A stretch of 64,000 nucleotides of DNA from Keratinibaculum paraultunense (lineage in GTDB: Bacteria; Bacillota; Clostridia; Tissierellales; Tepidimicrobiaceae): the NCBI RefSeq assembly GCF_016767175.1, contig NZ_CP068564.1, positions 558,001 to 622,000 of the forward strand, in the 5' to 3' direction. Position 1 is the stretch's first letter, and each line of letters begins with the position of its first letter. The position numbers and the translations under genes were made by a program. Positions 1 through 64,000 of the stretch are shown here, in pieces. The notes under the pieces were generated by a model. The model did not search any database and had not been told where the DNA came from. It saw only the letters and a list, made by a program, of their open reading frames with translations.

Positions 1-48
1 TAAATATTTTTCATGTTCTGTAGATATTTGATTATTAGACATGGACAT
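1..48 (-). CDS. ABC transporter permease, N-terminal fragment
   Basis: Only the first residues are in the window (a short hydrophilic lead containing STEHEKYL) before the sequence runs off the edge. An AAGGAG Shine-Dalgarno sits 11 bases after the stop of the neighbouring ABC ATPase. Two in-frame ATG codons (46-48 and 40-42) could start it. Permeases of the nitrate/sulfonate/thiamine-precursor import family often carry such a charged N-terminus ahead of the membrane helices. The permease assignment is inferred from position right after an ATPase of that family; no transmembrane segment is visible. Confidence 0.45.
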   Translation of the reverse strand, partial: MSMSNNQISTEHEKYL

Positions 49-58
49 CCAGCTCCTT

Positions 59-814
59 CTATATTTTGTTGAAATAATATCTAAACTCGGGAGCTTCACG
101 ACTCTTTAGTGGAGTTCTTATTCCTTCAGGACAAGTTAGATTTATTTCTATGATATCTTTGATAGTGGCGGGTCTATTTGTAAGTATTACTATTCTATCA
201 GAAAGGGATATGGCTTCAGATATATCATGGGTAACTAATAGAGCAGTTTTCTTTTCTTTTTTTAAAATTATTCCAATTTCATCAGCAATAGCTAATCTTG
301 TTTGATAATCTAGGGCAGAGAAAGGTTCATCTAGTAAAAGTAAATTTGGTTTGATCATTAATGTTCTAATAAGAGCTGCTTTTTGTCTCATTCCTCCTGA
401 GAGCTGTCTTGGATACATATCTTTAAATTCCCCTAATCCATAGCTCTCCAATAATTTTTCTGCTTCTTTATATAAATTTTTATCTATTTTCTTTCTAATT
501 TCTAATCCTAATACTACATTTTGAAGAATAGTTCTCCACTCAAATAGATGATCTTTTTGAAACATATATCCAATATCCTCAGAAGGTTTTGTTACTATTT
601 TTCCATTAACTAATACTTCTCCAGTTGTAGGAGTTATTAGACCAGCAATTATAGATAAAAGTGTAGATTTACCGCACCCGCTTGGTCCTACAATCCCAAC
701 TATTTCGCTTTCATAAACCTTAAAGTCTATATTTTCTAAAGCTTTTGTTTCACCATTTAATGTATGATATGTCATTCCTATATTTTTAATTTCAACGATT
801 GTTTTTTTCCCCAT
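59..814 (-). CDS. ABC transporter ATP-binding protein (nitrate/sulfonate/HMP type)
   Basis: Cytoplasmic ATPase that powers a membrane importer. Walker A GPSGCGKST is at about residues 43-51, the signature LSGGMRQK follows in the second half, then Walker B LLLLDEPFSALD and the H-loop LLVTHD. The sequence style resembles the SsuB/TauB/ThiZ group (substrates: sulfonates, nitrate, or the thiamine precursor hydroxymethylpyrimidine). An upstream in-frame extension exists, but the AAGGAGG Shine-Dalgarno lies just before the ATG at 812-814 (MGKKTIVEIK), so that start was chosen. The next gene, probably the permease, follows with its own ribosome binding site. The substrate cannot be told from this protein alone. 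Confidence 0.85.
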   Translation of the reverse strand: MGKKTIVEIKNIGMTYHTLNGETKALENIDFKVYESEIVGIVGPSGCGKSTLLSIIAGLITPTTGEVLVNGKIVTKPSEDIGYMFQKDHLFEWRTILQNVVLGLEIRKKIDKNLYKEAEKLLESYGLGEFKDMYPRQLSGGMRQKAALIRTLMIKPNLLLLDEPFSALDYQTRLAIADEIGIILKKEKKTALLVTHDISEAISLSDRIVILTNRPATIKDIIEINLTCPEGIRTPLKSREAPEFRYYFNKI

Positions 815-848
815 ACAAATTCCTCCTTGTAAGGACATATGATACTTT

Positions 849-877
849 ATAATATTCATTAGAAGATTTTATGTGAA
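849..877 (-). promoter_or_regulatory. Sigma-A type promoter for the ABC ATPase
   Basis: Read on the minus strand: TTCACA at 877-872, a 17-base spacer, then TATTAT at 854-849, about 35 bases before the chosen ATG. Spacing is ideal; the match is by eye. Confidence 0.5.
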
Positions 878-954
878 TATTGATTAGATGTTAAATGGTA
901 AATTTCAATATAAGTGTTATAATATAAAAGTCAAGAAAAGAGGGAGGTATAAAA

Positions 955-1521
955 TTGCATCAATATAGAGGGAAACTAATAGTACATACAGGTTCTATGT
1001 TTTCAGGAAAGACGTCTAGTTTAGAACGAGATTTAAAAAGGTTTAAAATAGCAAAATATAAAACTATAGCGTTTAAGCCAGCTATTGATAACAGGTATAA
1101 TAAGAATGAAATAGTAACTCACGATTTAACTTATATGAACGCTATTTTAGTCAAGAATATAGACGATATAATTGAATATTCTAAGGAATTGAAGCCGGAT
1201 GTAATAGGGATTGATGAGATACAATTTTTAGGAGGGTCTGTAGATAAAATAATTGAAGGAATAAATGGGTTTTTAAAGAAGAATTTAACTGTTATAGTAG
1301 CAGGATTAGATATGGATTTTACAGGTAAGCCTTTTGAAGTAATTAAAGAACTAATGCCAATAGCAGATTATTTATATAAGCATCATGCCGTATGCGTAAG
1401 ATGTGGGGCAGATGCGTGGGTTAGCAACAGAAAATCCAAAGATAAAGAAAGAATCAAGATTGGTGCTTCTGATGAGTATGAACCTTTATGTAGGATGTGT
1501 TTTTTAAAAGAAAAAAGATAG
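955..1521 (+). CDS. tdk: Thymidine kinase (TK1 type)
   Basis: Phosphorylates thymidine to dTMP in the pyrimidine salvage pathway. The P-loop GSMFSGKT is at residues 13-20, a GIDEIQFL Walker-B-like segment sits in the middle, and two CxxC pairs (CVRCGADAW and CRMCF) form the zinc-binding lasso domain typical of type II thymidine kinases. At 188 residues it is full length. The start is TTG at 955, supported by AGGGAGG at 941-947 with normal spacing. An extended -10 (TGTTATAAT, 915-923) lies just upstream. It is transcribed divergently from the ABC ATPase. Confidence 0.93.
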   Translation: MHQYRGKLIVHTGSMFSGKTSSLERDLKRFKIAKYKTIAFKPAIDNRYNKNEIVTHDLTYMNAILVKNIDDIIEYSKELKPDVIGIDEIQFLGGSVDKIIEGINGFLKKNLTVIVAGLDMDFTGKPFEVIKELMPIADYLYKHHAVCVRCGADAWVSNRKSKDKERIKIGASDEYEPLCRMCFLKEKR

Positions 1522-1550
1522 ATTGAGGTAGAACTACTATAAAAAATAAT

Positions 1551-1579
1551 TTGATTAATTTAAGATGATAGTATATAAT
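1551..1579 (+). promoter_or_regulatory. Promoter for the folT riboswitch leader
   Basis: TTGATT at 1551-1556, a 17-base spacer and a perfect TATAAT at 1574-1579. It lies about 75 bases upstream of the tetrahydrofolate aptamer. Confidence 0.6.
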
Positions 1580-1651
1580 GTAGCTTGAATAGATTAATAA
1601 AGTAGGCATATAGATGCTGATTTATAATTTATTTAAAATAAAAAGTTAATA

Positions 1652-1806
1652 ATGACAGAGTAGATAATATGCGTTAAGTGTCAAAGGATGGAACGTAGCC
1701 TTTGAACGAAAAGTGTATACTTGCGACATATTATCGCGTTCGCTGTCACTTCAGTAAATATCTTCTTTCTGATGTGACACTCTGTCATATTATCTAGAAA
1801 GGAGAT
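1652..1806 (+). promoter_or_regulatory. Tetrahydrofolate (THF) riboswitch and expression platform
   Basis: The aptamer spans about 1654-1747. GACAG (1654-1658) pairs with CTGTC (1743-1747) as P1; GATAATATG (1663-1671) pairs with CATATTATC (1727-1735) as P2; TCAAAGG (1681-1687) pairs with CCTTTGA (1699-1705) as P3. The sequence between P2 and P3 (GCGTTAAGTG) matches the conserved THF-I core. Downstream, TGTCAC (1744-1749) can instead pair with GTGACA (1774-1779), which would break P1. A second copy of CATATTATC (1786-1794) lies just before the AAAGGAG Shine-Dalgarno (1798-1804). The next gene is a folate-type transporter, which fits. Class assignment rests on known folT RNA motifs. Confidence 0.88.
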
Positions 1807-1812
1807 ATTTTT

Positions 1813-2340
1813 ATGAAAAAATTAGATGCTAAAACTATAGTTATTTCAGGTTTTCTGATAGCATTAAATATAGTGCTGTCAAGGATAGTTAATATTCCAG
1901 GTATTATAAATTTTGGCGGATTTCCTATTATATTTGGGGGAATAGTGTTTGGACCTGTTGTTGGAGGAATAGTAGGTGCAGTTGGTGATGTACTTAGTCA
2001 CATTCTTAGACCTATGGGACCTTTTATGCCACATTTTACACTGACTTCAGCACTTACAGGAATAATACCAGGGATATTGACAAAAATTTTAAAAAATGAT
2101 TTACAGAAACCTAGATTATGGAAAATATTTGTATCTATACTTGTGGGACAGGTAACTACAACAGTTTTGATGGTTCCATATTTTAGGAAGATTCTTTTTG
2201 GACATCCATTTGTTATAACTATGACAAAAGCAGCGATTAAGCAAGCTGTAAATATACCTGCATATTCTATAATTATAAAACTATTAGTAGAGGCATTAAA
2301 CAGGGCAGGAGTGTTAGAAGAAACTAAAGCAAAAGCATAA
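1813..2340 (+). CDS. folT: ECF transporter S component, folate family (FolT)
   Basis: Substrate-binding membrane subunit of an energy-coupling factor importer, expected to bind folate and to need the shared EcfA/A'/T module encoded elsewhere. The 175-residue protein is hydrophobic with about six predicted helices. It contains the family motifs NFGGFPIIFGGIVFGPVVGG and the GDVLSHI-P segment seen in FolT-type S components. Start ATG at 1813 follows AAAGGAG at 1798. It stands alone behind the THF riboswitch, and the regulator strongly supports folate as substrate. Confidence 0.88.
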   Translation: MKKLDAKTIVISGFLIALNIVLSRIVNIPGIINFGGFPIIFGGIVFGPVVGGIVGAVGDVLSHILRPMGPFMPHFTLTSALTGIIPGILTKILKNDLQKPRLWKIFVSILVGQVTTTVLMVPYFRKILFGHPFVITMTKAAIKQAVNIPAYSIIIKLLVEALNRAGVLEETKAKA

Positions 2341-2426
2341 GTTAAAAAAGAAATGTTTATGTAGCTTAATAAAAAGGAGCTGTTGAGAAACAACTTTTAA
2401 CCCTTCAGACTTAAAACAAAGTAAAT

Positions 2427-2468
2427 GTGCTTAGAAATTAACTTTTTTATAAATAAATTTCTAAGCAC
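2427..2468. terminator. Bidirectional hairpin between folT and the DUF4097 remnant
   Basis: Perfect 13-bp stem: GTGCTTAGAAATT (2427-2439) with AATTTCTAAGCAC (2456-2468). Flanking T/A-rich sequence on both sides suits termination of the converging transcripts. It overlaps the end of the minus-strand remnant. Confidence 0.6.
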
Positions 2469-2860
2469 TGTTTATTATTAAATAATTTAACATTCCAAAA
2501 TGTTTCGCTAGAGGTAATTATATCCATATTGTCTTTAAAGTCTATGGGAACATATATGTCAAATTTTAAATTGGAACTATATACTTTGTGAGATTTCATT
2601 GTACTATTTTTTTCAGTAGTTATATAGAGTGTATTTCCATATTTTTTTGTTTTTAATTCTGGAATATAATTAGACTTTATATATCCATTATAGTGAATTT
2701 TTATATCTTTTCTTTTTTCGGGTATAATATTTACATCAATTAAAGAAGTTTCTATACTGATATTTTGGATTTTTTTAACAGTTTCAGTTTTTATTTCATT
2801 TACATTGTTTTTATCAAGCCCAATTTTAATTTCATCATCGTAATCAATTGCAGCTAAAAA
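2447..2860 (-). pseudogene. DUF4097-type beta-strand protein remnant, no start codon
   Basis: An open frame of about 137 codons on the minus strand begins at a stop just inside the end of rodA and has no usable start. It translates to a plausible protein rich in beta strands (for example ISIETSLIDVNIIPEKRKDI and LKFDIYVPIDFKDNMDI) that resembles the repeat found in DUF4097 surface proteins. The normal N-terminal membrane or signal segment is absent, and the frame stops where more repeats would be expected. It is therefore called a remnant truncated at both ends. Family assignment is by pattern only. Confidence 0.55.
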
Positions 2861-3960
2861 TTAAGCCCATCTTTTTGAACTCCTACACTTAGAGAAATTC
2901 CAATGCATATCAAATTAATTAATTGAAATGTTCCTCCATAACTCATGAAGGGTAAGGGAATACCAGTTATAGGCATAAGACCTATTGTCATTCCAATATT
3001 TTCCCATATATGGATTAAAAACATAGCAGTAAAACCAGTTACCATCAAAGAACCAAAAGTATCTTTACTATTTTTAGCAATTATAATAAGTCGAAACAAC
3101 ATTATAAAATATAGTAGTATTAGTATTAATCCGCCAATTAGTCCTAATTCTTCACCAACTACTGCAAATATGAAATCCGTTTGTTTTTCTGGAAGATAGT
3201 TGTATTGGGTTTGAGTGCCTTGAAATAGACCTCTGCCAAATACTTTTCCTGATCCTACTGCAATTTTTGATTGTAAAGCTTGATAGTTTGTTCCAGAAGG
3301 ATCTTTTTCTGGATCTAAAAAGGAAAATATCCTGTTTTTTTGATATGGTTTTAGTGAGAACCATATTAACGGTAGAGATATAATGCCAATTAAAAAAGCA
3401 TATCCTATATATTTCCAATCTATACCTGCAGCAAATAACATAGCTACTATAAAAAAGACAAATACCAGTGCAGTACCTAAGTCAGGTTGTTTGGCTATTA
3501 ATAATATAGGGATTCCAGCTAATATAAGTATTTTAAATAAAGTTGGTAGATGATTGATTTCATTTTTATTTTTGTCAATGTATTTGGCTAAAAATATGAT
3601 TATTCCAATTTTTGCAATTTCAGCAGGTTGAAATACAAAACCACCGATGTTTAACCAGGAGTTAGATCCCCATTGTTCTTCACCAATTCCAAATAGGGCT
3701 ACTGCAACAAGTAATCCAACAGATACTATATAAATGGGAATATAAAACTTCCCTATTAGTTCAAAATCAAGTAAAACCAAAAATGCTATAGCTATAAAAC
3801 CTAATAATGTAGATAGAGCTTGTACTTTTATATAGCGATTGGTTTCAAAGCTTAAAGTGGCAGATTTTATCATTATAATGCCATAAACACATAGCAATAA
3901 TGCGGTTATAAATAATGTGAAATCAAATTTTTTAAAGGATTTCTTTTTAAGATTAAACAT
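2854..3960 (-). CDS. rodA: Peptidoglycan glycosyltransferase RodA/FtsW (SEDS family)
   Basis: Integral membrane enzyme that polymerises lipid II glycan strands during cell elongation. The 368-residue protein has about ten hydrophobic segments. SEDS signatures are present: SWLNIGGFVFQPAEIAKI near residue 105, the extracellular loop DPEKDPSGTNYQALQSKIAVGSG, and the C-terminal NIGMTIGLMPITGIPLPFMSYGG. Start ATG at 3958-3960 follows AAAAGGAG. It is transcribed divergently from nfo. The elongation role (RodA rather than FtsW or SpoVE) is inferred from overall likeness. Confidence 0.88.
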   Translation of the reverse strand: MFNLKKKSFKKFDFTLFITALLLCVYGIIMIKSATLSFETNRYIKVQALSTLLGFIAIAFLVLLDFELIGKFYIPIYIVSVGLLVAVALFGIGEEQWGSNSWLNIGGFVFQPAEIAKIGIIIFLAKYIDKNKNEINHLPTLFKILILAGIPILLIAKQPDLGTALVFVFFIVAMLFAAGIDWKYIGYAFLIGIISLPLIWFSLKPYQKNRIFSFLDPEKDPSGTNYQALQSKIAVGSGKVFGRGLFQGTQTQYNYLPEKQTDFIFAVVGEELGLIGGLILILLYFIMLFRLIIIAKNSKDTFGSLMVTGFTAMFLIHIWENIGMTIGLMPITGIPLPFMSYGGTFQLINLICIGISLSVGVQKDGLNF

Positions 3961-4082
3961 GACATATACTCCTTTTTATAGTATTATATTTAAATATAGT
4001 TATTATAAATCGAAATGTATACATTTATATGATATCATATTAGGTGCAATATTGTATATATTTTTTTGGAGAGGGTGGTTAA

Positions 4083-4916
4083 ATGTATATTGGATGCCAT
4101 TTAAGTATTGCAAAGGGATATGAAAATGCAGCAAAAGTAGCTTTGGATATAGGTGCTAATGTTTTTCAATTTTTTAGTAGGAATCCAAGGGGTTCATCTT
4201 CAAAAGATTTAGATATAGAAGATGTAGATAATATGAATAAAATACTAGAAAAGAATAATTTTGGTCCATTATTGGCTCATGCCCCTTATATTATAAATTT
4301 AGCTTCCTACAAGCCTAATATATACGGAATGGCAAAGGGAATAATGAAAGAGGATTATCAAAGGTTAAATGAATTGTCTATCCCTTATTTTACTTTTCAT
4401 CCAGGAAATCACGTGGGGAAAGGAACGGAATATGGGATTGAAAGGATTGCTGAAGCTTTAAATGAAATAATTACAGGTGAGGAAACTACTATGTTATTAC
4501 TTGAAACTATGGCTGGACAAGGGACAGAGATAGGGAAGACTTTTGAAGAACTTAAAGCTATCATGGACAGAGTAGAGCATAGTGAATTAATAGGAGTTTG
4601 TTTTGACACTTGCCATACTCATGCTGCAGGATATGATATAGTAAATGATTTAGATGGAGTTTTGGAGGAATTTGATAGGATTATAGGTATTGATAAATTA
4701 AAGGCTATACATTTAAATGATAATAAAATGGAATTTGGTAGTCAAAAAGATAGGCATGCTAAAATAGGAGAGGGAACCATTGGATTAGAAGCTATAAAAA
4801 ACATAATAAAGCATCCTATATTAAGAGATATTCCATTTTATCTGGAAACTCCTAATGAACTAGAAGGTTATAGAAAAGAAATAGAATTGTTAAAAGAATT
4901 AGTTACCATAAATTAG
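4083..4916 (+). CDS. nfo: Deoxyribonuclease IV (AP endonuclease, Nfo)
   Basis: Zinc-dependent endonuclease that nicks DNA at abasic sites in base excision repair. Visible family landmarks are HLSIAKG near the N-terminus, LLAHAPYIINLAS, FHPGNH, LLLETMAGQG, GVCFDTCHTHAAGYD, IHLNDNK and the closing FYLETPNE, which supply the metal-binding His, Glu and Asp residues. Length of 277 residues is normal. Start ATG at 4083 follows GGAGAGGG. Its last 14 bases overlap the end of the convergent PP-loop gene. Confidence 0.93.
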   Translation: MYIGCHLSIAKGYENAAKVALDIGANVFQFFSRNPRGSSSKDLDIEDVDNMNKILEKNNFGPLLAHAPYIINLASYKPNIYGMAKGIMKEDYQRLNELSIPYFTFHPGNHVGKGTEYGIERIAEALNEIITGEETTMLLLETMAGQGTEIGKTFEELKAIMDRVEHSELIGVCFDTCHTHAAGYDIVNDLDGVLEEFDRIIGIDKLKAIHLNDNKMEFGSQKDRHAKIGEGTIGLEAIKNIIKHPILRDIPFYLETPNELEGYRKEIELLKELVTIN

Positions 4917-5607
4917 ATTTTTCAATGGCTTTTAATGTTTTTTCTTCAAAATCAGGATAATTCTTTTTTATATTTTTTATTAATATTGCTATTTCTTTTC
5001 TTTTGTTTTTTTCAGCATAAGGGCAATAATTATTAATTCCTAGAGGAAGATTTTCATCTATTACAACTTTTTTGATTATTTCTTCTTTTACATATATCAA
5101 AGGTCTAATTAGATATAGATTATGTTCTTTATTATAGGAATTAGGCTTAAAGGTATGAAATTGTCCTGTATATATTATATTTAATAAAAATGTATTTACA
5201 ACATCAGTCATATGATGACCGTAGGCAATTTTATTAAATCCTTTTTCTTTTGAAACTCTAGCAATAATACCTCTTTTTATCTTAGAACATATATAACAGG
5301 GATTTCTTTCTTTAAATATATTGCCCTTGATATTTATATTTTCATATATATAAGGAATATTTATATAGTTTAGATAGTTTTTTACTTTTTCCATATTTGC
5401 ATTTATACCAATATCTATATGAATTCCTGTTATATTAAAGTCTAAGTAGGAATTTTTTCGTAATAGGTCTAATGCATATATTAAGAATATGCTGTCTTTT
5501 CCTCCAGAAAGACCAACTAATATATTATCTTCATTTTCGATAAGATTATATTTGTCAACTGCTTTTCTTATGTTGTTTAGAAATAATTTATTGTACCATT
5601 TTTTCAT
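4903..5607 (-). CDS. TtcA-like PP-loop tRNA-thiolation ATPase
   Basis: Member of the PP-loop ATP pyrophosphatase family. LVGLSGGKDSIFLIYALD at about residues 31-48 is the PP-loop. The central CYICSKIKRG (CxxC) and the later Cys in INNYCPYAE fit the cysteine pattern of TtcA proteins, which hold an iron-sulfur cluster and 2-thiolate tRNA cytidine 32. At 234 residues it is shorter than E. coli TtcA, as many clostridial homologues are. The exact tRNA position modified is not shown by the sequence. Confidence 0.75.
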   Translation of the reverse strand: MKKWYNKLFLNNIRKAVDKYNLIENEDNILVGLSGGKDSIFLIYALDLLRKNSYLDFNITGIHIDIGINANMEKVKNYLNYINIPYIYENINIKGNIFKERNPCYICSKIKRGIIARVSKEKGFNKIAYGHHMTDVVNTFLLNIIYTGQFHTFKPNSYNKEHNLYLIRPLIYVKEEIIKKVVIDENLPLGINNYCPYAEKNKRKEIAILIKNIKKNYPDFEEKTLKAIEKSNLW

Positions 5608-5743
5608 ATTTAAAATTCTCCTTGTATTAACAACATATTTGGCATTTAATGTGGTAGAATAATCTCATGTTTAGTTTACTAAGATAATGTGTGCTTAGTC
5701 AAGTATAAATATATGAATTACTTTTTATAGATAGGGGATAATT

Positions 5744-6868
5744 ATGAATTTAAAACAATTTATAATAGATAAGGCAAAAGAATTGAATATAGACCTTATT
5801 GGTTTTACTGATTGTGAGCCTTTAGATGATCTAAAAGATTATTTAATTATGAGGAAATTGAAAAACATGGAGATAGAATTTGAGGAAAAAGATATAGAAA
5901 AGAGGATTAATCCTAAATTAATTTTGCCTAGTTGTAAAACTATAATAGTAATAGCCATGTCCTATAATAATGATTTTAATTATGTTTCAGAGTATGAATT
6001 AAAAGGGAAAGTATCAAGGTCTTCTTGGGGATTGGATTACCACGTAGTATTAGAGGATAGGTTGGAAAAACTTATTATGGAAATTAAAAAAAATAAGGAA
6101 TTTAATTATAAATATTATGTAGATACAGGACCATTAATAGAGAGAGAGTTAGCTAGAAAGGCTGGTATAGGTTATTATGGGAAAAACTGTTCCATAATTA
6201 ATGATGAATATGGTTCTTTTATATTTATAGGTTATATACTTACGGACATTGATATACCTATAAATAGTCCTATTTTAGGGAGTAAATGTGGAGATTGTAA
6301 TTTATGTATTAAAGCATGTCCCACAGGAGCGTTGGAAAGACCATTTCGATTTAATCCTAAAAAATGTATATCTTATTTAACTCAGACTAAAATGGATATA
6401 CCTTATGAATTAAGAGAAAAAATGGGTACTAGTATATATGGGTGTGATATTTGTCAATTAGCTTGTCCTAAAAATAAAGGAGTTAAAAAACCCAATCACA
6501 AAGAATTTTTGCCTAATAAAGGCTATATAGATATAAAAGAATTGCTTTCCATGTCCAATAGGGAATTTAAAAAGGAATATGGTTCTATGGCAGGAGCTTG
6601 GAGAGGGAAAAATATTTTAAAAAGGAATGCTATTATTGCTTTAGGAAATATTAAAAATAAGAATACTTTAGATTTATTAATACCTCTATTAGAGGATGCT
6701 AGTCCTATGATTAGAGAATATGTTGCTTGGGCTATATTAAATATAGATTTTGAATTTGGTAGAGAATTAGTAGAGAAACAGCTTAAAAAAGAGGAAAATC
6801 AATTGATGAAGAGGAAGATGGAAAATATATTGAATTATTATTTGACGAGGATAGACAATAATTATTAA
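5744..6868 (+). CDS. queG: Epoxyqueuosine reductase QueG
   Basis: Cobalamin and Fe-S dependent enzyme for the last step of queuosine synthesis in tRNA. The N-terminal half carries the catalytic B12-binding region with RSSWGLDYHVVLEDRL. It is followed by two 4Fe-4S motifs, CGDCNLCIKACPTGAL and the CGCDICQLACPKN-like segment (GCDICQLACPKN). A C-terminal HEAT-like tail (NAIIALGNIKN, ASPMIREYVAWAILNI) completes the family architecture. 374 residues is full length. A B12 uptake operon lies at 13-16 kb. Confidence 0.92.
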   Translation: MNLKQFIIDKAKELNIDLIGFTDCEPLDDLKDYLIMRKLKNMEIEFEEKDIEKRINPKLILPSCKTIIVIAMSYNNDFNYVSEYELKGKVSRSSWGLDYHVVLEDRLEKLIMEIKKNKEFNYKYYVDTGPLIERELARKAGIGYYGKNCSIINDEYGSFIFIGYILTDIDIPINSPILGSKCGDCNLCIKACPTGALERPFRFNPKKCISYLTQTKMDIPYELREKMGTSIYGCDICQLACPKNKGVKKPNHKEFLPNKGYIDIKELLSMSNREFKKEYGSMAGAWRGKNILKRNAIIALGNIKNKNTLDLLIPLLEDASPMIREYVAWAILNIDFEFGRELVEKQLKKEENQLMKRKMENILNYYLTRIDNNY

Positions 6869-6931
6869 ATTTGTGTTATACTATAGTTATAAAAGTAAAG
6901 TTTAAATTTCTATTATATAGGAGGGAGATTT

Positions 6932-8122
6932 ATGAGCAATATTCATGAATTAGATTTTTTAAAAGAAAAGATTGAAGATCTTAAAAAAGAAGGTGTATAT
7001 AGGAAACTACCAGTACTAGAAGGTGGAAATGATGCAGAGGTAATATTAAATGGTAAAAAAGTAATCAACTTATCATCTAATAATTATCTTGGGTTTGCTA
7101 ATCATCCTAGATTAAAAAAAGGTGCAATAGAAGCAGTAGAAAAATATGGAGCTGGTGCAGGGGCTGTAAGAACTATAGTTGGGAATATGTCCATTCACGA
7201 AGAATTAGAAAAATTATTAGCTGAATTTAAAAGAGAAGAAGCAGTATTTATTTATCAATCAGGATTTAATTGTAATATAGGAACTATACAAGCTATAACA
7301 GAAAAAGGTGATTTAATAATTTCTGATGAATTAAATCATGCTTCCATAATTGACGGAACAAGGCTTAGTAAAGCGGATAAAGCTATATTTAGACATTCCG
7401 ATATGGATCATTTAGAACAAATACTTAAAGAAAATAGAGACAAATATAATAATGTATTGATTATCACAGATGGAGTATTTAGCATGGATGGTGACATTGC
7501 TAAATTACCAGAAATAGTGGAATTAGCTGAAAAATATGAAGCATTAACATATGTAGACGATGCTCATGGTTCAGGAGTATTAGGAGAAAGTGGTAGAGGA
7601 ACAGTAGATCATTTTGGATTACACGGAAGAGTTGACTTTTCTATAGGCACTTTGTCTAAAGCTATAGGAGTAGTAGGAGGCTATGTTGCAGGTTCCAAGG
7701 TTATGTACGAATGGTTAAGTCATAGAGCTAGACCAGTATTATTTAGTACAACTTTACCTCCAGCAGCAGCGGGAGCTATAATAGAGGCTATAAAAATGCT
7801 TATGGAAACCACAGAATATACTGATAGATTGTGGGACAATGCAAATTACTTTAAAGAGAAATTAGGAAAATTAGGATTTAACACAGGTAATAGTGAAACT
7901 CCAATTACTCCAGTTATAATTGGCGATGAAGCAAAGACTATGGAATTTAGTAGAAAATTATTAGAAAAAGGTGTATTTGTATCAGGAATAGTATTCCCAA
8001 CAGTACCTCGAGGAACAGGAAGAGTAAGATGTATGGTAACTGCTGCTCATACTAAAGAACAGTTAGATAGAGCAGTTGACATATTTGAACAAGTTGGTAA
8101 AGAAATGAATATTTTAAAATAA
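6932..8122 (+). CDS. kbl: Glycine C-acetyltransferase (2-amino-3-ketobutyrate CoA ligase)
   Basis: PLP enzyme of the alpha-oxoamine synthase family that interconverts glycine plus acetyl-CoA with 2-amino-3-ketobutyrate, linking threonine and glycine breakdown. Visible are [12 protein letters not shown], the [11 protein letters not shown] segment, [11 protein letters not shown] and the Schiff-base lysine at about residue 243 in [13 protein letters not shown]. 396 residues is normal. Start ATG at 6932 follows GGAGGGAG. It stands alone with its own terminator. Glycine supply fits the glycine reductase locus downstream. An 8-amino-7-oxononanoate synthase activity is a possible alternative within the same family. 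Confidence 0.88.
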
Positions 8123-8145
8123 AAGGGGCTCTAACCCCTTTTTTT
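8121..8145 (+). terminator. Rho-independent terminator after kbl
   Basis: AAGGGG (8123-8128) pairs with CCCCTT (8135-8140) around a short loop, directly followed by a run of T. Confidence 0.85.
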
Positions 8146-8205
8146 ATTTGACAAAATAGTCTAAAATGATAGTATGAGTTTAATATATTATTGAGGTGAT
8201 TTTAT

Positions 8206-8487
8206 ATGATAGTTGGTGTTTGTGCTTTAAAGTTAAAATTATATAGTTCAAATTCTTTAAAAGAGAAGAGACACATAACTAAGAGTATTATAGGAAGAAT
8301 CCAGTCTCGTTTTAATGTATCTATTGCAGAAATTGGATTGAATGATAATTGGCAAACCTCAATAATTGGTTTTAGTTGTGTTACCAATGATACTAAACAT
8401 GCTAACCAAATTATATCTAATGTAATAAAATTTATAGATGGAGATAGTAGAGTAGAAATAATTGATTATGATATTGAAATTATGTAG
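8206..8487 (+). CDS. DUF503 family protein (YlxP-like)
   Basis: Small protein of 93 residues matching the DUF503 family: MIVGVCALKLKLYSSNSLKEKR at the start (the SLKEKR motif is the family hallmark) and a conserved VSIAEIGLNDNWQ segment. Relatives such as B. subtilis YlxP lie in the infB/rbfA region, and a ribosome-related role has been suggested for them; function is not established. Here it heads a cluster with nth and an FtsA-like gene, 11 bases before nth. Confidence 0.85.
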   Translation: MIVGVCALKLKLYSSNSLKEKRHITKSIIGRIQSRFNVSIAEIGLNDNWQTSIIGFSCVTNDTKHANQIISNVIKFIDGDSRVEIIDYDIEIM

Positions 8488-8498
8488 GTGATATTTGT

Positions 8499-9164
8499 AT
8501 GAAGAATATGTTAACTAAAGAGGAAATTAAAGAAGTGATAAATAAGTTAATAGATTTATATCCAGATGCCAAGTCTGAGTTAAATTATTCTAATCCTTTT
8601 GAATTGCTGATAGCAACTATACTTTCTGCTCAATGCACTGATATTCAAGTAAATAAAGTCACAAAAGAATTATTTAAGGAATACAAAACACCACAGGATT
8701 TTTTGACACTTACAGAGGAAGAATTAGCAGAAAAAATTAAATCTTGTGGTTTTTATAGGAATAAAAGCAAACATATTTTAGCTACATGTAATCTGTTATT
8801 AGAAAATTTTAATGGGAAAGTACCTAATACACTGGAAGAACTTATAACTCTACCCGGTGTTGGTAGAAAGACTGCTAATGTGGTTTTAAGTAATGCTTTT
8901 GGGATTCCAGCTATAGCTGTAGATACCCATGTATTTAGAGTATCAAATAGAATAGGATTAGCAGATAGTTTAAATGTATTAGATACTGAAAAGGATTTGA
9001 TGAATAATATAGATAAAGGTATGTGGTCTAAAGTTCATCATCTATTGATATTTCATGGAAGGAGAATTTGTAAAGCACAAAATCCTATGTGTGATAAATG
9101 TCCTTTAATAGATTATTGTTTGTATTTCAAACAAAAAATCAATAAAGATGGAGAGGATTGTTAA
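8499..9164 (+). CDS. nth: Endonuclease III
   Basis: DNA glycosylase/AP lyase removing oxidised pyrimidines. It has the helix-hairpin-helix LPGVGRKTANVV with the catalytic lysine, the catalytic aspartate in VDTHVFRVSNR, and the C-terminal 4Fe-4S motif CKAQNPMCDKCPLIDYC with C-x6-C-x2-C-x5-C spacing. 221 residues is typical. Start ATG at 8499 follows AGGTGAT; a second Met at 8508 is possible. The stop nearly abuts the FtsA-like gene, suggesting co-transcription. Confidence 0.95.
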   Translation: MKNMLTKEEIKEVINKLIDLYPDAKSELNYSNPFELLIATILSAQCTDIQVNKVTKELFKEYKTPQDFLTLTEEELAEKIKSCGFYRNKSKHILATCNLLLENFNGKVPNTLEELITLPGVGRKTANVVLSNAFGIPAIAVDTHVFRVSNRIGLADSLNVLDTEKDLMNNIDKGMWSKVHHLLIFHGRRICKAQNPMCDKCPLIDYCLYFKQKINKDGEDC

Positions 9165-9166
9165 TT

Positions 9167-11113
9167 ATGAAAAACACATTTGATGATTTAGTTTTTTCTT
9201 TAGACATTGGAACTAGAACTATCATTGGGATAGTTGCTCAACATACAGAAGATGAAAAGATTAATATACTAGGTTATTCAATAAAAGAACACGATAGGCG
9301 CAATATGTACGATGGACAGATCCACGATATTGAGGGAGTTACTAAAATAGTAGAGGAGATAGTAGAAGAGCTAGAAGGGAAATTAAATGTTAAATTGAAA
9401 AAGGTTTCTATTGCTGCAGCTGGCAGATCTTTAAAAACCTGTAAGGTAAGAGTGGATAAAAAAATAGATGAGACTTTAGAAATAACAAAAAACATGGTGG
9501 ATGCTTTAGAATTAGAAGCAGTACAAAAAGCTCAAAACATAGTAAATGAAGAACAAAACAATAACAAGTTGAAGTATTATAGCATAGATTATAGTGTTAT
9601 AAATTATTATTTAGATGATAATGTTATGACTAAATTAGATGGACACAGAGGAGAAAAAATTGGGGTAGAATTATTAGCTACTTTTTTGCCACAAATGGTA
9701 ATAGAAAGTTTATATACAGTTATTTCAAGAGCGGGACTTGAGGTGGGAACCATAACTTTAGAACCTATAGCAGCAATAAATGTAGCAATAAAAGAAGATT
9801 TAAGATTACTAAATTTAGCTCTAGTGGATATTGGTGCTGGTACTTCAGATATAGCTATAACAAAGGATGGAAATATCATAGCTTATGCTATGACATCTAA
9901 AGCAGGGGATGAAATAACAGAGATTTTATCTAAAAAATATCTGTTGGATTTTACATCTAGCGAAAAATTAAAAACACAACTTAATTCAAAGGATAAACAT
10001 AATTTTAATAATATAGTGGGTATGAAGTATGAGCTTACTACTGAGGAGATTGTTAATGACATATATGATATTATAGATGAAATTTCAAGAGAAATTGCAG
10101 AAAAAATACTGGAATTTAATGGTAAAGCACCTAGTGCTGTTTTTTTAATTGGAGGAAGCAGCCAAATGCCAGGACTTAAGGAATGTTTAGCAAAAAATTT
10201 AGGTCTTCCAAAGGAAAGGGTATCTATTAGGGATATTAGTTTTATTGAAAATATTGAAGGAATGGATAATAATATTAATGGACCAGATATGATAACTCCT
10301 ATAGGAATAGCTATAGAAAGTTTGAATAAGAAATATAATAATTTAATTGAAATAAAATTTAATGGTAAAGAAATTCGATTATTTAATGTAGATAAAGTTA
10401 AAGTATCAGATATATTGGTACTTACAGGATATAATCCAAGGGATTTATTACCTAAACTCGGAGAAGATTTTATATATTTTGTAAATGGAGATAAAAAAAC
10501 CTTGACTGGGGGAATAGGAAAACCAGCTGAAATATATATAAATAATAAAATAGGGAATTTAAATACTTCATTACAAAATGGAGATGTAGTAGAGATAAAA
10601 AAAGGAACTAAGGGTGAAAAAATGATTCCTTATTTGTATGATTGTATACCTAGGGAAAAAATTATATTCATTAATGAAAAACCTTTTAATTTGATTAAAT
10701 ATGTTAAAGTAAATGGAATAAAAATAGAAGGAAATCCTAAACTTAAAGAAGGAGATAAGATTGAAATAATTGAAATAAATACTGTGGAGGAATTATTGGA
10801 ATATTTAAATGAGGATGTATCTATAGAACGTATATTATTAAATGGGAAAAAGATTAAAGGAAATGAAAAATTAGAGGTTAATGATCAATTATTATTTTTA
10901 CCTACTAATAATATACATTTAATAATAAACGGAAAAGAAATTACTATTAAACATGAGAAAAAAGAGTTTTTATTTGTGGATATATTTAATTACATAGATT
11001 TTGATTTAACTAAGCCTAAAGGAAAACTAGTACTTAAATTAAATGGTGAAGATGCAGAATATATGGCTCCTTTAAAAGATGGAGATACAATTCAAATATT
11101 TTGGAATAAATAG
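9167..11113 (+). CDS. FtsA-like actin-fold ATPase with beta-grasp C-terminal region
   Basis: The first about 400 residues are an FtsA/PilM-type actin-fold ATPase: LDIGTRTIIGIVAQ (phosphate 1), LALVDIGAGTSDIAI (phosphate 2) and AVFLIGGSSQMPGL (adenosine motif). The remaining about 250 residues contain repeated units of VNGxKI...L.DGD.IEI style, which look like tandem beta-grasp/SLBB-type modules, not the amphipathic helix of true FtsA. Clostridia carry such long FtsA-like proteins beside ordinary FtsA; their role is not settled. A TTG eight to nine bases earlier is in frame, but the GGAGAGG site (9150-9156) is placed for the ATG at 9167. Confidence 0.78.
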   Translation: MKNTFDDLVFSLDIGTRTIIGIVAQHTEDEKINILGYSIKEHDRRNMYDGQIHDIEGVTKIVEEIVEELEGKLNVKLKKVSIAAAGRSLKTCKVRVDKKIDETLEITKNMVDALELEAVQKAQNIVNEEQNNNKLKYYSIDYSVINYYLDDNVMTKLDGHRGEKIGVELLATFLPQMVIESLYTVISRAGLEVGTITLEPIAAINVAIKEDLRLLNLALVDIGAGTSDIAITKDGNIIAYAMTSKAGDEITEILSKKYLLDFTSSEKLKTQLNSKDKHNFNNIVGMKYELTTEEIVNDIYDIIDEISREIAEKILEFNGKAPSAVFLIGGSSQMPGLKECLAKNLGLPKERVSIRDISFIENIEGMDNNINGPDMITPIGIAIESLNKKYNNLIEIKFNGKEIRLFNVDKVKVSDILVLTGYNPRDLLPKLGEDFIYFVNGDKKTLTGGIGKPAEIYINNKIGNLNTSLQNGDVVEIKKGTKGEKMIPYLYDCIPREKIIFINEKPFNLIKYVKVNGIKIEGNPKLKEGDKIEIIEINTVEELLEYLNEDVSIERILLNGKKIKGNEKLEVNDQLLFLPTNNIHLIINGKEITIKHEKKEFLFVDIFNYIDFDLTKPKGKLVLKLNGEDAEYMAPLKDGDTIQIFWNK

Positions 11114-11182
11114 CATTATTGAAATTTATTTTACATATTATTTAAATACACATTTTAAGTTTGTTAAATTTGGAGGCTAGAA

Positions 11183-12562
11183 ATGGAAAGAACAAAAAAG
11201 AGAAGTCTAAATCTATTAATTCTATTAATTAGTATAACCGCTATTATTCTAGGATTAGGTGCTTATGGATATTATAAAGTATTAAGTACAAATCAAATAT
11301 ATGAGGGTGTTAGTGTTGACGAATTTGATTTAAGTTTTAAAACTAAAGAAGAAGCTTTAAATTTTATAAGAAGCAGTAAAGAAAAAGAATTAGATGAAAA
11401 AAACATGGTATTGAGTTATGAGGATAAAGTATATGATATAAATATAAGGGAATTTGATTTCAAATATAATTATGATGATGCAGTAAATAAAGCATATTCT
11501 ATAGGAAGAAAAGGTAATATAATAAATAGAATAACGGATATAATAGATACTAAAAAAAATGGAGTAAATATAAGTTTAAATTCTAGCTATGATAAGAATA
11601 AAATTAATGAATTTGCAGGAAGGATTGCCCAGGAAATAGATTTGGAGATGAAAGAAGCTGAATTTCATTTTAATAATGGAAATATAACTATTACAGATGA
11701 AGTCATAGGGAAAAAAGTAAAACAAGAAGAATTAATTCAATTAATTGAAAATAATATATATGATTTAAATCCTATTGAGATACCAGTTGAAATTATAAAA
11801 CCAACTAGAACCAGAGAATTGTTAAGTAGGATCAATGGTGTGATTGCAGAGTATTTTACATCTTTCAAAGGAAGTAAAAAGGAGAGAATTGAGAATATTA
11901 AAATATCAGCTCAGGCTCTCAGCAAAAAAATCATAATGCCAGGAGAAATATTTTCTTTTAATGAAGTTGTTGGACCTAGAAAGAAAGAATTTGGATACAA
12001 GGAAGCAAATATAATTAAAAAAGGGGAATTTATTCCTGATGTAGGTGGTGGAGTTTGTCAAACATCAACCACATTGTATAATGCACTTTTGTTAGCAGAT
12101 GTAGAAATTATAGAAAGATCACCTCATTCTGTACCAGTAAAATATGTTAATCTTGGACAGGATGCAGCAGTATCTTATGGTTTTTTGGATTTGAAATTTA
12201 GAAATAATTTTGATTTTCCTCTTTTTATCCATTCTAGAATTATGGGAGATAGGCTTCATATATATATATACGGGGATAAAGCTTCTAAGAATTACAGTAT
12301 AAAAATAGAACCAAAGGTAGTGGAAACTATAGAGCCAAAAGAGGAGATAGTAGAAGATAGTGCATTAGAGCCGGGAACCAAAGAATTAGTTCAAGAAGGA
12401 AGAAAGGGCTATAAGGTTCATACTTATAAACATATAATAAAAAATGGTAAAATTGTAGAAACTAAACTTATTTCTCGAGATTTTTATAAACCAAGGAATT
12501 ATATATATAAGACAGGGAGAGGGAGTCACGAACAAGAAATTACTATTGATGAAAAAGAATAA
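11183..12562 (+). CDS. VanW family protein with G5 domain
   Basis: Probable cell-wall-anchored protein. A single membrane helix at about residues 9-30 is followed by a peptidoglycan-binding-4-like region, then the VanW domain (from about residue 215; MPGEIFSFNEVVGPR and DVGGGVCQTSTTLYNALLL are its signatures), and a C-terminal G5 domain (about 390-440, including EGRKGYKVHTYKHIIKNGK). 459 residues is usual for clostridial members. VanW proteins are widespread, but their biochemical function is not established; the wall location follows from the helix and G5 domain. Confidence 0.85.
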   Translation: MERTKKRSLNLLILLISITAIILGLGAYGYYKVLSTNQIYEGVSVDEFDLSFKTKEEALNFIRSSKEKELDEKNMVLSYEDKVYDINIREFDFKYNYDDAVNKAYSIGRKGNIINRITDIIDTKKNGVNISLNSSYDKNKINEFAGRIAQEIDLEMKEAEFHFNNGNITITDEVIGKKVKQEELIQLIENNIYDLNPIEIPVEIIKPTRTRELLSRINGVIAEYFTSFKGSKKERIENIKISAQALSKKIIMPGEIFSFNEVVGPRKKEFGYKEANIIKKGEFIPDVGGGVCQTSTTLYNALLLADVEIIERSPHSVPVKYVNLGQDAAVSYGFLDLKFRNNFDFPLFIHSRIMGDRLHIYIYGDKASKNYSIKIEPKVVETIEPKEEIVEDSALEPGTKELVQEGRKGYKVHTYKHIIKNGKIVETKLISRDFYKPRNYIYKTGRGSHEQEITIDEKE

Positions 12563-12890
12563 AAATGTTATGTATTAGAAAGGTAAAGCCAGAGAGAATA
12601 AGATATCGTATTTAGTAATAATTTAGCCCTTGAAGGTAAGGTGATACCATCGCTTTCCAAAAGAAAGAACAAAAACAAAAAAAGAAGATGGACATCGAGA
12701 CCTAGACGCAAATTGGGGTAAAAAAGAGTATAAAGGTGTTCGAGAAGATGGGATAGCAAACTAACTATTTATAGAAGCAAACAAAGAAAATTTATTATCT
12801 AAAAGATGAACTTATCTAAGAAATTTTTCAGAGGTCTGTGTCACATATGTTTGATATCTCTAGACAAAGCAAAAAACTCAAAAAGATAAA
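12563..12890 (+). other. Non-coding gap before the cobalamin riboswitch
   Basis: No convincing gene. Short frames are broken by many stops. The stretch contains one copy of a 38-bp dispersed repeat (12824-12861), suggesting leftovers of a decayed element. A minus-strand open frame at 12568-12759 has no recognisable content. Confidence 0.5.
12824..12861 (+). repeat. Dispersed repeat, copy 1
   Basis: A 38-base stretch (TTTTTCAGAGGTCTGTGTCA then CATATGTTTGATATCTCT) recurs at 55469-55506 with 3 differences. Both copies lie in non-coding sequence next to decayed DNA. Confidence 0.75.
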
Positions 12891-12893
12891 CTA

Positions 12894-12922
12894 TTGAAAA
12901 AAAATAGATAATATGATACTAT
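12894..12922 (+). promoter_or_regulatory. Promoter for the cobalamin riboswitch leader
   Basis: TTGAAA at 12894-12899, 17-base spacer, TACTAT at 12917-12922, about 40 bases upstream of the aptamer. Confidence 0.6.
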
Positions 12923-12961
12923 TCTTTGATGACAACTAAATAATTTAAATAGATAGAAGTA

Positions 12962-13130
12962 TAGGCATCCTTTGATAGGATAAAGGGAAAGTGGTGCAAA
13001 TCCACTGCAGCCCCCGCTACTGTAAATGGGTACGAAACCAACTATATGCCACTGGGAAACTGGGAAGGCGTTGGGAGTAGGATGAACCATGAGCCAGGAT
13101 ACCTGCCTGTATTAAAGCAACGCCTCGGAG
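12962..13130 (+). promoter_or_regulatory. Cobalamin (B12) riboswitch
   Basis: Contains the conserved blocks in order: AAAGTGGTGCAAATCCACTG followed by CAGCCCCCGCTACTGTAA, then GCCACTGGGAAACTGGGAAG and the B12 box GAGCCAGGATACCTGCC at about 13091-13107. It precedes a terminator hairpin and a B12-type uptake operon, so ligand binding is expected to lower expression. Confidence 0.95.
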
Positions 13131-13153
13131 GGAGGGATAAACAAGTCTAGGAT

Positions 13154-13190
13154 TCCCTATCCTTTTGTATTGAAAGGCTAGGGATTTTTT
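13154..13190 (+). terminator. Riboswitch-controlled terminator before btuF
   Basis: TCCCTATCCTTT (13154-13165) pairs with AAAGGCTAGGGA (13173-13184) with one mismatch, followed by six T. This is the likely expression platform of the cobalamin riboswitch. Confidence 0.85.
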
Positions 13191-13235
13191 AATTTTTTAA
13201 CTTTATTTAATAAATTACAAAAGGAGGAGATATGA

Positions 13236-14204
13236 ATGAACAATATGAGAAAAAATAAATTTGTTGTATTGTTGCTGATATCTTTACTAATTATGACTTT
13301 ATTTGTAGGTTGTACTTCTAATAATCAGTCTAATGTTAAAGAACCAAAAGAAAATAGTAATGAAGTGTCAAAATCAGCTGTAGAATATCCTTTAGAAATA
13401 GAGGATCAATTTGGTAATAAATTAGTATTTGAAAAGGCACCAGAGAAAATAGTATCTTTGGCACCAAGTCATACGGAGATATTATTTAGTCTAGGTTTAG
13501 GAGATAATCTAGTAGGAGTAACATCTTTCTGTGATTATCCAGAAGAGGCAAAAACTAAAGAGCAAGTAGGAAGTTTTAAAGAAATAAATATAGAAAGAAT
13601 TATTGAATTAGAACCTGATATGGTATTTCAATATGGTCCAGGAGATGAAAGTATAAATAATAATTTGAAAGAGGCAGGAATAAAAGTTATATCTTATGAG
13701 CCAGAAACTATAGATGAAGTTATAAATTTGATAAAGACTGTGGGTATGATAACTAACAAAACTGAAGAAGCTGAAAAAGTAACTAAAGAAATGATAGACA
13801 AAAAAAATTCGATTGTAGAAAAAACTAAGGATGTAGAAAAAGTGAAAGTGTTTTATGAAATTTGGCATGATCCATTAACTGCAGCAGGACCAGGTTCTTT
13901 CATGGATGAATTAATAACCTTGGCTGGAGGAGATAATATAGCAAAGGATGCAGATAGTCCCTATCCTCAATTTGATGTAGAAAAATTAATTGAAAGAGAT
14001 CCGGAAGTATATTTAGCAGCTGCTGATATGGAGGAAAGAAGTCCTGAATCCATTAAACAAAGACCAGGATATGAAAGCATTACTGCTATAAAAAATGATA
14101 AGATTTATTCATTAGAACCTAATATAGTATCGCGCCCAGGACCTAGAATAGTGGAGGCTTTGGAACTAGTAGCTAAGGCTATTCATCCTGAATTATTTAA
14201 ATAA
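13236..14204 (+). CDS. btuF: Cobalamin ABC transporter substrate-binding lipoprotein
   Basis: Extracellular binding lipoprotein of the BtuF/FecB class. A signal peptide ends in the lipobox LFVGC (Cys at about residue 26). The mature protein has the two-lobed fold marked by PEKIVSLAPSHTEILFSLGL and the later FYEIWHDPLTAAGPGSFMDE. 322 residues is normal. Start ATG at 13236 follows AAGGAGG (13221-13227). It is the first gene behind the cobalamin riboswitch and is followed at 13 bases by the permease. Corrinoid as substrate is inferred from the riboswitch; the family also includes iron-siderophore and haem binders. Confidence 0.88.
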   Translation: MNNMRKNKFVVLLLISLLIMTLFVGCTSNNQSNVKEPKENSNEVSKSAVEYPLEIEDQFGNKLVFEKAPEKIVSLAPSHTEILFSLGLGDNLVGVTSFCDYPEEAKTKEQVGSFKEINIERIIELEPDMVFQYGPGDESINNNLKEAGIKVISYEPETIDEVINLIKTVGMITNKTEEAEKVTKEMIDKKNSIVEKTKDVEKVKVFYEIWHDPLTAAGPGSFMDELITLAGGDNIAKDADSPYPQFDVEKLIERDPEVYLAAADMEERSPESIKQRPGYESITAIKNDKIYSLEPNIVSRPGPRIVEALELVAKAIHPELFK

Positions 14205-14217
14205 AGCAGGGATATGT

Positions 14218-15267
14218 ATGATAAATGATAGGGATAAGTTTTCCCATAGAAGTATAATATTTTTACTTTTATTGATCCTTATATTTTCTGTAGGGTTATT
14301 TGCTACTATTGGAACGGCTGATGTTAGTGTATTAGATACATTTAGGATAATTGGTTCTAAATTGCCAATATTAAATAGGCATATAGAAACATCCCATATA
14401 TTAGATTCTTATAAAACCATTATTTGGTCTATACGTTTGCCCAGGGTGTTATTGGGAGTTTTGGTTGGTGCCAGCTTGTCTACAGCTGGTGCTGCCTTTC
14501 AAGGTATGCTTAGAAATCCTATGGCAGATCCTTATGTATTAGGAATATCTTCTGGTGCAGCATTAGGTGCTAGTATATCTATTGTATTTAATTTAGATAT
14601 AAGTATATTAGGATTTTCAACTATCTCATTATTTGCTTTTATAGGAGGATTAGTATCTGTATTTGTAGTATATAATATGGCTAGGATAAAGCGAAAAGTC
14701 CCTGTAACGACACTTCTGTTATCAGGAGTGGCTGTAGGACAGTTTTTAACTGCAATTATGTCTTTTTTGATGGTTATATATAGCAAGGATATGAATAAGA
14801 TAATATATTGGACATTAGGTAGTTTGTCAGGTAAAGGATGGGAACCAGTTATAAAGCTTTTTATACCTATAACATTATCTATAATAGTTATGAATTTTTT
14901 TGCTAGGGATTTAAACATAATGTTGACAGGAGAAGAATCTGCTCATAGTTTAGGGGTAGAAGTAGAGAAAACCAAGACATGTATATTAATTTTAGGTACA
15001 TTTATGACCTCAATGGTTGTATCTATAAGTGGCATGATAGGTTTTGTAGGTCTTATTATACCTCATATAGTCAGGATAATAGTTGGGCCAGATCACAGGA
15101 TACTACTACCTTCTTCTGCACTTATGGGTGGGATATTTATGATATTTACTGATACCATAGCAAGAACTATTGTTTCTCCTATGGAAATACCTGTTGGGAT
15201 CATAACTGCGTTGTTTGGAGGTCCTTTTTTCATATATTTATTGCGTAAAAGTAAGAAATCCATATAG
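14218..15267 (+). CDS. btuC: Cobalamin ABC transporter permease (FecCD/BtuC family)
   Basis: Membrane subunit with about ten helices. Family landmarks: LPRVLLGVLVGASLSTAGA, FQGMLRNPMADPYVLGISSG, and the coupling-helix region GFVGLIIPHIVRIIVGPDHR. 349 residues is full length. Located between the binding protein and ATPase, it presumably forms the BtuC2D2 channel. The ATPase start codon lies only a few bases after its stop. Confidence 0.9.
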   Translation: MINDRDKFSHRSIIFLLLLILIFSVGLFATIGTADVSVLDTFRIIGSKLPILNRHIETSHILDSYKTIIWSIRLPRVLLGVLVGASLSTAGAAFQGMLRNPMADPYVLGISSGAALGASISIVFNLDISILGFSTISLFAFIGGLVSVFVVYNMARIKRKVPVTTLLLSGVAVGQFLTAIMSFLMVIYSKDMNKIIYWTLGSLSGKGWEPVIKLFIPITLSIIVMNFFARDLNIMLTGEESAHSLGVEVEKTKTCILILGTFMTSMVVSISGMIGFVGLIIPHIVRIIVGPDHRILLPSSALMGGIFMIFTDTIARTIVSPMEIPVGIITALFGGPFFIYLLRKSKKSI

Positions 15268-15279
15268 TAGGTGATAAGA

Positions 15280-16053
15280 ATGTATGCTGTAGAGGTAAAA
15301 AATTTAAGTTTTGGATATGGAAAAGAAAACATACTTGATAATATAAGTTTTAGGATAAAACAAGGTGAATTTATAAGTATTATTGGACCTAATGGTTCAG
15401 GCAAATCTACCCTTTTAAAATTGTTAAATAATATTTATAAGCCTAAATCAGGTACTATTTTAGTACAAGGAAGGAATATTAAAGATTATAATGGAAAGGA
15501 ATTAGCTAGAAGTATAGCTTTGGTATCTCAGAACACGGTGATAGATTATGGATTTACTGTTGAAGATATAGTATTAATGGGGAGATATCCTTATATTGGT
15601 AGATTTGAGAAGGAAAAAGAAGAAGATTACCAGATAGTGGATGAAGCTTTAAAGCTAACTAATACCTATAATTTAAAGAAAAGAAGAATAAATGAAATAA
15701 GTGGTGGAGAATGTCAAAGAGTAATTATTGCCAAAGCCCTAGCTCAGAATCCAGATATCATATTATTAGATGAACCTACTAGCCATTTAGATATCAATCA
15801 TCAAATGGAGATATTAAAGCTTTTAGAAGAATTAAATAAAAAACAAGGAACTACAATAGTATTAGTCATTCATGATATAAATTTAGCCGCCAGATATTCT
15901 GATAGGATATTATTATTAAATGAGGGACGTATATTAGCAGTAGGTGAACCCAGTATAGTTATCAATGAACCTAATATTGAAAGAGCATATAATTTAGAAG
16001 TAGCAATAGAAAGAAATCCAATCACAAATAGTATTTGTGTAATTCCTTTATAA
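15280..16053 (+). CDS. btuD: Cobalamin ABC transporter ATP-binding protein
   Basis: ATPase of the FhuC/BtuD class. Walker A GPNGSGKST, Q-loop LVSQNTV, signature EISGGECQRVIIAKALAQ, Walker B ILLDEPTSHLD and the His switch LVIHD. The frame extends to a GTG at 15271, but the AGGTGAT site (15269-15275) is best placed for ATG at 15280 (MYAVEVKNLSFGYG). 257 residues. Last gene of the riboswitch operon, followed by a strong terminator. Confidence 0.9.
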   Translation: MYAVEVKNLSFGYGKENILDNISFRIKQGEFISIIGPNGSGKSTLLKLLNNIYKPKSGTILVQGRNIKDYNGKELARSIALVSQNTVIDYGFTVEDIVLMGRYPYIGRFEKEKEEDYQIVDEALKLTNTYNLKKRRINEISGGECQRVIIAKALAQNPDIILLDEPTSHLDINHQMEILKLLEELNKKQGTTIVLVIHDINLAARYSDRILLLNEGRILAVGEPSIVINEPNIERAYNLEVAIERNPITNSICVIPL

Positions 16054-16088
16054 ACTTCATTTTGTGTCAACACAAAATGAAGTTTTTT
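16053..16088 (+). terminator. Terminator of the btuFCD operon
   Basis: Fifteen-base stem AACTTCATTTTGTGT (16053-16067) with ACACAAAATGAAGTT (16070-16084), followed by a T run. Confidence 0.92.
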
Positions 16089-16148
16089 ATTGACTATTTT
16101 AATTTTTATGATATGCTATTTTTGGTAAACTTAAGAGGAGGATTGCTG

Positions 16149-16976
16149 ATGAAATATAAACTAATAGCTATAGATATGGATGGCACACTATTAAATAGTC
16201 AAAATAAAATATCTAAAAGAAATATAGAAACTTTGTATAAAGTTATAGAGAAAGAGATGTATGTGGCACTATCTACAGGGAGAATTCTTAAATCTGCCCT
16301 ATATTACTCTAGATCTTTGCAGTTAAGTAGTTCCATAGTTGCATGTAATGGAGCGGTAGTATCTCTTAATGGTGAAAGAGATATATTATACGAGAATGCC
16401 CTAGATATAGAAATAGCAGAAAATTTAATTAGACTAGCAGAAAAGAATCATATATATTATCATTTTTATGATATGGATACGTTCTATAGTAGAATATTAG
16501 ATGAAGATGTGGTAAAAAATTATAGAGTTAATAAAAATAGTTTAAACGAGCAACAAATAAAGTTTAAAGTATTGAATGATCCTTTGAAGTTTTTAAATGA
16601 CCAAGTACCTAAGATATATAAATTTGTATTTATAGAAGAAGACAAAGATAAATTAGTGAATTTTAGAGAATCATTAAAACAAATAGAAGGAATTGATATA
16701 TCCAGTTCTTGGTATAATAATGTAGAAGCTATGAGCAAAGGAGTGTCTAAAGGAGAAGGATTAAAACGGTTATGTAAGAGATTAAATATAGAGACATCAC
16801 AAGTAATAGCTATAGGGGATAACGAAAATGATATATCTATGTTTCAAGTAGCTGGTTTAGCTATTGCCATGGAAAATGGCGATGATATTGCTAAAGAGCA
16901 TTCACACGTTATTACTGATACTAATGATGAGGATGGAGTATCAAAAGCAATAGAAAAGTATGCATTAAATGTATAG
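16149..16976 (+). CDS. Cof-type HAD-IIB hydrolase
   Basis: Haloacid dehalogenase-type phosphatase. Motif I is DMDGTLLNS with the nucleophile Asp near residue 8, motif II ALSTGR, and motif IV IAIGDNENDISMF near the C-terminus. The 275-residue length and C2B cap place it with the Cof/YidA sugar- or flavin-phosphate phosphatases; the substrate cannot be predicted. The frame is open further upstream, but AAGAGGAGG (16133-16141) fixes the ATG at 16149. It is followed at 15 bases by trmL. Confidence 0.88.
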   Translation: MKYKLIAIDMDGTLLNSQNKISKRNIETLYKVIEKEMYVALSTGRILKSALYYSRSLQLSSSIVACNGAVVSLNGERDILYENALDIEIAENLIRLAEKNHIYYHFYDMDTFYSRILDEDVVKNYRVNKNSLNEQQIKFKVLNDPLKFLNDQVPKIYKFVFIEEDKDKLVNFRESLKQIEGIDISSSWYNNVEAMSKGVSKGEGLKRLCKRLNIETSQVIAIGDNENDISMFQVAGLAIAMENGDDIAKEHSHVITDTNDEDGVSKAIEKYALNV

Positions 16977-16991
16977 AAAGAAGGGAGTTTC

Positions 16992-17459
16992 ATGGGGTTA
17001 AATATTGTACTAGTAGAACCAGAAATACCTCAAAATACTGGGAATATAGCTAGAACTTGTGCATTGACTAACACTAATCTTCATTTGGTAAGACCTTTAG
17101 GTTTTTCTGTTGAGGATAAGTATTTAAAAAGAGCAGGATTGGATTATTGGCACTTGGTAAAAATATATTATTATGACAGTTTTAATGAAGTGAAAGAAAA
17201 ACATTTTAATAATAAATTTTATTTTGCGACTACAAAAGGTAAAAAATTATATACTGAAGTAAATTATACGGAAAATTGTTTTATAGTATTTGGTAAGGAA
17301 ACTAAAGGCTTGCCAGATGAAATATTATATTCTAATTGGGATAGAACTATAAAGATTCCTATGAAAAAAGGTATAAAAAGATCACTAAATTTAGCTAATT
17401 CAGTTAATATAATACTATTTGAGGCACTAAGACAGTTGAATTTTCCTTATTTAGAATAA
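16992..17459 (+). CDS. trmL: tRNA (cytidine/uridine-34-2'-O)-methyltransferase TrmL
   Basis: SPOUT-class methyltransferase acting on the wobble base of tRNA-Leu. Visible landmarks: LVEPEIPQNTGNIARTC at the start, LVRPLGF, VFGKETKGLP (SAM knot) and IKIPMKKGIKRSLNLANSVN at the end. 155 residues is typical. Start ATG at 16992 follows AAGGGAG. Probably co-transcribed with the upstream HAD gene. Confidence 0.93.
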   Translation: MGLNIVLVEPEIPQNTGNIARTCALTNTNLHLVRPLGFSVEDKYLKRAGLDYWHLVKIYYYDSFNEVKEKHFNNKFYFATTKGKKLYTEVNYTENCFIVFGKETKGLPDEILYSNWDRTIKIPMKKGIKRSLNLANSVNIILFEALRQLNFPYLE

Positions 17460-17579
17460 ATTTTGTAAAATATTTGATAATTAAGCTTTTGAAATTATAT
17501 TAATGTTAGATGTACTAATAGATATACTATAAATTTTATACCCAAAAAAGTTATAGTATAGGGGATTAGGAGGATAAAA

Positions 17580-19187
17580 ATGGATATAGCATTACCTGTT
17601 TTAGGCGGTTTAGGACTTTTTCTGTATGGCATGAATTTAATGGGTATGGGTTTACAAAAAGCTGCAGGGGAAAAGTTGAAGACATTAATAGAAATACTAA
17701 CGAATAATAGAATAATGGGAGTAATTGTAGGTGCTTTGGTTACCATGGTGATACAAAGTAGTAGTGCTACAACGGTTATGGTAATAGGTTTCGTAAATGC
17801 TGGACTTATGAATTTGACACAGGCTGTTGGAGTTATAATGGGTGCTAACTTAGGAACCACTATAACAGCCCAATTAATAGCATTTAATTTAACTGATTTT
17901 GCTCCACTAGCAGTTGCTGTTGGAGTAGGTATTTGGATTGCCACATCAAAAAAACGATCGAAAAATTTAGCTGAGATTCTTATTGGATTTGGTATACTGT
18001 TTATTGGCATGAATATGATGAGTAGTGGGTTAAAGCCATTGGCAAGCAGTCCTGTGTTTAAAAAAATTATGATTAGTTTAACTGATCCTTTTTTAGGTAT
18101 ATTAGTTGGTTTAGGTTTGACTACTATAGTTCAAAGTAGTAGTGCTTCTATTGGATTATTACAAGCCTTAGCTTCTCAAGGATTAGTGGGATTAAATATT
18201 GCATTTCCAATATTATTTGGGGATAATATTGGAACAACGACTACAGCTCTAATATCCAGTATAGGTACCAATAAAACAGCAAAAAGGGCAGCAGTTATAC
18301 ATTTTTTATTTAATTTAATAGGTACTATTATTTTTATGACTATACTTAGAAACCCTGTGGAAGCAATTGTTTTAAAATTATCACCTAATGATGTACAGAG
18401 GCAAATTGCTAATGCTCACACGTTGTTTAATTTAATAAATGTAGTAGTTCAATTACCTTTTGCAGGATTGTTGGTAAAAGCGGCAAACAAATTAGTTCCT
18501 GGAGAAGATGAAGAAGTTGAAGTTGGAGTAAAATATTTGGATCCTAGAATTATAGAAACTCCTTCTATTGCTCTAGGTCAAGTGATAAAAGAAGTATTGA
18601 GAATGGGTAAGATAGTAGAAGAAAATTTAGCATTGGCTGCAATGTCTTTTAAAAACAAGGATGAAAAAATGACAAGAGAAGTATTTTCGCAAGAAAAAGT
18701 TATTAATAGATTAGAAAAAGATATAGTTGAATATTTAGTAGAATTATCCAATGCACCTTTAACAGATGAACAGCATGTTCAAGTGAATGTACTTATGAAT
18801 GTAGTAAATGATATTGAAAGGGTAGGAGATCATGCAGACAATATAGCTGAATTGTCTCAATTAGCTATTGATGAGAGATTACATTTTAGTGATGAAGCTA
18901 TGGATGAATTTGATAAAATAGCCAATAAAAGTCAAGAAGTATTTCATAAAGCTTTGGAATCATTAGAAAATACAGACTTTGATAAAGCTAGAGAGGTATT
19001 AAGGTTGGAAGAGGAAATAGATGCTTTAGAAAAAGAATATAGAACAAATCATATTGATAGATTAAATAAATTGTTGTGTCAACCAAGTTCTGGAGTAGTC
19101 TTTTTGGATTTATTAAGTAATTTTGAGAGAATTTCTGACCATTCTTCAAATATATCTCTTTATGTGTTAGATTTACTAAAAGAATAA
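17580..19187 (+). CDS. Na/Pi cotransporter family protein with PhoU-like tail
   Basis: Membrane protein with two inverted Na/Pi cotransporter repeats, each holding a QSSSA motif (IQSSSATTVMVIGFVNAG and VQSSSASIGLLQALAS), and a C-terminal cytoplasmic PhoU-like helical domain from about residue 340 (ERVGDHADNIAEL, ERISDHSSNISLY). 535 residues matches NptA/YjbB-type proteins. It likely imports or exports phosphate with sodium. Start ATG at 17580 follows AGGAGG. Monocistronic by spacing. Confidence 0.9.
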   Translation: MDIALPVLGGLGLFLYGMNLMGMGLQKAAGEKLKTLIEILTNNRIMGVIVGALVTMVIQSSSATTVMVIGFVNAGLMNLTQAVGVIMGANLGTTITAQLIAFNLTDFAPLAVAVGVGIWIATSKKRSKNLAEILIGFGILFIGMNMMSSGLKPLASSPVFKKIMISLTDPFLGILVGLGLTTIVQSSSASIGLLQALASQGLVGLNIAFPILFGDNIGTTTTALISSIGTNKTAKRAAVIHFLFNLIGTIIFMTILRNPVEAIVLKLSPNDVQRQIANAHTLFNLINVVVQLPFAGLLVKAANKLVPGEDEEVEVGVKYLDPRIIETPSIALGQVIKEVLRMGKIVEENLALAAMSFKNKDEKMTREVFSQEKVINRLEKDIVEYLVELSNAPLTDEQHVQVNVLMNVVNDIERVGDHADNIAELSQLAIDERLHFSDEAMDEFDKIANKSQEVFHKALESLENTDFDKAREVLRLEEEIDALEKEYRTNHIDRLNKLLCQPSSGVVFLDLLSNFERISDHSSNISLYVLDLLKE

Positions 19188-19220
19188 TAAATTAAGAAAA
19201 TAAAAAACCTATAAAAAGTC

Positions 19221-19249
19221 TTGCTATAATTAAATTTATATATTATAAT
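19221..19249 (+). promoter_or_regulatory. Promoter for the glycine riboswitch leader
   Basis: TTGCTA at 19221-19226, 17-base spacer, perfect TATAAT at 19244-19249, about 60 bases before the first glycine aptamer. Confidence 0.65.
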
Positions 19250-19260
19250 GTACTTGAGGT

Positions 19261-19284
19261 GTGAAAAACATGTCAATGTTTTAA
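19261..19284 (+). other. Mini-ORF echoing the trxB start
   Basis: GTGAAAAACATGTCA (19261-19275) is identical to the trxB start region at 19892-19906. Preceded by a GAGGT ribosome-binding-like site, it gives a four-codon frame (M-S-M-F-stop, 19270-19284). It could be a leader peptide or a duplication scar. Confidence 0.35.
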
Positions 19285-19308
19285 AAAAATTAATATTATT
19301 TCATTTCG

Positions 19309-19490
19309 GATGACAAATACGGGAGAGACCATTTACATACATGGCGCCGAAGGAATAAGCTGTATAATATCTGCCGATATACAGCGATGATCTCAGGCAA
19401 AAGGACCGTATTTTGACGAAACTCTGAAAAGCTTTAAGCACCGAAGGAGCAATCCATTCAATTTAGATGGGGAAACTCTCAGGTTTTAAA
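19309..19490 (+). promoter_or_regulatory. Tandem glycine riboswitch
   Basis: Aptamer 1 runs about 19312-19414, with AAATACGG near 19315 closing against CCGTATTT near 19406, and contains GGGAGAGACC, GGCGCCGAAGGAATAAGC and a CTCAGGCAAAAGGACC block. Aptamer 2 runs about 19415-19488 with GAAACTCTGAAAAGC, GCACCGAAGGAGCAA and AAACTCTCAGGTTTT. These are the conserved gcvT-motif elements. It sits upstream of trxB/grd, consistent with glycine-controlled glycine reductase expression. Confidence 0.95.
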
Positions 19491-19534
19491 ACAGAGTAAG
19501 AAGGCACTTATGTGCTTCTTCTATTCTGTTTTTT
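19489..19534 (+). terminator. Terminator of the glycine riboswitch
   Basis: AACAGAGTAAGAAGGCAC pairs with GTGCTTCTTCTATTCTGTT (one bulge), ending at 19530 and followed by a T run. Its 5' edge AAAAC can compete with the closing GTTTT of aptamer 2, as expected of a transcriptional ON switch. Confidence 0.88.
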
Positions 19535-19540
19535 ATTATG

Positions 19541-19885
19541 TTTAAAAACTTAAATAATGAACAAATTAAACTTATTAGTTTTTAAATTAATGTTTATGGG
19601 TATCATATACTATGTCAATGATTAATAAAATATAAATTTGCATATTTTATTATAATAAGGTAAAGTATTATCAGTATTATTATGATAGAGTAAGTTTTAG
19701 AACAGTAGTCATAATATCTTGTCTAGAATAGAAGAAAATAATACATAATTGCATTCAAGAGGAAGGCTTATCGTTAAAAAAATGGATTCAAATTATTTAA
19801 TTATTTAAAAATTTAAAATATTACAAGCGTATTATGTTACAATTAAAATTAAGTATCAACATTATAAATATTGTAAAATATATCT
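19541..19885 (+). other. Long non-coding stretch between riboswitch and trxB
   Basis: About 350 very AT-rich bases without an open frame worth calling. No tRNA or known RNA motif was recognised. It may hold a second promoter for trxB, but no single -35/-10 pair stands out. Confidence 0.5.
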
Positions 19886-19900
19886 AAAGGAGTGAAAAAC

Positions 19901-20857
19901 ATGTCAGAAATTTATGATGTTATCATTGTAGGGCAAGGACCTGCGGGGTTAGCAGCAGGAATATATGCATCAAGAGATAGGCGTAAAACGTTAATGCTTG
20001 AAAAAGAAAAACCAGGTGGACAAATTGTAACAACAGCAGAGGTAGCTAATTATCCAGGTTCTATAGAAAATGCTACAGGACCAAGCTTAATAGCAAGAAT
20101 GGTGGATCAAGCAAAGAGTTTTGGAGCTGAAGGGAAAATAGACCCTATTGTAGATGTAGAATTAGAAGGTGAAATAAAAGTATTAAAGGGAGAAAAAGAT
20201 GAATATAAAGCAAAATCTATAGTTATTGCTACAGGTGCTAATCCAAGACAAATAGGTTGTCCAGGAGAAAAAGAATTAACAGGCAGGGGAGTTTCTTACT
20301 GTGCTACATGTGATGCTGCTTTCTTTGAGGACATGGAGGTTTATGTAGTAGGTGGAGGAGATACTGCAGTAGAAGAAGCTATATATTTGACTAAATTTGC
20401 TAGAAAGGTTACTATTATTCATAGAAGAGATGAATTAAGAGCTGCAAAGTCTATTCAAGAAAAAGCATTTAATAATGAAAAAATACATTTTATGTGGGAC
20501 TCAGTAGTAGAAGAGATAAAAGGTGATGGAATAGTTGAGTCAATGGTAGTTAAAAATGTTAAAACAGGTGAGTTAACAGAAATAGTTGCCGATGAAGAAG
20601 ATGGAACCTTTGGGATATTCGTGTTTATAGGGTTTATACCAGCTACTAAATTATTTGAAGGAAAAGTTGAAATGAAAGATGGATATATTGTAACAGATGA
20701 AGATATGAGAACTAATATCCCTGGAGTATTTGCTGCAGGAGATTGTAGAGTTAAATCTTTAAGGCAAGTTGTAACAGCTACTGCTGATGGAGCTATTGCA
20801 GCAGTTCAGGCTGGAAAATATATTGATGCTCTAGAAGGGACAGAATATGGAAAATAA
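19901..20857 (+). CDS. trxB: Thioredoxin reductase
   Basis: FAD/NADPH enzyme that reduces thioredoxin, here the electron source for glycine reductase. FAD-binding GQGPAGLAAGIYASR is at the N-terminus, the redox-active CATC is at residues 134-137, NADPH-binding VVGGGDTAVEEA follows, and the C-terminal FAD motif is GVFAAGDCR. 318 residues is normal. The frame opens at a GTG (19892), but AAAGGAG (19886-19892) fits ATG at 19901. It heads trxB-trxA-grdEABCD. Confidence 0.93.
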   Translation: MSEIYDVIIVGQGPAGLAAGIYASRDRRKTLMLEKEKPGGQIVTTAEVANYPGSIENATGPSLIARMVDQAKSFGAEGKIDPIVDVELEGEIKVLKGEKDEYKAKSIVIATGANPRQIGCPGEKELTGRGVSYCATCDAAFFEDMEVYVVGGGDTAVEEAIYLTKFARKVTIIHRRDELRAAKSIQEKAFNNEKIHFMWDSVVEEIKGDGIVESMVVKNVKTGELTEIVADEEDGTFGIFVFIGFIPATKLFEGKVEMKDGYIVTDEDMRTNIPGVFAAGDCRVKSLRQVVTATADGAIAAVQAGKYIDALEGTEYGK

Positions 20858-20896
20858 ATAAATAAATAAATAAAAAATATTTTAGGAGGGATAATT

Positions 20897-21217
20897 ATGA
20901 TAGAGTTAACAAAGGAAAATTTTGAAGAAGAAGTTTTAAAGGCAGAAGGACCAGTATTAGTAGATTATTGGGGACCAACTTGTGAACCATGTAAGGCATT
21001 GATGCCTCATGTGGAAAAGTTAGCAGAAAAATATGGAGACAAGGTGAAATTTTGTTCATTAGACATTACTAAGGCAAGAAGATTGGCAATAAAGCAAAAA
21101 GTAATGGGATTACCAGCTATTGTTATTTATAAAGATGGAGAAGAAGTAGAAAGATTAGCAGAATCTGAAGCTACACCAGCAGCTGTAGAAGAAATGGTTA
21201 AGAAGTATGCAAATTAG
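20897..21217 (+). CDS. trxA: Thioredoxin of the glycine reductase system
   Basis: Thioredoxin fold of 106 residues; passes electrons from TrxB to the selenoprotein complex. The active site reads WGPTCEPC (Cys29, Cys32), not the canonical WCGPC. Variant active sites are known from thioredoxins encoded in glycine reductase operons, and such proteins can be poor partners for other reductases. The cis-proline segment is GLPAIVIY. Start ATG at 20897 follows GGAGGG. A GC-poor hairpin separates it from grdE. Confidence 0.93.
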   Translation: MIELTKENFEEEVLKAEGPVLVDYWGPTCEPCKALMPHVEKLAEKYGDKVKFCSLDITKARRLAIKQKVMGLPAIVIYKDGEEVERLAESEATPAAVEEMVKKYAN

Positions 21218-21218
21218 T

Positions 21219-21249
21219 TTTTAATTCTGGGCTTTGCCCAGAATTAAAA
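21219..21249 (+). other. Intra-operon hairpin between trxA and grdE
   Basis: Perfect 14-bp stem TTTTAATTCTGGGC (21219-21232) with GCCCAGAATTAAAA (21236-21249), loop TTT. It is only weakly followed by T, so it is more likely an RNA-stability or attenuating element than a full terminator. Confidence 0.6.
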
Positions 21250-21281
21250 TAGATGTTTTTAGAACTAGAGGAGGTGAATTT

Positions 21282-22568
21282 ATGCGTCTTGAATTAGGCC
21301 ATGTGCTTATAAAAGATGTTCAATTTGGTAATGAAACTAAAGTTGACAATGGGGTGCTTTATGTAAATAAAGAAGAATTGATAGCCTTAATAAAGGAAGA
21401 TGAGCACCTTAAAGAAGTAGACGTAGAAATTGCAAAACCTGGTGAGAGTGTAAGAATTACTCCTGTTAAGGATGTAATTGAGCCAAGAGTTAAGGTTGAA
21501 GGACCAGGAGGTATTTTCCCAGGAGTATTATCTAAAGTTGATACTGTTGGTAGTGGGAAAACCAATGTATTAAAAGGATGTGCAGTTGTTACTACAGGTA
21601 AAATTGTAGGTTTCCAGGAAGGCATTATAGATATGACAGGACCTGGAGCAGAATATACTCCATTCTCAAAATTAAACAATATAGTTTTAATATGCGAACC
21701 ACAGGACAATTTGAAGCAACATGATCATGAGAAAGCTGTTAGATTTGCAGGACTTAAAGCAGCAGCTTACCTAGCAGAAGTTGCAAAGGAATTAACTCCT
21801 GATAAAGTAGAAGTATATGAAACTAAAACATTATTTGAAGGAGCAAAAGAGTATCCAGAGCTTCCAAGAGTAGCTTATGTTCAAATGCTTCAATCACAAG
21901 GTTTGCTTCATGATACCTATGTATATGGAGTAGATGCAAAACAAATAGTTCCAACTATATTGTATCCAACAGAAATAATGGATGGAGCTATTATAAGTGG
22001 AAATTGTGTATCTGCTTGTGATAAGAATACCACTTATCATCATCTAAACAATCCAGTTATAGAAGATCTATATAAAAAACATGGAAAAGAATTAAACTTT
22101 GTTGGGGTTATTATAACTAATGAAAATGTATATTTAGCAGACAAGGAAAGGTCTTCTAATTGGACAGCTAAACTAGCAGAATATCTAGATTTAGATGGAG
22201 TAATAATTTCACAAGAAGGGTTTGGTAATCCAGATACCGACCTTATAATGAACTGTAAGAAAATTGAACAAAAAGGCATAAAAACTGTTATTATAACTGA
22301 TGAGTATGCAGGACGAGATGGTGCTAGTCAATCATTAGCTGATGCTGATCCTCTTGCAGATGCAGTGGTAACAGCAGGAAATGCTAATGAAATTGTTGAA
22401 TTACCACCAATGGATAAAGTAATTGGACATATAGAGTTTGTAAATGTTATAGCAGGAGGCTTTGATGGAAGTTTGAAGGAAGATGGTTCCATAACAGTAG
22501 AACTTCAAGCTATAACAGGTGCGACTAATGAATTAGGATTTAATAAGATGTCTGCGAAAGGATATTAA
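21282..22568 (+). CDS. grdE: Glycine reductase protein B alpha/beta proprotein GrdE
   Basis: Substrate-specific component of glycine reductase. The proprotein self-cleaves to give a pyruvoyl-bearing subunit that binds glycine as a Schiff base. The cleavage site is Cys242 in ISGNCVSACDKN, which matches the position known for clostridial GrdE. 428 residues is full length. The open frame runs further upstream, but GAGGAGGTG just before ATG at 21282 (MRLELGHVLIKDV) fixes the start. Works with GrdB (selenoprotein) in protein B. Confidence 0.95.
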   Translation: MRLELGHVLIKDVQFGNETKVDNGVLYVNKEELIALIKEDEHLKEVDVEIAKPGESVRITPVKDVIEPRVKVEGPGGIFPGVLSKVDTVGSGKTNVLKGCAVVTTGKIVGFQEGIIDMTGPGAEYTPFSKLNNIVLICEPQDNLKQHDHEKAVRFAGLKAAAYLAEVAKELTPDKVEVYETKTLFEGAKEYPELPRVAYVQMLQSQGLLHDTYVYGVDAKQIVPTILYPTEIMDGAIISGNCVSACDKNTTYHHLNNPVIEDLYKKHGKELNFVGVIITNENVYLADKERSSNWTAKLAEYLDLDGVIISQEGFGNPDTDLIMNCKKIEQKGIKTVIITDEYAGRDGASQSLADADPLADAVVTAGNANEIVELPPMDKVIGHIEFVNVIAGGFDGSLKEDGSITVELQAITGATNELGFNKMSAKGY

Positions 22569-22627
22569 TATTTACATTTAGTAGAAATAAAAATAATTAA
22601 GAAAAACATAAGAAAGGATGTGTGGAT

Positions 22628-23107
22628 ATGTCAATATTTGATGAGAATAAAAAAGTTATAATTATTGGCGATAGAGATGGTATACCAGGACCAGCTATTG
22701 AAGAATGTGTAAAAACTACTGATGCAGAAGTAGTATTTTCATCAACTGAATGTTTCGTCTGAACTGCTGCAGGCGCTATGGACCTAGAGAACCAAAGAAG
22801 GGTTAAAGAATTAACAGAAAAATATGGTGCTGAAAATGTAATCGTTATAATAGGTGGAGCTGAACCTGAAGCAGCAGGATTAGCAGCTGAAACGGTTACA
22901 GCCGGAGACCCAACTTTTGCAGGTCCATTAGCAGGAGTCCAGTTAGGACTTAGAGTTTATCATGCAGTAGAACCAGAATTTAAAGAATCTGTAGATCCAG
23001 AAGTTTATGATGAACAAATAGGTATGATGGAAATGGTTTTAGATGTTGATGAAATTATAAACGAAGTAAAGAGTATAAGAGAAGAATATTGTAAATTTAA
23101 AGATTAA
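22628..23107 (+). CDS. grdA: Glycine reductase selenoprotein A (GrdA), UGA read as Sec
   Basis: Small selenoprotein that carries the carboxymethyl-selenoether between protein B and protein C. The gene is one frame through an internal TGA at 22760-22762, giving the hallmark [13 protein letters not shown] with Sec at residue 45; downstream sequence matches GrdA fully. ATG at 22628 follows AAAGGATG. 159 residues is normal. A caller treating TGA as stop would miss the N-terminus and start at 22778. No clean SECIS hairpin could be drawn by eye. Confidence 0.97.
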
Positions 23108-23138
23108 TTCCCTAGAAAAAAAGAGAGGGGGGAATCTA

Positions 23139-24449
23139 ATGGGGAAAATTAAAGTAGTCCATTATATTAACCAGTTTTTTGCCGGAATAGGTGGAGAAGA
23201 AAAAGCAGATTATAAACCAGAAATTAGAGAAGGCGTTGTTGGACCAGGAATGGCTTTAAATAAAGAATTTAATGGTGAAGCAGAAATAGTTGCTACCATT
23301 ATATGTGGTGATAGCTATTTTAATGAGAATGTAGAAGAGGCAAAAGCTGAAATTTTAAAAATGGTAAAAGAACAGGATCCAGATTTATTTATAGCAGGAC
23401 CAGCGTTTAATGCAGGTAGATATGGTGTTGCATGTGGAACAATTGCAGACGCAGTCCAAACTGAATTAGGTATTCCAGCTATAACTGGAATGTATGAAGA
23501 AAATCCTGGAGCAGATATGTACAAAAAAAGTGTATATATAGTATCTACTAAGAATTCTGCTGCAGGTATGAGAGATGCAGTTAAGAAAATGGCACCTTTA
23601 GCACTAAAAATTGCAAAAGGCGAAGAAATAGGATCCCCAGAGGAAGAAGGGTACATTCCAAGAGGAATTAGGAAAAATTACTTTACTGATAAAAGAGGTT
23701 CTGAAAGAGCAGTAGAAATGTTGCTTAAAAAATTAAAAGGTGAAGATTTTGTAACTGAATTTCCAATGCCAGATTTTGATAGAGTAGATCCACAACCAGC
23801 GATAAAGGATCTTTCAAAGGCTACAATAGCTTTAGTAACTTCTGGTGGAATTGTGCCTAAAGGAAATCCAGATCATATTGAATCTTCATCAGCATCTAAA
23901 TATGGGAAATATGATATAGAAGGTTTTGATGATTTGACAAGTGAAGATCATGAAACTGCTCATGGCGGATATGATCCAGTATATGCTAACGAAGATCCTG
24001 ATAGAGTATTGCCAGTTGATGTGTTAAGAGAAATGGAAAAAGAAGGTAAAATCGGCAAACTTCACAGATATTTTTACACTACTGTAGGTAATGGAACATC
24101 AGTTGCTAATGCTAAAAAATTTGCAGAAGAAATTGGTAAAGAATTAGTGGCTGATGGTGTAGATGCAGTTATATTAACTTCAACCTGAGGTACTTGTACA
24201 CGTTGCGGTGCAACGATGGTAAAAGAAATTGAAAGAGCAGGAATTCCTGTAGTTCACATGTGTACAGTAGTACCAATTTCACTTACAGTAGGTGCAAATA
24301 GAATAGTGCCAACAATTGCTATTCCTCATCCATTAGGAAATCCAAACCTAGATCCTGAAGAGGAAAAAGCTTTAAGAAGAAAGTTAGTTGAAAAAGCATT
24401 AGTTGCTTTAACAACTGATGTAGAAGAACAAACTGTATTTGAAGATTAA
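23139..24449 (+). CDS. grdB: Glycine reductase selenoprotein GrdB (protein B gamma), UGA read as Sec
   Basis: Selenoprotein subunit of protein B that attacks the Schiff-based glycine. One continuous frame of 436 residues runs through TGA at 24186-24188, with Sec350 in the motif TSTUGTCTRCG, which is the GrdB active site. The C-terminal 86 residues after Sec (VPTIAIPHPLGNPNLDPEEE) are conserved and end at 24449. Start ATG at 23139 follows GAGAGGGGGG. A SECIS-like hairpin lies 12 bases after the UGA. Confidence 0.97.
24201..24215 (+). promoter_or_regulatory. SECIS-like hairpin in grdB
   Basis: CGTTGC (24201-24206) pairs with GCAACG (24210-24215) around a GGT loop, 12 bases downstream of the recoded UGA. 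Stem-loop position and loop GU fit bacterial SECIS elements bound by SelB. Confidence 0.7.
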
Positions 24450-24457
24450 TTTTAAAA

Positions 24458-24491
24458 CTTTAAATGGGTGATTTTTATCACCCATTTAAAG
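24458..24491 (+). other. Intra-operon hairpin between grdB and grdC
   Basis: Perfect 15-bp stem CTTTAAATGGGTGAT (24458-24472) with ATCACCCATTTAAAG (24477-24491), loop TTTT, with no T run behind it. Probably protects or partly attenuates the transcript. Confidence 0.65.
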
Positions 24492-24530
24492 ATTATAAAA
24501 ATATTACATAAAATTCATGGAGGTGGAATT

Positions 24531-26075
24531 ATGAGTTATCCTGTAGTAAAAGGTGCTAGTTATATATTAGTGCATGCTAAAGATATGGTTATCAATAATG
24601 GAACTACTCAAACGACTGAAAGAATATTAAATCCAGATTCTGAGTATTTAAAAAAGTTACCAAACCATTTACGTGACTTTGAAGAAGTTATAAATTATAT
24701 GCCTAATCAAGTTTATATAGGTAATATGACACCAGAAGAATTAGGAGAACATCCACAACCTTGGTATAATAAACCATTAGAAGATGCGTCTAGATTTGGA
24801 AAATATGGAGAGATTATGCCAGAGGATGAGTTTATTGGATTGATGAAAATAGTAGATACTTTTGATTTAGTTAAATTGACCAAAGAATTTACAGAAAAAG
24901 TTAAGGCTAAGTTAGAATCTCATCCTATAATGAAAGATAGAGATGATTTAATATCTAGACTTAAAACTGGAGAAGATTTAACAGATATTGAAAAGTTAGT
25001 AAAAGAACAAGGGGCAGAAGGCATATATTTTGATGGAGAAATGGTTGGCTGTGTAAAAAGAGCACATGATGTAGATGAAAATTTAAAAGCTCATGTATTA
25101 TTTGAAAACATTGCATGTAAGGCATCAGGTGTTTTAGCTGGTTTGAATCTAATAGCTAAAAACAATATAAATCCTGACGATGTAGAATATATAATAGAAT
25201 GTTCAGAAGAAGCATGTGGAGATATGAACCAAAGAGGGGGAGGTAATTTTGCCAAATCAATTGCTGAAATGGTTGGATTTAAAAATACCACAGGTTCAGA
25301 TACAAGAGGTTTTTGTGCAGCTCCAACTCATGCTTTAATTATAGCTTCTTCATTAGTGCAGGCAGGAACATTTAAAAATGTGGTAGTTATTTCTGGTGGT
25401 TCAACAGCAAAGTTAGGCATGAATGGGAAAAACCATGTAGAAAATGACATGCCAATATTAGAAGATGTAATTGGAGGATTTGCAGTACTAGTAAGTGAGA
25501 ATGATGGTGTAAATCCAGTATTGAGGACTGATTTAGTTGGAAGGCATACAGTTGGGACTGGTTCATCACCACAAGCTGTAATGACTTCTTTAGTTACTGC
25601 TCCTTTAGAAAAAGGTAATTTAAAAATTACTGATGTTGATAAATATTCAGTAGAAATGCAAAATCCTGATATTACAAAACCAGCGGGCGCAGGAGATGTG
25701 CCAAATGCAAATTATAAGATGATAGGTGCTTTAGGAGTAATGAGAAAAGATCTAGAAAGGTCTCAAATGCTAGATTTCATTAAAAAACATGGAATGGTAG
25801 GTTGGGCACCAACACAAGGGCATATTCCATCTGGAGTACCTTATCTAGGATTTGCTAGAGAAGACATATTAGAAGGTAGAATAAACAATGCAATGATAAT
25901 AGGCAAAGGAAGTTTATTCTTAGGAAGAATGACTAATTTATTTGATGGTGTTTCCATTATAGTGGAGAAAAACTCAGGAAAAACAGAAGAAGAGAAAGTT
26001 ATATCAGAAGAAGAAATTAAAGCACTTATAGCTGAAGCCATGAGAGATTTTGCATCTCATCTACTTCAGGATTAG
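24531..26075 (+). CDS. grdC: Glycine reductase component C beta subunit GrdC
   Basis: Thiolase-like subunit of protein C, which turns the carboxymethyl-selenoether into acetyl-phosphate with GrdD. The N-terminus MSYPVVKGASYILVHAKDM and the block GNMTPEELGEHPQPWYNKP are typical. ECSEEACGDMNQRGGGNFAK holds a likely active cysteine in the ketosynthase-like fold. 514 residues is full length. The frame extends upstream to 24468, across the preceding hairpin, but GGAGGTGG fixes ATG at 24531. Confidence 0.95.
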   Translation: MSYPVVKGASYILVHAKDMVINNGTTQTTERILNPDSEYLKKLPNHLRDFEEVINYMPNQVYIGNMTPEELGEHPQPWYNKPLEDASRFGKYGEIMPEDEFIGLMKIVDTFDLVKLTKEFTEKVKAKLESHPIMKDRDDLISRLKTGEDLTDIEKLVKEQGAEGIYFDGEMVGCVKRAHDVDENLKAHVLFENIACKASGVLAGLNLIAKNNINPDDVEYIIECSEEACGDMNQRGGGNFAKSIAEMVGFKNTTGSDTRGFCAAPTHALIIASSLVQAGTFKNVVVISGGSTAKLGMNGKNHVENDMPILEDVIGGFAVLVSENDGVNPVLRTDLVGRHTVGTGSSPQAVMTSLVTAPLEKGNLKITDVDKYSVEMQNPDITKPAGAGDVPNANYKMIGALGVMRKDLERSQMLDFIKKHGMVGWAPTQGHIPSGVPYLGFAREDILEGRINNAMIIGKGSLFLGRMTNLFDGVSIIVEKNSGKTEEEKVISEEEIKALIAEAMRDFASHLLQD

Positions 26076-26088
26076 AGGTGATATAAAA

Positions 26089-27270
26089 ATGGTAGAAAAT
26101 AATGTTAAAAAGATGATTGGAAAGGTTTTTAATAATATAGCAGATGCTATAGAAACGGGTCAATTTGGTGAAAGAATAAGAGTGGGTTTAACTACTTTAG
26201 GATCAGAACATGGAGTAGAAAATTTAGTAAAAGGTGCAGAACTTGCTCAAAAGAGGGATCCTTCTATTGAAGTAGTATTAATTGGACCTAAATATGATAC
26301 AGAACTAACACAAGTAATAGTTGAAACAGAAGAAGATGGGCACAAAAAAATGGAAGAATTATTAGATAGTGGAGAAATAGATGCTTGTGTTACAATGCAT
26401 TATAGTTTCCCTATTGGGGTTTCCACAGTAGGAAGAGTTATAACACCAGGAAAAGGTAAGGAAATGATAATTGCCACAACAACTGGTACTTCATCTCCTC
26501 ATAGAGTTGAAGCTATGGTTATAAACGGTATAAGTGGAATAATAACTGCAAAAGCTATTGGGATAGAAAATCCTACAGTAGGAATATTAAATGTAGACGG
26601 AGCTAGACAGGTTGAACGAGTGTTTAATGAGTTGAATGATAATGGTTATGAAATTAATTTTGCTGAGTCTGTTAGAGCAGATGGTGGAAGCATTATGAGA
26701 GGAAATGACCTGTTAGCAGGAGTACCAGATGTGATGGTTACAGATACATTAACAGGAAATATATTAATTAAGGTATTTTCTTCATATACTACTGGAGGAA
26801 GTTATGAGTCGTTGGGATATGCTTATGGACCAGGAATTGGTGAAGATTATAATAGATTGATTTTAATATTATCTAGAGCTTCTGGAACTCCTGTAGTTGC
26901 TAACGCAATTAGCTATGGTGCAGATTTAGTTAGAGGCAATGTTAAGGCTATAGCCAAATCGGAATTTGAAAAAGCAAATAAAGCTGGTATTAAGGAGATA
27001 TTAAAAGGACTTACAAAGGATACAAAAAAATCAGAAGAAGATGAAGAAGTGGAAGCTCCACCAGCTGAAACAGTTACTGGTACAATTTCGGGTATAGATA
27101 TAATGGAATTAGAAGATGCTGTTAAAACATTGTGGAAAGAAGGCATTTATGCTGAATCAGGAATGGGATGTACTGGTCCTATTGTGATGGTTAATGAAGA
27201 AAAGCTAGATAAAGCTATAGAAATATTATCTAAAGCAGGATATGTATCTAAAGGTTCTGATCCTTGTTAA
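26089..27270 (+). CDS. grdD: Glycine reductase component C alpha subunit GrdD
   Basis: PlsX/phosphate-acyltransferase-like subunit of protein C that releases acetyl-phosphate from the acetyl-enzyme by phosphate attack. Visible: RIRVGLTTLGSEHGVENLVKGAE near the N-terminus, VTDTLTGNILIKVFSSYTTG in the middle, and a C-terminal segment ending in SGMGCTGPIVMVNEEKLDKA with Cys. 393 residues. ATG at 26089 follows AGAGGTGAT, 13 bases after grdC. Last gene of the operon, followed by a terminator. Confidence 0.95.
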   Translation: MVENNVKKMIGKVFNNIADAIETGQFGERIRVGLTTLGSEHGVENLVKGAELAQKRDPSIEVVLIGPKYDTELTQVIVETEEDGHKKMEELLDSGEIDACVTMHYSFPIGVSTVGRVITPGKGKEMIIATTTGTSSPHRVEAMVINGISGIITAKAIGIENPTVGILNVDGARQVERVFNELNDNGYEINFAESVRADGGSIMRGNDLLAGVPDVMVTDTLTGNILIKVFSSYTTGGSYESLGYAYGPGIGEDYNRLILILSRASGTPVVANAISYGADLVRGNVKAIAKSEFEKANKAGIKEILKGLTKDTKKSEEDEEVEAPPAETVTGTISGIDIMELEDAVKTLWKEGIYAESGMGCTGPIVMVNEEKLDKAIEILSKAGYVSKGSDPC

Positions 27271-27310
27271 AATACTCCAATACTCCAAGAGTTATTGGAG
27301 TATTTTTTAT
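27269..27310 (+). terminator. Terminator of the glycine reductase operon
   Basis: AAAATACTCCAATA (27269-27282) pairs with TATTGGAGTATTTT (27293-27306), followed by T-rich sequence. Confidence 0.9.
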
Positions 27311-27583
27311 TTATATGCTTTATTTTGATTTACCATATAGAAAATTATTTAATATTTTACTGTTCTTAAAATGTGCTTAAATGAGTTAAAAATAAATAAT
27401 TCAAGTTTTTAATTATAAAAATAATATGATATAATATAAATTAGTTCAGTACTAAAAAATAAAGGTATTTTACAAATAAAGGTGGTAATTATTATTAATT
27501 AAAGTAGTGTGTGATTACCCAAATAAGTTATAGTTTTAATAGTAACCTACTAATAATACTATATGAGAAAGGGGAGTTTTAAA
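27311..27583 (+). other. Leader region of the BMP nucleoside transporter operon
   Basis: Non-coding. TATAAT (27430-27435) marks a probable -10 without a good -35. In the leader, GGTAAT (27484-27489) can pair with ATTACC (27514-27519). No known riboswitch motif was recognised; the purine aptamer core is absent. Confidence 0.45.
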
Positions 27584-28618
27584 ATGAAGAAAAAGTTGTT
27601 AGTTTTTTTATTGATTGGAGTATTAGTTTTTAGCATGGCTGGATGTGGAAATAATGCTGAAAAGCCAAAATCAGATATTAAAGTTGCTATGGTAACAGAT
27701 GAAGGAGGAGTTCATGACCAATCTTTTAACCAGTCAGCATGGGAAGGTTTAAAAAAAGCAGAAAAGGATTTTGGTATAAAAGTATCTTATGTAGAATCAC
27801 AACAAGATGCTGATTTTGCACCTAACTTTGAAACTTTATTGGATGCAGGTAATGATTTAATATGGGGTATAGGCTATAAACTAAGTGATGCATTACTTGA
27901 TGCAGCAACCAATAATCCAGACCAATTATATGCAATTGTTGACTTTTCTTATGGTGATAAAACACCTGATAATGTAGTAGGAGTTGTATTTAAAGCTGAG
28001 CAATCATCTTTCTTAGTAGGATATATTGCAGGTAAAATGACTGAAACTAATAAAGTTGGATTTGTTGGAGGTACTGCAGGAGATGTTATATGGGGATTTG
28101 ACTATGGATTCCAAGCAGGAGTTCAATATGCTGCTAAAGAATTAGGAAAAGAAATAGAAATACTTAATCAATATGCTGAATCCTTCTCAGACGTATCTAA
28201 GGGTAAAGCAATTGCTACTCAAATGTATCAACAAGGAGCAGATATTATATTCCATGCTTCAGGAGATACAGGAAATGGAGTTATAGAAGCTGCAAAAGAG
28301 CAAGATAAATGGGCAATTGGTGTAGATAGAGACCAAAACTACTTAGCACCAGATAATGTACTTACATCAGCTATGAAACGTGTTGATGTTGGAGTTTATA
28401 ATGTAGTGAAGGATTTAGTAGAAGACAATTTCCCGGGAGGTCAAACTGTAGTATATGGTTTAGAAGAAGGAGCAGTAGGTATTGCACCAACTTCTGATAA
28501 GCATGTACCAAAGGAAATACTTGAAGAAGTGAAAGAATTAGAAAAGAAGATAATAGATGGGGAAATAGAAGTACCTTATAATGAAGAAACTTTTAAAGAA
28601 TTTATGAAAACATTATAA
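27584..28618 (+). CDS. BMP family nucleoside-binding lipoprotein
   Basis: Extracellular binding protein of the Bmp/Med (PnrA-like) family, which binds purine nucleosides. The lipoprotein signal peptide ends in FSMAGC. The family block VAMVTDEGGVHDQSFNQSAW is immediately downstream, with later WGFDYGFQAGVQYA and IFHASGDTGNG segments. 344 residues is normal. The frame starts earlier, but AAAGGGGAG fixes ATG at 27584. It heads a four-gene ABC importer resembling nupNOPQ of B. subtilis. Nucleoside specificity is inferred from family. Confidence 0.88.
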   Translation: MKKKLLVFLLIGVLVFSMAGCGNNAEKPKSDIKVAMVTDEGGVHDQSFNQSAWEGLKKAEKDFGIKVSYVESQQDADFAPNFETLLDAGNDLIWGIGYKLSDALLDAATNNPDQLYAIVDFSYGDKTPDNVVGVVFKAEQSSFLVGYIAGKMTETNKVGFVGGTAGDVIWGFDYGFQAGVQYAAKELGKEIEILNQYAESFSDVSKGKAIATQMYQQGADIIFHASGDTGNGVIEAAKEQDKWAIGVDRDQNYLAPDNVLTSAMKRVDVGVYNVVKDLVEDNFPGGQTVVYGLEEGAVGIAPTSDKHVPKEILEEVKELEKKIIDGEIEVPYNEETFKEFMKTL

Positions 28619-28630
28619 TAAAATAAGAAA

Positions 28631-28660
28631 TTGCAGCTCAGACCTATGCCTGAGCTGCAA
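28631..28660 (+). other. Hairpin between binding protein and ATPase genes
   Basis: Perfect 11-bp stem TTGCAGCTCAG (28631-28641) with CTGAGCTGCAA (28650-28660) and no T run. Probably sets higher expression of the binding protein than of the membrane subunits. Confidence 0.65.
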
Positions 28661-28684
28661 AAATATTAGATAGGAGGGGTCCTA

Positions 28685-30226
28685 TTGAGTATTGATTTTA
28701 ATACTAAAGTTATTGAGATGAAAAATATTACTAAGAAGTTTGGTGACTTTGTTGCAAATGATAATATTGATTTAACAGTTCATAAAGGAGAAATACATGC
28801 ATTATTGGGGGAAAATGGGGCTGGGAAGACCACCTTGATGAATATATTATATGGTTTATATAAACCAACCTCTGGAGAAATATATATAAATGGTAAAAAA
28901 ATTGATATTACTAATCCTAGTGTTGCAATAGAGAACGGTATTGGAATGGTTCATCAGCATTTTATGTTAGTAGAAACATTTACTGTAGTAGAAAACATAA
29001 TATTAGGTATGGAAATTACTAAAAACATGGGAGTTTTAGATATTGAAAGAGCTACTAAGGAAATAGAAGAATTATCTAAAAAATATGGTCTTCATGTAGA
29101 TCCTAATGCTAAAATACATGATATATCAGTAGGAATGCAACAAAGGGTTGAGATATTAAAAGCTCTGTATAGAGGAGCAGATATTTTGATATTAGATGAG
29201 CCAACTGCAGTATTGACTCCTCAAGAAATAGATGAATTGATGGAAATAATGAAGAGTTTATCTGATCAAGGAAAGACTATTATTATAATTACTCATAAAC
29301 TTAAGGAAATAAAGCAGGTAGCAGATTACTGCACAGTCATAAGAAGGGGTAAAAAGATTGATACAGTAAAGGTGGCAGATATAGCAGAAGAGGATTTAGC
29401 AGCTATGATGGTAGGAAGACAAGTAAGTTTTAAGGTAGACAAAAAAGAAGTAGATATAGGAGATGTTATATTAAAAGTCGATAATTTAGTAGTTAAAGAT
29501 AATAGGAATTTAAATGCAGTAAATGGTTTATCTTTGAAATTGCATAGAGGAGAAATATTGGGAATTGCTGGAGTTGATGGTAATGGGCAATCGGAATTTA
29601 TAGAAGGAATTACAGGATTAAGACCAGTAGAAAGTGGAGTAGTTACTTTAAATGGAAAAGATATAACTAATTTAACTCCTAAAGAGATAATTGAAAGTGG
29701 AATTAATACAATTCCTGAAGATAGGCAAAGAAGAGGATTAGTATTGGAATTTACAGTTGCTGAAAATATGATACTAGAAAATTACTATAAAGAACCTTTT
29801 TCTACTAAAGGTAGATTAAATCATGAATCAATTTCAAATTTTGCAATAGAACTTATAGATAAATTTGATATAAGACCACAAGATCATAATCATAAAGTTG
29901 GTGAACTTTCTGGTGGTAATCAACAAAAAGTTATATTGGCTAGAGAAATATCCAATAATCCTGATGTATTAATAGCAGCGCAGCCTACAAGGGGATTAGA
30001 TGTGGGAGCTGTCGAATTTATTCACAAGTATTTAATAGAACAAAGGGATAATGGAAAAGCAGTATTATTAATTTCTTTTGAATTAGATGAGATTATGAAT
30101 CTTTCTGATAGAATAGCAGTTATATTTAATGGAAAAATTATAGATATAATGGATGCAAAAGAAGCAGATGAAAGAACTCTAGGTTACTTAATGGCTGGAG
30201 GAGGTACAATAGATGAAGCGAAATAG
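28685..30226 (+). CDS. Nucleoside ABC transporter ATP-binding protein (two nucleotide-binding domains)
   Basis: RbsA/NupO-type double ATPase of 513 residues. The first domain has GENGAGKTTLM, signature DISVGMQQRVEILKAL and ILDEPTAVLT. The second has a degenerate Walker A (GVDGNGQSEFIEG), signature ELSGGNQQKVILAREI and an altered Walker B (LIAAQPTRGLDVG), as usual for this group. Start is TTG at 28685 with AGGAGGGG at 28672-28679. Its 3' end overlaps the permease start. Confidence 0.92.
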   Translation: MSIDFNTKVIEMKNITKKFGDFVANDNIDLTVHKGEIHALLGENGAGKTTLMNILYGLYKPTSGEIYINGKKIDITNPSVAIENGIGMVHQHFMLVETFTVVENIILGMEITKNMGVLDIERATKEIEELSKKYGLHVDPNAKIHDISVGMQQRVEILKALYRGADILILDEPTAVLTPQEIDELMEIMKSLSDQGKTIIIITHKLKEIKQVADYCTVIRRGKKIDTVKVADIAEEDLAAMMVGRQVSFKVDKKEVDIGDVILKVDNLVVKDNRNLNAVNGLSLKLHRGEILGIAGVDGNGQSEFIEGITGLRPVESGVVTLNGKDITNLTPKEIIESGINTIPEDRQRRGLVLEFTVAENMILENYYKEPFSTKGRLNHESISNFAIELIDKFDIRPQDHNHKVGELSGGNQQKVILAREISNNPDVLIAAQPTRGLDVGAVEFIHKYLIEQRDNGKAVLLISFELDEIMNLSDRIAVIFNGKIIDIMDAKEADERTLGYLMAGGGTIDEAK

Positions 30227-31325
30227 ATTTATAATGATAGGAATATCCATATTGTTGGGACTAATTGTAGGGGCTATAGTATTATTGATAGCAGGGTTTA
30301 ATCCTTTAGAAGCTTATGGAGTTATGATAAAGGGTGTTTTTGGAAGTCCTAAGTATATATCATGGACTATAATTAGGTCTACTCCATTAATTCTAACTGG
30401 TATATCGGTAGCATTTGCTTTTAGAACAGGCTTATTTAATATAGGAGCAGAAGGACAATTTATAATAGGTAGTTTAGTTGCAACTTTAGTAGGTTATTTT
30501 GTAAAACTTCCTCCAATTATTCATCCAATAGTAGCATTATTAGCTGGAGCATTGGCAGGAGCGTTGTGGGCTGGATTTGCTGGGTTATTGAAAGCAAAAT
30601 TTGGAATAAATGAAGTAATTACCACTATTATGTTAAATTGGATTGCATTATATTTTAGCAATTTTATGGTATTTACCAAAGCATTTAAAAGACCTAACAA
30701 AGATGCATCTCATAGGATATTGGAGTCTGCTAGTATAAATGTACTAGGAAAATGGAAAACTTCTGAAGCTGGAAAAGCTTTTTTAGTAGAGCATAAGTTT
30801 TGGAAAGAATTTTTAAATCCACCAGTAAATTATGGTTTTATAATTGCCATATTGGTAGCTATGCTAATATGGTATATATTAAAACATACTACATTAGGTT
30901 ATCAACTTAGGGCAGTAGGGTTCAATAAAGATGCTGCTGAGTATGGCGGTATAGATGTTAAGAAAAACATAGTGGTATCTATGATGATAGCAGGCGCATT
31001 ATCTGGATTAGCAGGAGCAACTCAAGTATTAGGAGTATCCAAAGAAACAGCTATATTAGCTATAATGGAAGGTTATGGATTTGATGGAATAGCGGTATCT
31101 CTAATTTCTGGGAACAATCCTATAGGATGTATACCTGCAGCATTATTATTTGGTGCTTTAAAATATGGTGGTAGTAAATTACAGCCAGCTATAGGTGCAC
31201 CGTTTGAGGTAATAAATATAATAATAGGTATTATAGTATTCTTCATAGCAATGCCAAAGCTAGTTGAAATGATTATTTCCTATAGAGAAAAGAAAAGAGG
31301 TGGGGAAGTTGAAAGCATTAAATGA
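30213..31325 (+). CDS. Nucleoside ABC transporter permease 1
   Basis: Membrane permease of the BPD_transp_2 family (RbsC-like), about ten helices, with FRTGLFNIGAEGQFIIGSL and the conserved EYGGIDVKKNIV...GALSGLAGATQVLG block. 370 residues. Start ATG at 30213 overlaps the ATPase stop by 14 bases, with GGAGGAGG upstream. It pairs with the next permease as a heterodimer, as in NupP/NupQ. Confidence 0.92.
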   Translation: MKRNRFIMIGISILLGLIVGAIVLLIAGFNPLEAYGVMIKGVFGSPKYISWTIIRSTPLILTGISVAFAFRTGLFNIGAEGQFIIGSLVATLVGYFVKLPPIIHPIVALLAGALAGALWAGFAGLLKAKFGINEVITTIMLNWIALYFSNFMVFTKAFKRPNKDASHRILESASINVLGKWKTSEAGKAFLVEHKFWKEFLNPPVNYGFIIAILVAMLIWYILKHTTLGYQLRAVGFNKDAAEYGGIDVKKNIVVSMMIAGALSGLAGATQVLGVSKETAILAIMEGYGFDGIAVSLISGNNPIGCIPAALLFGALKYGGSKLQPAIGAPFEVINIIIGIIVFFIAMPKLVEMIISYREKKRGGEVESIK

Positions 31326-32247
31326 TTTAGGAATAATATTAGGGATTAGCTTAATGTATGCAGCACCATTGATGTATACTGCTTTGGGTGGGGTTATATC
31401 TGAAAACGCAGGTGTAGTAAATATAGGGTTAGAAGGTATGATGACTATTGGTGCATTTACAGGTGCAGCGGTATCATATTTTACGGGTAATCCATGGTTA
31501 GGGTTTTTAGCAGCTGGATTATCTGGCGGTGCGTTAGCATTGTTGCATGCTGTTGCATGTGTAACATTTGCTGCAGATCATGTAATATCAGGTACTGCTA
31601 TAAATTTTATAGGACCAGGATTAGCACTATATCTATGTAAGATATTTTTTGATGGGGCTGCTATGACATTGCCTTTGGATTTAAATCATAAAATTCCAAG
31701 ACCTCTTGATAGATTTTTTTCTACAAATTCTTTTTGGAATTCTGTATTAAATCAATATGCAACAGTATATATTGCATTTTTATTGGTGATATTGGTCTGG
31801 TTTATATTATATAAAACTAAATTAGGACTTAGGTTAAGATCTGTAGGTGAACATCCGAGAGCAGCGGATACTTTAGGAATAGATGTTTTTAAAATAAAAT
31901 ACTTAGCGGTTATTCTCTCTGGTATACTTGCAGGTTTTGGTGGAGCAGCATTGAGTATTGCCGTAGTATCAAATTATAGAATATCATTAATATCAGGGCA
32001 AGGGTTCATTGCATTGGCAGCCATGATATTTGGTAATTGGAAGCCTCAAGGAGCTATGTGGGGCTGTTTATTATTTGGAATAGCACAAGGTTTAGCAGTA
32101 TATTTAGGAGGTACAAGTTTAAAAATATCATCCCAAATATTAGCTATGATACCTTATATTATAACTATAATAGTATTAGTATTCTTCGTTGGAGAAGCTA
32201 CTGGTCCTGCAGCTAATGGTATACCTTATGAAAAGGATCAAGATTAA
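31309..32247 (+). CDS. Nucleoside ABC transporter permease 2
   Basis: Second BPD_transp_2 permease: GVISENAGVVNIGLEGMMTIG near the N-terminus and ADTLGIDVFKIKYLAVILSGILAGFGGA in the second half. The frame is open from GTG at 31300, but that codon is part of the AGAGGTGG site, so TTG at 31309 is the better start (312 residues). It overlaps permease 1 by 17 bases. Last gene of the operon, followed by a long perfect hairpin. Confidence 0.9.
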   Translation: MKALNDLGIILGISLMYAAPLMYTALGGVISENAGVVNIGLEGMMTIGAFTGAAVSYFTGNPWLGFLAAGLSGGALALLHAVACVTFAADHVISGTAINFIGPGLALYLCKIFFDGAAMTLPLDLNHKIPRPLDRFFSTNSFWNSVLNQYATVYIAFLLVILVWFILYKTKLGLRLRSVGEHPRAADTLGIDVFKIKYLAVILSGILAGFGGAALSIAVVSNYRISLISGQGFIALAAMIFGNWKPQGAMWGCLLFGIAQGLAVYLGGTSLKISSQILAMIPYIITIIVLVFFVGEATGPAANGIPYEKDQD

Positions 32248-32287
32248 TTAAAACCTTTGTTCTGTACAGAACAAAGGTTTTAATTAA
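32244..32287. terminator. Terminator of the nucleoside transporter operon
   Basis: A 44-base perfect inverted repeat (22 + 22 bases, centre GT|AC) with core AAAACCTTTGTTCTGT, starting in the stop codon of permease 2. TTTT is part of the descending arm. Confidence 0.85.
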
Positions 32288-32309
32288 AAATTTGTACTTA
32301 TTTGGTATT

Positions 32310-32337
32310 TTGATCTAGTGGCAATATTTGATATAAT
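32310..32337 (+). promoter_or_regulatory. Promoter for rpoN
   Basis: TTGATC at 32310-32315, 16-base spacer and TATAAT at 32332-32337, about 70 bases before the rpoN start. Confidence 0.55.
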
Positions 32338-32407
32338 AATACTAAGCGAGTAAGGTAGGATAACAAATTTTTTATTAATATTATTGATAATAATAGGAGT
32401 GAACCTA

Positions 32408-33784
32408 ATGAAGTTAGGATATGACTTAGCCCTTGAACAAGTTCAAAAATTAGTAATGACGCCTGAATTAAGACAAGCTATTCAATTACTTCAATTTACT
32501 AGTCAAGAGTTAAATGAGTATTTGGAAAAACAAATAGAAGAAAATCCTTTATTAGAACTGGAGAATTCAACAAAAGATTATGAAAACATAGATGATTATG
32601 TTGACGAAAAAGAAGAAATTGATTGGAAAGAGTATATAGGTAAAGATGACGATGTAAGCTATCGACCTCAAGTGGATAAAAATGCAAAAGAATATAGTTT
32701 TGATAATTTTATTAGTTATTCTCCATCTTTAAAAGATGAACTGTTTTTTCAATTAAATGTATTAGAAATAAGCAAAGAGGAAAGGAAAATAGGAGAGATA
32801 TTAATAGAGAATATTGATGAAAACGGATATCTTATGGCTTCAGTAGAACAAGTGGCTAAGGATTTTAGAGTAAATCCTAAAAAGGTTGAAAACGTTTTAT
32901 CTATAATTCAAGGTTTTGAGCCTACAGGAGTTGGGGCAAGGAATCTTAAAGAATGTTTGTTGTTACAGATTAGAAAAGATAAAAATAAAAGCCCTAAAGT
33001 AGAAATAATAATTAATCATTATCTAGAAGATATTGCTTATAATCGATTATCTAAAATAGCAAAGGAACTGGATATGGACATAGATGAAGTTCAAGAAGCA
33101 TGTGATTATATAAAAACACTAGAACCTAAACCAGGAAGATGTTTTAGTAGCGAAGAACAAGTAAAATATATAACTCCTGATGCTACCATCGAGTGTATAG
33201 ATGGGGAATATATTATAATATTAAATGATGTTACAGGACCTAGGCTTAATATAAATAATTTTTATAAAGAATTATTACAAAAAGGGAAAGATGCAAAAGC
33301 TACAGAATATCTCACTAAAAAATTAAATTCTGCTATGTGGATAATTAAAAGTATTGAGCAGAGAAGAATGACTATATATAAAGTAATTGAGTCTATATTA
33401 AAATTTCAAAAGGACTTTTTCGAAATTGGAGAAAAAGGTTTAAAACCGCTTACATTGAGTGAAGTGGCTGAAGATATTGAAATGCATGAATCAACAGTGA
33501 GTAGAGCTACAAATGGTAAATATGTTCAAACTCCGAAGGGTTTGTATGAATTAAAATTTTTCTTTTCTAGTGGTTTTGCCACTGATGGTGGTGAGATATC
33601 TTCTATTAGTATTAAGTCTATTATTAAGGATTTAATAGAAAGAGAAAATCCCAAAAAACCCTACAGTGATCAGAAAATATCGGATATATTAAAAGCTAAA
33701 GGTATAAATATTTCCAGAAGAACTGTTGCAAAATATAGAGATGAATTGGAGATTCCATCTTCAACTGTGAGGAGAAGATATTAA
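32408..33784 (+). CDS. rpoN: RNA polymerase sigma-54 factor
   Basis: Alternative sigma factor needing AAA+ activators. The N-terminal activator-interacting region I is Gln/Leu-rich (QKLVMTPELRQAIQLLQFTSQELNEYL is its hallmark, residues about 10-36). Then come the core-binding domain and, at the C-terminus, the helix-turn-helix and RpoN box SRRTVAKYRDELEIPSS. 458 residues. The frame opens at 32384, but TAGGAGTGA fixes ATG at 32408. It precedes the glycolytic operon, an arrangement seen in several Firmicutes. Confidence 0.94.
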   Translation: MKLGYDLALEQVQKLVMTPELRQAIQLLQFTSQELNEYLEKQIEENPLLELENSTKDYENIDDYVDEKEEIDWKEYIGKDDDVSYRPQVDKNAKEYSFDNFISYSPSLKDELFFQLNVLEISKEERKIGEILIENIDENGYLMASVEQVAKDFRVNPKKVENVLSIIQGFEPTGVGARNLKECLLLQIRKDKNKSPKVEIIINHYLEDIAYNRLSKIAKELDMDIDEVQEACDYIKTLEPKPGRCFSSEEQVKYITPDATIECIDGEYIIILNDVTGPRLNINNFYKELLQKGKDAKATEYLTKKLNSAMWIIKSIEQRRMTIYKVIESILKFQKDFFEIGEKGLKPLTLSEVAEDIEMHESTVSRATNGKYVQTPKGLYELKFFFSSGFATDGGEISSISIKSIIKDLIERENPKKPYSDQKISDILKAKGINISRRTVAKYRDELEIPSSTVRRRY

Positions 33785-33873
33785 TTTTATTAAGGTGTAA
33801 AATTGTTGATCCTAGGGTTGGTAATATGACCAACTCTAATTTTATATTAATGTTTTTTATGGCTTAATAACTA

Positions 33874-33902
33874 TTGAAAAGAAAGTTCATATGGTTTATA
33901 AT
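33874..33902 (+). promoter_or_regulatory. Promoter of the cggR-glycolytic operon
   Basis: TTGAAA at 33874-33879, 17-base spacer, perfect TATAAT at 33897-33902. Transcription would begin near 33909, ahead of the CggR operator. Confidence 0.75.
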
Positions 33903-33941
33903 TAGATTAAGGTGAAATTGCCTTTTAATTTTTGCAGGTCA

Positions 33942-33977
33942 TGGGACAGATTTTATACATAAGGGACACTATATGTC
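33942..33977 (+). promoter_or_regulatory. CggR operator
   Basis: GGGAC-N6-TATA-N4-aGGGAC-N6-TGTC spans 33942-33977. This is the arrangement known for the B. subtilis CggR operator (CGGGAC-N6-TGTC-N4, repeated), with exact spacing; the second half-site is nearly perfect, the first has TATA for TGTC. It lies downstream of the promoter and upstream of cggR, as in B. subtilis. Confidence 0.8.
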
Positions 33978-34048
33978 CCGGAGGTTTAAAATTATGTATT
34001 TTTCATATACTATTTGTGATTAGTTTACAAAAGGTGGGGCTAATTAAT

Positions 34049-35083
34049 ATGGATTTAATTGAATTGGGAAAAAAAATTGTCCCTGAAGTATTTGATATAA
34101 TTGAATTGAGATATAATATTTTAAGGACTATATATTATAATCAACCTATTGGTAGAAGAGGACTATCATATCAACTTAATATAGGAGAAAGAACTATTAG
34201 AAGGGAAGTAAACATTCTCAAAGAATATGGATTGTTGAATATAGAAAGCATGGGTATGTATGTAACAGAGGAAGGAAAAAATGTAATTAAAGAAATGGAA
34301 AAAATCATGCATAGAATAAAAGGAATTTCAAATTTAGAAGAAGCACTAACAAATTTATTAAAAGTAGATAAGATTCTAATAGTTCCAGGAAATTCTGATG
34401 ATAATAATTTAACATTGAAAGATATGGGCAAGGTTGCTTCTATGACTCTAAGGAAATTAATAAAAGAAGGTTCTATAATAGGAGTGACCGGTGGAACTAC
34501 AATGGCTCATGTAGCAGAAGAAATGCCATTAGGAAAAGTTGCAAATGATGTATTAGTTATTCCGGCTAGAGGAGGGTTAGGAAAAGAGGTAGAAACTCAA
34601 TCCAATAGTATAGCTGCAAAACTAGCTAAAAAGTTAGATGCTAATTATAAATTGCTACATGTACCAGATAATGTAGATAAAGTAACCTTGAACGCAATAC
34701 TTAATGTACCTGATGTAAAGGAAATAATAGAATTGATACGTGATATGGACATATTAATATTTGGTATTGGAAGAGCTGATGTAATGGCAAAAAGAAGACA
34801 GCTTTCGAAAGAAAAAATTGATGATATAATTAATAAAGGTGCTGTTGCTGAGGCTTTTGGTCACTATTTTAATATAGAAGGAAAAGAAGTATGGGAATCT
34901 TTAACTGTAGGAATATCTTTAGATACTTTTCAAAAGATAGATAATGTAATAGGAGTTGCTGGAGGGGAAGAAAAAGCAGAAGCTATAATGGCTATAGCAT
35001 CACTAAGAAAGAATATGACAATTATAACTGATGAAGGAGCTGCAAAAAAAATAATTAAAATAGCTAAAAAAGCTACAAGGTAG
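34049..35083 (+). CDS. cggR: Central glycolytic genes regulator CggR
   Basis: SorC/DeoR-family repressor of the lower glycolytic operon, controlled by fructose-1,6-bisphosphate in B. subtilis. An N-terminal winged helix-turn-helix (SYQLNIGERTIRREVNILKEYG) is followed by the sugar-binding domain with GVTGGTTMAHVAEEMP, PARGGLG and FGIGRADVMAKRR. 344 residues is normal. An in-frame extension reaches to 33932, across the operator, but AAAGGTGGGG upstream of ATG at 34049 decides the start. First gene of cggR-gap-pgk-tpiA-gpmI-eno. Confidence 0.93.
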   Translation: MDLIELGKKIVPEVFDIIELRYNILRTIYYNQPIGRRGLSYQLNIGERTIRREVNILKEYGLLNIESMGMYVTEEGKNVIKEMEKIMHRIKGISNLEEALTNLLKVDKILIVPGNSDDNNLTLKDMGKVASMTLRKLIKEGSIIGVTGGTTMAHVAEEMPLGKVANDVLVIPARGGLGKEVETQSNSIAAKLAKKLDANYKLLHVPDNVDKVTLNAILNVPDVKEIIELIRDMDILIFGIGRADVMAKRRQLSKEKIDDIINKGAVAEAFGHYFNIEGKEVWESLTVGISLDTFQKIDNVIGVAGGEEKAEAIMAIASLRKNMTIITDEGAAKKIIKIAKKATR

Positions 35084-35120
35084 CTTTAATATAAAAATAC
35101 AATATTAAGGAGGAATATTT

Positions 35121-36125
35121 ATGACAATGAAAGTTGGATTAAGTGGATTTGGAAGAATAGGGAGAGATTTTTTAAGAATTTACTTTGAAAATGATGTAGA
35201 TGATTTTGAAATAGTAGCATTAAATGCCTCAGGAGATTTAAATACTTTAGCTCATCTATTTAAATATGATTCATTATATGGGAAATTTAATGGAACTATA
35301 GAAGTGGTAGAAGATGGATTTATAATCAATGGAAAGAAGATAAAAAGAGTAGATCATAGAAATCCTTCAGAAATTCCATGGAAAGATTTAGGAGTTGAGT
35401 TAGTAATTGATTCTACAGGAGCTTTTAGAGACAGAGAAGGATTATCTAAACATATAGAAGCAGGAGCTAAGAAGGTTATAGTTACAGCCCCTGCAAAGAA
35501 TGAAGATATTACTATAGTAATGGGAGTTAATGAAGATAAATATGATCCAGAAAAGCATAATATTATCTCTAATGCTTCTTGTACAACCAATTGTCTTGCT
35601 CCAGTAGCAAAGGTAGTATTAGATAATTTTGGAATTAAAAAAGGTCTTATGACTACTGTTCATGCTTATACTAATGATCAACAAATATTGGATAAAAGAC
35701 ATAAAGATTTAAGAAGAGCAAGAGCGGCAGCTCTATCAATTATACCTACTACTACAGGAGCAGCTAAAGCAGTAGCTTTAGTTATTCCAGAATTAAAAGG
35801 AAAATTGAATGGATTTGCAATGAGGGTTCCAACTCCTACAGTTTCTGTTGTAGATGTGGTTTTTGAAGTAGAGAAAGCTACAACAGCGGAAGAAATAAAT
35901 AATGCATTTAAAGCTGCAAGTGAAGGTTCATTAAAAGGTATATTATGTTACTCAGAAGAGCCTTTAGTATCTGTAGATTATAAGGGTGATCCTCGTTCTT
36001 CTATAGTAGATGGATTATCAACTATGGTAATTGATAATATGGTAAAGGTAGTTTCATGGTACGATAATGAGTGGGGATATTCTCATAGAGTAGTTGATTT
36101 AGCAGCGATGGTAGCAAATAAATAA
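35121..36125 (+). CDS. gap: Glyceraldehyde-3-phosphate dehydrogenase, type I
   Basis: NAD-dependent glycolytic enzyme forming 1,3-bisphosphoglycerate. Rossmann motif [14 protein letters not shown] at the N-terminus, active-site Cys154 in [15 protein letters not shown], and the C-terminal [16 protein letters not shown]. 334 residues. ATG at 35121 follows AAGGAGG. Second gene of the operon; a GC-rich hairpin separates it from pgk. Confidence 0.97.
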
Positions 36126-36135
36126 TTAAATTTAA

Positions 36136-36154
36136 GGGCGACTAAAGGTCGCCC
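36136..36154 (+). other. Hairpin between gap and pgk
   Basis: GGGCGAC (36136-36142) pairs with GTCGCCC (36148-36154), loop TAAAG, no T run. Likely an mRNA processing or stability element raising gap over pgk. Confidence 0.65.
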
Positions 36155-36222
36155 AATTGGATTTTAAAATAAATCTAGACAATTATTACTTATAAATTAA
36201 ATTAGTTTGAGAGGTGATATAA

Positions 36223-37416
36223 ATGCTAAACAAAATGACATTGGAGGATATAGAAGTACAAGGTAAAAGAGTATTGGTTAGATGTGATTTTAATGTTCCT
36301 ATGGATGATGAGGGAAATATTACTGATGATAGAAGAATAGTTAGTTCTTTACCTACAATTAAGTACTTAATGGAAAATGGTGCTAAGGTGATACTTATGT
36401 CTCATTTAGGAAGACCAAAAGGAGAAGCAAATCCTAAATATAGTTTAGCACCAGTAGCTAAAAAATTGTCAGAATTGCTAAATAAGGATGTTATATTTGC
36501 AAAAGATGATAAAGTTGTTAGTGATAATGTTAAGGAAATAGTTGCCAACATGAAAGAAGGAGATGTAGTTCTTTTAGAGAATACAAGATTTAGAAAAGAA
36601 GAAGAAAAGAATGAAGAAAGTTTTGCAAAAGAATTAGCATCTTTAGGAGATCTATATATAAATGATGCTTTTGGTACCTCTCATAGGGCTCATGCTTCCA
36701 ATGTTGGAATTTCTAATTGGTTGCCATCAGCAGTGGGCTACTTAGTGGAAAAAGAAATATCCATTATGGGTAAAGCGTTAGAAAATCCAGAAAGACCCTT
36801 TGTGGCTATATTAGGTGGAGCAAAAGTATCAGATAAAATTGGGGTCATAAAAAATTTATTAAACAAAGTGGATACTATATTAATTGGAGGAGGCATGGCT
36901 TATACATTTTTAAAAGCTCAAGGCTATGAAATTGGTAAATCTATACTTGAAGAAGATAAATTAGATTTGGCTAATGAGCTTTTAAAAGAAGCTGAAAAAA
37001 GAGGAGCAAAATTATTATTACCTGTAGATGTGGTTGTGGCTAAGGAATTTAAAAATGATACGGAATTTAAAACAGTTAGTGTAGAGAATATTCCTGCAGA
37101 TATGATGGGAATGGATATAGGTGAGGAAACTATAAAGTTATTTACAGAGGAAATAAAGAAAGCAAAAACTATAGTTTGGAACGGACCTATGGGAGTATTT
37201 GAAATGGAGAACTTTAATAAGGGAACTTATGCTATAGCTAGAGCTATGGCAGAGTCTGATGCTATAACGATAGTTGGTGGTGGTGATAGTGCTGCTGCTG
37301 TAGAAAAAGCTGGTTTTGCAGAAAAGATGACCCATATTTCTACAGGAGGAGGAGCGTCTTTGGAATTTTTAGAAGGGAAAGAGTTACCAGGAATTGCAGC
37401 TATTAGTGATAAATAA
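36223..37416 (+). CDS. pgk: Phosphoglycerate kinase
   Basis: Makes ATP from 1,3-bisphosphoglycerate. Signatures: [57 protein letters not shown] and the nucleotide loop [15 protein letters not shown]. 397 residues. ATG at 36223 follows GAGGTGAT. It lies 13 bases before tpiA. Confidence 0.97.
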
Positions 37417-37428
37417 AGGAGGGTTTTG

Positions 37429-38178
37429 ATGCGTAAACCAATTATTGCAGGGAATTGGAAAATGAATAATACTATATCCCAATCCCTAAAATTAATTAAT
37501 GAAATTAAAAGCTATAATTTAAATGAAAATGTAGAAGTTGTAGTATGCGTTTCATTTACTAGTTTATATGAGGTAAAAAAAGAGTTAAAAGGAACTAATA
37601 TAAAATTAGGTGCTCAAAACATGCACTGGGAAGATAGTGGAGCTTATACTGGAGAGATATCCCCTTTAATGCTAAAAGAAATAGGGATAGATTATTGTAT
37701 AATAGGACATTCTGAGAGAAGGCAGTATTTTAATGAAACTGATGAAACTGTAAACAAAAAGATTAAATCAGCATTAAGACATGGCATTAAACCTATAGTA
37801 TGTGTAGGAGAAACTTTAGAAGATAGAGAAAAGGCTAAAGAAAAAGAAATAGTTAAAGAACAAGTATTAAAAGCTTTGGAAGGTATAAATAAAAAAGAGG
37901 AAATTGAAAATATAGTTATTGCATATGAGCCAATTTGGGCTATAGGTACAGGAAAAACTGCATCTAGTGATGATGCCAATGAAATGTGTGGTTTTATTAG
38001 AAACACGATTTCTAAAAAATATGGTGTAGATATAAGTAAAAATATAAGAATCCAGTATGGAGGCAGTGTAAAACCTAATAATATAAAGGAATTAATGGAT
38101 AAAGAGGAGATAGATGGAGCATTAGTTGGAGGTGCAAGCCTTAATGCTTCTGATTTTGTAAAATTAATAAACTATTAG
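37429..38178 (+). CDS. tpiA: Triosephosphate isomerase
   Basis: Interconverts dihydroxyacetone phosphate and glyceraldehyde-3-phosphate. Catalytic residues lie in AGNWKMN (Lys), IIGHSERR (His), [12 protein letters not shown] (Glu) and the phosphate loop [10 protein letters not shown]. 249 residues. A TTG directly upstream is in frame, but AAAGGAGGG is spaced for ATG at 37429. Confidence 0.97.
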
Positions 38179-38195
38179 ATGTGGAGGATAAAGAT

Positions 38196-39728
38196 ATGAT
38201 CAAACCAACAATGTTGATAATATTAGATGGTTGGGGATTAGGAAAAGAATATGAAGGAAATGCTATATATTTAGCCGATACTCCAAATTTTGATAGATAT
38301 TTAAAAAAATATCCAAATACAAAATTGGAAGCTAGTGGTATGGCGGTGGGATTACCAGATGGTCAAATGGGGAATTCAGAGGTTGGACATTTAAATATAG
38401 GCTCTGGTAGGATAGTATATCAAGAATTGACCAAGATAACTAAGTCCATAGAAAATGAGGAATTTTTCAATAAGAAGGAATTTCTACAAGCTATAGATAA
38501 TGTTAAAAAAAACAAATCAAAACTTCATATAATGGGTTTATTATCAGATGGTGGAGTACATTCCCATAATACCCACTTATATGCATTATTAGAATTATGC
38601 AAAAGGCAAAGCTTAGAAGATGTATATATTCATGTTTTCCTAGATGGAAGGGATGTACCCCCAACTATTGGAAAAAAACATTTAGAAGAATTAGAAGAAA
38701 AAATTACAGAGATTGGTGTAGGACATATTGCAACAGTATCAGGTAGATATTATGCTATGGATAGGGATAATAGATGGGAAAGAACTAAGCTTGCTTATGA
38801 GGCTATGGTTTTAGGCAAAGGGAAAAAAGACACTTCTCCAATAGAGGCTGTACAAAAATCTTATGATGAAGGAATAAATGATGAATTTGTGATACCAACA
38901 GTAATTACTCAAAATGATAAACCTGTGGCTACTATAGATAGTGGAGATTCGGTTATATTTTTTAATTTTAGACCTGATAGGGCTAGACAAATAACCAGAG
39001 CTATTGTAGATGATGAGTTTGAAGGTTTTCAAAGAGAAAAAGTAGTAGATGCTTTTTTTGTTACTATGACTGAATATGACAAAACTATAAAAAATGTCTA
39101 TGTTGCTTTTAAGCCAGAAAAACCAGAAAACACTTTAGGAGAATATATAAGTAAATTAGGATTTAATCAGTTGAGAATTGCAGAAACAGAAAAATATGCT
39201 CATGTAACATTTTTCTTTAATGGAGGAAGAGAAGAACCTTATGAAAATGAGGATAGAGTATTAATTCCATCTCCTAAAGTAGCTACTTATGATTTAAAGC
39301 CAGAAATGAGTGCTATAGAAGTAAAAGATGAAGTGTTAAATAGATTAAATATGAATAAATATCATCTAATAATATTAAACTTTGCAAATCCTGACATGGT
39401 GGGGCATACAGGAGTAGTAGAAGCAGCAATAAAAGCTGTAGAAACAGTGGATTACTGTTTAGGTGAAATAATTGATTTACTTTTAAAAAAGGGAGGCAAA
39501 GCTTTAATAACTGCTGATCATGGTAATGTGGAGATGATGATAGATGAAAAGGATGGTAGCCCTATTACTTCTCACACTACTAACAAAGTGCCACTAATAA
39601 TGGTTGGAGAAAGAGAAAATATTGAATTAAGAGAAGGTATATTAGCAGATATAGCACCTACTTTATTAGATATGATGGGACTGAAAAAGCCAAAGGAAAT
39701 GACTGGTAACAGTTTGATAATCAATTAA
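38196..39728 (+). CDS. gpmI: 2,3-bisphosphoglycerate-independent phosphoglycerate mutase
   Basis: Manganese-dependent mutase of the alkaline phosphatase superfamily. MLIILDGWGLGKEYEGNAI supplies the first metal ligand, the phospho-serine lies in GQMGNSEVGHLNIGSGR, and LITADHGNVEMM supplies later metal ligands. 510 residues. An in-frame GTG at 38181 exists, but the GGAGG at 38183-38187 is spaced for ATG at 38196. Confidence 0.96.
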   Translation: MIKPTMLIILDGWGLGKEYEGNAIYLADTPNFDRYLKKYPNTKLEASGMAVGLPDGQMGNSEVGHLNIGSGRIVYQELTKITKSIENEEFFNKKEFLQAIDNVKKNKSKLHIMGLLSDGGVHSHNTHLYALLELCKRQSLEDVYIHVFLDGRDVPPTIGKKHLEELEEKITEIGVGHIATVSGRYYAMDRDNRWERTKLAYEAMVLGKGKKDTSPIEAVQKSYDEGINDEFVIPTVITQNDKPVATIDSGDSVIFFNFRPDRARQITRAIVDDEFEGFQREKVVDAFFVTMTEYDKTIKNVYVAFKPEKPENTLGEYISKLGFNQLRIAETEKYAHVTFFFNGGREEPYENEDRVLIPSPKVATYDLKPEMSAIEVKDEVLNRLNMNKYHLIILNFANPDMVGHTGVVEAAIKAVETVDYCLGEIIDLLLKKGGKALITADHGNVEMMIDEKDGSPITSHTTNKVPLIMVGERENIELREGILADIAPTLLDMMGLKKPKEMTGNSLIIN

Positions 39729-39759
39729 AAATTACAGCTAAATTTACAAAGTGAATTAA

Positions 39760-41088
<1,329 letters not shown>

Positions 41089-41120
41089 ATATTAAATTTA
41101 TAGAGAGGAGATTGTTTATA

Positions 41121-41534
41121 ATGTGGAAATTATATGCGATTTTATCTGCATTATTTGCAGCTTTAACTTCAATCCTTGCTAAAATTGGTATAAAGGGAGT
41201 CGATTCTAATCTTGCTACAGCAATTCGTACTGTTGTTATTATATTTTTATCATGGGGAATTGTATTTTTAACAGGAGCACAGTCTGGAATTAAAGATTTA
41301 ACTAAGCAAAATTGGATATTTTTAATATTATCAGGGATTGCAACTGGATTATCTTGGATGTTTTATTATAAAGCTATATCTATTGGAGATGTATCAAAGG
41401 TAGCACCTATTGACAAATCTAGTATAGTTCTTACTTTAATATTATCTTTTTTAATATTAGGGGAAAAATTTACTTTAAAAACTATAATAGCAAGTGTACT
41501 TATAATAGCAGGAACATTTGTGATGTTACTGTAA
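41121..41534 (+). CDS. Single-domain EamA family transporter
   Basis: Small membrane protein of 137 residues with about four or five helices and one EamA domain (WKLYAILSALFAALTSILAKIGIKGV at the start, VSKVAPIDKSSIVLTLILSFLILGE near the end). Most EamA carriers have two such domains; single-domain versions are known and probably dimerise. ATG at 41121 follows GAGAGGAG. Metabolite transported is unknown. Confidence 0.85.
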   Translation: MWKLYAILSALFAALTSILAKIGIKGVDSNLATAIRTVVIIFLSWGIVFLTGAQSGIKDLTKQNWIFLILSGIATGLSWMFYYKAISIGDVSKVAPIDKSSIVLTLILSFLILGEKFTLKTIIASVLIIAGTFVMLL

Positions 41535-41555
41535 ACTATTCTTTGCGTGCAAGAG

Positions 41556-41583
41556 CATGCAAGAGGGATGGGTCTTTTTGCAT
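41556..41583 (+). repeat. 28-bp direct repeat, left copy
   Basis: CATGCAAGAGGGATGGGTCT TTTTGCAT matches 44085-44112 at 24 of 28 positions, and related sequence (TCTTAT, ATCAGTG, GCTTTAA) continues behind both. The two copies flank the decayed nhaC-hepT-mnt block. Confidence 0.6.
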
Positions 41584-41652
41584 TTTTGCGTCTTATGCAT
41601 CCAAATCAGTGTTTGCTTTAATTTAAATTATAAATACTTTATTGTAATTTTA

Positions 41653-41701
41653 AAAGTAGAAACTTTTTTCTTATCTCTAAATAGAAAAAAGTTTCTACTT
41701 T
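41653..41701. terminator. Bidirectional terminator between EamA gene and nhaC remnant
   Basis: Perfect 18-bp stem AAAGTAGAAACTTTTTTC (41653-41670) with GAAAAAAGTTTCTACTTT (41684-41701). Confidence 0.8.
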
Positions 41702-41780
41702 ATATTAAATATTTAATATAAATATATTAGAAAATTATATACTTGTAATAATAAAGAATATTTTTAAAAAATAACTTTTA

Positions 41781-43081
41781 TCATATTTCTTTAGTTTCTA
41801 TTATTGTATCTGGATCGTCTTCAATTTTGGCTACTGTTATACCAGGTATACTTAATAAAATGACAGCAATTGGCATTAGATAGTTGAAAAATGCCCATTT
41901 CCCATATTGAAAAGTAGAAACTCCTAATATTCCTGTCATAAACACACCACATGTATTCCAACTTCCTGGCACTACAATGGAAATATATTGTTCTGGCATG
42001 GTCATATTGCTGAAAATACAAGTAAATACTGTCATGGTTATTAGTCCAGTAACACTCTTTATTTTTCTTAAAAGGACTTCTACTATAACTTCTAATTGTC
42101 CTGTTTTTTCCATGATACCACCAAACATCATGGCTATTATAGTTAAAGAGATAGAGTACATCATATTATTCAAACCACCTGCAGTTAACAATTCATCTAT
42201 TATCGTTATTCCTGTATTCCTGTATTACTAACAAAACCGCTATAACTAGCACTTAAAATTTGACCGAAATTTGCACCTTGAAATATAAAAGCTTCAATGA
42301 TTCCTAGTATTATCCCAATAGTTATTCCAGGTATAGCAGGAACTTTAAATGCAATTGAGATAATTACTGCTAAAGGTGGAAGTAGTAATAATGGCGAAAT
42401 ATTAAATGCTGAAGCTAAACCTTCTTGTATTGTAACAATAGAAGACATATTTGCAGATGAACCTACATACTTAAAACCTAAGAATAAATATAATATTGCA
42501 CATATAATATAAACTATTAAGGTACTCTTGAGCATAAACTTAATATGTGTAAATACATCAGTACCTGAAACTGCAGGTGCTAAATTAGTTGTATCAGATA
42601 ATGGAGATAATTTATCCCCAAAATAAGCCCCAGAAATAATGGCTCCAGCTGCAATAGGTGCAGGTATTCCTAGTCCTGAGGCAATGCCCATTAATGCAAG
42701 CCCCATGGTGCCAGCTGTTCCCCAGCTGGTTCCTGTTGCAATGGAAGTAATAGAACATATAATCAATGTAGCTACTAGAAATATTTGAGGTTTTAGTATA
42801 TGTAATCCATAATAAATCATACTGGGAACTACTCCTGCTAACAGCCAAACACCAATTAAAAGACCTATAATTGCAAGGATAACTACTGCTTGTAATGCTT
42901 GATAAATACCGTCAAACATGCTTTTTTCAATTTCATTCCAACTATATCCTATTTTTAGAGCAATAAGAGCAGCAAACATTGTTCCTATTAACATTGGAAT
43001 ATGAGGATCTGCTTTAAATTTTGCAATACTTATTGCCATTATAAAAATAAGAAAACCAAATGATAAAAGCGATTCATACAA
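41781..43081 (-). pseudogene. NhaC-type Na+/H+ antiporter, broken gene
   Basis: The two halves together resemble an NhaC antiporter. The N-terminal part (43081-42206) reads through HIPMLIGTMFAALIALKIGYSW and DKLSPLSDTTNLAPAVSGTD. It ends early because ATTCCTGT is duplicated in tandem (42208-42215 and 42216-42223), shifting the frame by 8 bases. Removing one copy restores SNTG-ITIIDELLTAGGLNNMM into the C-terminal part (42191-41781). That part also lacks about 35 residues normally found between MPEQYISIVVPG and WNTCGVFMTG (near 41964). No Shine-Dalgarno precedes the first half, so the 5' end may be decayed too. Confidence 0.88.
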
Positions 43082-43250
43082 ATTTTGTAATATTTTATTT
43101 GCTGTTTACATATCAAAGGCTAAAGGCATTGATTTATCTATGATTCAGAAAAAAATGCGGAAACTCAAGAAATAAGATACGGGTTTATAAGATATCATAA
43201 ATAAGGTATAATATAAGTAACTATAATTTAAAAATCGGAGGGGGCTTTTA

Positions 43251-43649
43251 ATTAGTGAGTTTAAAGATATAAGGTGGAGACAAAGATTCACCAACTTTGA
43301 GAAATCATATAAATCTTTAAGTAAATATATTGATAAATCTATTGAGACAGAGTTGGAACGAGCAGGTATTATCCAATTATTTGAAATCTCATTTGAGCTC
43401 TCATGGAAACTCATGAAAGGTTATCTAGAATTCCAACAATTAATTGTGAAAAGTCTAAGGGAAGCAATTAAACAGGCTTATCAGATAGAATTAATTGATC
43501 ATGGGCATACTTGGATTGATGCTTTAGCAGACAGAAACTTAACAGTCCATACTTATGATGAGGACTTAGTGAAAAAATGGTTGAAGATATTTCCACTATT
43601 TACTATCCACAACTTAAGAAATTATATGAAAAATTGGTTAAGGAACTAA
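43251..43649 (+). pseudogene. HepT-like toxin / nucleotidyltransferase-partner gene, damaged
   Basis: Frame reads S-E-F-K-DIRWRQRFTNFEKSY onward and matches the HepT/HI0074 family, including the RX4HXY motif (RNLTVHTY). The expected ATG is ATT (43251-43253) right after GGAGGGGG. Near the end, a six-A run (GTGAAAAAATGG) seems to have lost one A; with seven, the frame would continue as VEDISTIYYPQLKKLYEKL, a normal HepT tail overlapping the next gene. As it stands the C-terminus is scrambled and ends at 43649. ATT initiation is possible but unlikely. Confidence 0.75.
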
Positions 43650-43652
43650 AAA

Positions 43653-43901
43653 ATGTATGGATTATTAGAAAGAGACTTTAAATTTATATTAAAAGCTATT
43701 AATGGGTATCCAGAAATAGAAGAAGTTATTATTTTTGAAAGTAGGGCAATGGAGAATTATAAAAAAGGTCTTGGTATCGACCTAGCCCTTAAAGGAGAAA
43801 AATTTAAACATCATTCATATAGACAGTGTGGGAAAAATAATTTGGGAAAAGTAAGCCTCTTTGAGAGGATTTTAAATTGTAATAAACTCATAGGTAATTA
43901 G
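43653..43901 (+). pseudogene. MNT-domain nucleotidyltransferase antitoxin, decayed
   Basis: Partner of the HepT-like gene. The frame begins MYGLLERDFKFILKAINGYPEIEEV, typical of MNT antitoxins. The catalytic GSRAxG...GSDID motif has become ESRAMENYKKGLGID: the first Gly is Glu and the first catalytic Asp is Gly. The second half is scrambled (82 residues in place of about 100 or more). MNT proteins normally AMPylate HepT; this one is predicted to be inactive. Confidence 0.75.
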
Positions 43902-44240
43902 TTCAATAAACAATAAATCTTAGTGACCAAGATTATTTAATCTGGGTCTTGTTTTGCAACTGGTGCTGGTAAGATCATTTCCACTGTATTTCCTTAAATA
44001 AAGGCTATTGGTGAAGGTATTGCTTCTAAGGTTTTTTATTTGACTGCAAATACTATTACAAGGCAAGCAGCTTTAAACTCTACATATGCAAGTGGGACGG
44101 ATCTTTTTGCATCTTATACTAATACCCTGTGCTGCAATCAGTGCTTATTTTGGCTTAAACTACATTTTTGATGGAATTATCGTTTACTTTATATTAACTT
44201 TATGTGATATTGCTTTTAGGAAATCGATAAAAGTTAAGTA
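43902..44240 (+). pseudogene. Scraps of a decayed membrane protein gene
   Basis: No intact gene. One frame reads SKVFYLTANTITRQAALNS before the direct repeat, and another, starting ATG 44086, reads MQVGRIFLHLILIP then AISAYFGLNYIFDGIIVYFI and ends in RKSIKVKYD at 44247. The hydrophobic pattern ending in a basic tail could be the C-terminus of a MATE-type efflux protein, but this is weak. Frameshifts separate the pieces. Confidence 0.4.
44085..44112 (+). repeat. 28-bp direct repeat, right copy
   Basis: TATGCAAGTGGGACGGATCT TTTTGCAT, 24/28 identical to 41556-41583. Lies within the decayed membrane-protein scrap. Confidence 0.6.
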
Positions 44241-44281
44241 TGATTAATTATAAAAGTATAAGTAAAAAGAGGATGTGTACT

Positions 44282-44773
44282 ATGAAAATTGTTTATGATA
44301 CATATGATTCACCAATAGGACTGATTCATGTAGTAGTAGATGAAATTGGGGTTAAAAAAGTATCTCTTTTTAAAGAGGATTGGGAAGATTATTTAACAGA
44401 AAATGCAGATATTAAATTAGATAAACAAACTTGCAAAGATGTTGTTATTCAATTAGATGAATACTTTAATAAAAAGAGAAAAAATTTTCAACTACCCTTA
44501 TCTATTGAAGGTACAGAATTTAGAATTAAGGTTTGGAATGCATTAGGAGAGATACCTTATGGTGAGGTTAGAAGCTACTTACAAATAGCAGAAGCAATAG
44601 GAAATCCTAAAGCTGTAAGAGCAGTAGGACAAGCAAATAAAGCCAATCAATTACCAATAATTATCCCTTGCCATAGAGTAATAGGTAAAAATGGAGATTT
44701 AGTAGGTTTTGCTGGAGATAAAATAAATGTGAAAAGATTTCTACTTGAGTTAGAAGGGGCAATAAAAATATAA
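44282..44773 (+). CDS. ogt: Methylated-DNA-protein-cysteine methyltransferase
   Basis: Suicide DNA-repair protein removing O6-alkyl groups from guanine. The active site is IIIPCHRVIGKNGDLVGFAG, with the helix-turn-helix FRIKVWNALGEIPYGEVRSY before it. 163 residues. The frame opens at 44240, but AAGAGGATG suits ATG at 44282 (MKIVYDTYDSPIG). Located just outside the decayed block. Confidence 0.93.
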   Translation: MKIVYDTYDSPIGLIHVVVDEIGVKKVSLFKEDWEDYLTENADIKLDKQTCKDVVIQLDEYFNKKRKNFQLPLSIEGTEFRIKVWNALGEIPYGEVRSYLQIAEAIGNPKAVRAVGQANKANQLPIIIPCHRVIGKNGDLVGFAGDKINVKRFLLELEGAIKI

Positions 44774-44857
44774 GTTATGTTAAATGTAGAATTATTATTT
44801 AACTAAAATATCATATATGGTATACTAAAGTAAATAATATTGAAAGGGGAAATTTAA

Positions 44858-45115
44858 GTGGATAAGATAATTGTTTTTGGTAGCAAGCATTGACCAGATT
44901 GTGAACCAGTGAAAGAGTATCTTTCAAAAAATAATGTAAAATTTGCATACTTAGATATTACTGAAAACATGTTTAATTTAAAGAAATTTTTAAAATATAG
45001 AGACAATAGGAAAGAATTTGATGAAATAAAAAAAGCGGGAAGAGTAGGTCTTCCATGTATAGTTGTAAATGATGGAGAACAGATTATTTTTGACTACAAA
45101 GATTTAAAGATATAA
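44858..45115 (+). CDS. Glutaredoxin-like selenoprotein (UPDC active site), UGA read as Sec
   Basis: An 85-residue protein read from GTG 44858 through an in-frame TGA at 44891-44893. It begins M-DKIIVFGSKH-U-PDCEPVKEYL, so Sec12 replaces the first Cys of a CPDC glutaredoxin-type motif. The rest is a clean thioredoxin-fold sequence with RVGLPCIVVNDG (cis-Pro). AAGGGGA lies 8 bases before GTG. A 7-bp SECIS-like hairpin starts 16 bases after the UGA. Non-Sec relatives with CPDC occur in clostridia. If TGA were a stop, the frame would have no sensible start. Probable role: thiol/selenol redox chemistry; substrate unknown. Confidence 0.88.
44910..44926 (+). promoter_or_regulatory. SECIS-like hairpin in the glutaredoxin-like selenoprotein
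   Basis: TGAAAGA (44910-44916) pairs with TCTTTCA (44920-44926) around a GTA loop, 16 bases after the recoded UGA. Distance and GU in the loop match bacterial SECIS elements. Confidence 0.65.
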
Positions 45116-45126
45116 ACAAATCTAAT

Positions 45127-45155
45127 TTGGATGAAAAATATTTATATGCTATAAT
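45127..45155 (+). promoter_or_regulatory. Promoter for the TPP riboswitch leader
   Basis: TTGGAT at 45127-45132, 17-base spacer and a perfect TATAAT at 45150-45155, about 25 bases before the riboswitch. Confidence 0.65.
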
Positions 45156-45180
45156 GAAGTTGTACAATTAAAAAATAAGG

Positions 45181-45271
45181 AATGGGAGCTTAGTTAAACT
45201 TTGCTGAGAGGAACTGTGGTGTCAGTTCGACCATTTGACCTGATTTGGGTAATGCCAACGTAGGGATCATT
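45181..45271 (+). promoter_or_regulatory. TPP riboswitch (THI element)
   Basis: AATG (45181-45184) pairs with CATT (45268-45271) as P1. Inside are GCTGAGAGG (THI-box core), a TTCGACCATTTGACCTGAT block and GGGTAATGCCAACGTAGGGA, all conserved in thiamine pyrophosphate riboswitches. It precedes thiM. Confidence 0.96.
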
Positions 45272-45285
45272 TAATATTATTATTG

Positions 45286-45312
45286 AGACTTGCAATGGCA
45301 GGTCTTATTTTA
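45286..45312 (+). terminator. TPP riboswitch terminator
   Basis: AGACTTGC (45286-45293) pairs with GCAGGTCT (45298-45305; one G-T pair), followed by TATTTTATTTTA. Likely the off-state terminator. Confidence 0.8.
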
Positions 45313-45329
45313 TTTTAGGAGGGATATAA

Positions 45330-46154
45330 GTGTATAGCCAATTATTTAAAAATGTACATAAAAAAACACCAATAGTACATTGTATTACTAACTATGTCAC
45401 AGTAAATGATGTAGCCAATATCATTCTTGCATCAGGTGCTTCTCCTATAATGGCAGATGATATTGAAGAGGTTTCTGATATTACTTCTATTAGCAATTCA
45501 TTGGTATTAAATATAGGAACATTAAATACTAGAACTATAGAGTCTATGATACAAGCTGGTAAAACATCAAATGAATTAAATCATCCTGTAGTTTTAGATC
45601 CTGTGGGAGTAGGAGCTTCCAGGCTTAGAATGGAGGCTACTTTAAGATTGTTAGAGGAAGTTAATTTTTCTGTAATAAAGGGTAATGCTTCGGAAATTAA
45701 GGCAATACTCAATAAAACGAAAACTTCAGGTGGAGTTGATGTAAGTTTAGAAGATATAATAAATGATAGAAATATAGATGAATACATACAAGTAGCAAAA
45801 GAAGTTAGTAAAGCCAATGATGCAGTAGTAGCAATCACTGGACCTATAGATATAGTTACCAATAAAGATAAAACTTACATTATTAGAAATGGGCATAAAA
45901 ACATGGGGAAAATAACAGGAACAGGTTGTATGTTAGCAGGGATAATAGGTGGATTTATAGGTGCTAATCCAGAAAATATATTAGATAGCACAGCAGTAGC
46001 TATTGCAGCAATGGGATTGTGTGGAGAATTAGCAAATGGAAAAGTTGTGAAAGAAGGTTTAGGTAATGGTTCTTTAAGAACTTACTTAATTGATTATATG
46101 AGTAATTTAGATGAAACTACATTAATGGGAGGTATTAAGATTGAAAATAGATAG
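45330..46154 (+). CDS. thiM: Hydroxyethylthiazole kinase
   Basis: Phosphorylates the thiazole moiety in thiamine salvage. Ribokinase-like fold with PIVHCITNYVTVNDVANIILASGASPIMADD, PVVLDPVGVGAS and the anion-hole motif GTGCMLAG. 274 residues. GTG start at 45330 follows AGGAGGG. First gene of the TPP-controlled operon; overlaps thiE by 14 bases. Confidence 0.95.
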   Translation: MYSQLFKNVHKKTPIVHCITNYVTVNDVANIILASGASPIMADDIEEVSDITSISNSLVLNIGTLNTRTIESMIQAGKTSNELNHPVVLDPVGVGASRLRMEATLRLLEEVNFSVIKGNASEIKAILNKTKTSGGVDVSLEDIINDRNIDEYIQVAKEVSKANDAVVAITGPIDIVTNKDKTYIIRNGHKNMGKITGTGCMLAGIIGGFIGANPENILDSTAVAIAAMGLCGELANGKVVKEGLGNGSLRTYLIDYMSNLDETTLMGGIKIENR

Positions 46155-46794
46155 AAAAGATTTGCTTCTTTATTTAGTTACAGATAGAACTTGGCTAAAA
46201 GATCAGACTCTTTCTGAGGTTGTAGAATTAGCTATAAAGAATAATGTAACATTTGTTCAGCTTAGAGAGAAAAATTTAGATTATGATAGATTTAAAAAGT
46301 TAGCTATTGAAATAAAAAAGATTACAGATAAATATAATATTCCTTTTGTCATAAATGACAATATTCAAATAGCCATTGAAGTAGATGCAGATGGAGTACA
46401 TGTGGGACAAGATGATTTAGAAGCTTCAAGAGCAAGGGAAATATTAGGGGAAAACAAGATACTTGGAGTTTCTGTAAGCAATGTAGAAGAAGCTATAAAA
46501 GCTGAAAAAGCAGGAGCTGATTATTTAGGGGCAGGTTCTATATTTCCAACATCATCAAAATCAGATGCTATTTATATAGGTGTGGATGAAGTAAAGAAAA
46601 TCACTAGAGCTGTTAATATTCCAGTAGTAGGCATAGGAGGAATAAATGAAACAAATATACATCTACTTAAAGATAGTGGATTAGATGGAATTGCTGTAAT
46701 TTCTGCTATACTTTCTAAAGAAGATATAGCAGAAGCTACAAGAAATTTATACAATCTTTCAAAGGAGGTATTTTGTGAAAGGAGCAATATTTGA
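46141..46794 (+). CDS. thiE: Thiamine-phosphate synthase
   Basis: Joins HMP-PP and thiazole phosphate into thiamine phosphate. TIM-barrel with VQLREKN, FVINDNIQIAIEVDADGVHVGQDD, LGVSVSNVEEA, PTSSKSDA and VVGIGGINE. 217 residues. Start is TTG at 46141 inside the end of thiM with GGGAGG upstream, implying translational coupling. Its last 20 bases overlap the HAD gene. Confidence 0.94.
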   Translation: MKIDRKDLLLYLVTDRTWLKDQTLSEVVELAIKNNVTFVQLREKNLDYDRFKKLAIEIKKITDKYNIPFVINDNIQIAIEVDADGVHVGQDDLEASRAREILGENKILGVSVSNVEEAIKAEKAGADYLGAGSIFPTSSKSDAIYIGVDEVKKITRAVNIPVVGIGGINETNIHLLKDSGLDGIAVISAILSKEDIAEATRNLYNLSKEVFCERSNI

Positions 46795-47431
46795 TTTAGA
46801 TGGTACTTTATTAGATTCTATGTGGCTGTGGGATAGTTTAGCTTATAAATATCTATTATCTATAGGTATTAATCCTCCTAGGGATTTGGATAAACAATTA
46901 GAAGAGTTAACATTAAGAGAAGCTTGTGTATATATGAAGGAAAAGTTTAATATAAGATATACACCAGACAAAATTAAAGAAGATATAGAAAGCTTATTAA
47001 CAGATTATTATGCAAATAAGCTTCAATTAAAGCCTTATACATTAGAAATATTGAAAGAATTTAAAAATAGGGGCATAAAAATGGTTATAGCTACTTCTAC
47101 AGATAAGCATCTTGTTTTGATGGCTTTAAATAGACATGGTATTTACGATTATTTTGAATTTATACAAACTGTAGAAGATGTTGGCATAAGTAAAGGCAAT
47201 CCTAAGTTCTTTGAAATTACTATAAATAAATTAGGACTAAATCCTGAGGAAATTTGGGTATTTGAAGATGCTTTATATCCTATGATATCGGCTAAAAAAT
47301 GTGGCTTAAATATTGTTGCAGTAAAAGATGAGTCTGCTTTAAAGGATTTAGAAAAAATAAAGGAAGTAGCTGATATATATATTGATAATTTTAGTCAATT
47401 GGGGGTAGATAAATTATGGAAAAGTTGTTAA
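46775..47431 (+). CDS. HAD family phosphatase in the thiamine operon
   Basis: Haloacid dehalogenase-type phosphatase with motif I FDLDGTLLDS (nucleophile near residue 7), motif II VIATSTDKH, the conserved lysine in GISKGNPKFF and motif IV WVFEDALYPMISAK. 218 residues with a small helical cap. Start is GTG at 46775 behind AAAGGAGG. It overlaps both thiE and thiD, so it is probably part of thiamine metabolism, such as dephosphorylating thiamine phosphate or clearing a damaged phosphate. That is inference from the operon alone. Confidence 0.85.
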   Translation: MKGAIFDLDGTLLDSMWLWDSLAYKYLLSIGINPPRDLDKQLEELTLREACVYMKEKFNIRYTPDKIKEDIESLLTDYYANKLQLKPYTLEILKEFKNRGIKMVIATSTDKHLVLMALNRHGIYDYFEFIQTVEDVGISKGNPKFFEITINKLGLNPEEIWVFEDALYPMISAKKCGLNIVAVKDESALKDLEKIKEVADIYIDNFSQLGVDKLWKSC

Positions 47432-48195
47432 CTATAGCAGGGTCTGATTCTAGCGGTGGAGCTGGTATACAGGCAGATTTAAAAACTTTTGCTGCTCATA
47501 AAACTTATGGAATGAGTGTTATTACATCTGTAACAGCACAGAATACCAAAGGAGTAATAGATGTTATAGATTTACCAGGGGAATTTGTAGGGAAACAGCT
47601 TGATGCTGTATTTACTGATATATTCCCTGATGCAATAAAAATAGGTATGGTATCTAATGAAGAGATTATTGAAATTATAGCAGAAAAATTAAAACAATAT
47701 AATGGGAAAAATATTGTAGTAGATCCTGTTATGGTATCTACTAGTGGGAGTAATTTAATGAAATCTTCTGCAACTAGGACTTTAGTTCAAAAGATATTCC
47801 CCTTAGCAGATATTATTACACCTAATATGTCTGAAGCATCTGTATTAAGTGGTATAGAAGTAAAAGATAAAGAGGATATGGAAAAAGCAGCTAAAATAAT
47901 AGGAGAATTCATAAAAGGTGCAGTACTAGTTAAAGGTGGACATTTAGAGGACAGTGCTGATGATGTATTGTATATAGATGGAAAGATCCATTGGCTTAAA
48001 GGTGAAAGAATAGACAACCCAAATACCCATGGAACAGGATGTACTCTATCGTCTGCCATTGCTGCAAATATTGCAAAAGGTATGGATATATTAACAGCGG
48101 TAGAAGAAGCTAAACAATATCTATGGGGAGCTATAAATGCAAAATTAGATATAGGAAAAGGAAGAGGACCATTAAATCATTTATATAATATTTAA
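47416..48195 (+). CDS. thiD: Hydroxymethylpyrimidine/phosphomethylpyrimidine kinase
   Basis: Ribokinase-family enzyme phosphorylating HMP twice. LTIAGSDSSGGAGIQADLKTF at the N-terminus, VVDPVMVSTSG, the central TPNMSEASVL and the catalytic GTGCTLSSAIAA. 259 residues. ATG at 47416 overlaps the HAD gene by 16 bases. Together with thiM and thiE it forms a salvage-only pathway; no thiC or thiG is seen. Confidence 0.95.
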   Translation: MEKLLTIAGSDSSGGAGIQADLKTFAAHKTYGMSVITSVTAQNTKGVIDVIDLPGEFVGKQLDAVFTDIFPDAIKIGMVSNEEIIEIIAEKLKQYNGKNIVVDPVMVSTSGSNLMKSSATRTLVQKIFPLADIITPNMSEASVLSGIEVKDKEDMEKAAKIIGEFIKGAVLVKGGHLEDSADDVLYIDGKIHWLKGERIDNPNTHGTGCTLSSAIAANIAKGMDILTAVEEAKQYLWGAINAKLDIGKGRGPLNHLYNI

Positions 48196-48293
48196 AAAAT
48201 ATTGATATTCAAACTAGTAAGATATATACTAAAAATAACAATGTTATTTTATAGACAAAAAGACAATTTTTATTTACAGAAAGGATGGGGTAT

Positions 48294-49070
48294 ATGGATA
48301 ATGTGTTTATTGAAGCAATAGATTTGACTAAAAAATTTGGCGATTATACTGCAGTAGATCATATAAATTTTAAAATTAAGCCAGGGGAAATTTATGGATT
48401 TCTTGGACCTAATGGAGCAGGTAAAACTACAACTATAAGGATGTTAACTGGTACTTTAACTCCTACAAAGGGAGACATATTTATACAAGGACTTTCCATG
48501 GAAGATAATGAGCTGGAGATAAAAAGGCGAATTGGAGTAGTACTTGATGAACCTAAGATATATGAAGGCTTAAGGGGAAATGAATTTTTAGATTTTATAA
48601 TAGGTGTGTATCAATTGGAAAAAGAGAATGTACTACCTAAAATTCAAGAATTATCTTTAGCTTTTAATGTGGATTATTTAGACGATTATATAGGAGATTA
48701 TTCCCACGGTATGAGACAAAAGTTGATGCTAGTATCTGTTTTAATGCGTCAACCAAAGGTGATGTTTTTAGATGAGCCTACTGTAGGACTTGATGCTCGT
48801 GCTGCACGAATATTGAAAGAATTGTTGCATAAATATGCAGAAGAAGGTTCTACTATATTTTTAACTACCCATGTATTGGAAATAGCCGAAAAGATGTGTA
48901 ATAGGATAGGTATAATAGATAAAGGACAGCTTATAGCAGAAGGTACATTGGAAGAATTGAGAAATTTGAGCCATGAAGGGCACACTAGTCTAGAGGATTT
49001 ATTCTTAGAACTTACTGGAAATGAGGATGTTAGTGATATAGTGGAGGCTTTGCAAAATGAGAGACCTTAA
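48294..49070 (+). CDS. ABC transporter ATP-binding protein (exporter type)
   Basis: CcmA/EcsA-like ATPase: GPNGAGKTTTIRMLTG, signature YSHGMRQKLMLVSVLM, Walker B VMFLDEPTVGLD and H-loop LTTHV. 258 residues. A Met at 48285 overlaps the AAAGGA site, so ATG at 48294 was chosen. It overlaps the membrane subunit by 14 bases. Substrate unknown. Confidence 0.9.
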   Translation: MDNVFIEAIDLTKKFGDYTAVDHINFKIKPGEIYGFLGPNGAGKTTTIRMLTGTLTPTKGDIFIQGLSMEDNELEIKRRIGVVLDEPKIYEGLRGNEFLDFIIGVYQLEKENVLPKIQELSLAFNVDYLDDYIGDYSHGMRQKLMLVSVLMRQPKVMFLDEPTVGLDARAARILKELLHKYAEEGSTIFLTTHVLEIAEKMCNRIGIIDKGQLIAEGTLEELRNLSHEGHTSLEDLFLELTGNEDVSDIVEALQNERP

Positions 49071-50604
49071 ACTTTTATATAAATACGCCACAAAAACGTC
49101 TAAACCCAATAAATCAAATGGTAAAAAGTTTGGTAATGCTATAAATTGGGCAATGTCATTGTTTTTTATAGTTTTAATGGCCATTCCAATGATAATGATG
49201 TTTTATGAAATGGCTAATATGCTAGCTGTACCTGTTTCCAGCTTAGGTTTACCATATAAAGGATATTTATTTGATATTTACATGTTTTTATATCCTGCTA
49301 CTTTTGGATTGATGGCTATTCTCACGTTGGTCCCAAGTATGGTATTTAATGTATTTGAAGCAGATGATATGACATTTTTATTAACATTGCCCATAAAAAG
49401 ATCGACTATATTTATATTTAAAGCTTCTATGGGTTTATTTATGGGAGTACTTCCATTATTAATGTTAATTATTTTAGGTCTATGTTATGGTGTAGCTTTT
49501 AAATTAAATATATTGTTAAGCATAATAGGATTATTGTTGTTTATGGTTTTTATATTTCTTTTTTCTTTTACCATAGGTTCTATCATGGCACGATTTATGA
49601 AAAAATCGACTGCAAATATATTTTCTCAAATATTTTTATATGTTAGTATAATTGCTTATGTAGTTGTAATGAATGTATTTCCCAGGCAAGCAGAAAATTT
49701 TGAAGCTATTCTAGATAGTTTTCATGGTATTTTTGGAATCCTGGAAGGGAAATATGCATGGATAATGCCTACTAATTGGTTTTTGTATGCAGTTAAAGGG
49801 GATAATAGAGTATTTATTCTTTTAGGGCTATTATCTATAATATTTGCATTTGTAATAATAAAGGCAACAAATGTATTCAATATGGATAGTGGACGAAGTA
49901 AAAGTAAAACAAAAAAAGGAATTCAAATATCTCGTTATCCAATCATAAAGAAAGAAATACGACTTATTTTTAGGAATCCAAAAAATATTTTTAGTATATC
50001 CTATGCTATTATATTTCCTTTGGTGTTTACTTATATAAATAAATCTATATTAAGTGGAGCTATGTTTGTGGCATTATTTTCTGCATTATATACTGCTATT
50101 TTAAGTATTCAACTTATAACTGAAGAAAAAAAGAGCTGGCCTTTTTTAAAATTGTTGCCTATAGATATGGATAAAGTTATAAGATATAAGGCATTTATAC
50201 CTGCCATAATTTATACATTGGATTATGTAATCGTATTGTTAGTTGGATATTTATTGATTGATGTGGAACCAATAATATTTTTAAGTATTATTCCTATGAT
50301 AGCAGTTATATTGTATTCTTCAGCTTTTGGTTTAAATATTTTTTTAAATGATCCTCAGCGAAGTTTAGTTGGTGATGGATTTAAGCTTAAGTTTTCAGAG
50401 AGTATGTTAATTCAATTTGGCACTATTATTTTAAGTTTAGGAGTTATAATTCCCTTTCAAATGCAGACTAATATTAAGCCTACATCTCCAATATGGTATA
50501 AAGTTTTAGCAATGGGATTACCTTGGACTATTATGATTATAGCTATAATACTTGTAAAAAGCACATTAAAAAAGGTAAAAATTAGAATAGAAACTTGGGA
50601 ATAA
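49057..50604 (+). CDS. ABC-2-like exporter membrane subunit
   Basis: Hydrophobic protein of 515 residues with about twelve helices. It begins with a basic segment (KYATKTSKPNKSNGKKFG) and contains loop YPIIKKEIRLIFRNPKNIFS typical of putative ABC exporter subunits in clostridia. ATG at 49057 lies inside the ATPase gene. Partner of the upstream ATPase; what it moves is not indicated. Confidence 0.8.
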   Translation: MRDLKLLYKYATKTSKPNKSNGKKFGNAINWAMSLFFIVLMAIPMIMMFYEMANMLAVPVSSLGLPYKGYLFDIYMFLYPATFGLMAILTLVPSMVFNVFEADDMTFLLTLPIKRSTIFIFKASMGLFMGVLPLLMLIILGLCYGVAFKLNILLSIIGLLLFMVFIFLFSFTIGSIMARFMKKSTANIFSQIFLYVSIIAYVVVMNVFPRQAENFEAILDSFHGIFGILEGKYAWIMPTNWFLYAVKGDNRVFILLGLLSIIFAFVIIKATNVFNMDSGRSKSKTKKGIQISRYPIIKKEIRLIFRNPKNIFSISYAIIFPLVFTYINKSILSGAMFVALFSALYTAILSIQLITEEKKSWPFLKLLPIDMDKVIRYKAFIPAIIYTLDYVIVLLVGYLLIDVEPIIFLSIIPMIAVILYSSAFGLNIFLNDPQRSLVGDGFKLKFSESMLIQFGTIILSLGVIIPFQMQTNIKPTSPIWYKVLAMGLPWTIMIIAIILVKSTLKKVKIRIETWE

Positions 50605-50620
50605 AAACTTTATTTGTGTT

Positions 50621-50658
50621 ATTACAAAAGACTAGTTAAATGGCTAGTCTTTTGTAAT
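50621..50658 (+). terminator. Terminator after the exporter operon
   Basis: ATTACAAAAGACTAG (50621-50635) pairs perfectly with CTAGTCTTTTGTAAT (50644-50658). Confidence 0.75.
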
Positions 50659-50753
50659 TAAGAATTATTATTTTTTATTGTTTAGAAAATCAAATTAAGT
50701 TTATAATATTATGGTATAATAAAAATCAATTGCTAGATTAATAGAGGTGGATT

Positions 50754-53700
50754 ATGTTAAACATAAATGAAAGTATATTATTAGATAGAGTTGATAGCTA
50801 TTCTACTTATATCAAAGGAATAAGATATTACAATGAAGGTAGAATAATTAAATTAAAATCAAATGCTAATTTAGATTATTTTGAAGGTATTGTGAGAGGA
50901 AATTCAAAATATACAGTTGCTATAAAAATTAGCGAAAAAGGAGAAATTGTATCTACAGATTGTACTTGCCCTGCTTATAAAAAATATTTAGGGGATTGTA
51001 AACATATAGTAGCAATTCTTCAATGTATAAAGGATTTAGATGAGGAAGGCAAATTATTTAAAAAAGATGAACAAAGTATATCTAATATAATAGACTTTTA
51101 TAGGCAAAATTATGAAATTGAAAAGGTATATTTAAATTTGGAGCTTAATTATGAATTTAATTTAAGCGAACATTATAATATAGAAAAAGCTTCATATTTA
51201 AATTTGCGCATAGGTGAAGATAGATTATATGTAGTAAAAAACATGAAAAATTTTCTAAATGCTTTAGAAGAAGAACAGGATATAGAATTTGGGAAACATT
51301 TTGTTTTATCTCCTTATAAGCATAAATTTAAGGAAGAAGATAAAGAAATAATTGATTTTTTAATGCTATTATATGAACATAATAAAACAAACAATATATA
51401 TAATTCAGATAATATATTTAAATCTAAAAATGTTTTGCTTAAACCTTTTGCTGTTAAAAGATTTTTTGATCTCATGAAAGGCAGAAGCTTTAATGCTAGA
51501 ATTATGGATAAAAATTATAATGATATAGTAATAGTAGAAGAAGCAATACCTTTGGATATGGATATTCAAGGGAATGGGGAGAATTTATCTCTAGTATTTA
51601 ATACCAATGATCTTTTATTACCTCTTACTTCTGATGGAGAATATTTTTTTGGGTTCAATCAAATATATAAATTGCCTGAAAATCAAAGAAGAAAATTAGC
51701 ACCTCTATATAATGAAATAGTTGTTAGAGGAAATGGAACATTAAAGGTTCCTGATAAATATAAAGAATCTTTTATATCAGAAGTTCTTCCTAATATAAAA
51801 AATGTTGTCAATTTAAATATAGATGATAAAGTAAAAGAAGCAATATATAATCCAGAACTTAAAATTGAGATTTATTTTGATAAACAGGAAGATATAATTA
51901 CAGGAAAAATTGATTTTATTTATGGAGATATAACTATAAATCCTTTTAGTTCTAAGGAAAATGATTTTGTAGATAAAAATAAAATATTATTGCGAGATAT
52001 TGAAAAAGAAAGATATATTTTAAGTTTACTTGAAAAAAGTGAATTTAAGGTTAGAGATGGAATAGTGTTTATGGAAGAAGAGGCAAAAATATTTGACTTT
52101 ATATATAATATTCTCCCTAAACTTCAACAATATTGTGATATATATTATTCAGAAAACTTTAAAAACTTAAATCTTAAAAATGCCTCTGATTTTTCAGGAG
52201 GAATAAGGCTTAATGAAAAATTAGATATGCTAGAATTTGATTTCCAAATAGATGGAATAGATGAAGAAGAATTATATCAAGTATTCAAAGCTTTAAAAGA
52301 GAAGAAAAAGTATTATAGATTAAAGGATGGTTCTTTTTTGCCGCTTGATAGTAGAGAAATTAAAGATATTGATGATATGTTAAATTATCTTAATGTAAGT
52401 AAATCTGATTTTAAAAAGGAGTTTATTCCCATACCTAAGTTTAGAAGCATGTATTTAGATAGATATTTGAAGGAAAAAAGATTAAATTTTATAAAACAAA
52501 ATGTGAATTTTAAAAAACTTATTATGGATATAAATGAACCAGAAGATATAGAATATGAGATACCAGAGGAGGTTAAATATATACTTAGGGATTATCAAAA
52601 ATTTGGATTTAAATGGCTTAAGACCTTATCTAAATACGGTTTTGGTGGAATTTTAGCGGACGATATGGGTTTAGGCAAAACACTTCAAGTAATTGCATTT
52701 TTATTATCAGAGAAAAAGGAAAAGGGTTCATTTCCATCCATTGTAATAGTACCTACTTCATTAGTATATAATTGGGAATCAGAAATTAAAAAATTTGCAC
52801 CTGATCTTAAAGTTTTAATTATTGTAGGAGACAAATTAGAAAGAAATAAGCTTATTGAAGATATAAACAACTACGACATAGTTATAACATCTTATCCCCT
52901 TATAAGAAGAGATATAGAATTATATAAAGATATTAATTTTAGATATTGTATATTAGATGAGGCTCAGCATATAAAAAATCCTAATTCCTTAAATGCTAAA
53001 TCTGTTAAAAGTATCAAGGCTAATAATTATTTTGCTTTAACTGGCACTCCTATGGAAAATTCCCTTATGGAATTATGGTCTATTTTTGATTTTTTAATGC
53101 CAGGGTATTTGCTATCAAAGAAAAAATTCACAGAAAGATATGAAAAGCCTATTGTTAGAGAACAGGATAGTAATGCTCTTAAAGATTTAAATATTCATAT
53201 AAAACCTTTCATTTTAAGAAGAGTTAAAAAAGATGTATTAAAGGAATTGCCTGATAAAATAGAACAAAAAATAGTAGTAGATATGACAAAGGAACAAAAA
53301 AAGATATATGTTGCATATTTAAAATCTATAAAGGGAGAAATAGAGGAAGAAATAAGTCATAAAGGATTTAATAAATCTCAAATAAAAATTTTAGCAGGAC
53401 TTACAAGGTTAAGGCAAATATGTTGCCATCCTGGAATGTTTATTGAAAATTATGAAGGGGAAAGTGGTAAACTGAGTTTTCTTAAAGAAATATTAACCGA
53501 TGCAATAGATGGTGGACATAGAATACTTCTTTTTTCTCAATTTACCAGTATGTTAAGTATTATAAAGGATATGTTAGATGGGGAAGGAATACAATATATG
53601 TATCTTGATGGTTCTACAGATGTTATGAAAAGGGGAAAGTTAGTAGAGGATTTTAATAAAGGTATAGGGGAAGTATTTCTAATTTCTTTAAGAGCAGGTG

Positions 53701-53975
53701 GGACAGGATTAAATTTAACGGGAGCAGATACGGTTATACATTTTGATCCATGGTGGAATCCTGCAGTAGAGGAGCAGGCAACAGACAGAGCTCATAGAAT
53801 TGGTCAAGAAAATACTGTTCAAGTAATTAAACTTATAACCAAAGGGACAATTGAAGAAAAGATATTTCAACTTCAAGAGGAAAAAAAAGAAATGATAGAT
53901 AGAGTAATAACAGAAGGAGAAACTTTAGTATCTAAATTAAGTGAAGAGGAAATATTATCTTTATTCAAAATTTAA
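50754..53975 (+). CDS. SWIM zinc-finger SNF2-family helicase
   Basis: Large (1073-residue) DNA-dependent ATPase. The N-terminal SWIM zinc finger is CTCPAYKKYLGDCKH (about residues 65-80), a bacterial SNF2 associated region follows, and the C-terminal half is a SNF2/helicase core: ADDMGLGKTLQVIAFLL (Walker A), ILDEAQHIKN (motif II), ALTGTPMEN (III), ISLRAGGTGLNLTGAD (V) and DRAHRIGQ (VI). Such proteins are common single genes in Firmicutes (YwqA-like) with likely roles in chromatin or repair remodelling. ATG at 50754 follows AGAGGTGG. It lies between other genes with its own terminator. Confidence 0.92.
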   Translation: MLNINESILLDRVDSYSTYIKGIRYYNEGRIIKLKSNANLDYFEGIVRGNSKYTVAIKISEKGEIVSTDCTCPAYKKYLGDCKHIVAILQCIKDLDEEGKLFKKDEQSISNIIDFYRQNYEIEKVYLNLELNYEFNLSEHYNIEKASYLNLRIGEDRLYVVKNMKNFLNALEEEQDIEFGKHFVLSPYKHKFKEEDKEIIDFLMLLYEHNKTNNIYNSDNIFKSKNVLLKPFAVKRFFDLMKGRSFNARIMDKNYNDIVIVEEAIPLDMDIQGNGENLSLVFNTNDLLLPLTSDGEYFFGFNQIYKLPENQRRKLAPLYNEIVVRGNGTLKVPDKYKESFISEVLPNIKNVVNLNIDDKVKEAIYNPELKIEIYFDKQEDIITGKIDFIYGDITINPFSSKENDFVDKNKILLRDIEKERYILSLLEKSEFKVRDGIVFMEEEAKIFDFIYNILPKLQQYCDIYYSENFKNLNLKNASDFSGGIRLNEKLDMLEFDFQIDGIDEEELYQVFKALKEKKKYYRLKDGSFLPLDSREIKDIDDMLNYLNVSKSDFKKEFIPIPKFRSMYLDRYLKEKRLNFIKQNVNFKKLIMDINEPEDIEYEIPEEVKYILRDYQKFGFKWLKTLSKYGFGGILADDMGLGKTLQVIAFLLSEKKEKGSFPSIVIVPTSLVYNWESEIKKFAPDLKVLIIVGDKLERNKLIEDINNYDIVITSYPLIRRDIELYKDINFRYCILDEAQHIKNPNSLNAKSVKSIKANNYFALTGTPMENSLMELWSIFDFLMPGYLLSKKKFTERYEKPIVREQDSNALKDLNIHIKPFILRRVKKDVLKELPDKIEQKIVVDMTKEQKKIYVAYLKSIKGEIEEEISHKGFNKSQIKILAGLTRLRQICCHPGMFIENYEGESGKLSFLKEILTDAIDGGHRILLFSQFTSMLSIIKDMLDGEGIQYMYLDGSTDVMKRGKLVEDFNKGIGEVFLISLRAGGTGLNLTGADTVIHFDPWWNPAVEEQATDRAHRIGQENTVQVIKLITKGTIEEKIFQLQEEKKEMIDRVITEGETLVSKLSEEEILSLFKI

Positions 53976-53990
53976 AAAAACATATATTTA

Positions 53991-54015
53991 TGGGCAGGGA
54001 ATTTAACCCTGCCCA
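53991..54015. terminator. Bidirectional terminator between SNF2 and cupin genes
   Basis: TGGGCAGGG (53991-53999) pairs with CCCTGCCCA (54007-54015). On the minus strand it is followed by a run of T, so it best fits the cupin gene; it also ends the SNF2 transcript. Confidence 0.85.
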
Positions 54016-54033
54016 CTTGATTACTATCTATAT

Positions 54034-54501
54034 TTAATAATAATTGTGTTCCATTTCAGCTTCTTTTTTAGTTTTATGAATTGTACCATGGGGATGTTCA
54101 GGAGGAGCATAAATTGAATAAAGTTTCATTGGTGTATTTCCAGTATTGACTACATTATGCCAAGTACCAGCAGGTATAACTATTGCATAATCATCATATA
54201 CATTTGCTTGAAAAGTTAAATTATCCATACTATTTCCCATTAAAACAACTCCTTGACCTTCTTCTATGCGAATAAATTGATCTGTATTAGGATGCATTTC
54301 TAAACCAATATCCTCACCTACATCAATGCTCATTAACGTAAGCTGTAAATGTTCTCCTGTCCATAAAGCAATACGGAAATAATCATTTTGTTCTGTAGCT
54401 TTTTCAATATTAATTACAAAAGGGTAAGGACCATAGTCTATTAAATTGATGGGATATTCCCAATAATTTCCATGATATTCCAATTTATTATTATAACACA
54501 T
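54034..54501 (-). CDS. Cupin domain protein
   Basis: Small (155 residues) beta-barrel protein with cupin motif 1 EDIGLEMHPNTDQFIRIEEGQG and motif 2 VIPAGTWHNVVNTGNTPM. Histidines and Glu in these blocks suggest a metal site. The frame reaches GTG at 54508, but the AGGAG site is 8 bases from ATG at 54501. The catalytic or binding role is unknown; similar proteins are annotated as mannose-6-phosphate isomerase-like cupins. Confidence 0.82.
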   Translation of the reverse strand: MCYNNKLEYHGNYWEYPINLIDYGPYPFVINIEKATEQNDYFRIALWTGEHLQLTLMSIDVGEDIGLEMHPNTDQFIRIEEGQGVVLMGNSMDNLTFQANVYDDYAIVIPAGTWHNVVNTGNTPMKLYSIYAPPEHPHGTIHKTKKEAEMEHNYY

Positions 54502-54789
54502 AATTTTCACTCCTATTGATTTTTTATATTATTCTATATTTATTATATGTTTTTTATTAGGTAAAAGTTCTTCTAAAAAAGTAGTATATTAGGGATGATC
54601 AAAAGGCATTAACACAAGTTGAAAGAAAATTTGCCATAAATTAAAAGCAGAATAGTTTACTTGTTAGTAACTTCTTCCTATTTGCTAAACTATAGTAATA
54701 AAATTATATTGTAAATAATATATAAGTATAATTTGGATACAATAACAGAGAGAATATATATTATATAAAAGCTAGATAGGAGGATTTGT

Positions 54790-54990
54790 ATGGCAGTAGT
54801 CAAAGTTATAGAACTTCTTTCCGAATCAGCAAATGGCTGGGAAGCTGCAGCACAAGAAGCAGTTTCAGAAGCCTCAAAGACAATAGACAATATTCAAAGT
54901 GTCTATGTTAGCAATATGCAGGTCATTGTTGAAAATGATAAAATAGTCAATTATAGATTAAACGTTATTAAACATGAGTTTGACTGCTAG
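54790..54990 (+). CDS. Dodecin family flavin-binding protein
   Basis: 66-residue protein that begins with VVKVIELLSESANGWEAAAQEA, the dodecin signature (the Trp stacks on flavin), followed by VSEASKTIDNIQSVYVS and a short C-terminal strand. Dodecins form hollow dodecamers that store flavin or related cofactors. ATG at 54790 follows AGGAGG. Its end overlaps the beginning of a BlaR1 remnant. Confidence 0.93.
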   Translation: MAVVKVIELLSESANGWEAAAQEAVSEASKTIDNIQSVYVSNMQVIVENDKIVNYRLNVIKHEFDC

Positions 54991-55372
54991 TTATGTTGCT
55001 TTAGTAATTATATTAATACGATTATTGCTAAAAAAAGCACCAAAAATATTTTCTTATGCTCTTTGGGGTGTATTATTGTTTAGATTGATTTGTCCCTTCT
55101 CTTTTGGGAGCAGTTTAAGCTTGATACATTCTAAATCTAATGCAATTCCCAAGGATATAATTTATACACAAAATCCTGCTATAAATACTGGAGTTGAAAC
55201 TTTAGATAAGGTGGTAAATGCTACAATTCAAAATTCTCTTCCTTCAGTTCGACCTGAATACAGTTTTAATCCTATAATTTGGCTTTCATTTGTTCTGATG
55301 GTCAAGGATATGGAGATGTCCTGTATTGATGTTTATTATTCCTCTGCCTTGTTTAACTACCATTCTATTTGA
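54974..55372 (+). pseudogene. BlaR1/M56-type sensor, N-terminal remnant
   Basis: Starts MSLTASYVALVIILIRLLLKK and continues with FSYALWGVLLFRLICPFSFGSSLSL, matching the N-terminal transmembrane part of BlaR1/MecR1-like M56 proteins. After about 110 residues the sequence departs (VKDMEMSC...) and ends at 55372, far short of the usual >350 residues and without the HExxH peptidase. It overlaps the dodecin end and has no BlaI partner here. Most likely a truncated remnant left by a deletion. Confidence 0.75.
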
Positions 55373-55468
55373 TAGAGAAACTGTACAGTACTAAAGGACA
55401 AGAACTTTGCAAATGATAAAAACTTTTAATGAACAATTTAAGAAAACCATAGTATTATTCAGAGAAGA

Positions 55469-55506
55469 TTTTTCAGAGGTCTGTATCACATATGTTTGAC
55501 TTCTCT
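55469..55506 (+). repeat. Dispersed repeat, copy 2
   Basis: 35/38 identical to 12824-12861. AGAGAAG (55461-55467) just before it can pair with CTTCTCT (55500-55506) at its end. It lies between the BlaR1 remnant and the restriction operon. Confidence 0.75.
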
Positions 55507-55622
55507 AAAAAAACAAAGTATCTTAAAACATTGACAATCGAATCAAATTGTTATATGTTGTATTTAACAGATCGTACACAAAAGTCAAAAACTATATTTA
55601 ACATGGGAGAAGAGGTATAAAA

Positions 55623-56213
55623 TTGAAACTTGGTGAAATTTCAAATATAAAGACAGGATTAGTATTAACAAGGAAGAAAGCCAATATAAAATATGAAATT
55701 AAAGATGTATATAAATTAATTACTTTAAAAAATATTGAAGAAGATGGAGTATTTAATGAAGAGCCTTTTGATACTTTTGAAAGCAATGATAAATTGGATA
55801 AGGGATATTTTACTGAAGAAGGGGATATTCTTGTAAGATTAAGTCACCCTTATACTGCTGTTTATATTGATGAAAGCAAAACCGGATTATTAGTACCTTC
55901 ATATTTTGCAATAATAAAGTTGAAAACTAAGGATTACATTCCAGAATATATAACCTGGTATTTAAATACTGATGAAGCAAAAAAAGAGCTTATTAAATCT
56001 CAAACAGGAACTAATATATCTACTACCAATAAAACTATACTTTCTTCTATAGATATAAAAGAATTTTCAAAAGAAGATCAAAATAGAATAAGAGAAATTC
56101 AAAAATTATATTTCAAGGAAAAAAAATTATTAATAAAATTAATGGAAGAAAAAGAAAAGTATTATAATGCAGTAATAAATAAATTACTTAAAAATGAAAT
56201 GAGGAGGAATTAA
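55623..56213 (+). CDS. Half-size HsdS-like specificity protein
   Basis: 196-residue protein with one target recognition domain followed by a helical tail rich in Glu/Lys (KEKKLLIKLMEEKEKYYNAVINKLL). It begins MKLGEISNIKTGLVLTRKKA and carries VPSYFAIIKLKTKDYIPEYITWYLN, a TRD-style segment. HsdS proteins normally hold two such domains; half-size versions are known to dimerise or to combine with a partner. Start is TTG at 55623 after GAAGAGGT. It ends 4 bases before hsdM, so it is the first gene of the restriction operon. Confidence 0.78.
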   Translation: MKLGEISNIKTGLVLTRKKANIKYEIKDVYKLITLKNIEEDGVFNEEPFDTFESNDKLDKGYFTEEGDILVRLSHPYTAVYIDESKTGLLVPSYFAIIKLKTKDYIPEYITWYLNTDEAKKELIKSQTGTNISTTNKTILSSIDIKEFSKEDQNRIREIQKLYFKEKKLLIKLMEEKEKYYNAVINKLLKNEMRRN

Positions 56214-56217
56214 AGCT

Positions 56218-57741
56218 ATGGATAAAAAAACTACACAGGAAGAAATAAATAGAACTTTATGGGAGGCATGTGATACTTTTAGAGGTAAAATTGATTCTAG
56301 TATATATAAGGATTATGTACTTGTAATGCTTTTTTTAAAATATCTAAGTGATACATATAAGGAACATTTAGAAGAATACATGGAAAAATTTAAAGGAAAT
56401 GAAGTAATGGTTAAAAGGGCAATGTCTAGAGAGAGATTTATAATTGATGAAAAATGTACTTTTGATTATTTGTATACTAAAAGAAATGATTCAAATATTG
56501 GGGAAATAATCAACAAAGCACTAGCTAAGTTAGAGGAAGATAATCCAGGTAAATTAAGAGATGTATTTATGAGTATAGATTTTAATAGTGAAGCAGTATT
56601 AGGGAAGACAAAAGATAGAAATGCTATGCTCAGGACATTAATAGAGGATTTTGCAAAATTGGATTTAAGGCCTTCCAAAGTTGGAGATGATGACATTATT
56701 GGAAATTCCTATCAATATATGATAGAAAGATTTGCATCTGATGCAGGGAAAAAAGGTGGAGAATTTTTTACTCCTTCTATGGTATCTGAATTATTAGCTA
56801 GATTGGTAAAACCAAAAGAAAATGATAGGATATATGATCCTGCATGTGGTTCTGGTTCCTTACTTATAAGAGTTGCAAATCAAGTACCTGGTAGAAAAGT
56901 AGCTATATATGGTCAAGAGAGAAATGGACAAACTCATTCTCTATGTATGATGAATATGTTTTTACATGGTATAGATGATGCTAAAATTGAATGGGGGGAT
57001 ACTTTATCCAATCCACTGCATTTAGATGATGGGAAATTGATGAAATTTCAAGTAGTAGTAGCTAATCCTCCATTTTCATTAGATAAATGGGCGATGGGAT
57101 TTGCAGGAGATAATGATGATAAATTTAAAATGGAAGCAAGTTTAGACCCTTATGGAAGATTTAACTGGGGAGTACCGCCTAAATCAAGGGGAGATTATGC
57201 TTTTGTATTGCATATGCTTCATTCCCTAGCTGAAGATGGAAGAATGGCTGTAATACTTCCTCATGGGGTTTTATTTAGAGGAGCTAGTGAAGGGAAAATT
57301 AGGAAAAAAATTATAGAAAATAATTTATTAGATGCAGTAATTGGTCTTCCAGAAGCATTGTTTTATGGTACGGGAATTCCAGCTTGTATAATGGTGTTTA
57401 AGAAAAATAGAAATAGAACAGATATTTTATTTATAGATGCATCAGGAGAAGGAAATTATGAAAAAGGTAAAAAACAGAACAAATTAAGAGAACAGGATAT
57501 AGAAAAAATAGTGGAAACTTATGAAAACTATGAAACAGTAGATAAATATTCTTATGTAGCAAGCATAGAAGAAGTAAAAGAAAATGATTACAATTTGAAT
57601 ATCCCAAGATATGTAGATACCTTTGAAGAAGAAGATCCAGTTAATATGGACGAAGTAGCTGAGAATATTAAGAATATAAAAGCAGAGATTAATAAAGTTG
57701 AAGAACAGATGGCGAAGTACTTGAAGGAATTAGGGTTTTAG
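56218..57741 (+). CDS. hsdM: Type I restriction-modification methyltransferase subunit
   Basis: N6-adenine methyltransferase of 507 residues. N-terminal helical domain (about 1-160), then the SAM-binding DPACGSGSLLIRVANQ and the catalytic NPPF (VVVANPPFSLDKW). GGEFFTPSMVSELLARLV precedes the SAM motif as in HsdM. ATG at 56218 follows GAGGAGG. Forms the M2S complex with HsdS. Confidence 0.95.
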   Translation: MDKKTTQEEINRTLWEACDTFRGKIDSSIYKDYVLVMLFLKYLSDTYKEHLEEYMEKFKGNEVMVKRAMSRERFIIDEKCTFDYLYTKRNDSNIGEIINKALAKLEEDNPGKLRDVFMSIDFNSEAVLGKTKDRNAMLRTLIEDFAKLDLRPSKVGDDDIIGNSYQYMIERFASDAGKKGGEFFTPSMVSELLARLVKPKENDRIYDPACGSGSLLIRVANQVPGRKVAIYGQERNGQTHSLCMMNMFLHGIDDAKIEWGDTLSNPLHLDDGKLMKFQVVVANPPFSLDKWAMGFAGDNDDKFKMEASLDPYGRFNWGVPPKSRGDYAFVLHMLHSLAEDGRMAVILPHGVLFRGASEGKIRKKIIENNLLDAVIGLPEALFYGTGIPACIMVFKKNRNRTDILFIDASGEGNYEKGKKQNKLREQDIEKIVETYENYETVDKYSYVASIEEVKENDYNLNIPRYVDTFEEEDPVNMDEVAENIKNIKAEINKVEEQMAKYLKELGF

Positions 57742-57809
57742 AGATAATACTATAAAAATATCGAGAAGAAGAATTTTAGAACTATGATGTATAAAAGGTG
57801 GTGGAAATT

Positions 57810-59033
57810 TTGAATGCTGAAATAAAGACAAGAATAGAAATGATAAGTAGGGGCGAAGTACCTGAAGGGTATAAGAAAACTAAGGTGGGGATTATACCTG
57901 AGGATTGGGAAGTGAAGAGGTTGGGGGAATTAGGTAAATTTTTTAGAGGAAAGGGAATACCTAAGTCAAGGATATTAACTGAAGGTATTGGCTGTATAAC
58001 CTATGGTGAAATATATACAACTTATAATTATACTTTTAAAAATTTCAAGTCCTATATTAATGAAAGGACAGCCAAAAATAGTGTTCCTATAAAGAAAAAT
58101 GATATTTTATTTGCTGGTTCTGGTGAAACATTAGAAGAAATAGGTAAATGTGTAGCCTATTTGGGTGAAGATCAAGCTTATGCAGGGGGAGATATAGTTG
58201 TGTTTCGACCTTATGATATTGATGGTGAAGTACTGGGATATTTATTAAATCATGATATTGTAAATAATCAGAAGTACAAATTAGGGCAAGGACATTCAGT
58301 TGTCCATATATATGCTAAAGACTTAGAAACTATATTAATACCTGTTATCCATGAGAAAGAACAACAAAAAATCGCCCAAATCCTCTCCACTTGGGACGAA
58401 GCTATAGAATTAAAAGAAAAACTAATAGAACAAAAGAAACAACAGAAAAAAGGATTAATGCAGAAACTTTTAACAGGAGAAGTAAGACTACCTGGATTTG
58501 ATGGGGAGTGGGAAGAGGTAGAGTTTAATAAAATATTTTCTAGAATTCCATCTAATAAATATCAAATTAAAACAAAAGATTACCTAGAAGATGGCTTGTA
58601 TCCCGTTGTAGACCAAGGAAAACAGAAAATTATTGCGTATTCTAATCATGAAGATAAATTATTTAAAATCAAATCTGATGGGGTTATAGTATTTGGAGAC
58701 CATACAAGAGAAGTAAAATATATAGATTTTGATTTTATTATAGGGGCTGATGGTACACAATTGATTAAAACTAAAGAAGGGTTTGACATAAAATTTTATT
58801 ATTATCATTTGTTAATTAAGAAAATACCAGATACGGGTTATAATAGACATTTTAAATTTTTAAAAGAAATGATGTTCTATTATCCACCATTGCCTGAACA
58901 AAAAGCCATAGCCCAAATCCTCTCTACAGCTGATAAAGAAATTGAGTTATTGGAAAAGGAACTAGAACTTTTAAAACTTCAGAAAAAAGGTCTAATGCAA
59001 TTACTTTTAACAGGTATAGTTAGAGTGAATTGA
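57810..59033 (+). CDS. hsdS: Type I restriction-modification specificity subunit
   Basis: 407 residues with two target recognition domains. Each is followed by a helical spacer holding a shared motif: KIAQILSTWDEAIELKEKLI...KKGLMQKLLTGEVRLP and AIAQILSTADKEIELLEKEL...KKGLMQLLLTG. The DNA shows corresponding direct repeats near 58370-58480 and 58910-59015. The first TRD starts after PEGYKKTKVGIIPEDWEVKRLGEL. GTG codons at 57798 and 57801 overlap the AAAGGTGG site, so TTG at 57810 is favoured. The N-terminal and C-terminal TRDs are unrelated, so the recognition site is bipartite. Confidence 0.92.
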   Translation: MNAEIKTRIEMISRGEVPEGYKKTKVGIIPEDWEVKRLGELGKFFRGKGIPKSRILTEGIGCITYGEIYTTYNYTFKNFKSYINERTAKNSVPIKKNDILFAGSGETLEEIGKCVAYLGEDQAYAGGDIVVFRPYDIDGEVLGYLLNHDIVNNQKYKLGQGHSVVHIYAKDLETILIPVIHEKEQQKIAQILSTWDEAIELKEKLIEQKKQQKKGLMQKLLTGEVRLPGFDGEWEEVEFNKIFSRIPSNKYQIKTKDYLEDGLYPVVDQGKQKIIAYSNHEDKLFKIKSDGVIVFGDHTREVKYIDFDFIIGADGTQLIKTKEGFDIKFYYYHLLIKKIPDTGYNRHFKFLKEMMFYYPPLPEQKAIAQILSTADKEIELLEKELELLKLQKKGLMQLLLTGIVRVN

Positions 59034-59048
59034 TAAGGAGGTGTAATT

Positions 59049-62000
59049 GTGACTAAAGGATATTTATATGATGAAGAAAATATAAGTCAAAAACCTGCAA
59101 TAGAAGTATTAAAAAATTTAGGATATATATACATTCCTCCAGAAGATGCAGAAAAGATGAGGGGAAGTCTATACAATGTACTTCTAACGGATATATTAAA
59201 GAAAAAATTAATAGAGCTTAATCAATATGAATACAAAGGGAAAATCTATAAATTTAGCGAAAAGAATATTAATCAAGCTATTAAAGATTTAGATGAGCCT
59301 TTAACTGATGGATTGGTTAGGACTAATGAAAAGATATATGATACTTTAATGCTTGGAAGAAGCTATGAAGAAAATCTTCCCGATGGTTCTAGGAAATCTT
59401 TTTCTTTAAGATATATTGATTGGAATAATGTATATAATAATGTATTTCACGTAGTTGAAGAATTTACAGTGGAAAGAGAAGATGGCAAGGGCAATATTAG
59501 ACCAGATATAGTACTATTTGTAAATGGGATACCTTTTGGAGTTATAGAATGCAAGAGAGCGTCTATTGATATAAGACAAGGTATACAACAGATGATAAGA
59601 AATCAAAAAAAAGACTACGCTCCCCATCTATTTAAATATAGTCAAATACTAATGGTAACTAATAAAAATGAAACTAAGTATGCTACATGTTTTACTCCAA
59701 GAAAGTTTTGGTCTGTATGGAAGGAAGAGTACGAAGATTGGCTTCAATATTATTTGAGTAGAACTGTATTTAATAGGCTGCCTACAAATCAGGATAAAAA
59801 TATAATATCTTTATTCCATCCAGAGAGATTACTTGAAATTACTAGATATTTTATTTTGTTTGATAAAAATGTAAAAAAGATAGCTAGATATCAGCAATTT
59901 TTTGCAGTAAAGGAGATTACAAAAACTATAGAAAAAAGAGATGAAAATGGGAATAGAAAATCAGGAGTGATTTGGCACACTCAAGGAAGTGGTAAATCTT
60001 TAACTATGGTTATGTTTTCTAAATATGTTTTATCAGAACTAAAAGATTATGATCCAAAGGTTATTGTAGTTACCGATAGGGTGAATCTTGATAAACAAAT
60101 CTACCAAACTTTTAATCATACTAGATTAAAAGCTAATAGGGCTACATCGGGAAAACATCTTGTTGAACTAATTAATGACAACAAAGCTGATATAGTTACT
60201 ACATTAGTCCATAAATTTGATATTGCATCTAGTAAGCAAAATCCCATATTGTCAAAGGATATATTCGTTTTAGTAGATGAATCTCATAGAACTCAATACG
60301 GAGAGCTTCATATCAAGATGAAACAGGTATTTCCCAATGCTTGTTATCTAGCTTTTACAGGCACTCCTCTTATGAAAGACGAACGGAAAAATACTATGAT
60401 TAAATTTGGTGAACTTATCCATACTTATACCATATCTGATGCAGTTAGAGATAAAACTATAGTTCCACTTTTGTATGAAGGACGAATGGTAGATCAAACA
60501 GTGAATAGAAAGGCTATAGATAATAGATTGGAAATGATAACAAGGGATTTAAATGATAAACAAAAAGAAGAGGTTATGACGAAATGGAGCCAATTTGAAA
60601 AAATAGCATCTTCAGACCAGAGAATTGGACTAATAGCTTTTGATATAAATGAACATTTTGTAAAAAATTACAAGACTAAAGGTTCAGGGTTTAAAGCAAT
60701 GCTTGCAACCAATAGTAGGGTGGAAGCCATAAGGTATTTAAAATACTTTGAAGAATGGGGAGATTTGAATGCAGCTGTTATAATATCTCCACCAGATCAA
60801 AGAGAAGGTCATGATACAGTAGATGAAGAATCTAAAGATTTAGTAAAGAGATTTTGGGATAAGATGATGGATAAATATGGTAATGAGGAAAATTATGAAG
60901 AAATTATTAAAGATGAATTTGTCAATGGAGATGATTTAGATTTATTAATTGTAGTGGATAAATTATTGACTGGTTTTGATGCTCCAAGGGCTACAGTTAT
61001 GTATATAGATAAATCCATGAAAGAACATACATTATTACAAGCCATAGCAAGAGTAAATAGACTTTATGAAGGGAAAGATTATGGAATTATTATAGATTAT
61101 AGAGGTCTTATTGACAAATTAGATGAAGCTATGGAGATGTACTCGGGTGCAGGATTAGAGAATTTTGATCCTAAGGATTTAAAAGGAGCTTTATATGATA
61201 TAAAAAGTATTATAGGTTTGTTGAGACAATATCATACCGATTTGGTAAATATATTTATTCCAGTTAAAAACAAGGGTGCCATGGAAGAATATGAAGTGTT
61301 GTTGGAGAATGATAAGCTAAGAGAGGAATTTTATGAAACTTTTAGTAAATTTGGAAGACATTTAAAAATAGCATTAGAATCTGAAGAAGTGTATAACGCA
61401 TTAAGCCAACATGAGATAAATAAATATAAAAGAGATTTTAAATTTTGTCAAGAGCTAAGAAAAAATGTGAGAATTAGGTATTCGGACACTATAGATCATA
61501 AGGAATATGAGGCTAAAATGCAAAAACTTGTAGATAATTATATTGCTGCTGAAGAAATAATACAGATTACCAATCCAGTAGATATTCTTGATAAAAAAGG
61601 ATTTGAAAAAGAACTTAATAGATTAGGTTCACCTGGAGCAAAGGCTGATGCAATAAGGACTAGGATGACTAAAAGTATAAATATAAAATGGGATGAAAAT
61701 CCATTATATTATAAGAAGTTTTCAGAAAGAATAGAAGAGGTTTTAAAAGCTTATAAGGAAAAGCGGATTAGTGAAAAAGAATACTTTGAAAGAATGAATG
61801 ATCTAAAAAGAGATTATCAAGAAGGCTATTCTCCTATTGAATATCCTGAGATTATTAAAGATAAACCTGATGCTCAAGCTTTTTATGGAGCAACTATTGA
61901 TGTAATTAAAGAGTCTGATGAAGATTATAATGTAGAGGATAATATAGAAGATATTAGTGAAGAATTAATAGCAGAGCTTTCCCTTAAAATTGAAGATATT

Positions 62001-62177
62001 GTAAGAAATAATATTAAAGTAGATTGGCATAATAATGTGGAAGTTCATAAGAAAATAGAACAGGAAATAGATGAGTTATTATTTGATTTTAAGATGACTC
62101 ATAATATAAGTTTGGGCGTTGAGCAATTTGATAAAATAATAAATAAAATAAAAGATGTAGCATTAAAAAGGTACTAA
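59049..62177 (+). CDS. hsdR: Type I restriction endonuclease subunit
   Basis: 1042-residue motor/nuclease. The PD-(D/E)xK nuclease site is RPDIVLFVNGIPFGVIECKRA at about residues 155-175. Then come HTQGSGKSLTMVMF (Walker A), VLVDESHRTQYG (motif II), AFTGTPL (III) and helicase motifs such as LLTGFDAPRATVMYID and QAIARVNR (VI). The C-terminal part is helical for HsdM/S contact. Start is GTG at 59049 after AAGGAGG, 15 bases after hsdS. Confidence 0.95.
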   Translation: MTKGYLYDEENISQKPAIEVLKNLGYIYIPPEDAEKMRGSLYNVLLTDILKKKLIELNQYEYKGKIYKFSEKNINQAIKDLDEPLTDGLVRTNEKIYDTLMLGRSYEENLPDGSRKSFSLRYIDWNNVYNNVFHVVEEFTVEREDGKGNIRPDIVLFVNGIPFGVIECKRASIDIRQGIQQMIRNQKKDYAPHLFKYSQILMVTNKNETKYATCFTPRKFWSVWKEEYEDWLQYYLSRTVFNRLPTNQDKNIISLFHPERLLEITRYFILFDKNVKKIARYQQFFAVKEITKTIEKRDENGNRKSGVIWHTQGSGKSLTMVMFSKYVLSELKDYDPKVIVVTDRVNLDKQIYQTFNHTRLKANRATSGKHLVELINDNKADIVTTLVHKFDIASSKQNPILSKDIFVLVDESHRTQYGELHIKMKQVFPNACYLAFTGTPLMKDERKNTMIKFGELIHTYTISDAVRDKTIVPLLYEGRMVDQTVNRKAIDNRLEMITRDLNDKQKEEVMTKWSQFEKIASSDQRIGLIAFDINEHFVKNYKTKGSGFKAMLATNSRVEAIRYLKYFEEWGDLNAAVIISPPDQREGHDTVDEESKDLVKRFWDKMMDKYGNEENYEEIIKDEFVNGDDLDLLIVVDKLLTGFDAPRATVMYIDKSMKEHTLLQAIARVNRLYEGKDYGIIIDYRGLIDKLDEAMEMYSGAGLENFDPKDLKGALYDIKSIIGLLRQYHTDLVNIFIPVKNKGAMEEYEVLLENDKLREEFYETFSKFGRHLKIALESEEVYNALSQHEINKYKRDFKFCQELRKNVRIRYSDTIDHKEYEAKMQKLVDNYIAAEEIIQITNPVDILDKKGFEKELNRLGSPGAKADAIRTRMTKSINIKWDENPLYYKKFSERIEEVLKAYKEKRISEKEYFERMNDLKRDYQEGYSPIEYPEIIKDKPDAQAFYGATIDVIKESDEDYNVEDNIEDISEELIAELSLKIEDIVRNNIKVDWHNNVEVHKKIEQEIDELLFDFKMTHNISLGVEQFDKIINKIKDVALKRY

Positions 62178-62187
62178 GGGTGATTAA

Positions 62188-62907
62188 ATGACAAAACATA
62201 TAATTAATTATGGTGATAATAAAATTAAATTTGAATTAGAAAGAAAAAATGTTAAAAATATAAATTTAAATGTTAGACCAGATACGAGTGTTAAAGTATC
62301 AGCAAGTAAAGATGTGCCTTTAGAAGTTATAAATGATTTTGTAAAACAAAAGGGTTCATGGATAATCAAAAGTATCAACTATTTTGAAAAGTTTCAATCG
62401 GTAAAAAGTGACAAAGAGTATGTAAGTGGTGAATCTTTCAAATACTTAGGAAGGCAATATCGGTTAAAGGTTAGGGAATCAAAAGAAGAGACGGTAAAAT
62501 ATTTTAGAGGTTTTATATATATGTATGTAAAGGATAAAAGTGATATTCAAAGAAAAGAAAAACTATATAATGATTGGCTGAATGAAAAAGCTTATATACA
62601 TTTTAATGAATCTCTAGACAATATGTATAAATTAGTTTACAACTATGATATACCTAAACCCAAGCTTAAAATTAGAGACATGAAAGCTAGGTGGGGTTCA
62701 TGTCATAATAAAGATAAAACAATACTTTTAAATTTAGAGTTAATAAAAGCCCCTAAATATTGCATAGATTATGTAGTACTTCATGAACTTATACATTTTA
62801 AATATAGAAACCATGATAAAAAATTTTATACATTTTTGACCTTACTAATGCCTGATTGGAAAAGGCGTAAGGAAATATTAGATGAAGAAGTAATTAAGGA
62901 CTTATAA
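62188..62907 (+). CDS. YgjP-like metallopeptidase (restriction operon)
   Basis: 239-residue M48/YgjP-type zinc protease with VLHELIHFKYRNHDKKFY (HExxH zinc site). A preceding ARWGSCHNKDKTILLNLELIKAP block is typical of the family. It starts 10 bases after hsdR. Such metallopeptidases are often found as the last gene of type I restriction operons; whether it limits the restriction enzyme by proteolysis is not established. Its own substrate is unknown. Confidence 0.9.
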   Translation: MTKHIINYGDNKIKFELERKNVKNINLNVRPDTSVKVSASKDVPLEVINDFVKQKGSWIIKSINYFEKFQSVKSDKEYVSGESFKYLGRQYRLKVRESKEETVKYFRGFIYMYVKDKSDIQRKEKLYNDWLNEKAYIHFNESLDNMYKLVYNYDIPKPKLKIRDMKARWGSCHNKDKTILLNLELIKAPKYCIDYVVLHELIHFKYRNHDKKFYTFLTLLMPDWKRRKEILDEEVIKDL

Positions 62908-62938
62908 AGCTGCCATTGAAATTAATCATGGCAGCTTT
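62906..62938. terminator. Bidirectional terminator of the restriction operon
   Basis: AAAGCTGCCAT (62906-62916) pairs perfectly with ATGGCAGCTTT (62928-62938), overlapping the stop of the metallopeptidase. Shared with the convergent RocB-like gene. Confidence 0.85.
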
Positions 62939-62946
62939 ATTTGTTT

Positions 62947-64000
62947 CTATTTTAATAATTTAACTATAGTTTCATATACTAGTTTTGGTGCTACATTGAA
63001 AGAATAATCTTTTTCCAGTCTTTCTGTAAATTTATGGGCATCCTTCCCAAAGGGACCTATATTTACTACTGGTAGATTTAATTTTTGCATCTCTTCAATA
63101 GGCAAATTATATTTAGTTTCAAATCCAGGCATATTGTTTTTTAATGAACCTATAGCATTTTCTTCCCTAGGAGCTGCAGCATAGCTTAAATCTGATATAT
63201 AAGGATAGAATTTTTTCATCTTAATATCATAATCCGTTTCAGTTTCTTCTATAACTTCATTTACTACATTGAGTAGTTTTTTCTCCAATGGGGATTCGCC
63301 CTTTACATATATGTGTGGATAATATGGCGGTGAATAATATGCTATTACTACTGGATTTTTGTCTGACCACATATTGTGTAGAGTTTCCACCATTTTAAGA
63401 GCAAATACTCTTTCATCTATATTAGGATCATTCAATAAATCCTCTTCTAATTGTTTTATTACTTTATCAACTTCTTCGCCTTTTTCTTCTTTTACTTTTT
63501 CATATAACTGTTCATAGGACATAACCCTTGGTTCCCAAGGTAATTTTTCATAGGGGAATCCATTAAAGTCACAGTACTTTTTGTATTCAACATTTAAACT
63601 ATCTATAACTTTCTTAAATGCTAAATTAGCTCCATCTATTACCTTATCCATCATTTGGTCTGGAGTACTGCTATGGGTACCAAAATTAAAATATAGATAG
63701 CTTGTTTTTGCAGTTTGTACTGAATATTCTGGTTTTAAATCTTGCTGTCTTAAAGATATAGGAGGAACTGTAACTTCTCCCTCAGCTTCATCACAGTATT
63801 TAGTGTTAAAATCCATCTCCTCTACAATAGCTGAAGATATATGATTTGGATCTAATCCTTTAAATGGATCTCCACCATGAGCTTCAGAACCTACAATATA
63901 AAAGCTGGGCATTAGTTTTCCAACAGTTCCTACATATATATACCTAGTATTATCTCCATCATATCTGGGAGCACTATAATCTGTATCGATTACTGCTAGA
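62947..64000 (-). CDS. RocB-like M20 family hydrolase, 5' end outside window
   Basis: The frame is open from the window edge (DTDYSAPRYDGDNTRYIYVG, then VGKLMPSFYIVGSEAHGGDP) to the stop at 62947, so the gene begins beyond 64000. The visible 350 residues match the C-terminal two thirds of RocB-type M20/M25/M40 peptidase-like proteins (arginine utilisation protein family), with conserved FKGLDPN and DLSYAAAP segments. Acting residues near the N-terminus are not visible. Role in amino-acid breakdown is inferred by family. Confidence 0.85.
   Translation of the reverse strand, partial: LAVIDTDYSAPRYDGDNTRYIYVGTVGKLMPSFYIVGSEAHGGDPFKGLDPNHISSAIVEEMDFNTKYCDEAEGEVTVPPISLRQQDLKPEYSVQTAKTSYLYFNFGTHSSTPDQMMDKVIDGANLAFKKVIDSLNVEYKKYCDFNGFPYEKLPWEPRVMSYEQLYEKVKEEKGEEVDKVIKQLEEDLLNDPNIDERVFALKMVETLHNMWSDKNPVVIAYYSPPYYPHIYVKGESPLEKKLLNVVNEVIEETETDYDIKMKKFYPYISDLSYAAAPREENAIGSLKNNMPGFETKYNLPIEEMQKLNLPVVNIGPFGKDAHKFTERLEKDYSFNVAPKLVYETIVKLLK

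Follow-up and report, generated by a model that had tools for sequence, protein, structure and literature searches.

A glutaredoxin-like gene of Keratinibaculum paraultunense with an in-frame UGA probably encodes a selenoprotein oxidoreductase

The gene at positions 44858–45115 of the 64,000-nucleotide stretch of Keratinibaculum paraultunense DNA analyzed here (hereafter, the window) encodes, with a probability of roughly 0.9 as judged from sequence comparison, a genuine selenoprotein acting as a thiol/selenol oxidoreductase. A preliminary description of this DNA had called it a likely true selenoprotein, and this view was strengthened by a column in which relatives carry only selenocysteine (Sec, U) or cysteine, by a retained and covarying hairpin after the UGA, and by the presence of the Sec machinery genes in the genome. 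The locus is thus a well-supported selenoprotein gene that is cut short by the standard code.

Gene, reading frame, and flanking signals

Direct reading of the sequence bore out the coordinates, frame, UGA position, and stop that had been claimed for this gene: the in-frame TGA is codon 12, and the frame contains no further stop. The features of the locus are listed below, where rows are the distinct aligned family sequences described in the next section, grouped by the codon in the UGA column.

44799–44826, + strand: candidate sigma-70-like promoter, TTAACT-16 nt-TATACT, with TG before the second hexamer, from a consensus scan
44842–44849, + strand: Shine-Dalgarno-like GAAAGGGG, 8 nt before the GTG, identified by eye
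44858–45115, + strand: predicted selenoprotein gene, glutaredoxin-like, 85 residues, GTG start and TAA stop, with a PF00462 match
44891–44893, + strand: UGA codon 12, predicted to be read as selenocysteine, opening U-P-D-C; the column is U or C in 89 of 89 rows
44900–44902, + strand: Cys15 codon, second active-site Cys; Cys in 54/54 UGA rows and 32/35 Cys rows
44910–44916 paired with 44920–44926, loop GUA at 44917–44919, + strand: candidate bSECIS hairpin, 7 pairs
45056–45058, + strand: Cys67 codon, directly after the conserved Pro66 (GLPC); Cys in 41/54 UGA rows and 15/35 Cys rows

With U at codon 12, the N-terminus reads VDKIIVFGSKH-U-PDC, and the UPDC motif (residues 12–15) follows strand 4–8 of the structure model. 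Under the standard code, the frame is open only from GTG 44909 and gives 68 amino acids, a product that has lost both its active site and the first strand. The expected truncation by standard gene calling was therefore found, but the lost part is 17 of 85 residues, a fifth of the protein and not its first third. The ribosome binding site that had been proposed upstream was recognized by eye in the Shine-Dalgarno-like element listed above. Sigma-70-like sites numbered 8 on both strands of 44700–45350 compared with 3.5 in shuffled sequences, which makes the scan weak evidence for a promoter. A terminator scan of the + strand from the gene stop to the downstream riboswitch returned none.

The Sec/Cys column, the hairpin, and the Sec machinery

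We searched 249 genomes of the same order with the window protein, taking E ≤ 1e-6 as a match, and 148 of them (own genome counted) contained one. A profile search of 398 genomes across the phylum gave 18 matches at E ≤ 1e-9, again with the own genome counted, while scans of named genome contigs and of a plasmid collection yielded 9 loci and 9 records, respectively; the best 4 of the 9 plasmid-collection records were all Cys forms. The rows that were read correspond to fetched loci, namely those from 65 of the 148 matching order genomes plus loci from the phylum, named-contig, and plasmid searches. These 65 genomes, picked by rank and variety, took in 39 of the 41 UGA-form genomes and 26 of the 107 others. 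The Cys paralogue L002 was excluded, and identical rows were counted once.

Among the resulting 89 distinct aligned family rows, the UGA column held UGA in 54, Cys in 35, and any other residue in none, in line with the Cys that the preliminary description expected at this position; the search query carried C at this column, which could slightly disfavor other residues there. Cys15 was kept in every UGA row, and Cys67 was replaced in 12 UGA rows and uncovered in one. The closest named relatives were two Tissierellia metagenome-assembled genomes (98% and 85% identical for L033 and L034, respectively), [Clostridium] ultunense DSM 10521, and Clostridium sp. Cult1 (both 85% identical; L035 and L036). 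[C.] ultunense is now Schnuerera ultunensis (Tissierellales, Tepidimicrobiaceae). The same UGA was present in a same-genus genome. The codons before the UGA were compared with those of 27 relatives (the 29 order loci L004–L032 less L006 and L026). These 243 codon comparisons yielded 94 synonymous differences as against 28 non-synonymous ones, and 107 of the 134 base differences lay at third positions; the excess of synonymous differences indicates that the stretch before the UGA evolves as coding sequence.

Several individual loci deserve mention in their own right. In the same-genus genome G206, contig 10 bears the UGA gene twice, with about 17 kb between the copies (L004 and L078); their identity to the gene described here is 98% and 81%, respectively, and the window's genome shows one copy. 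One UGA form (L040, match 4001–4231) has U-G-G-C replacing U-P-x-C. Another (L067, from genome G620) was printed with an additional TAG, and its aligned frame ends near residue 78, so that either the protein is shorter or the copy is broken.

The preliminary description had reported a 7-bp hairpin with GU in its loop 16 bases after the UGA. We located it as UGAAAGA-GUA-UCUUUCA, beginning 16 nt after the UGA. Folded alone, the window hairpin gave z = -1.17, and 29 of 200 shuffles were at least as stable; it is not significant by itself, so that the case rests on comparison with relatives, and it is this comparison that indicates more than chance. Only 1.1% of 20,000 synonymous recodings retained all six inner pairs. 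These pairs were all present in 46 of the 54 UGA rows, with five in 3 rows and two or three in 5 rows, whereas no Cys row had all six (0/31) and two had five (2/31). Measured against synonymous recodings, local folding had a mean z of -3.43 for UGA rows and -0.06 for Cys rows, and recodings with as many pairs made up on average 11% and 75%, respectively. The loop was GUA or GUU in 47 of the 54 UGA rows.

Across 53 UGA rows, 93.7% of 318 cells paired, compensatory change was seen in 8 cells, with 3 of the 6 pairs altered on both sides, and none of 500 shuffles attained the observed covariation score. Slid registers were lower in cells paired (at most 73.0%), in both-sided changes, and in covariation; by number of pair types, though, 71 of 500 shuffles did as well and two slid registers scored higher. 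The third positions of codons 19–22 were unchanged in 22 of 22 UGA relatives, and those of codons 16, 17, and 23–25 differed in 6 to 15 of the 22 (9, 8, 8, 15, and 12, respectively); a few other codons, among them 15, 29, and 36, likewise vary little. When corrected for kinship, 4 independent Sec/Cys pairs remained on supported branches; an average of 1.6 of these had the hairpin together with Sec, at a median p of 0.5, four contrasts being too few for power. No SECIS model of Rfam matched the window's hairpin, and the sole row obtained, STnc210 with an E value of 7, corresponds to chance. The hairpin is kept and covarying in UGA forms and mostly absent from Cys forms, which speaks for it; folding energy alone and the Rfam SECIS models do not. 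Judged on aligned sequences, the hairpin across the relatives looks as a bacterial SECIS inside coding sequence should.

Three UGA forms (L096, L116, and L091) lack the usual hairpin register; in two of them, L096 and L116, a different hairpin can be seen by eye. Set beside their close Cys relatives L089 and L088, they show a UGA/Cys difference inside one family and possibly reflect a separate gain of Sec.

The host genome consists of one contig of 2,307,997 bases, in which selD, selA, selB, and tRNA-Sec (anticodon UCA) are clustered at 793000–802000. The selA, selB, and tRNA-Sec genes exceeded their cut-offs, and selD, which carries its own in-frame UGA, was recognized by eye from the frame adjoining selA. 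The window itself contains grdA and grdB, which both carry an in-frame UGA, together with trxA and trxB, consistent with the earlier claim that this host makes GrdA and GrdB and has Sec available. These genes lie at 19310–27270, where a glycine riboswitch is followed by trxB, trxA, and the glycine reductase genes including grdA and grdB, and Rfam SECIS_4 was matched at 24189–24226, within grdB.

In the order, to which these counts are confined, all 41 genomes that have a UGA form, defined as one TGA inside the match (its position is unseen for G072 and G221), also carried selA, compared with 41 of the 107 with other forms only. The Fisher p value of ~1e-13 for selA against form is only a guide since related genomes are not independent, and selA also occurred in 81 of the 101 order genomes without any match to the window protein. 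Among the 107, the matches of two genomes (G053 and G171) were too weak to print, and six others (G034, G035, G036, G042, G062, and G083) had one TAA or TAG inside the match. In the four of these six that were fetched, the frame was open as far as aligned, and the TAA/TAG codons look like gene ends inside the match.

Fold, family placement, and proposed chemistry

The claim of a thioredoxin-fold, glutaredoxin-like protein was upheld by Pfam, where PF00462 (Glutaredoxin) matched residues 4–72 with an E value of 1.6e-10 and 41.5 bits against a cut-off of 22.9 (U was passed to the program as C), and by the structure searches, where the first Foldseek row of the AlphaFold model was cGrx1 (7c10; E 3.1e-3). 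Structure comparison gave a best Z of 9.1 to human SH3BGRL and a Z of 8.7 over 69 residues to cGrx1. The model had a middling mean pLDDT of 76.9, and Foldseek returned no row at E ≤ 0.001, so the model only corroborates the fold.

The window protein passed no NCBIfam cut-off. Its best match was the YruB family (TIGR02196; 45 bits against a curated cut-off of 88.55), and the YruB model matched all 19 members of alignment A1, none beating the window's E value of 1.1e-11. A second PF00462 protein of the same genome, a Cys form, reached 84.2 bits with TIGR02196, just under the cut-off. The UXX-star families NF041114, NF041211, NF041212, and NF047338 are likewise glutaredoxin-like with Sec first in the motif, but the window protein, with its UxxC motif, scored 27.4, 13.7, 26, and 12.1 bits against their cut-offs of 72, 100, 66, and 97, respectively. 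Both UGA and Cys forms share a subfamily mark, K42-x-F44-L45-x-x-R48-D49, with few changes. Two proteins named 'Glutaredoxin domain-containing protein', from Fusobacterium animalis (WP_008691664.1) and Treponema saccharophilum (WP_002704484.1), match the family profile but have Cys at the Sec column. COG4545, which we take to be a possible name for the family, was set aside as a label, its literature mention concerning gut microbiota in radiation proctitis.

The nearest described counterpart is cGrx1 of Clostridium (Alkaliphilus) oremlandii, likewise a small protein of an anaerobe, which shares the glutaredoxin fold and a UPxC motif with Sec first (E 1.1e-5). According to the accessible part of its description (PMC7642778), cGrx1 is a native Sec protein with solved structures and a proposed reductant of MsrA. 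It aligns with the window protein by sequence at residues 3–46 only, and the window family differs in its conserved K-x-F-L-x-x-R-D and in the Cys that follows the conserved proline in most UGA rows. PrpU of E. acidaminophilum was considered as a relative and dropped, given its CxxU motif in the available text of PMC4056300.

Glutaredoxins with Sec had been counted in bacterial genomes by 2006, the consulted part of PMC1794560 giving two in Alkaliphilus metalliredigenes and one each in Moorella thermoacetica and Geobacter sulfurreducens, and Table 1 of a review, in the portion available (PMC13188914), lists a UxxC Sec glutaredoxin as experimentally verified. The window protein resembles these listed proteins in its above-cut-off PF00462 match and its UxxC motif. 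Sec glutaredoxins are thus already known, and the window protein is an expected addition to them, in a branch unnamed by the family models tested; no known biology is overturned. The literature on the subfamily, its hosts, and Sec glutaredoxins, as far as the accessible parts of papers reach, held no description of the subfamily, most subscription papers lying outside the search. The [C.] ultunense genome paper (PMC5924567), in the part consulted, predicts Sec only for components of glycine/betaine reductase, and the [C.] ultunense ortholog (L035; NZ_AZSU01000005.1, match 4001–4243) has a UGA absent from the Sec list in that part.

In the mechanism we propose, SelB and Sec-tRNA would bind the mRNA hairpin just past the UGA, and the ribosome would insert selenocysteine at codon 12 to give an 85-residue glutaredoxin-fold selenoprotein. 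The Sec12 selenol would then attack a client disulfide, or a related oxidized thiol or selenol, and Cys15 would resolve the mixed bond into an internal Se-S bridge, as expected of a dithiol-type oxidoreductase. Resetting would fall to a cellular reductant, probably the thioredoxin system or otherwise some unknown small thiol. The thioredoxin system is favored over glutathione since two thioredoxin reductase genes exceeded the cut-off in the genome, with trxB and a thioredoxin gene within the window, and the glutamate-cysteine ligase families PF04262 and PF04107 had no match in the genome. A cGrx1-type protein would be expected to partner a Sec-containing MsrA of its own cell; the genome contains one MsrA-type gene (genome positions 652685–653137), with no stop within the match. 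GrdA, this MsrA, and peroxiredoxins would be the leading candidate clients. A bolder proposal is that the clade around the window protein constitutes a selenoredoxin type of its own, with an active site holding three chalcogens (Sec12, Cys15, and Cys67), in which a Sec12-Cys67 bridge or a three-ligand site would provide a relay absent from ordinary glutaredoxins, in amino-acid-fermenting anaerobes not making glutathione; we consider this unlikely.

Termination at the UGA, which would leave either a nonsense-mutated pseudogene or a product made only from GTG 44909, is very improbable. UGA also ends ordinary genes in this host (one of ten genes checked), and the standard code leaves only the 68-residue frame open; against this, such a product would miss the first strand and the active site, the window's frame has no other stop, 54 distinct rows share a UGA in this column with coding kept on both sides, and UGA forms in the order were found only in selA-bearing genomes. 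The chance that the UGA encodes another residue through a general code change, or is a sequencing error, appears negligible, as nothing but the in-frame UGA itself speaks for either; against them stand the presence of selA, selB, selD, and the UCA tRNA-Sec, the gene that ends in UGA, and the recurrence of the same UGA in the same-genus genome.

A true selenoprotein might instead use Sec12, Cys15, and Cys67 mainly to bind or pass on metal or selenium species and not to reduce disulfides, which we regard as highly unlikely. UxxC in a glutaredoxin fold is the classical redox arrangement, and Cys15 is invariant in the UGA rows, whereas Cys67, the third possible Se/S ligand suggested by the sequences of most UGA forms (41/54), is replaced in 12. 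The neighborhood offers some encouragement for such a role, with a hemerythrin-like protein upstream in L010, L025, and L038 (by eye; L025 equals L038 in sequence) and a Dps-type protein near the F. animalis Cys form (by eye), but these neighbors are not common to the family. In addition, the available portion of PMC13188914 regards Sec as a possible metal ligand in SaoB, SaoC, and UXX-star proteins. Disulfide or related thiol/selenol redox chemistry remains our preferred reading.

Sec/Cys switching and gene neighborhood

The best tree, built from 83 columns and 88 rows with 39 of its 85 inner branches open, required 12 Sec/Cys changes, at least 4 of which were forced by supported branches. 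The family switches repeatedly between Sec and Cys, with the hairpin common in the Sec state and rare in the Cys state, and so lends itself to comparisons of what a redoxin gains from selenium.

The gene is preceded by one for O6-methylguanine-DNA methyltransferase and followed by a TPP riboswitch and hydroxyethylthiazole kinase. We clustered 844 frames of at least 80 codons around the gene in its relatives and named the printed clusters by eye. Recurring neighbors were a downstream CBS/DHH-like protein (8 loci) and a hemerythrin-like protein (3 loci), the rest being tied to small groups, and the largest cluster (17 loci) was a mix of ABC ATPases at scattered places. Since neighbors change between lineages, the gene probably works on its own, and we propose no operon partner for it from which its function might be read.

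Two further observations concern the DNA upstream of the gene. A Na+/H+ antiporter (PF03553) on the - strand at 41784–43081 is split into two frames, 42209–43081 and 41784–42191, as if frameshifted. On the + strand, the stretch 43353–43901 holds a PF08780 nucleotidyltransferase substrate-binding-like frame, matched from model position 28, and after it a short frame without a Pfam match; by eye the two resemble a decayed HI0074/MNT-type pair.
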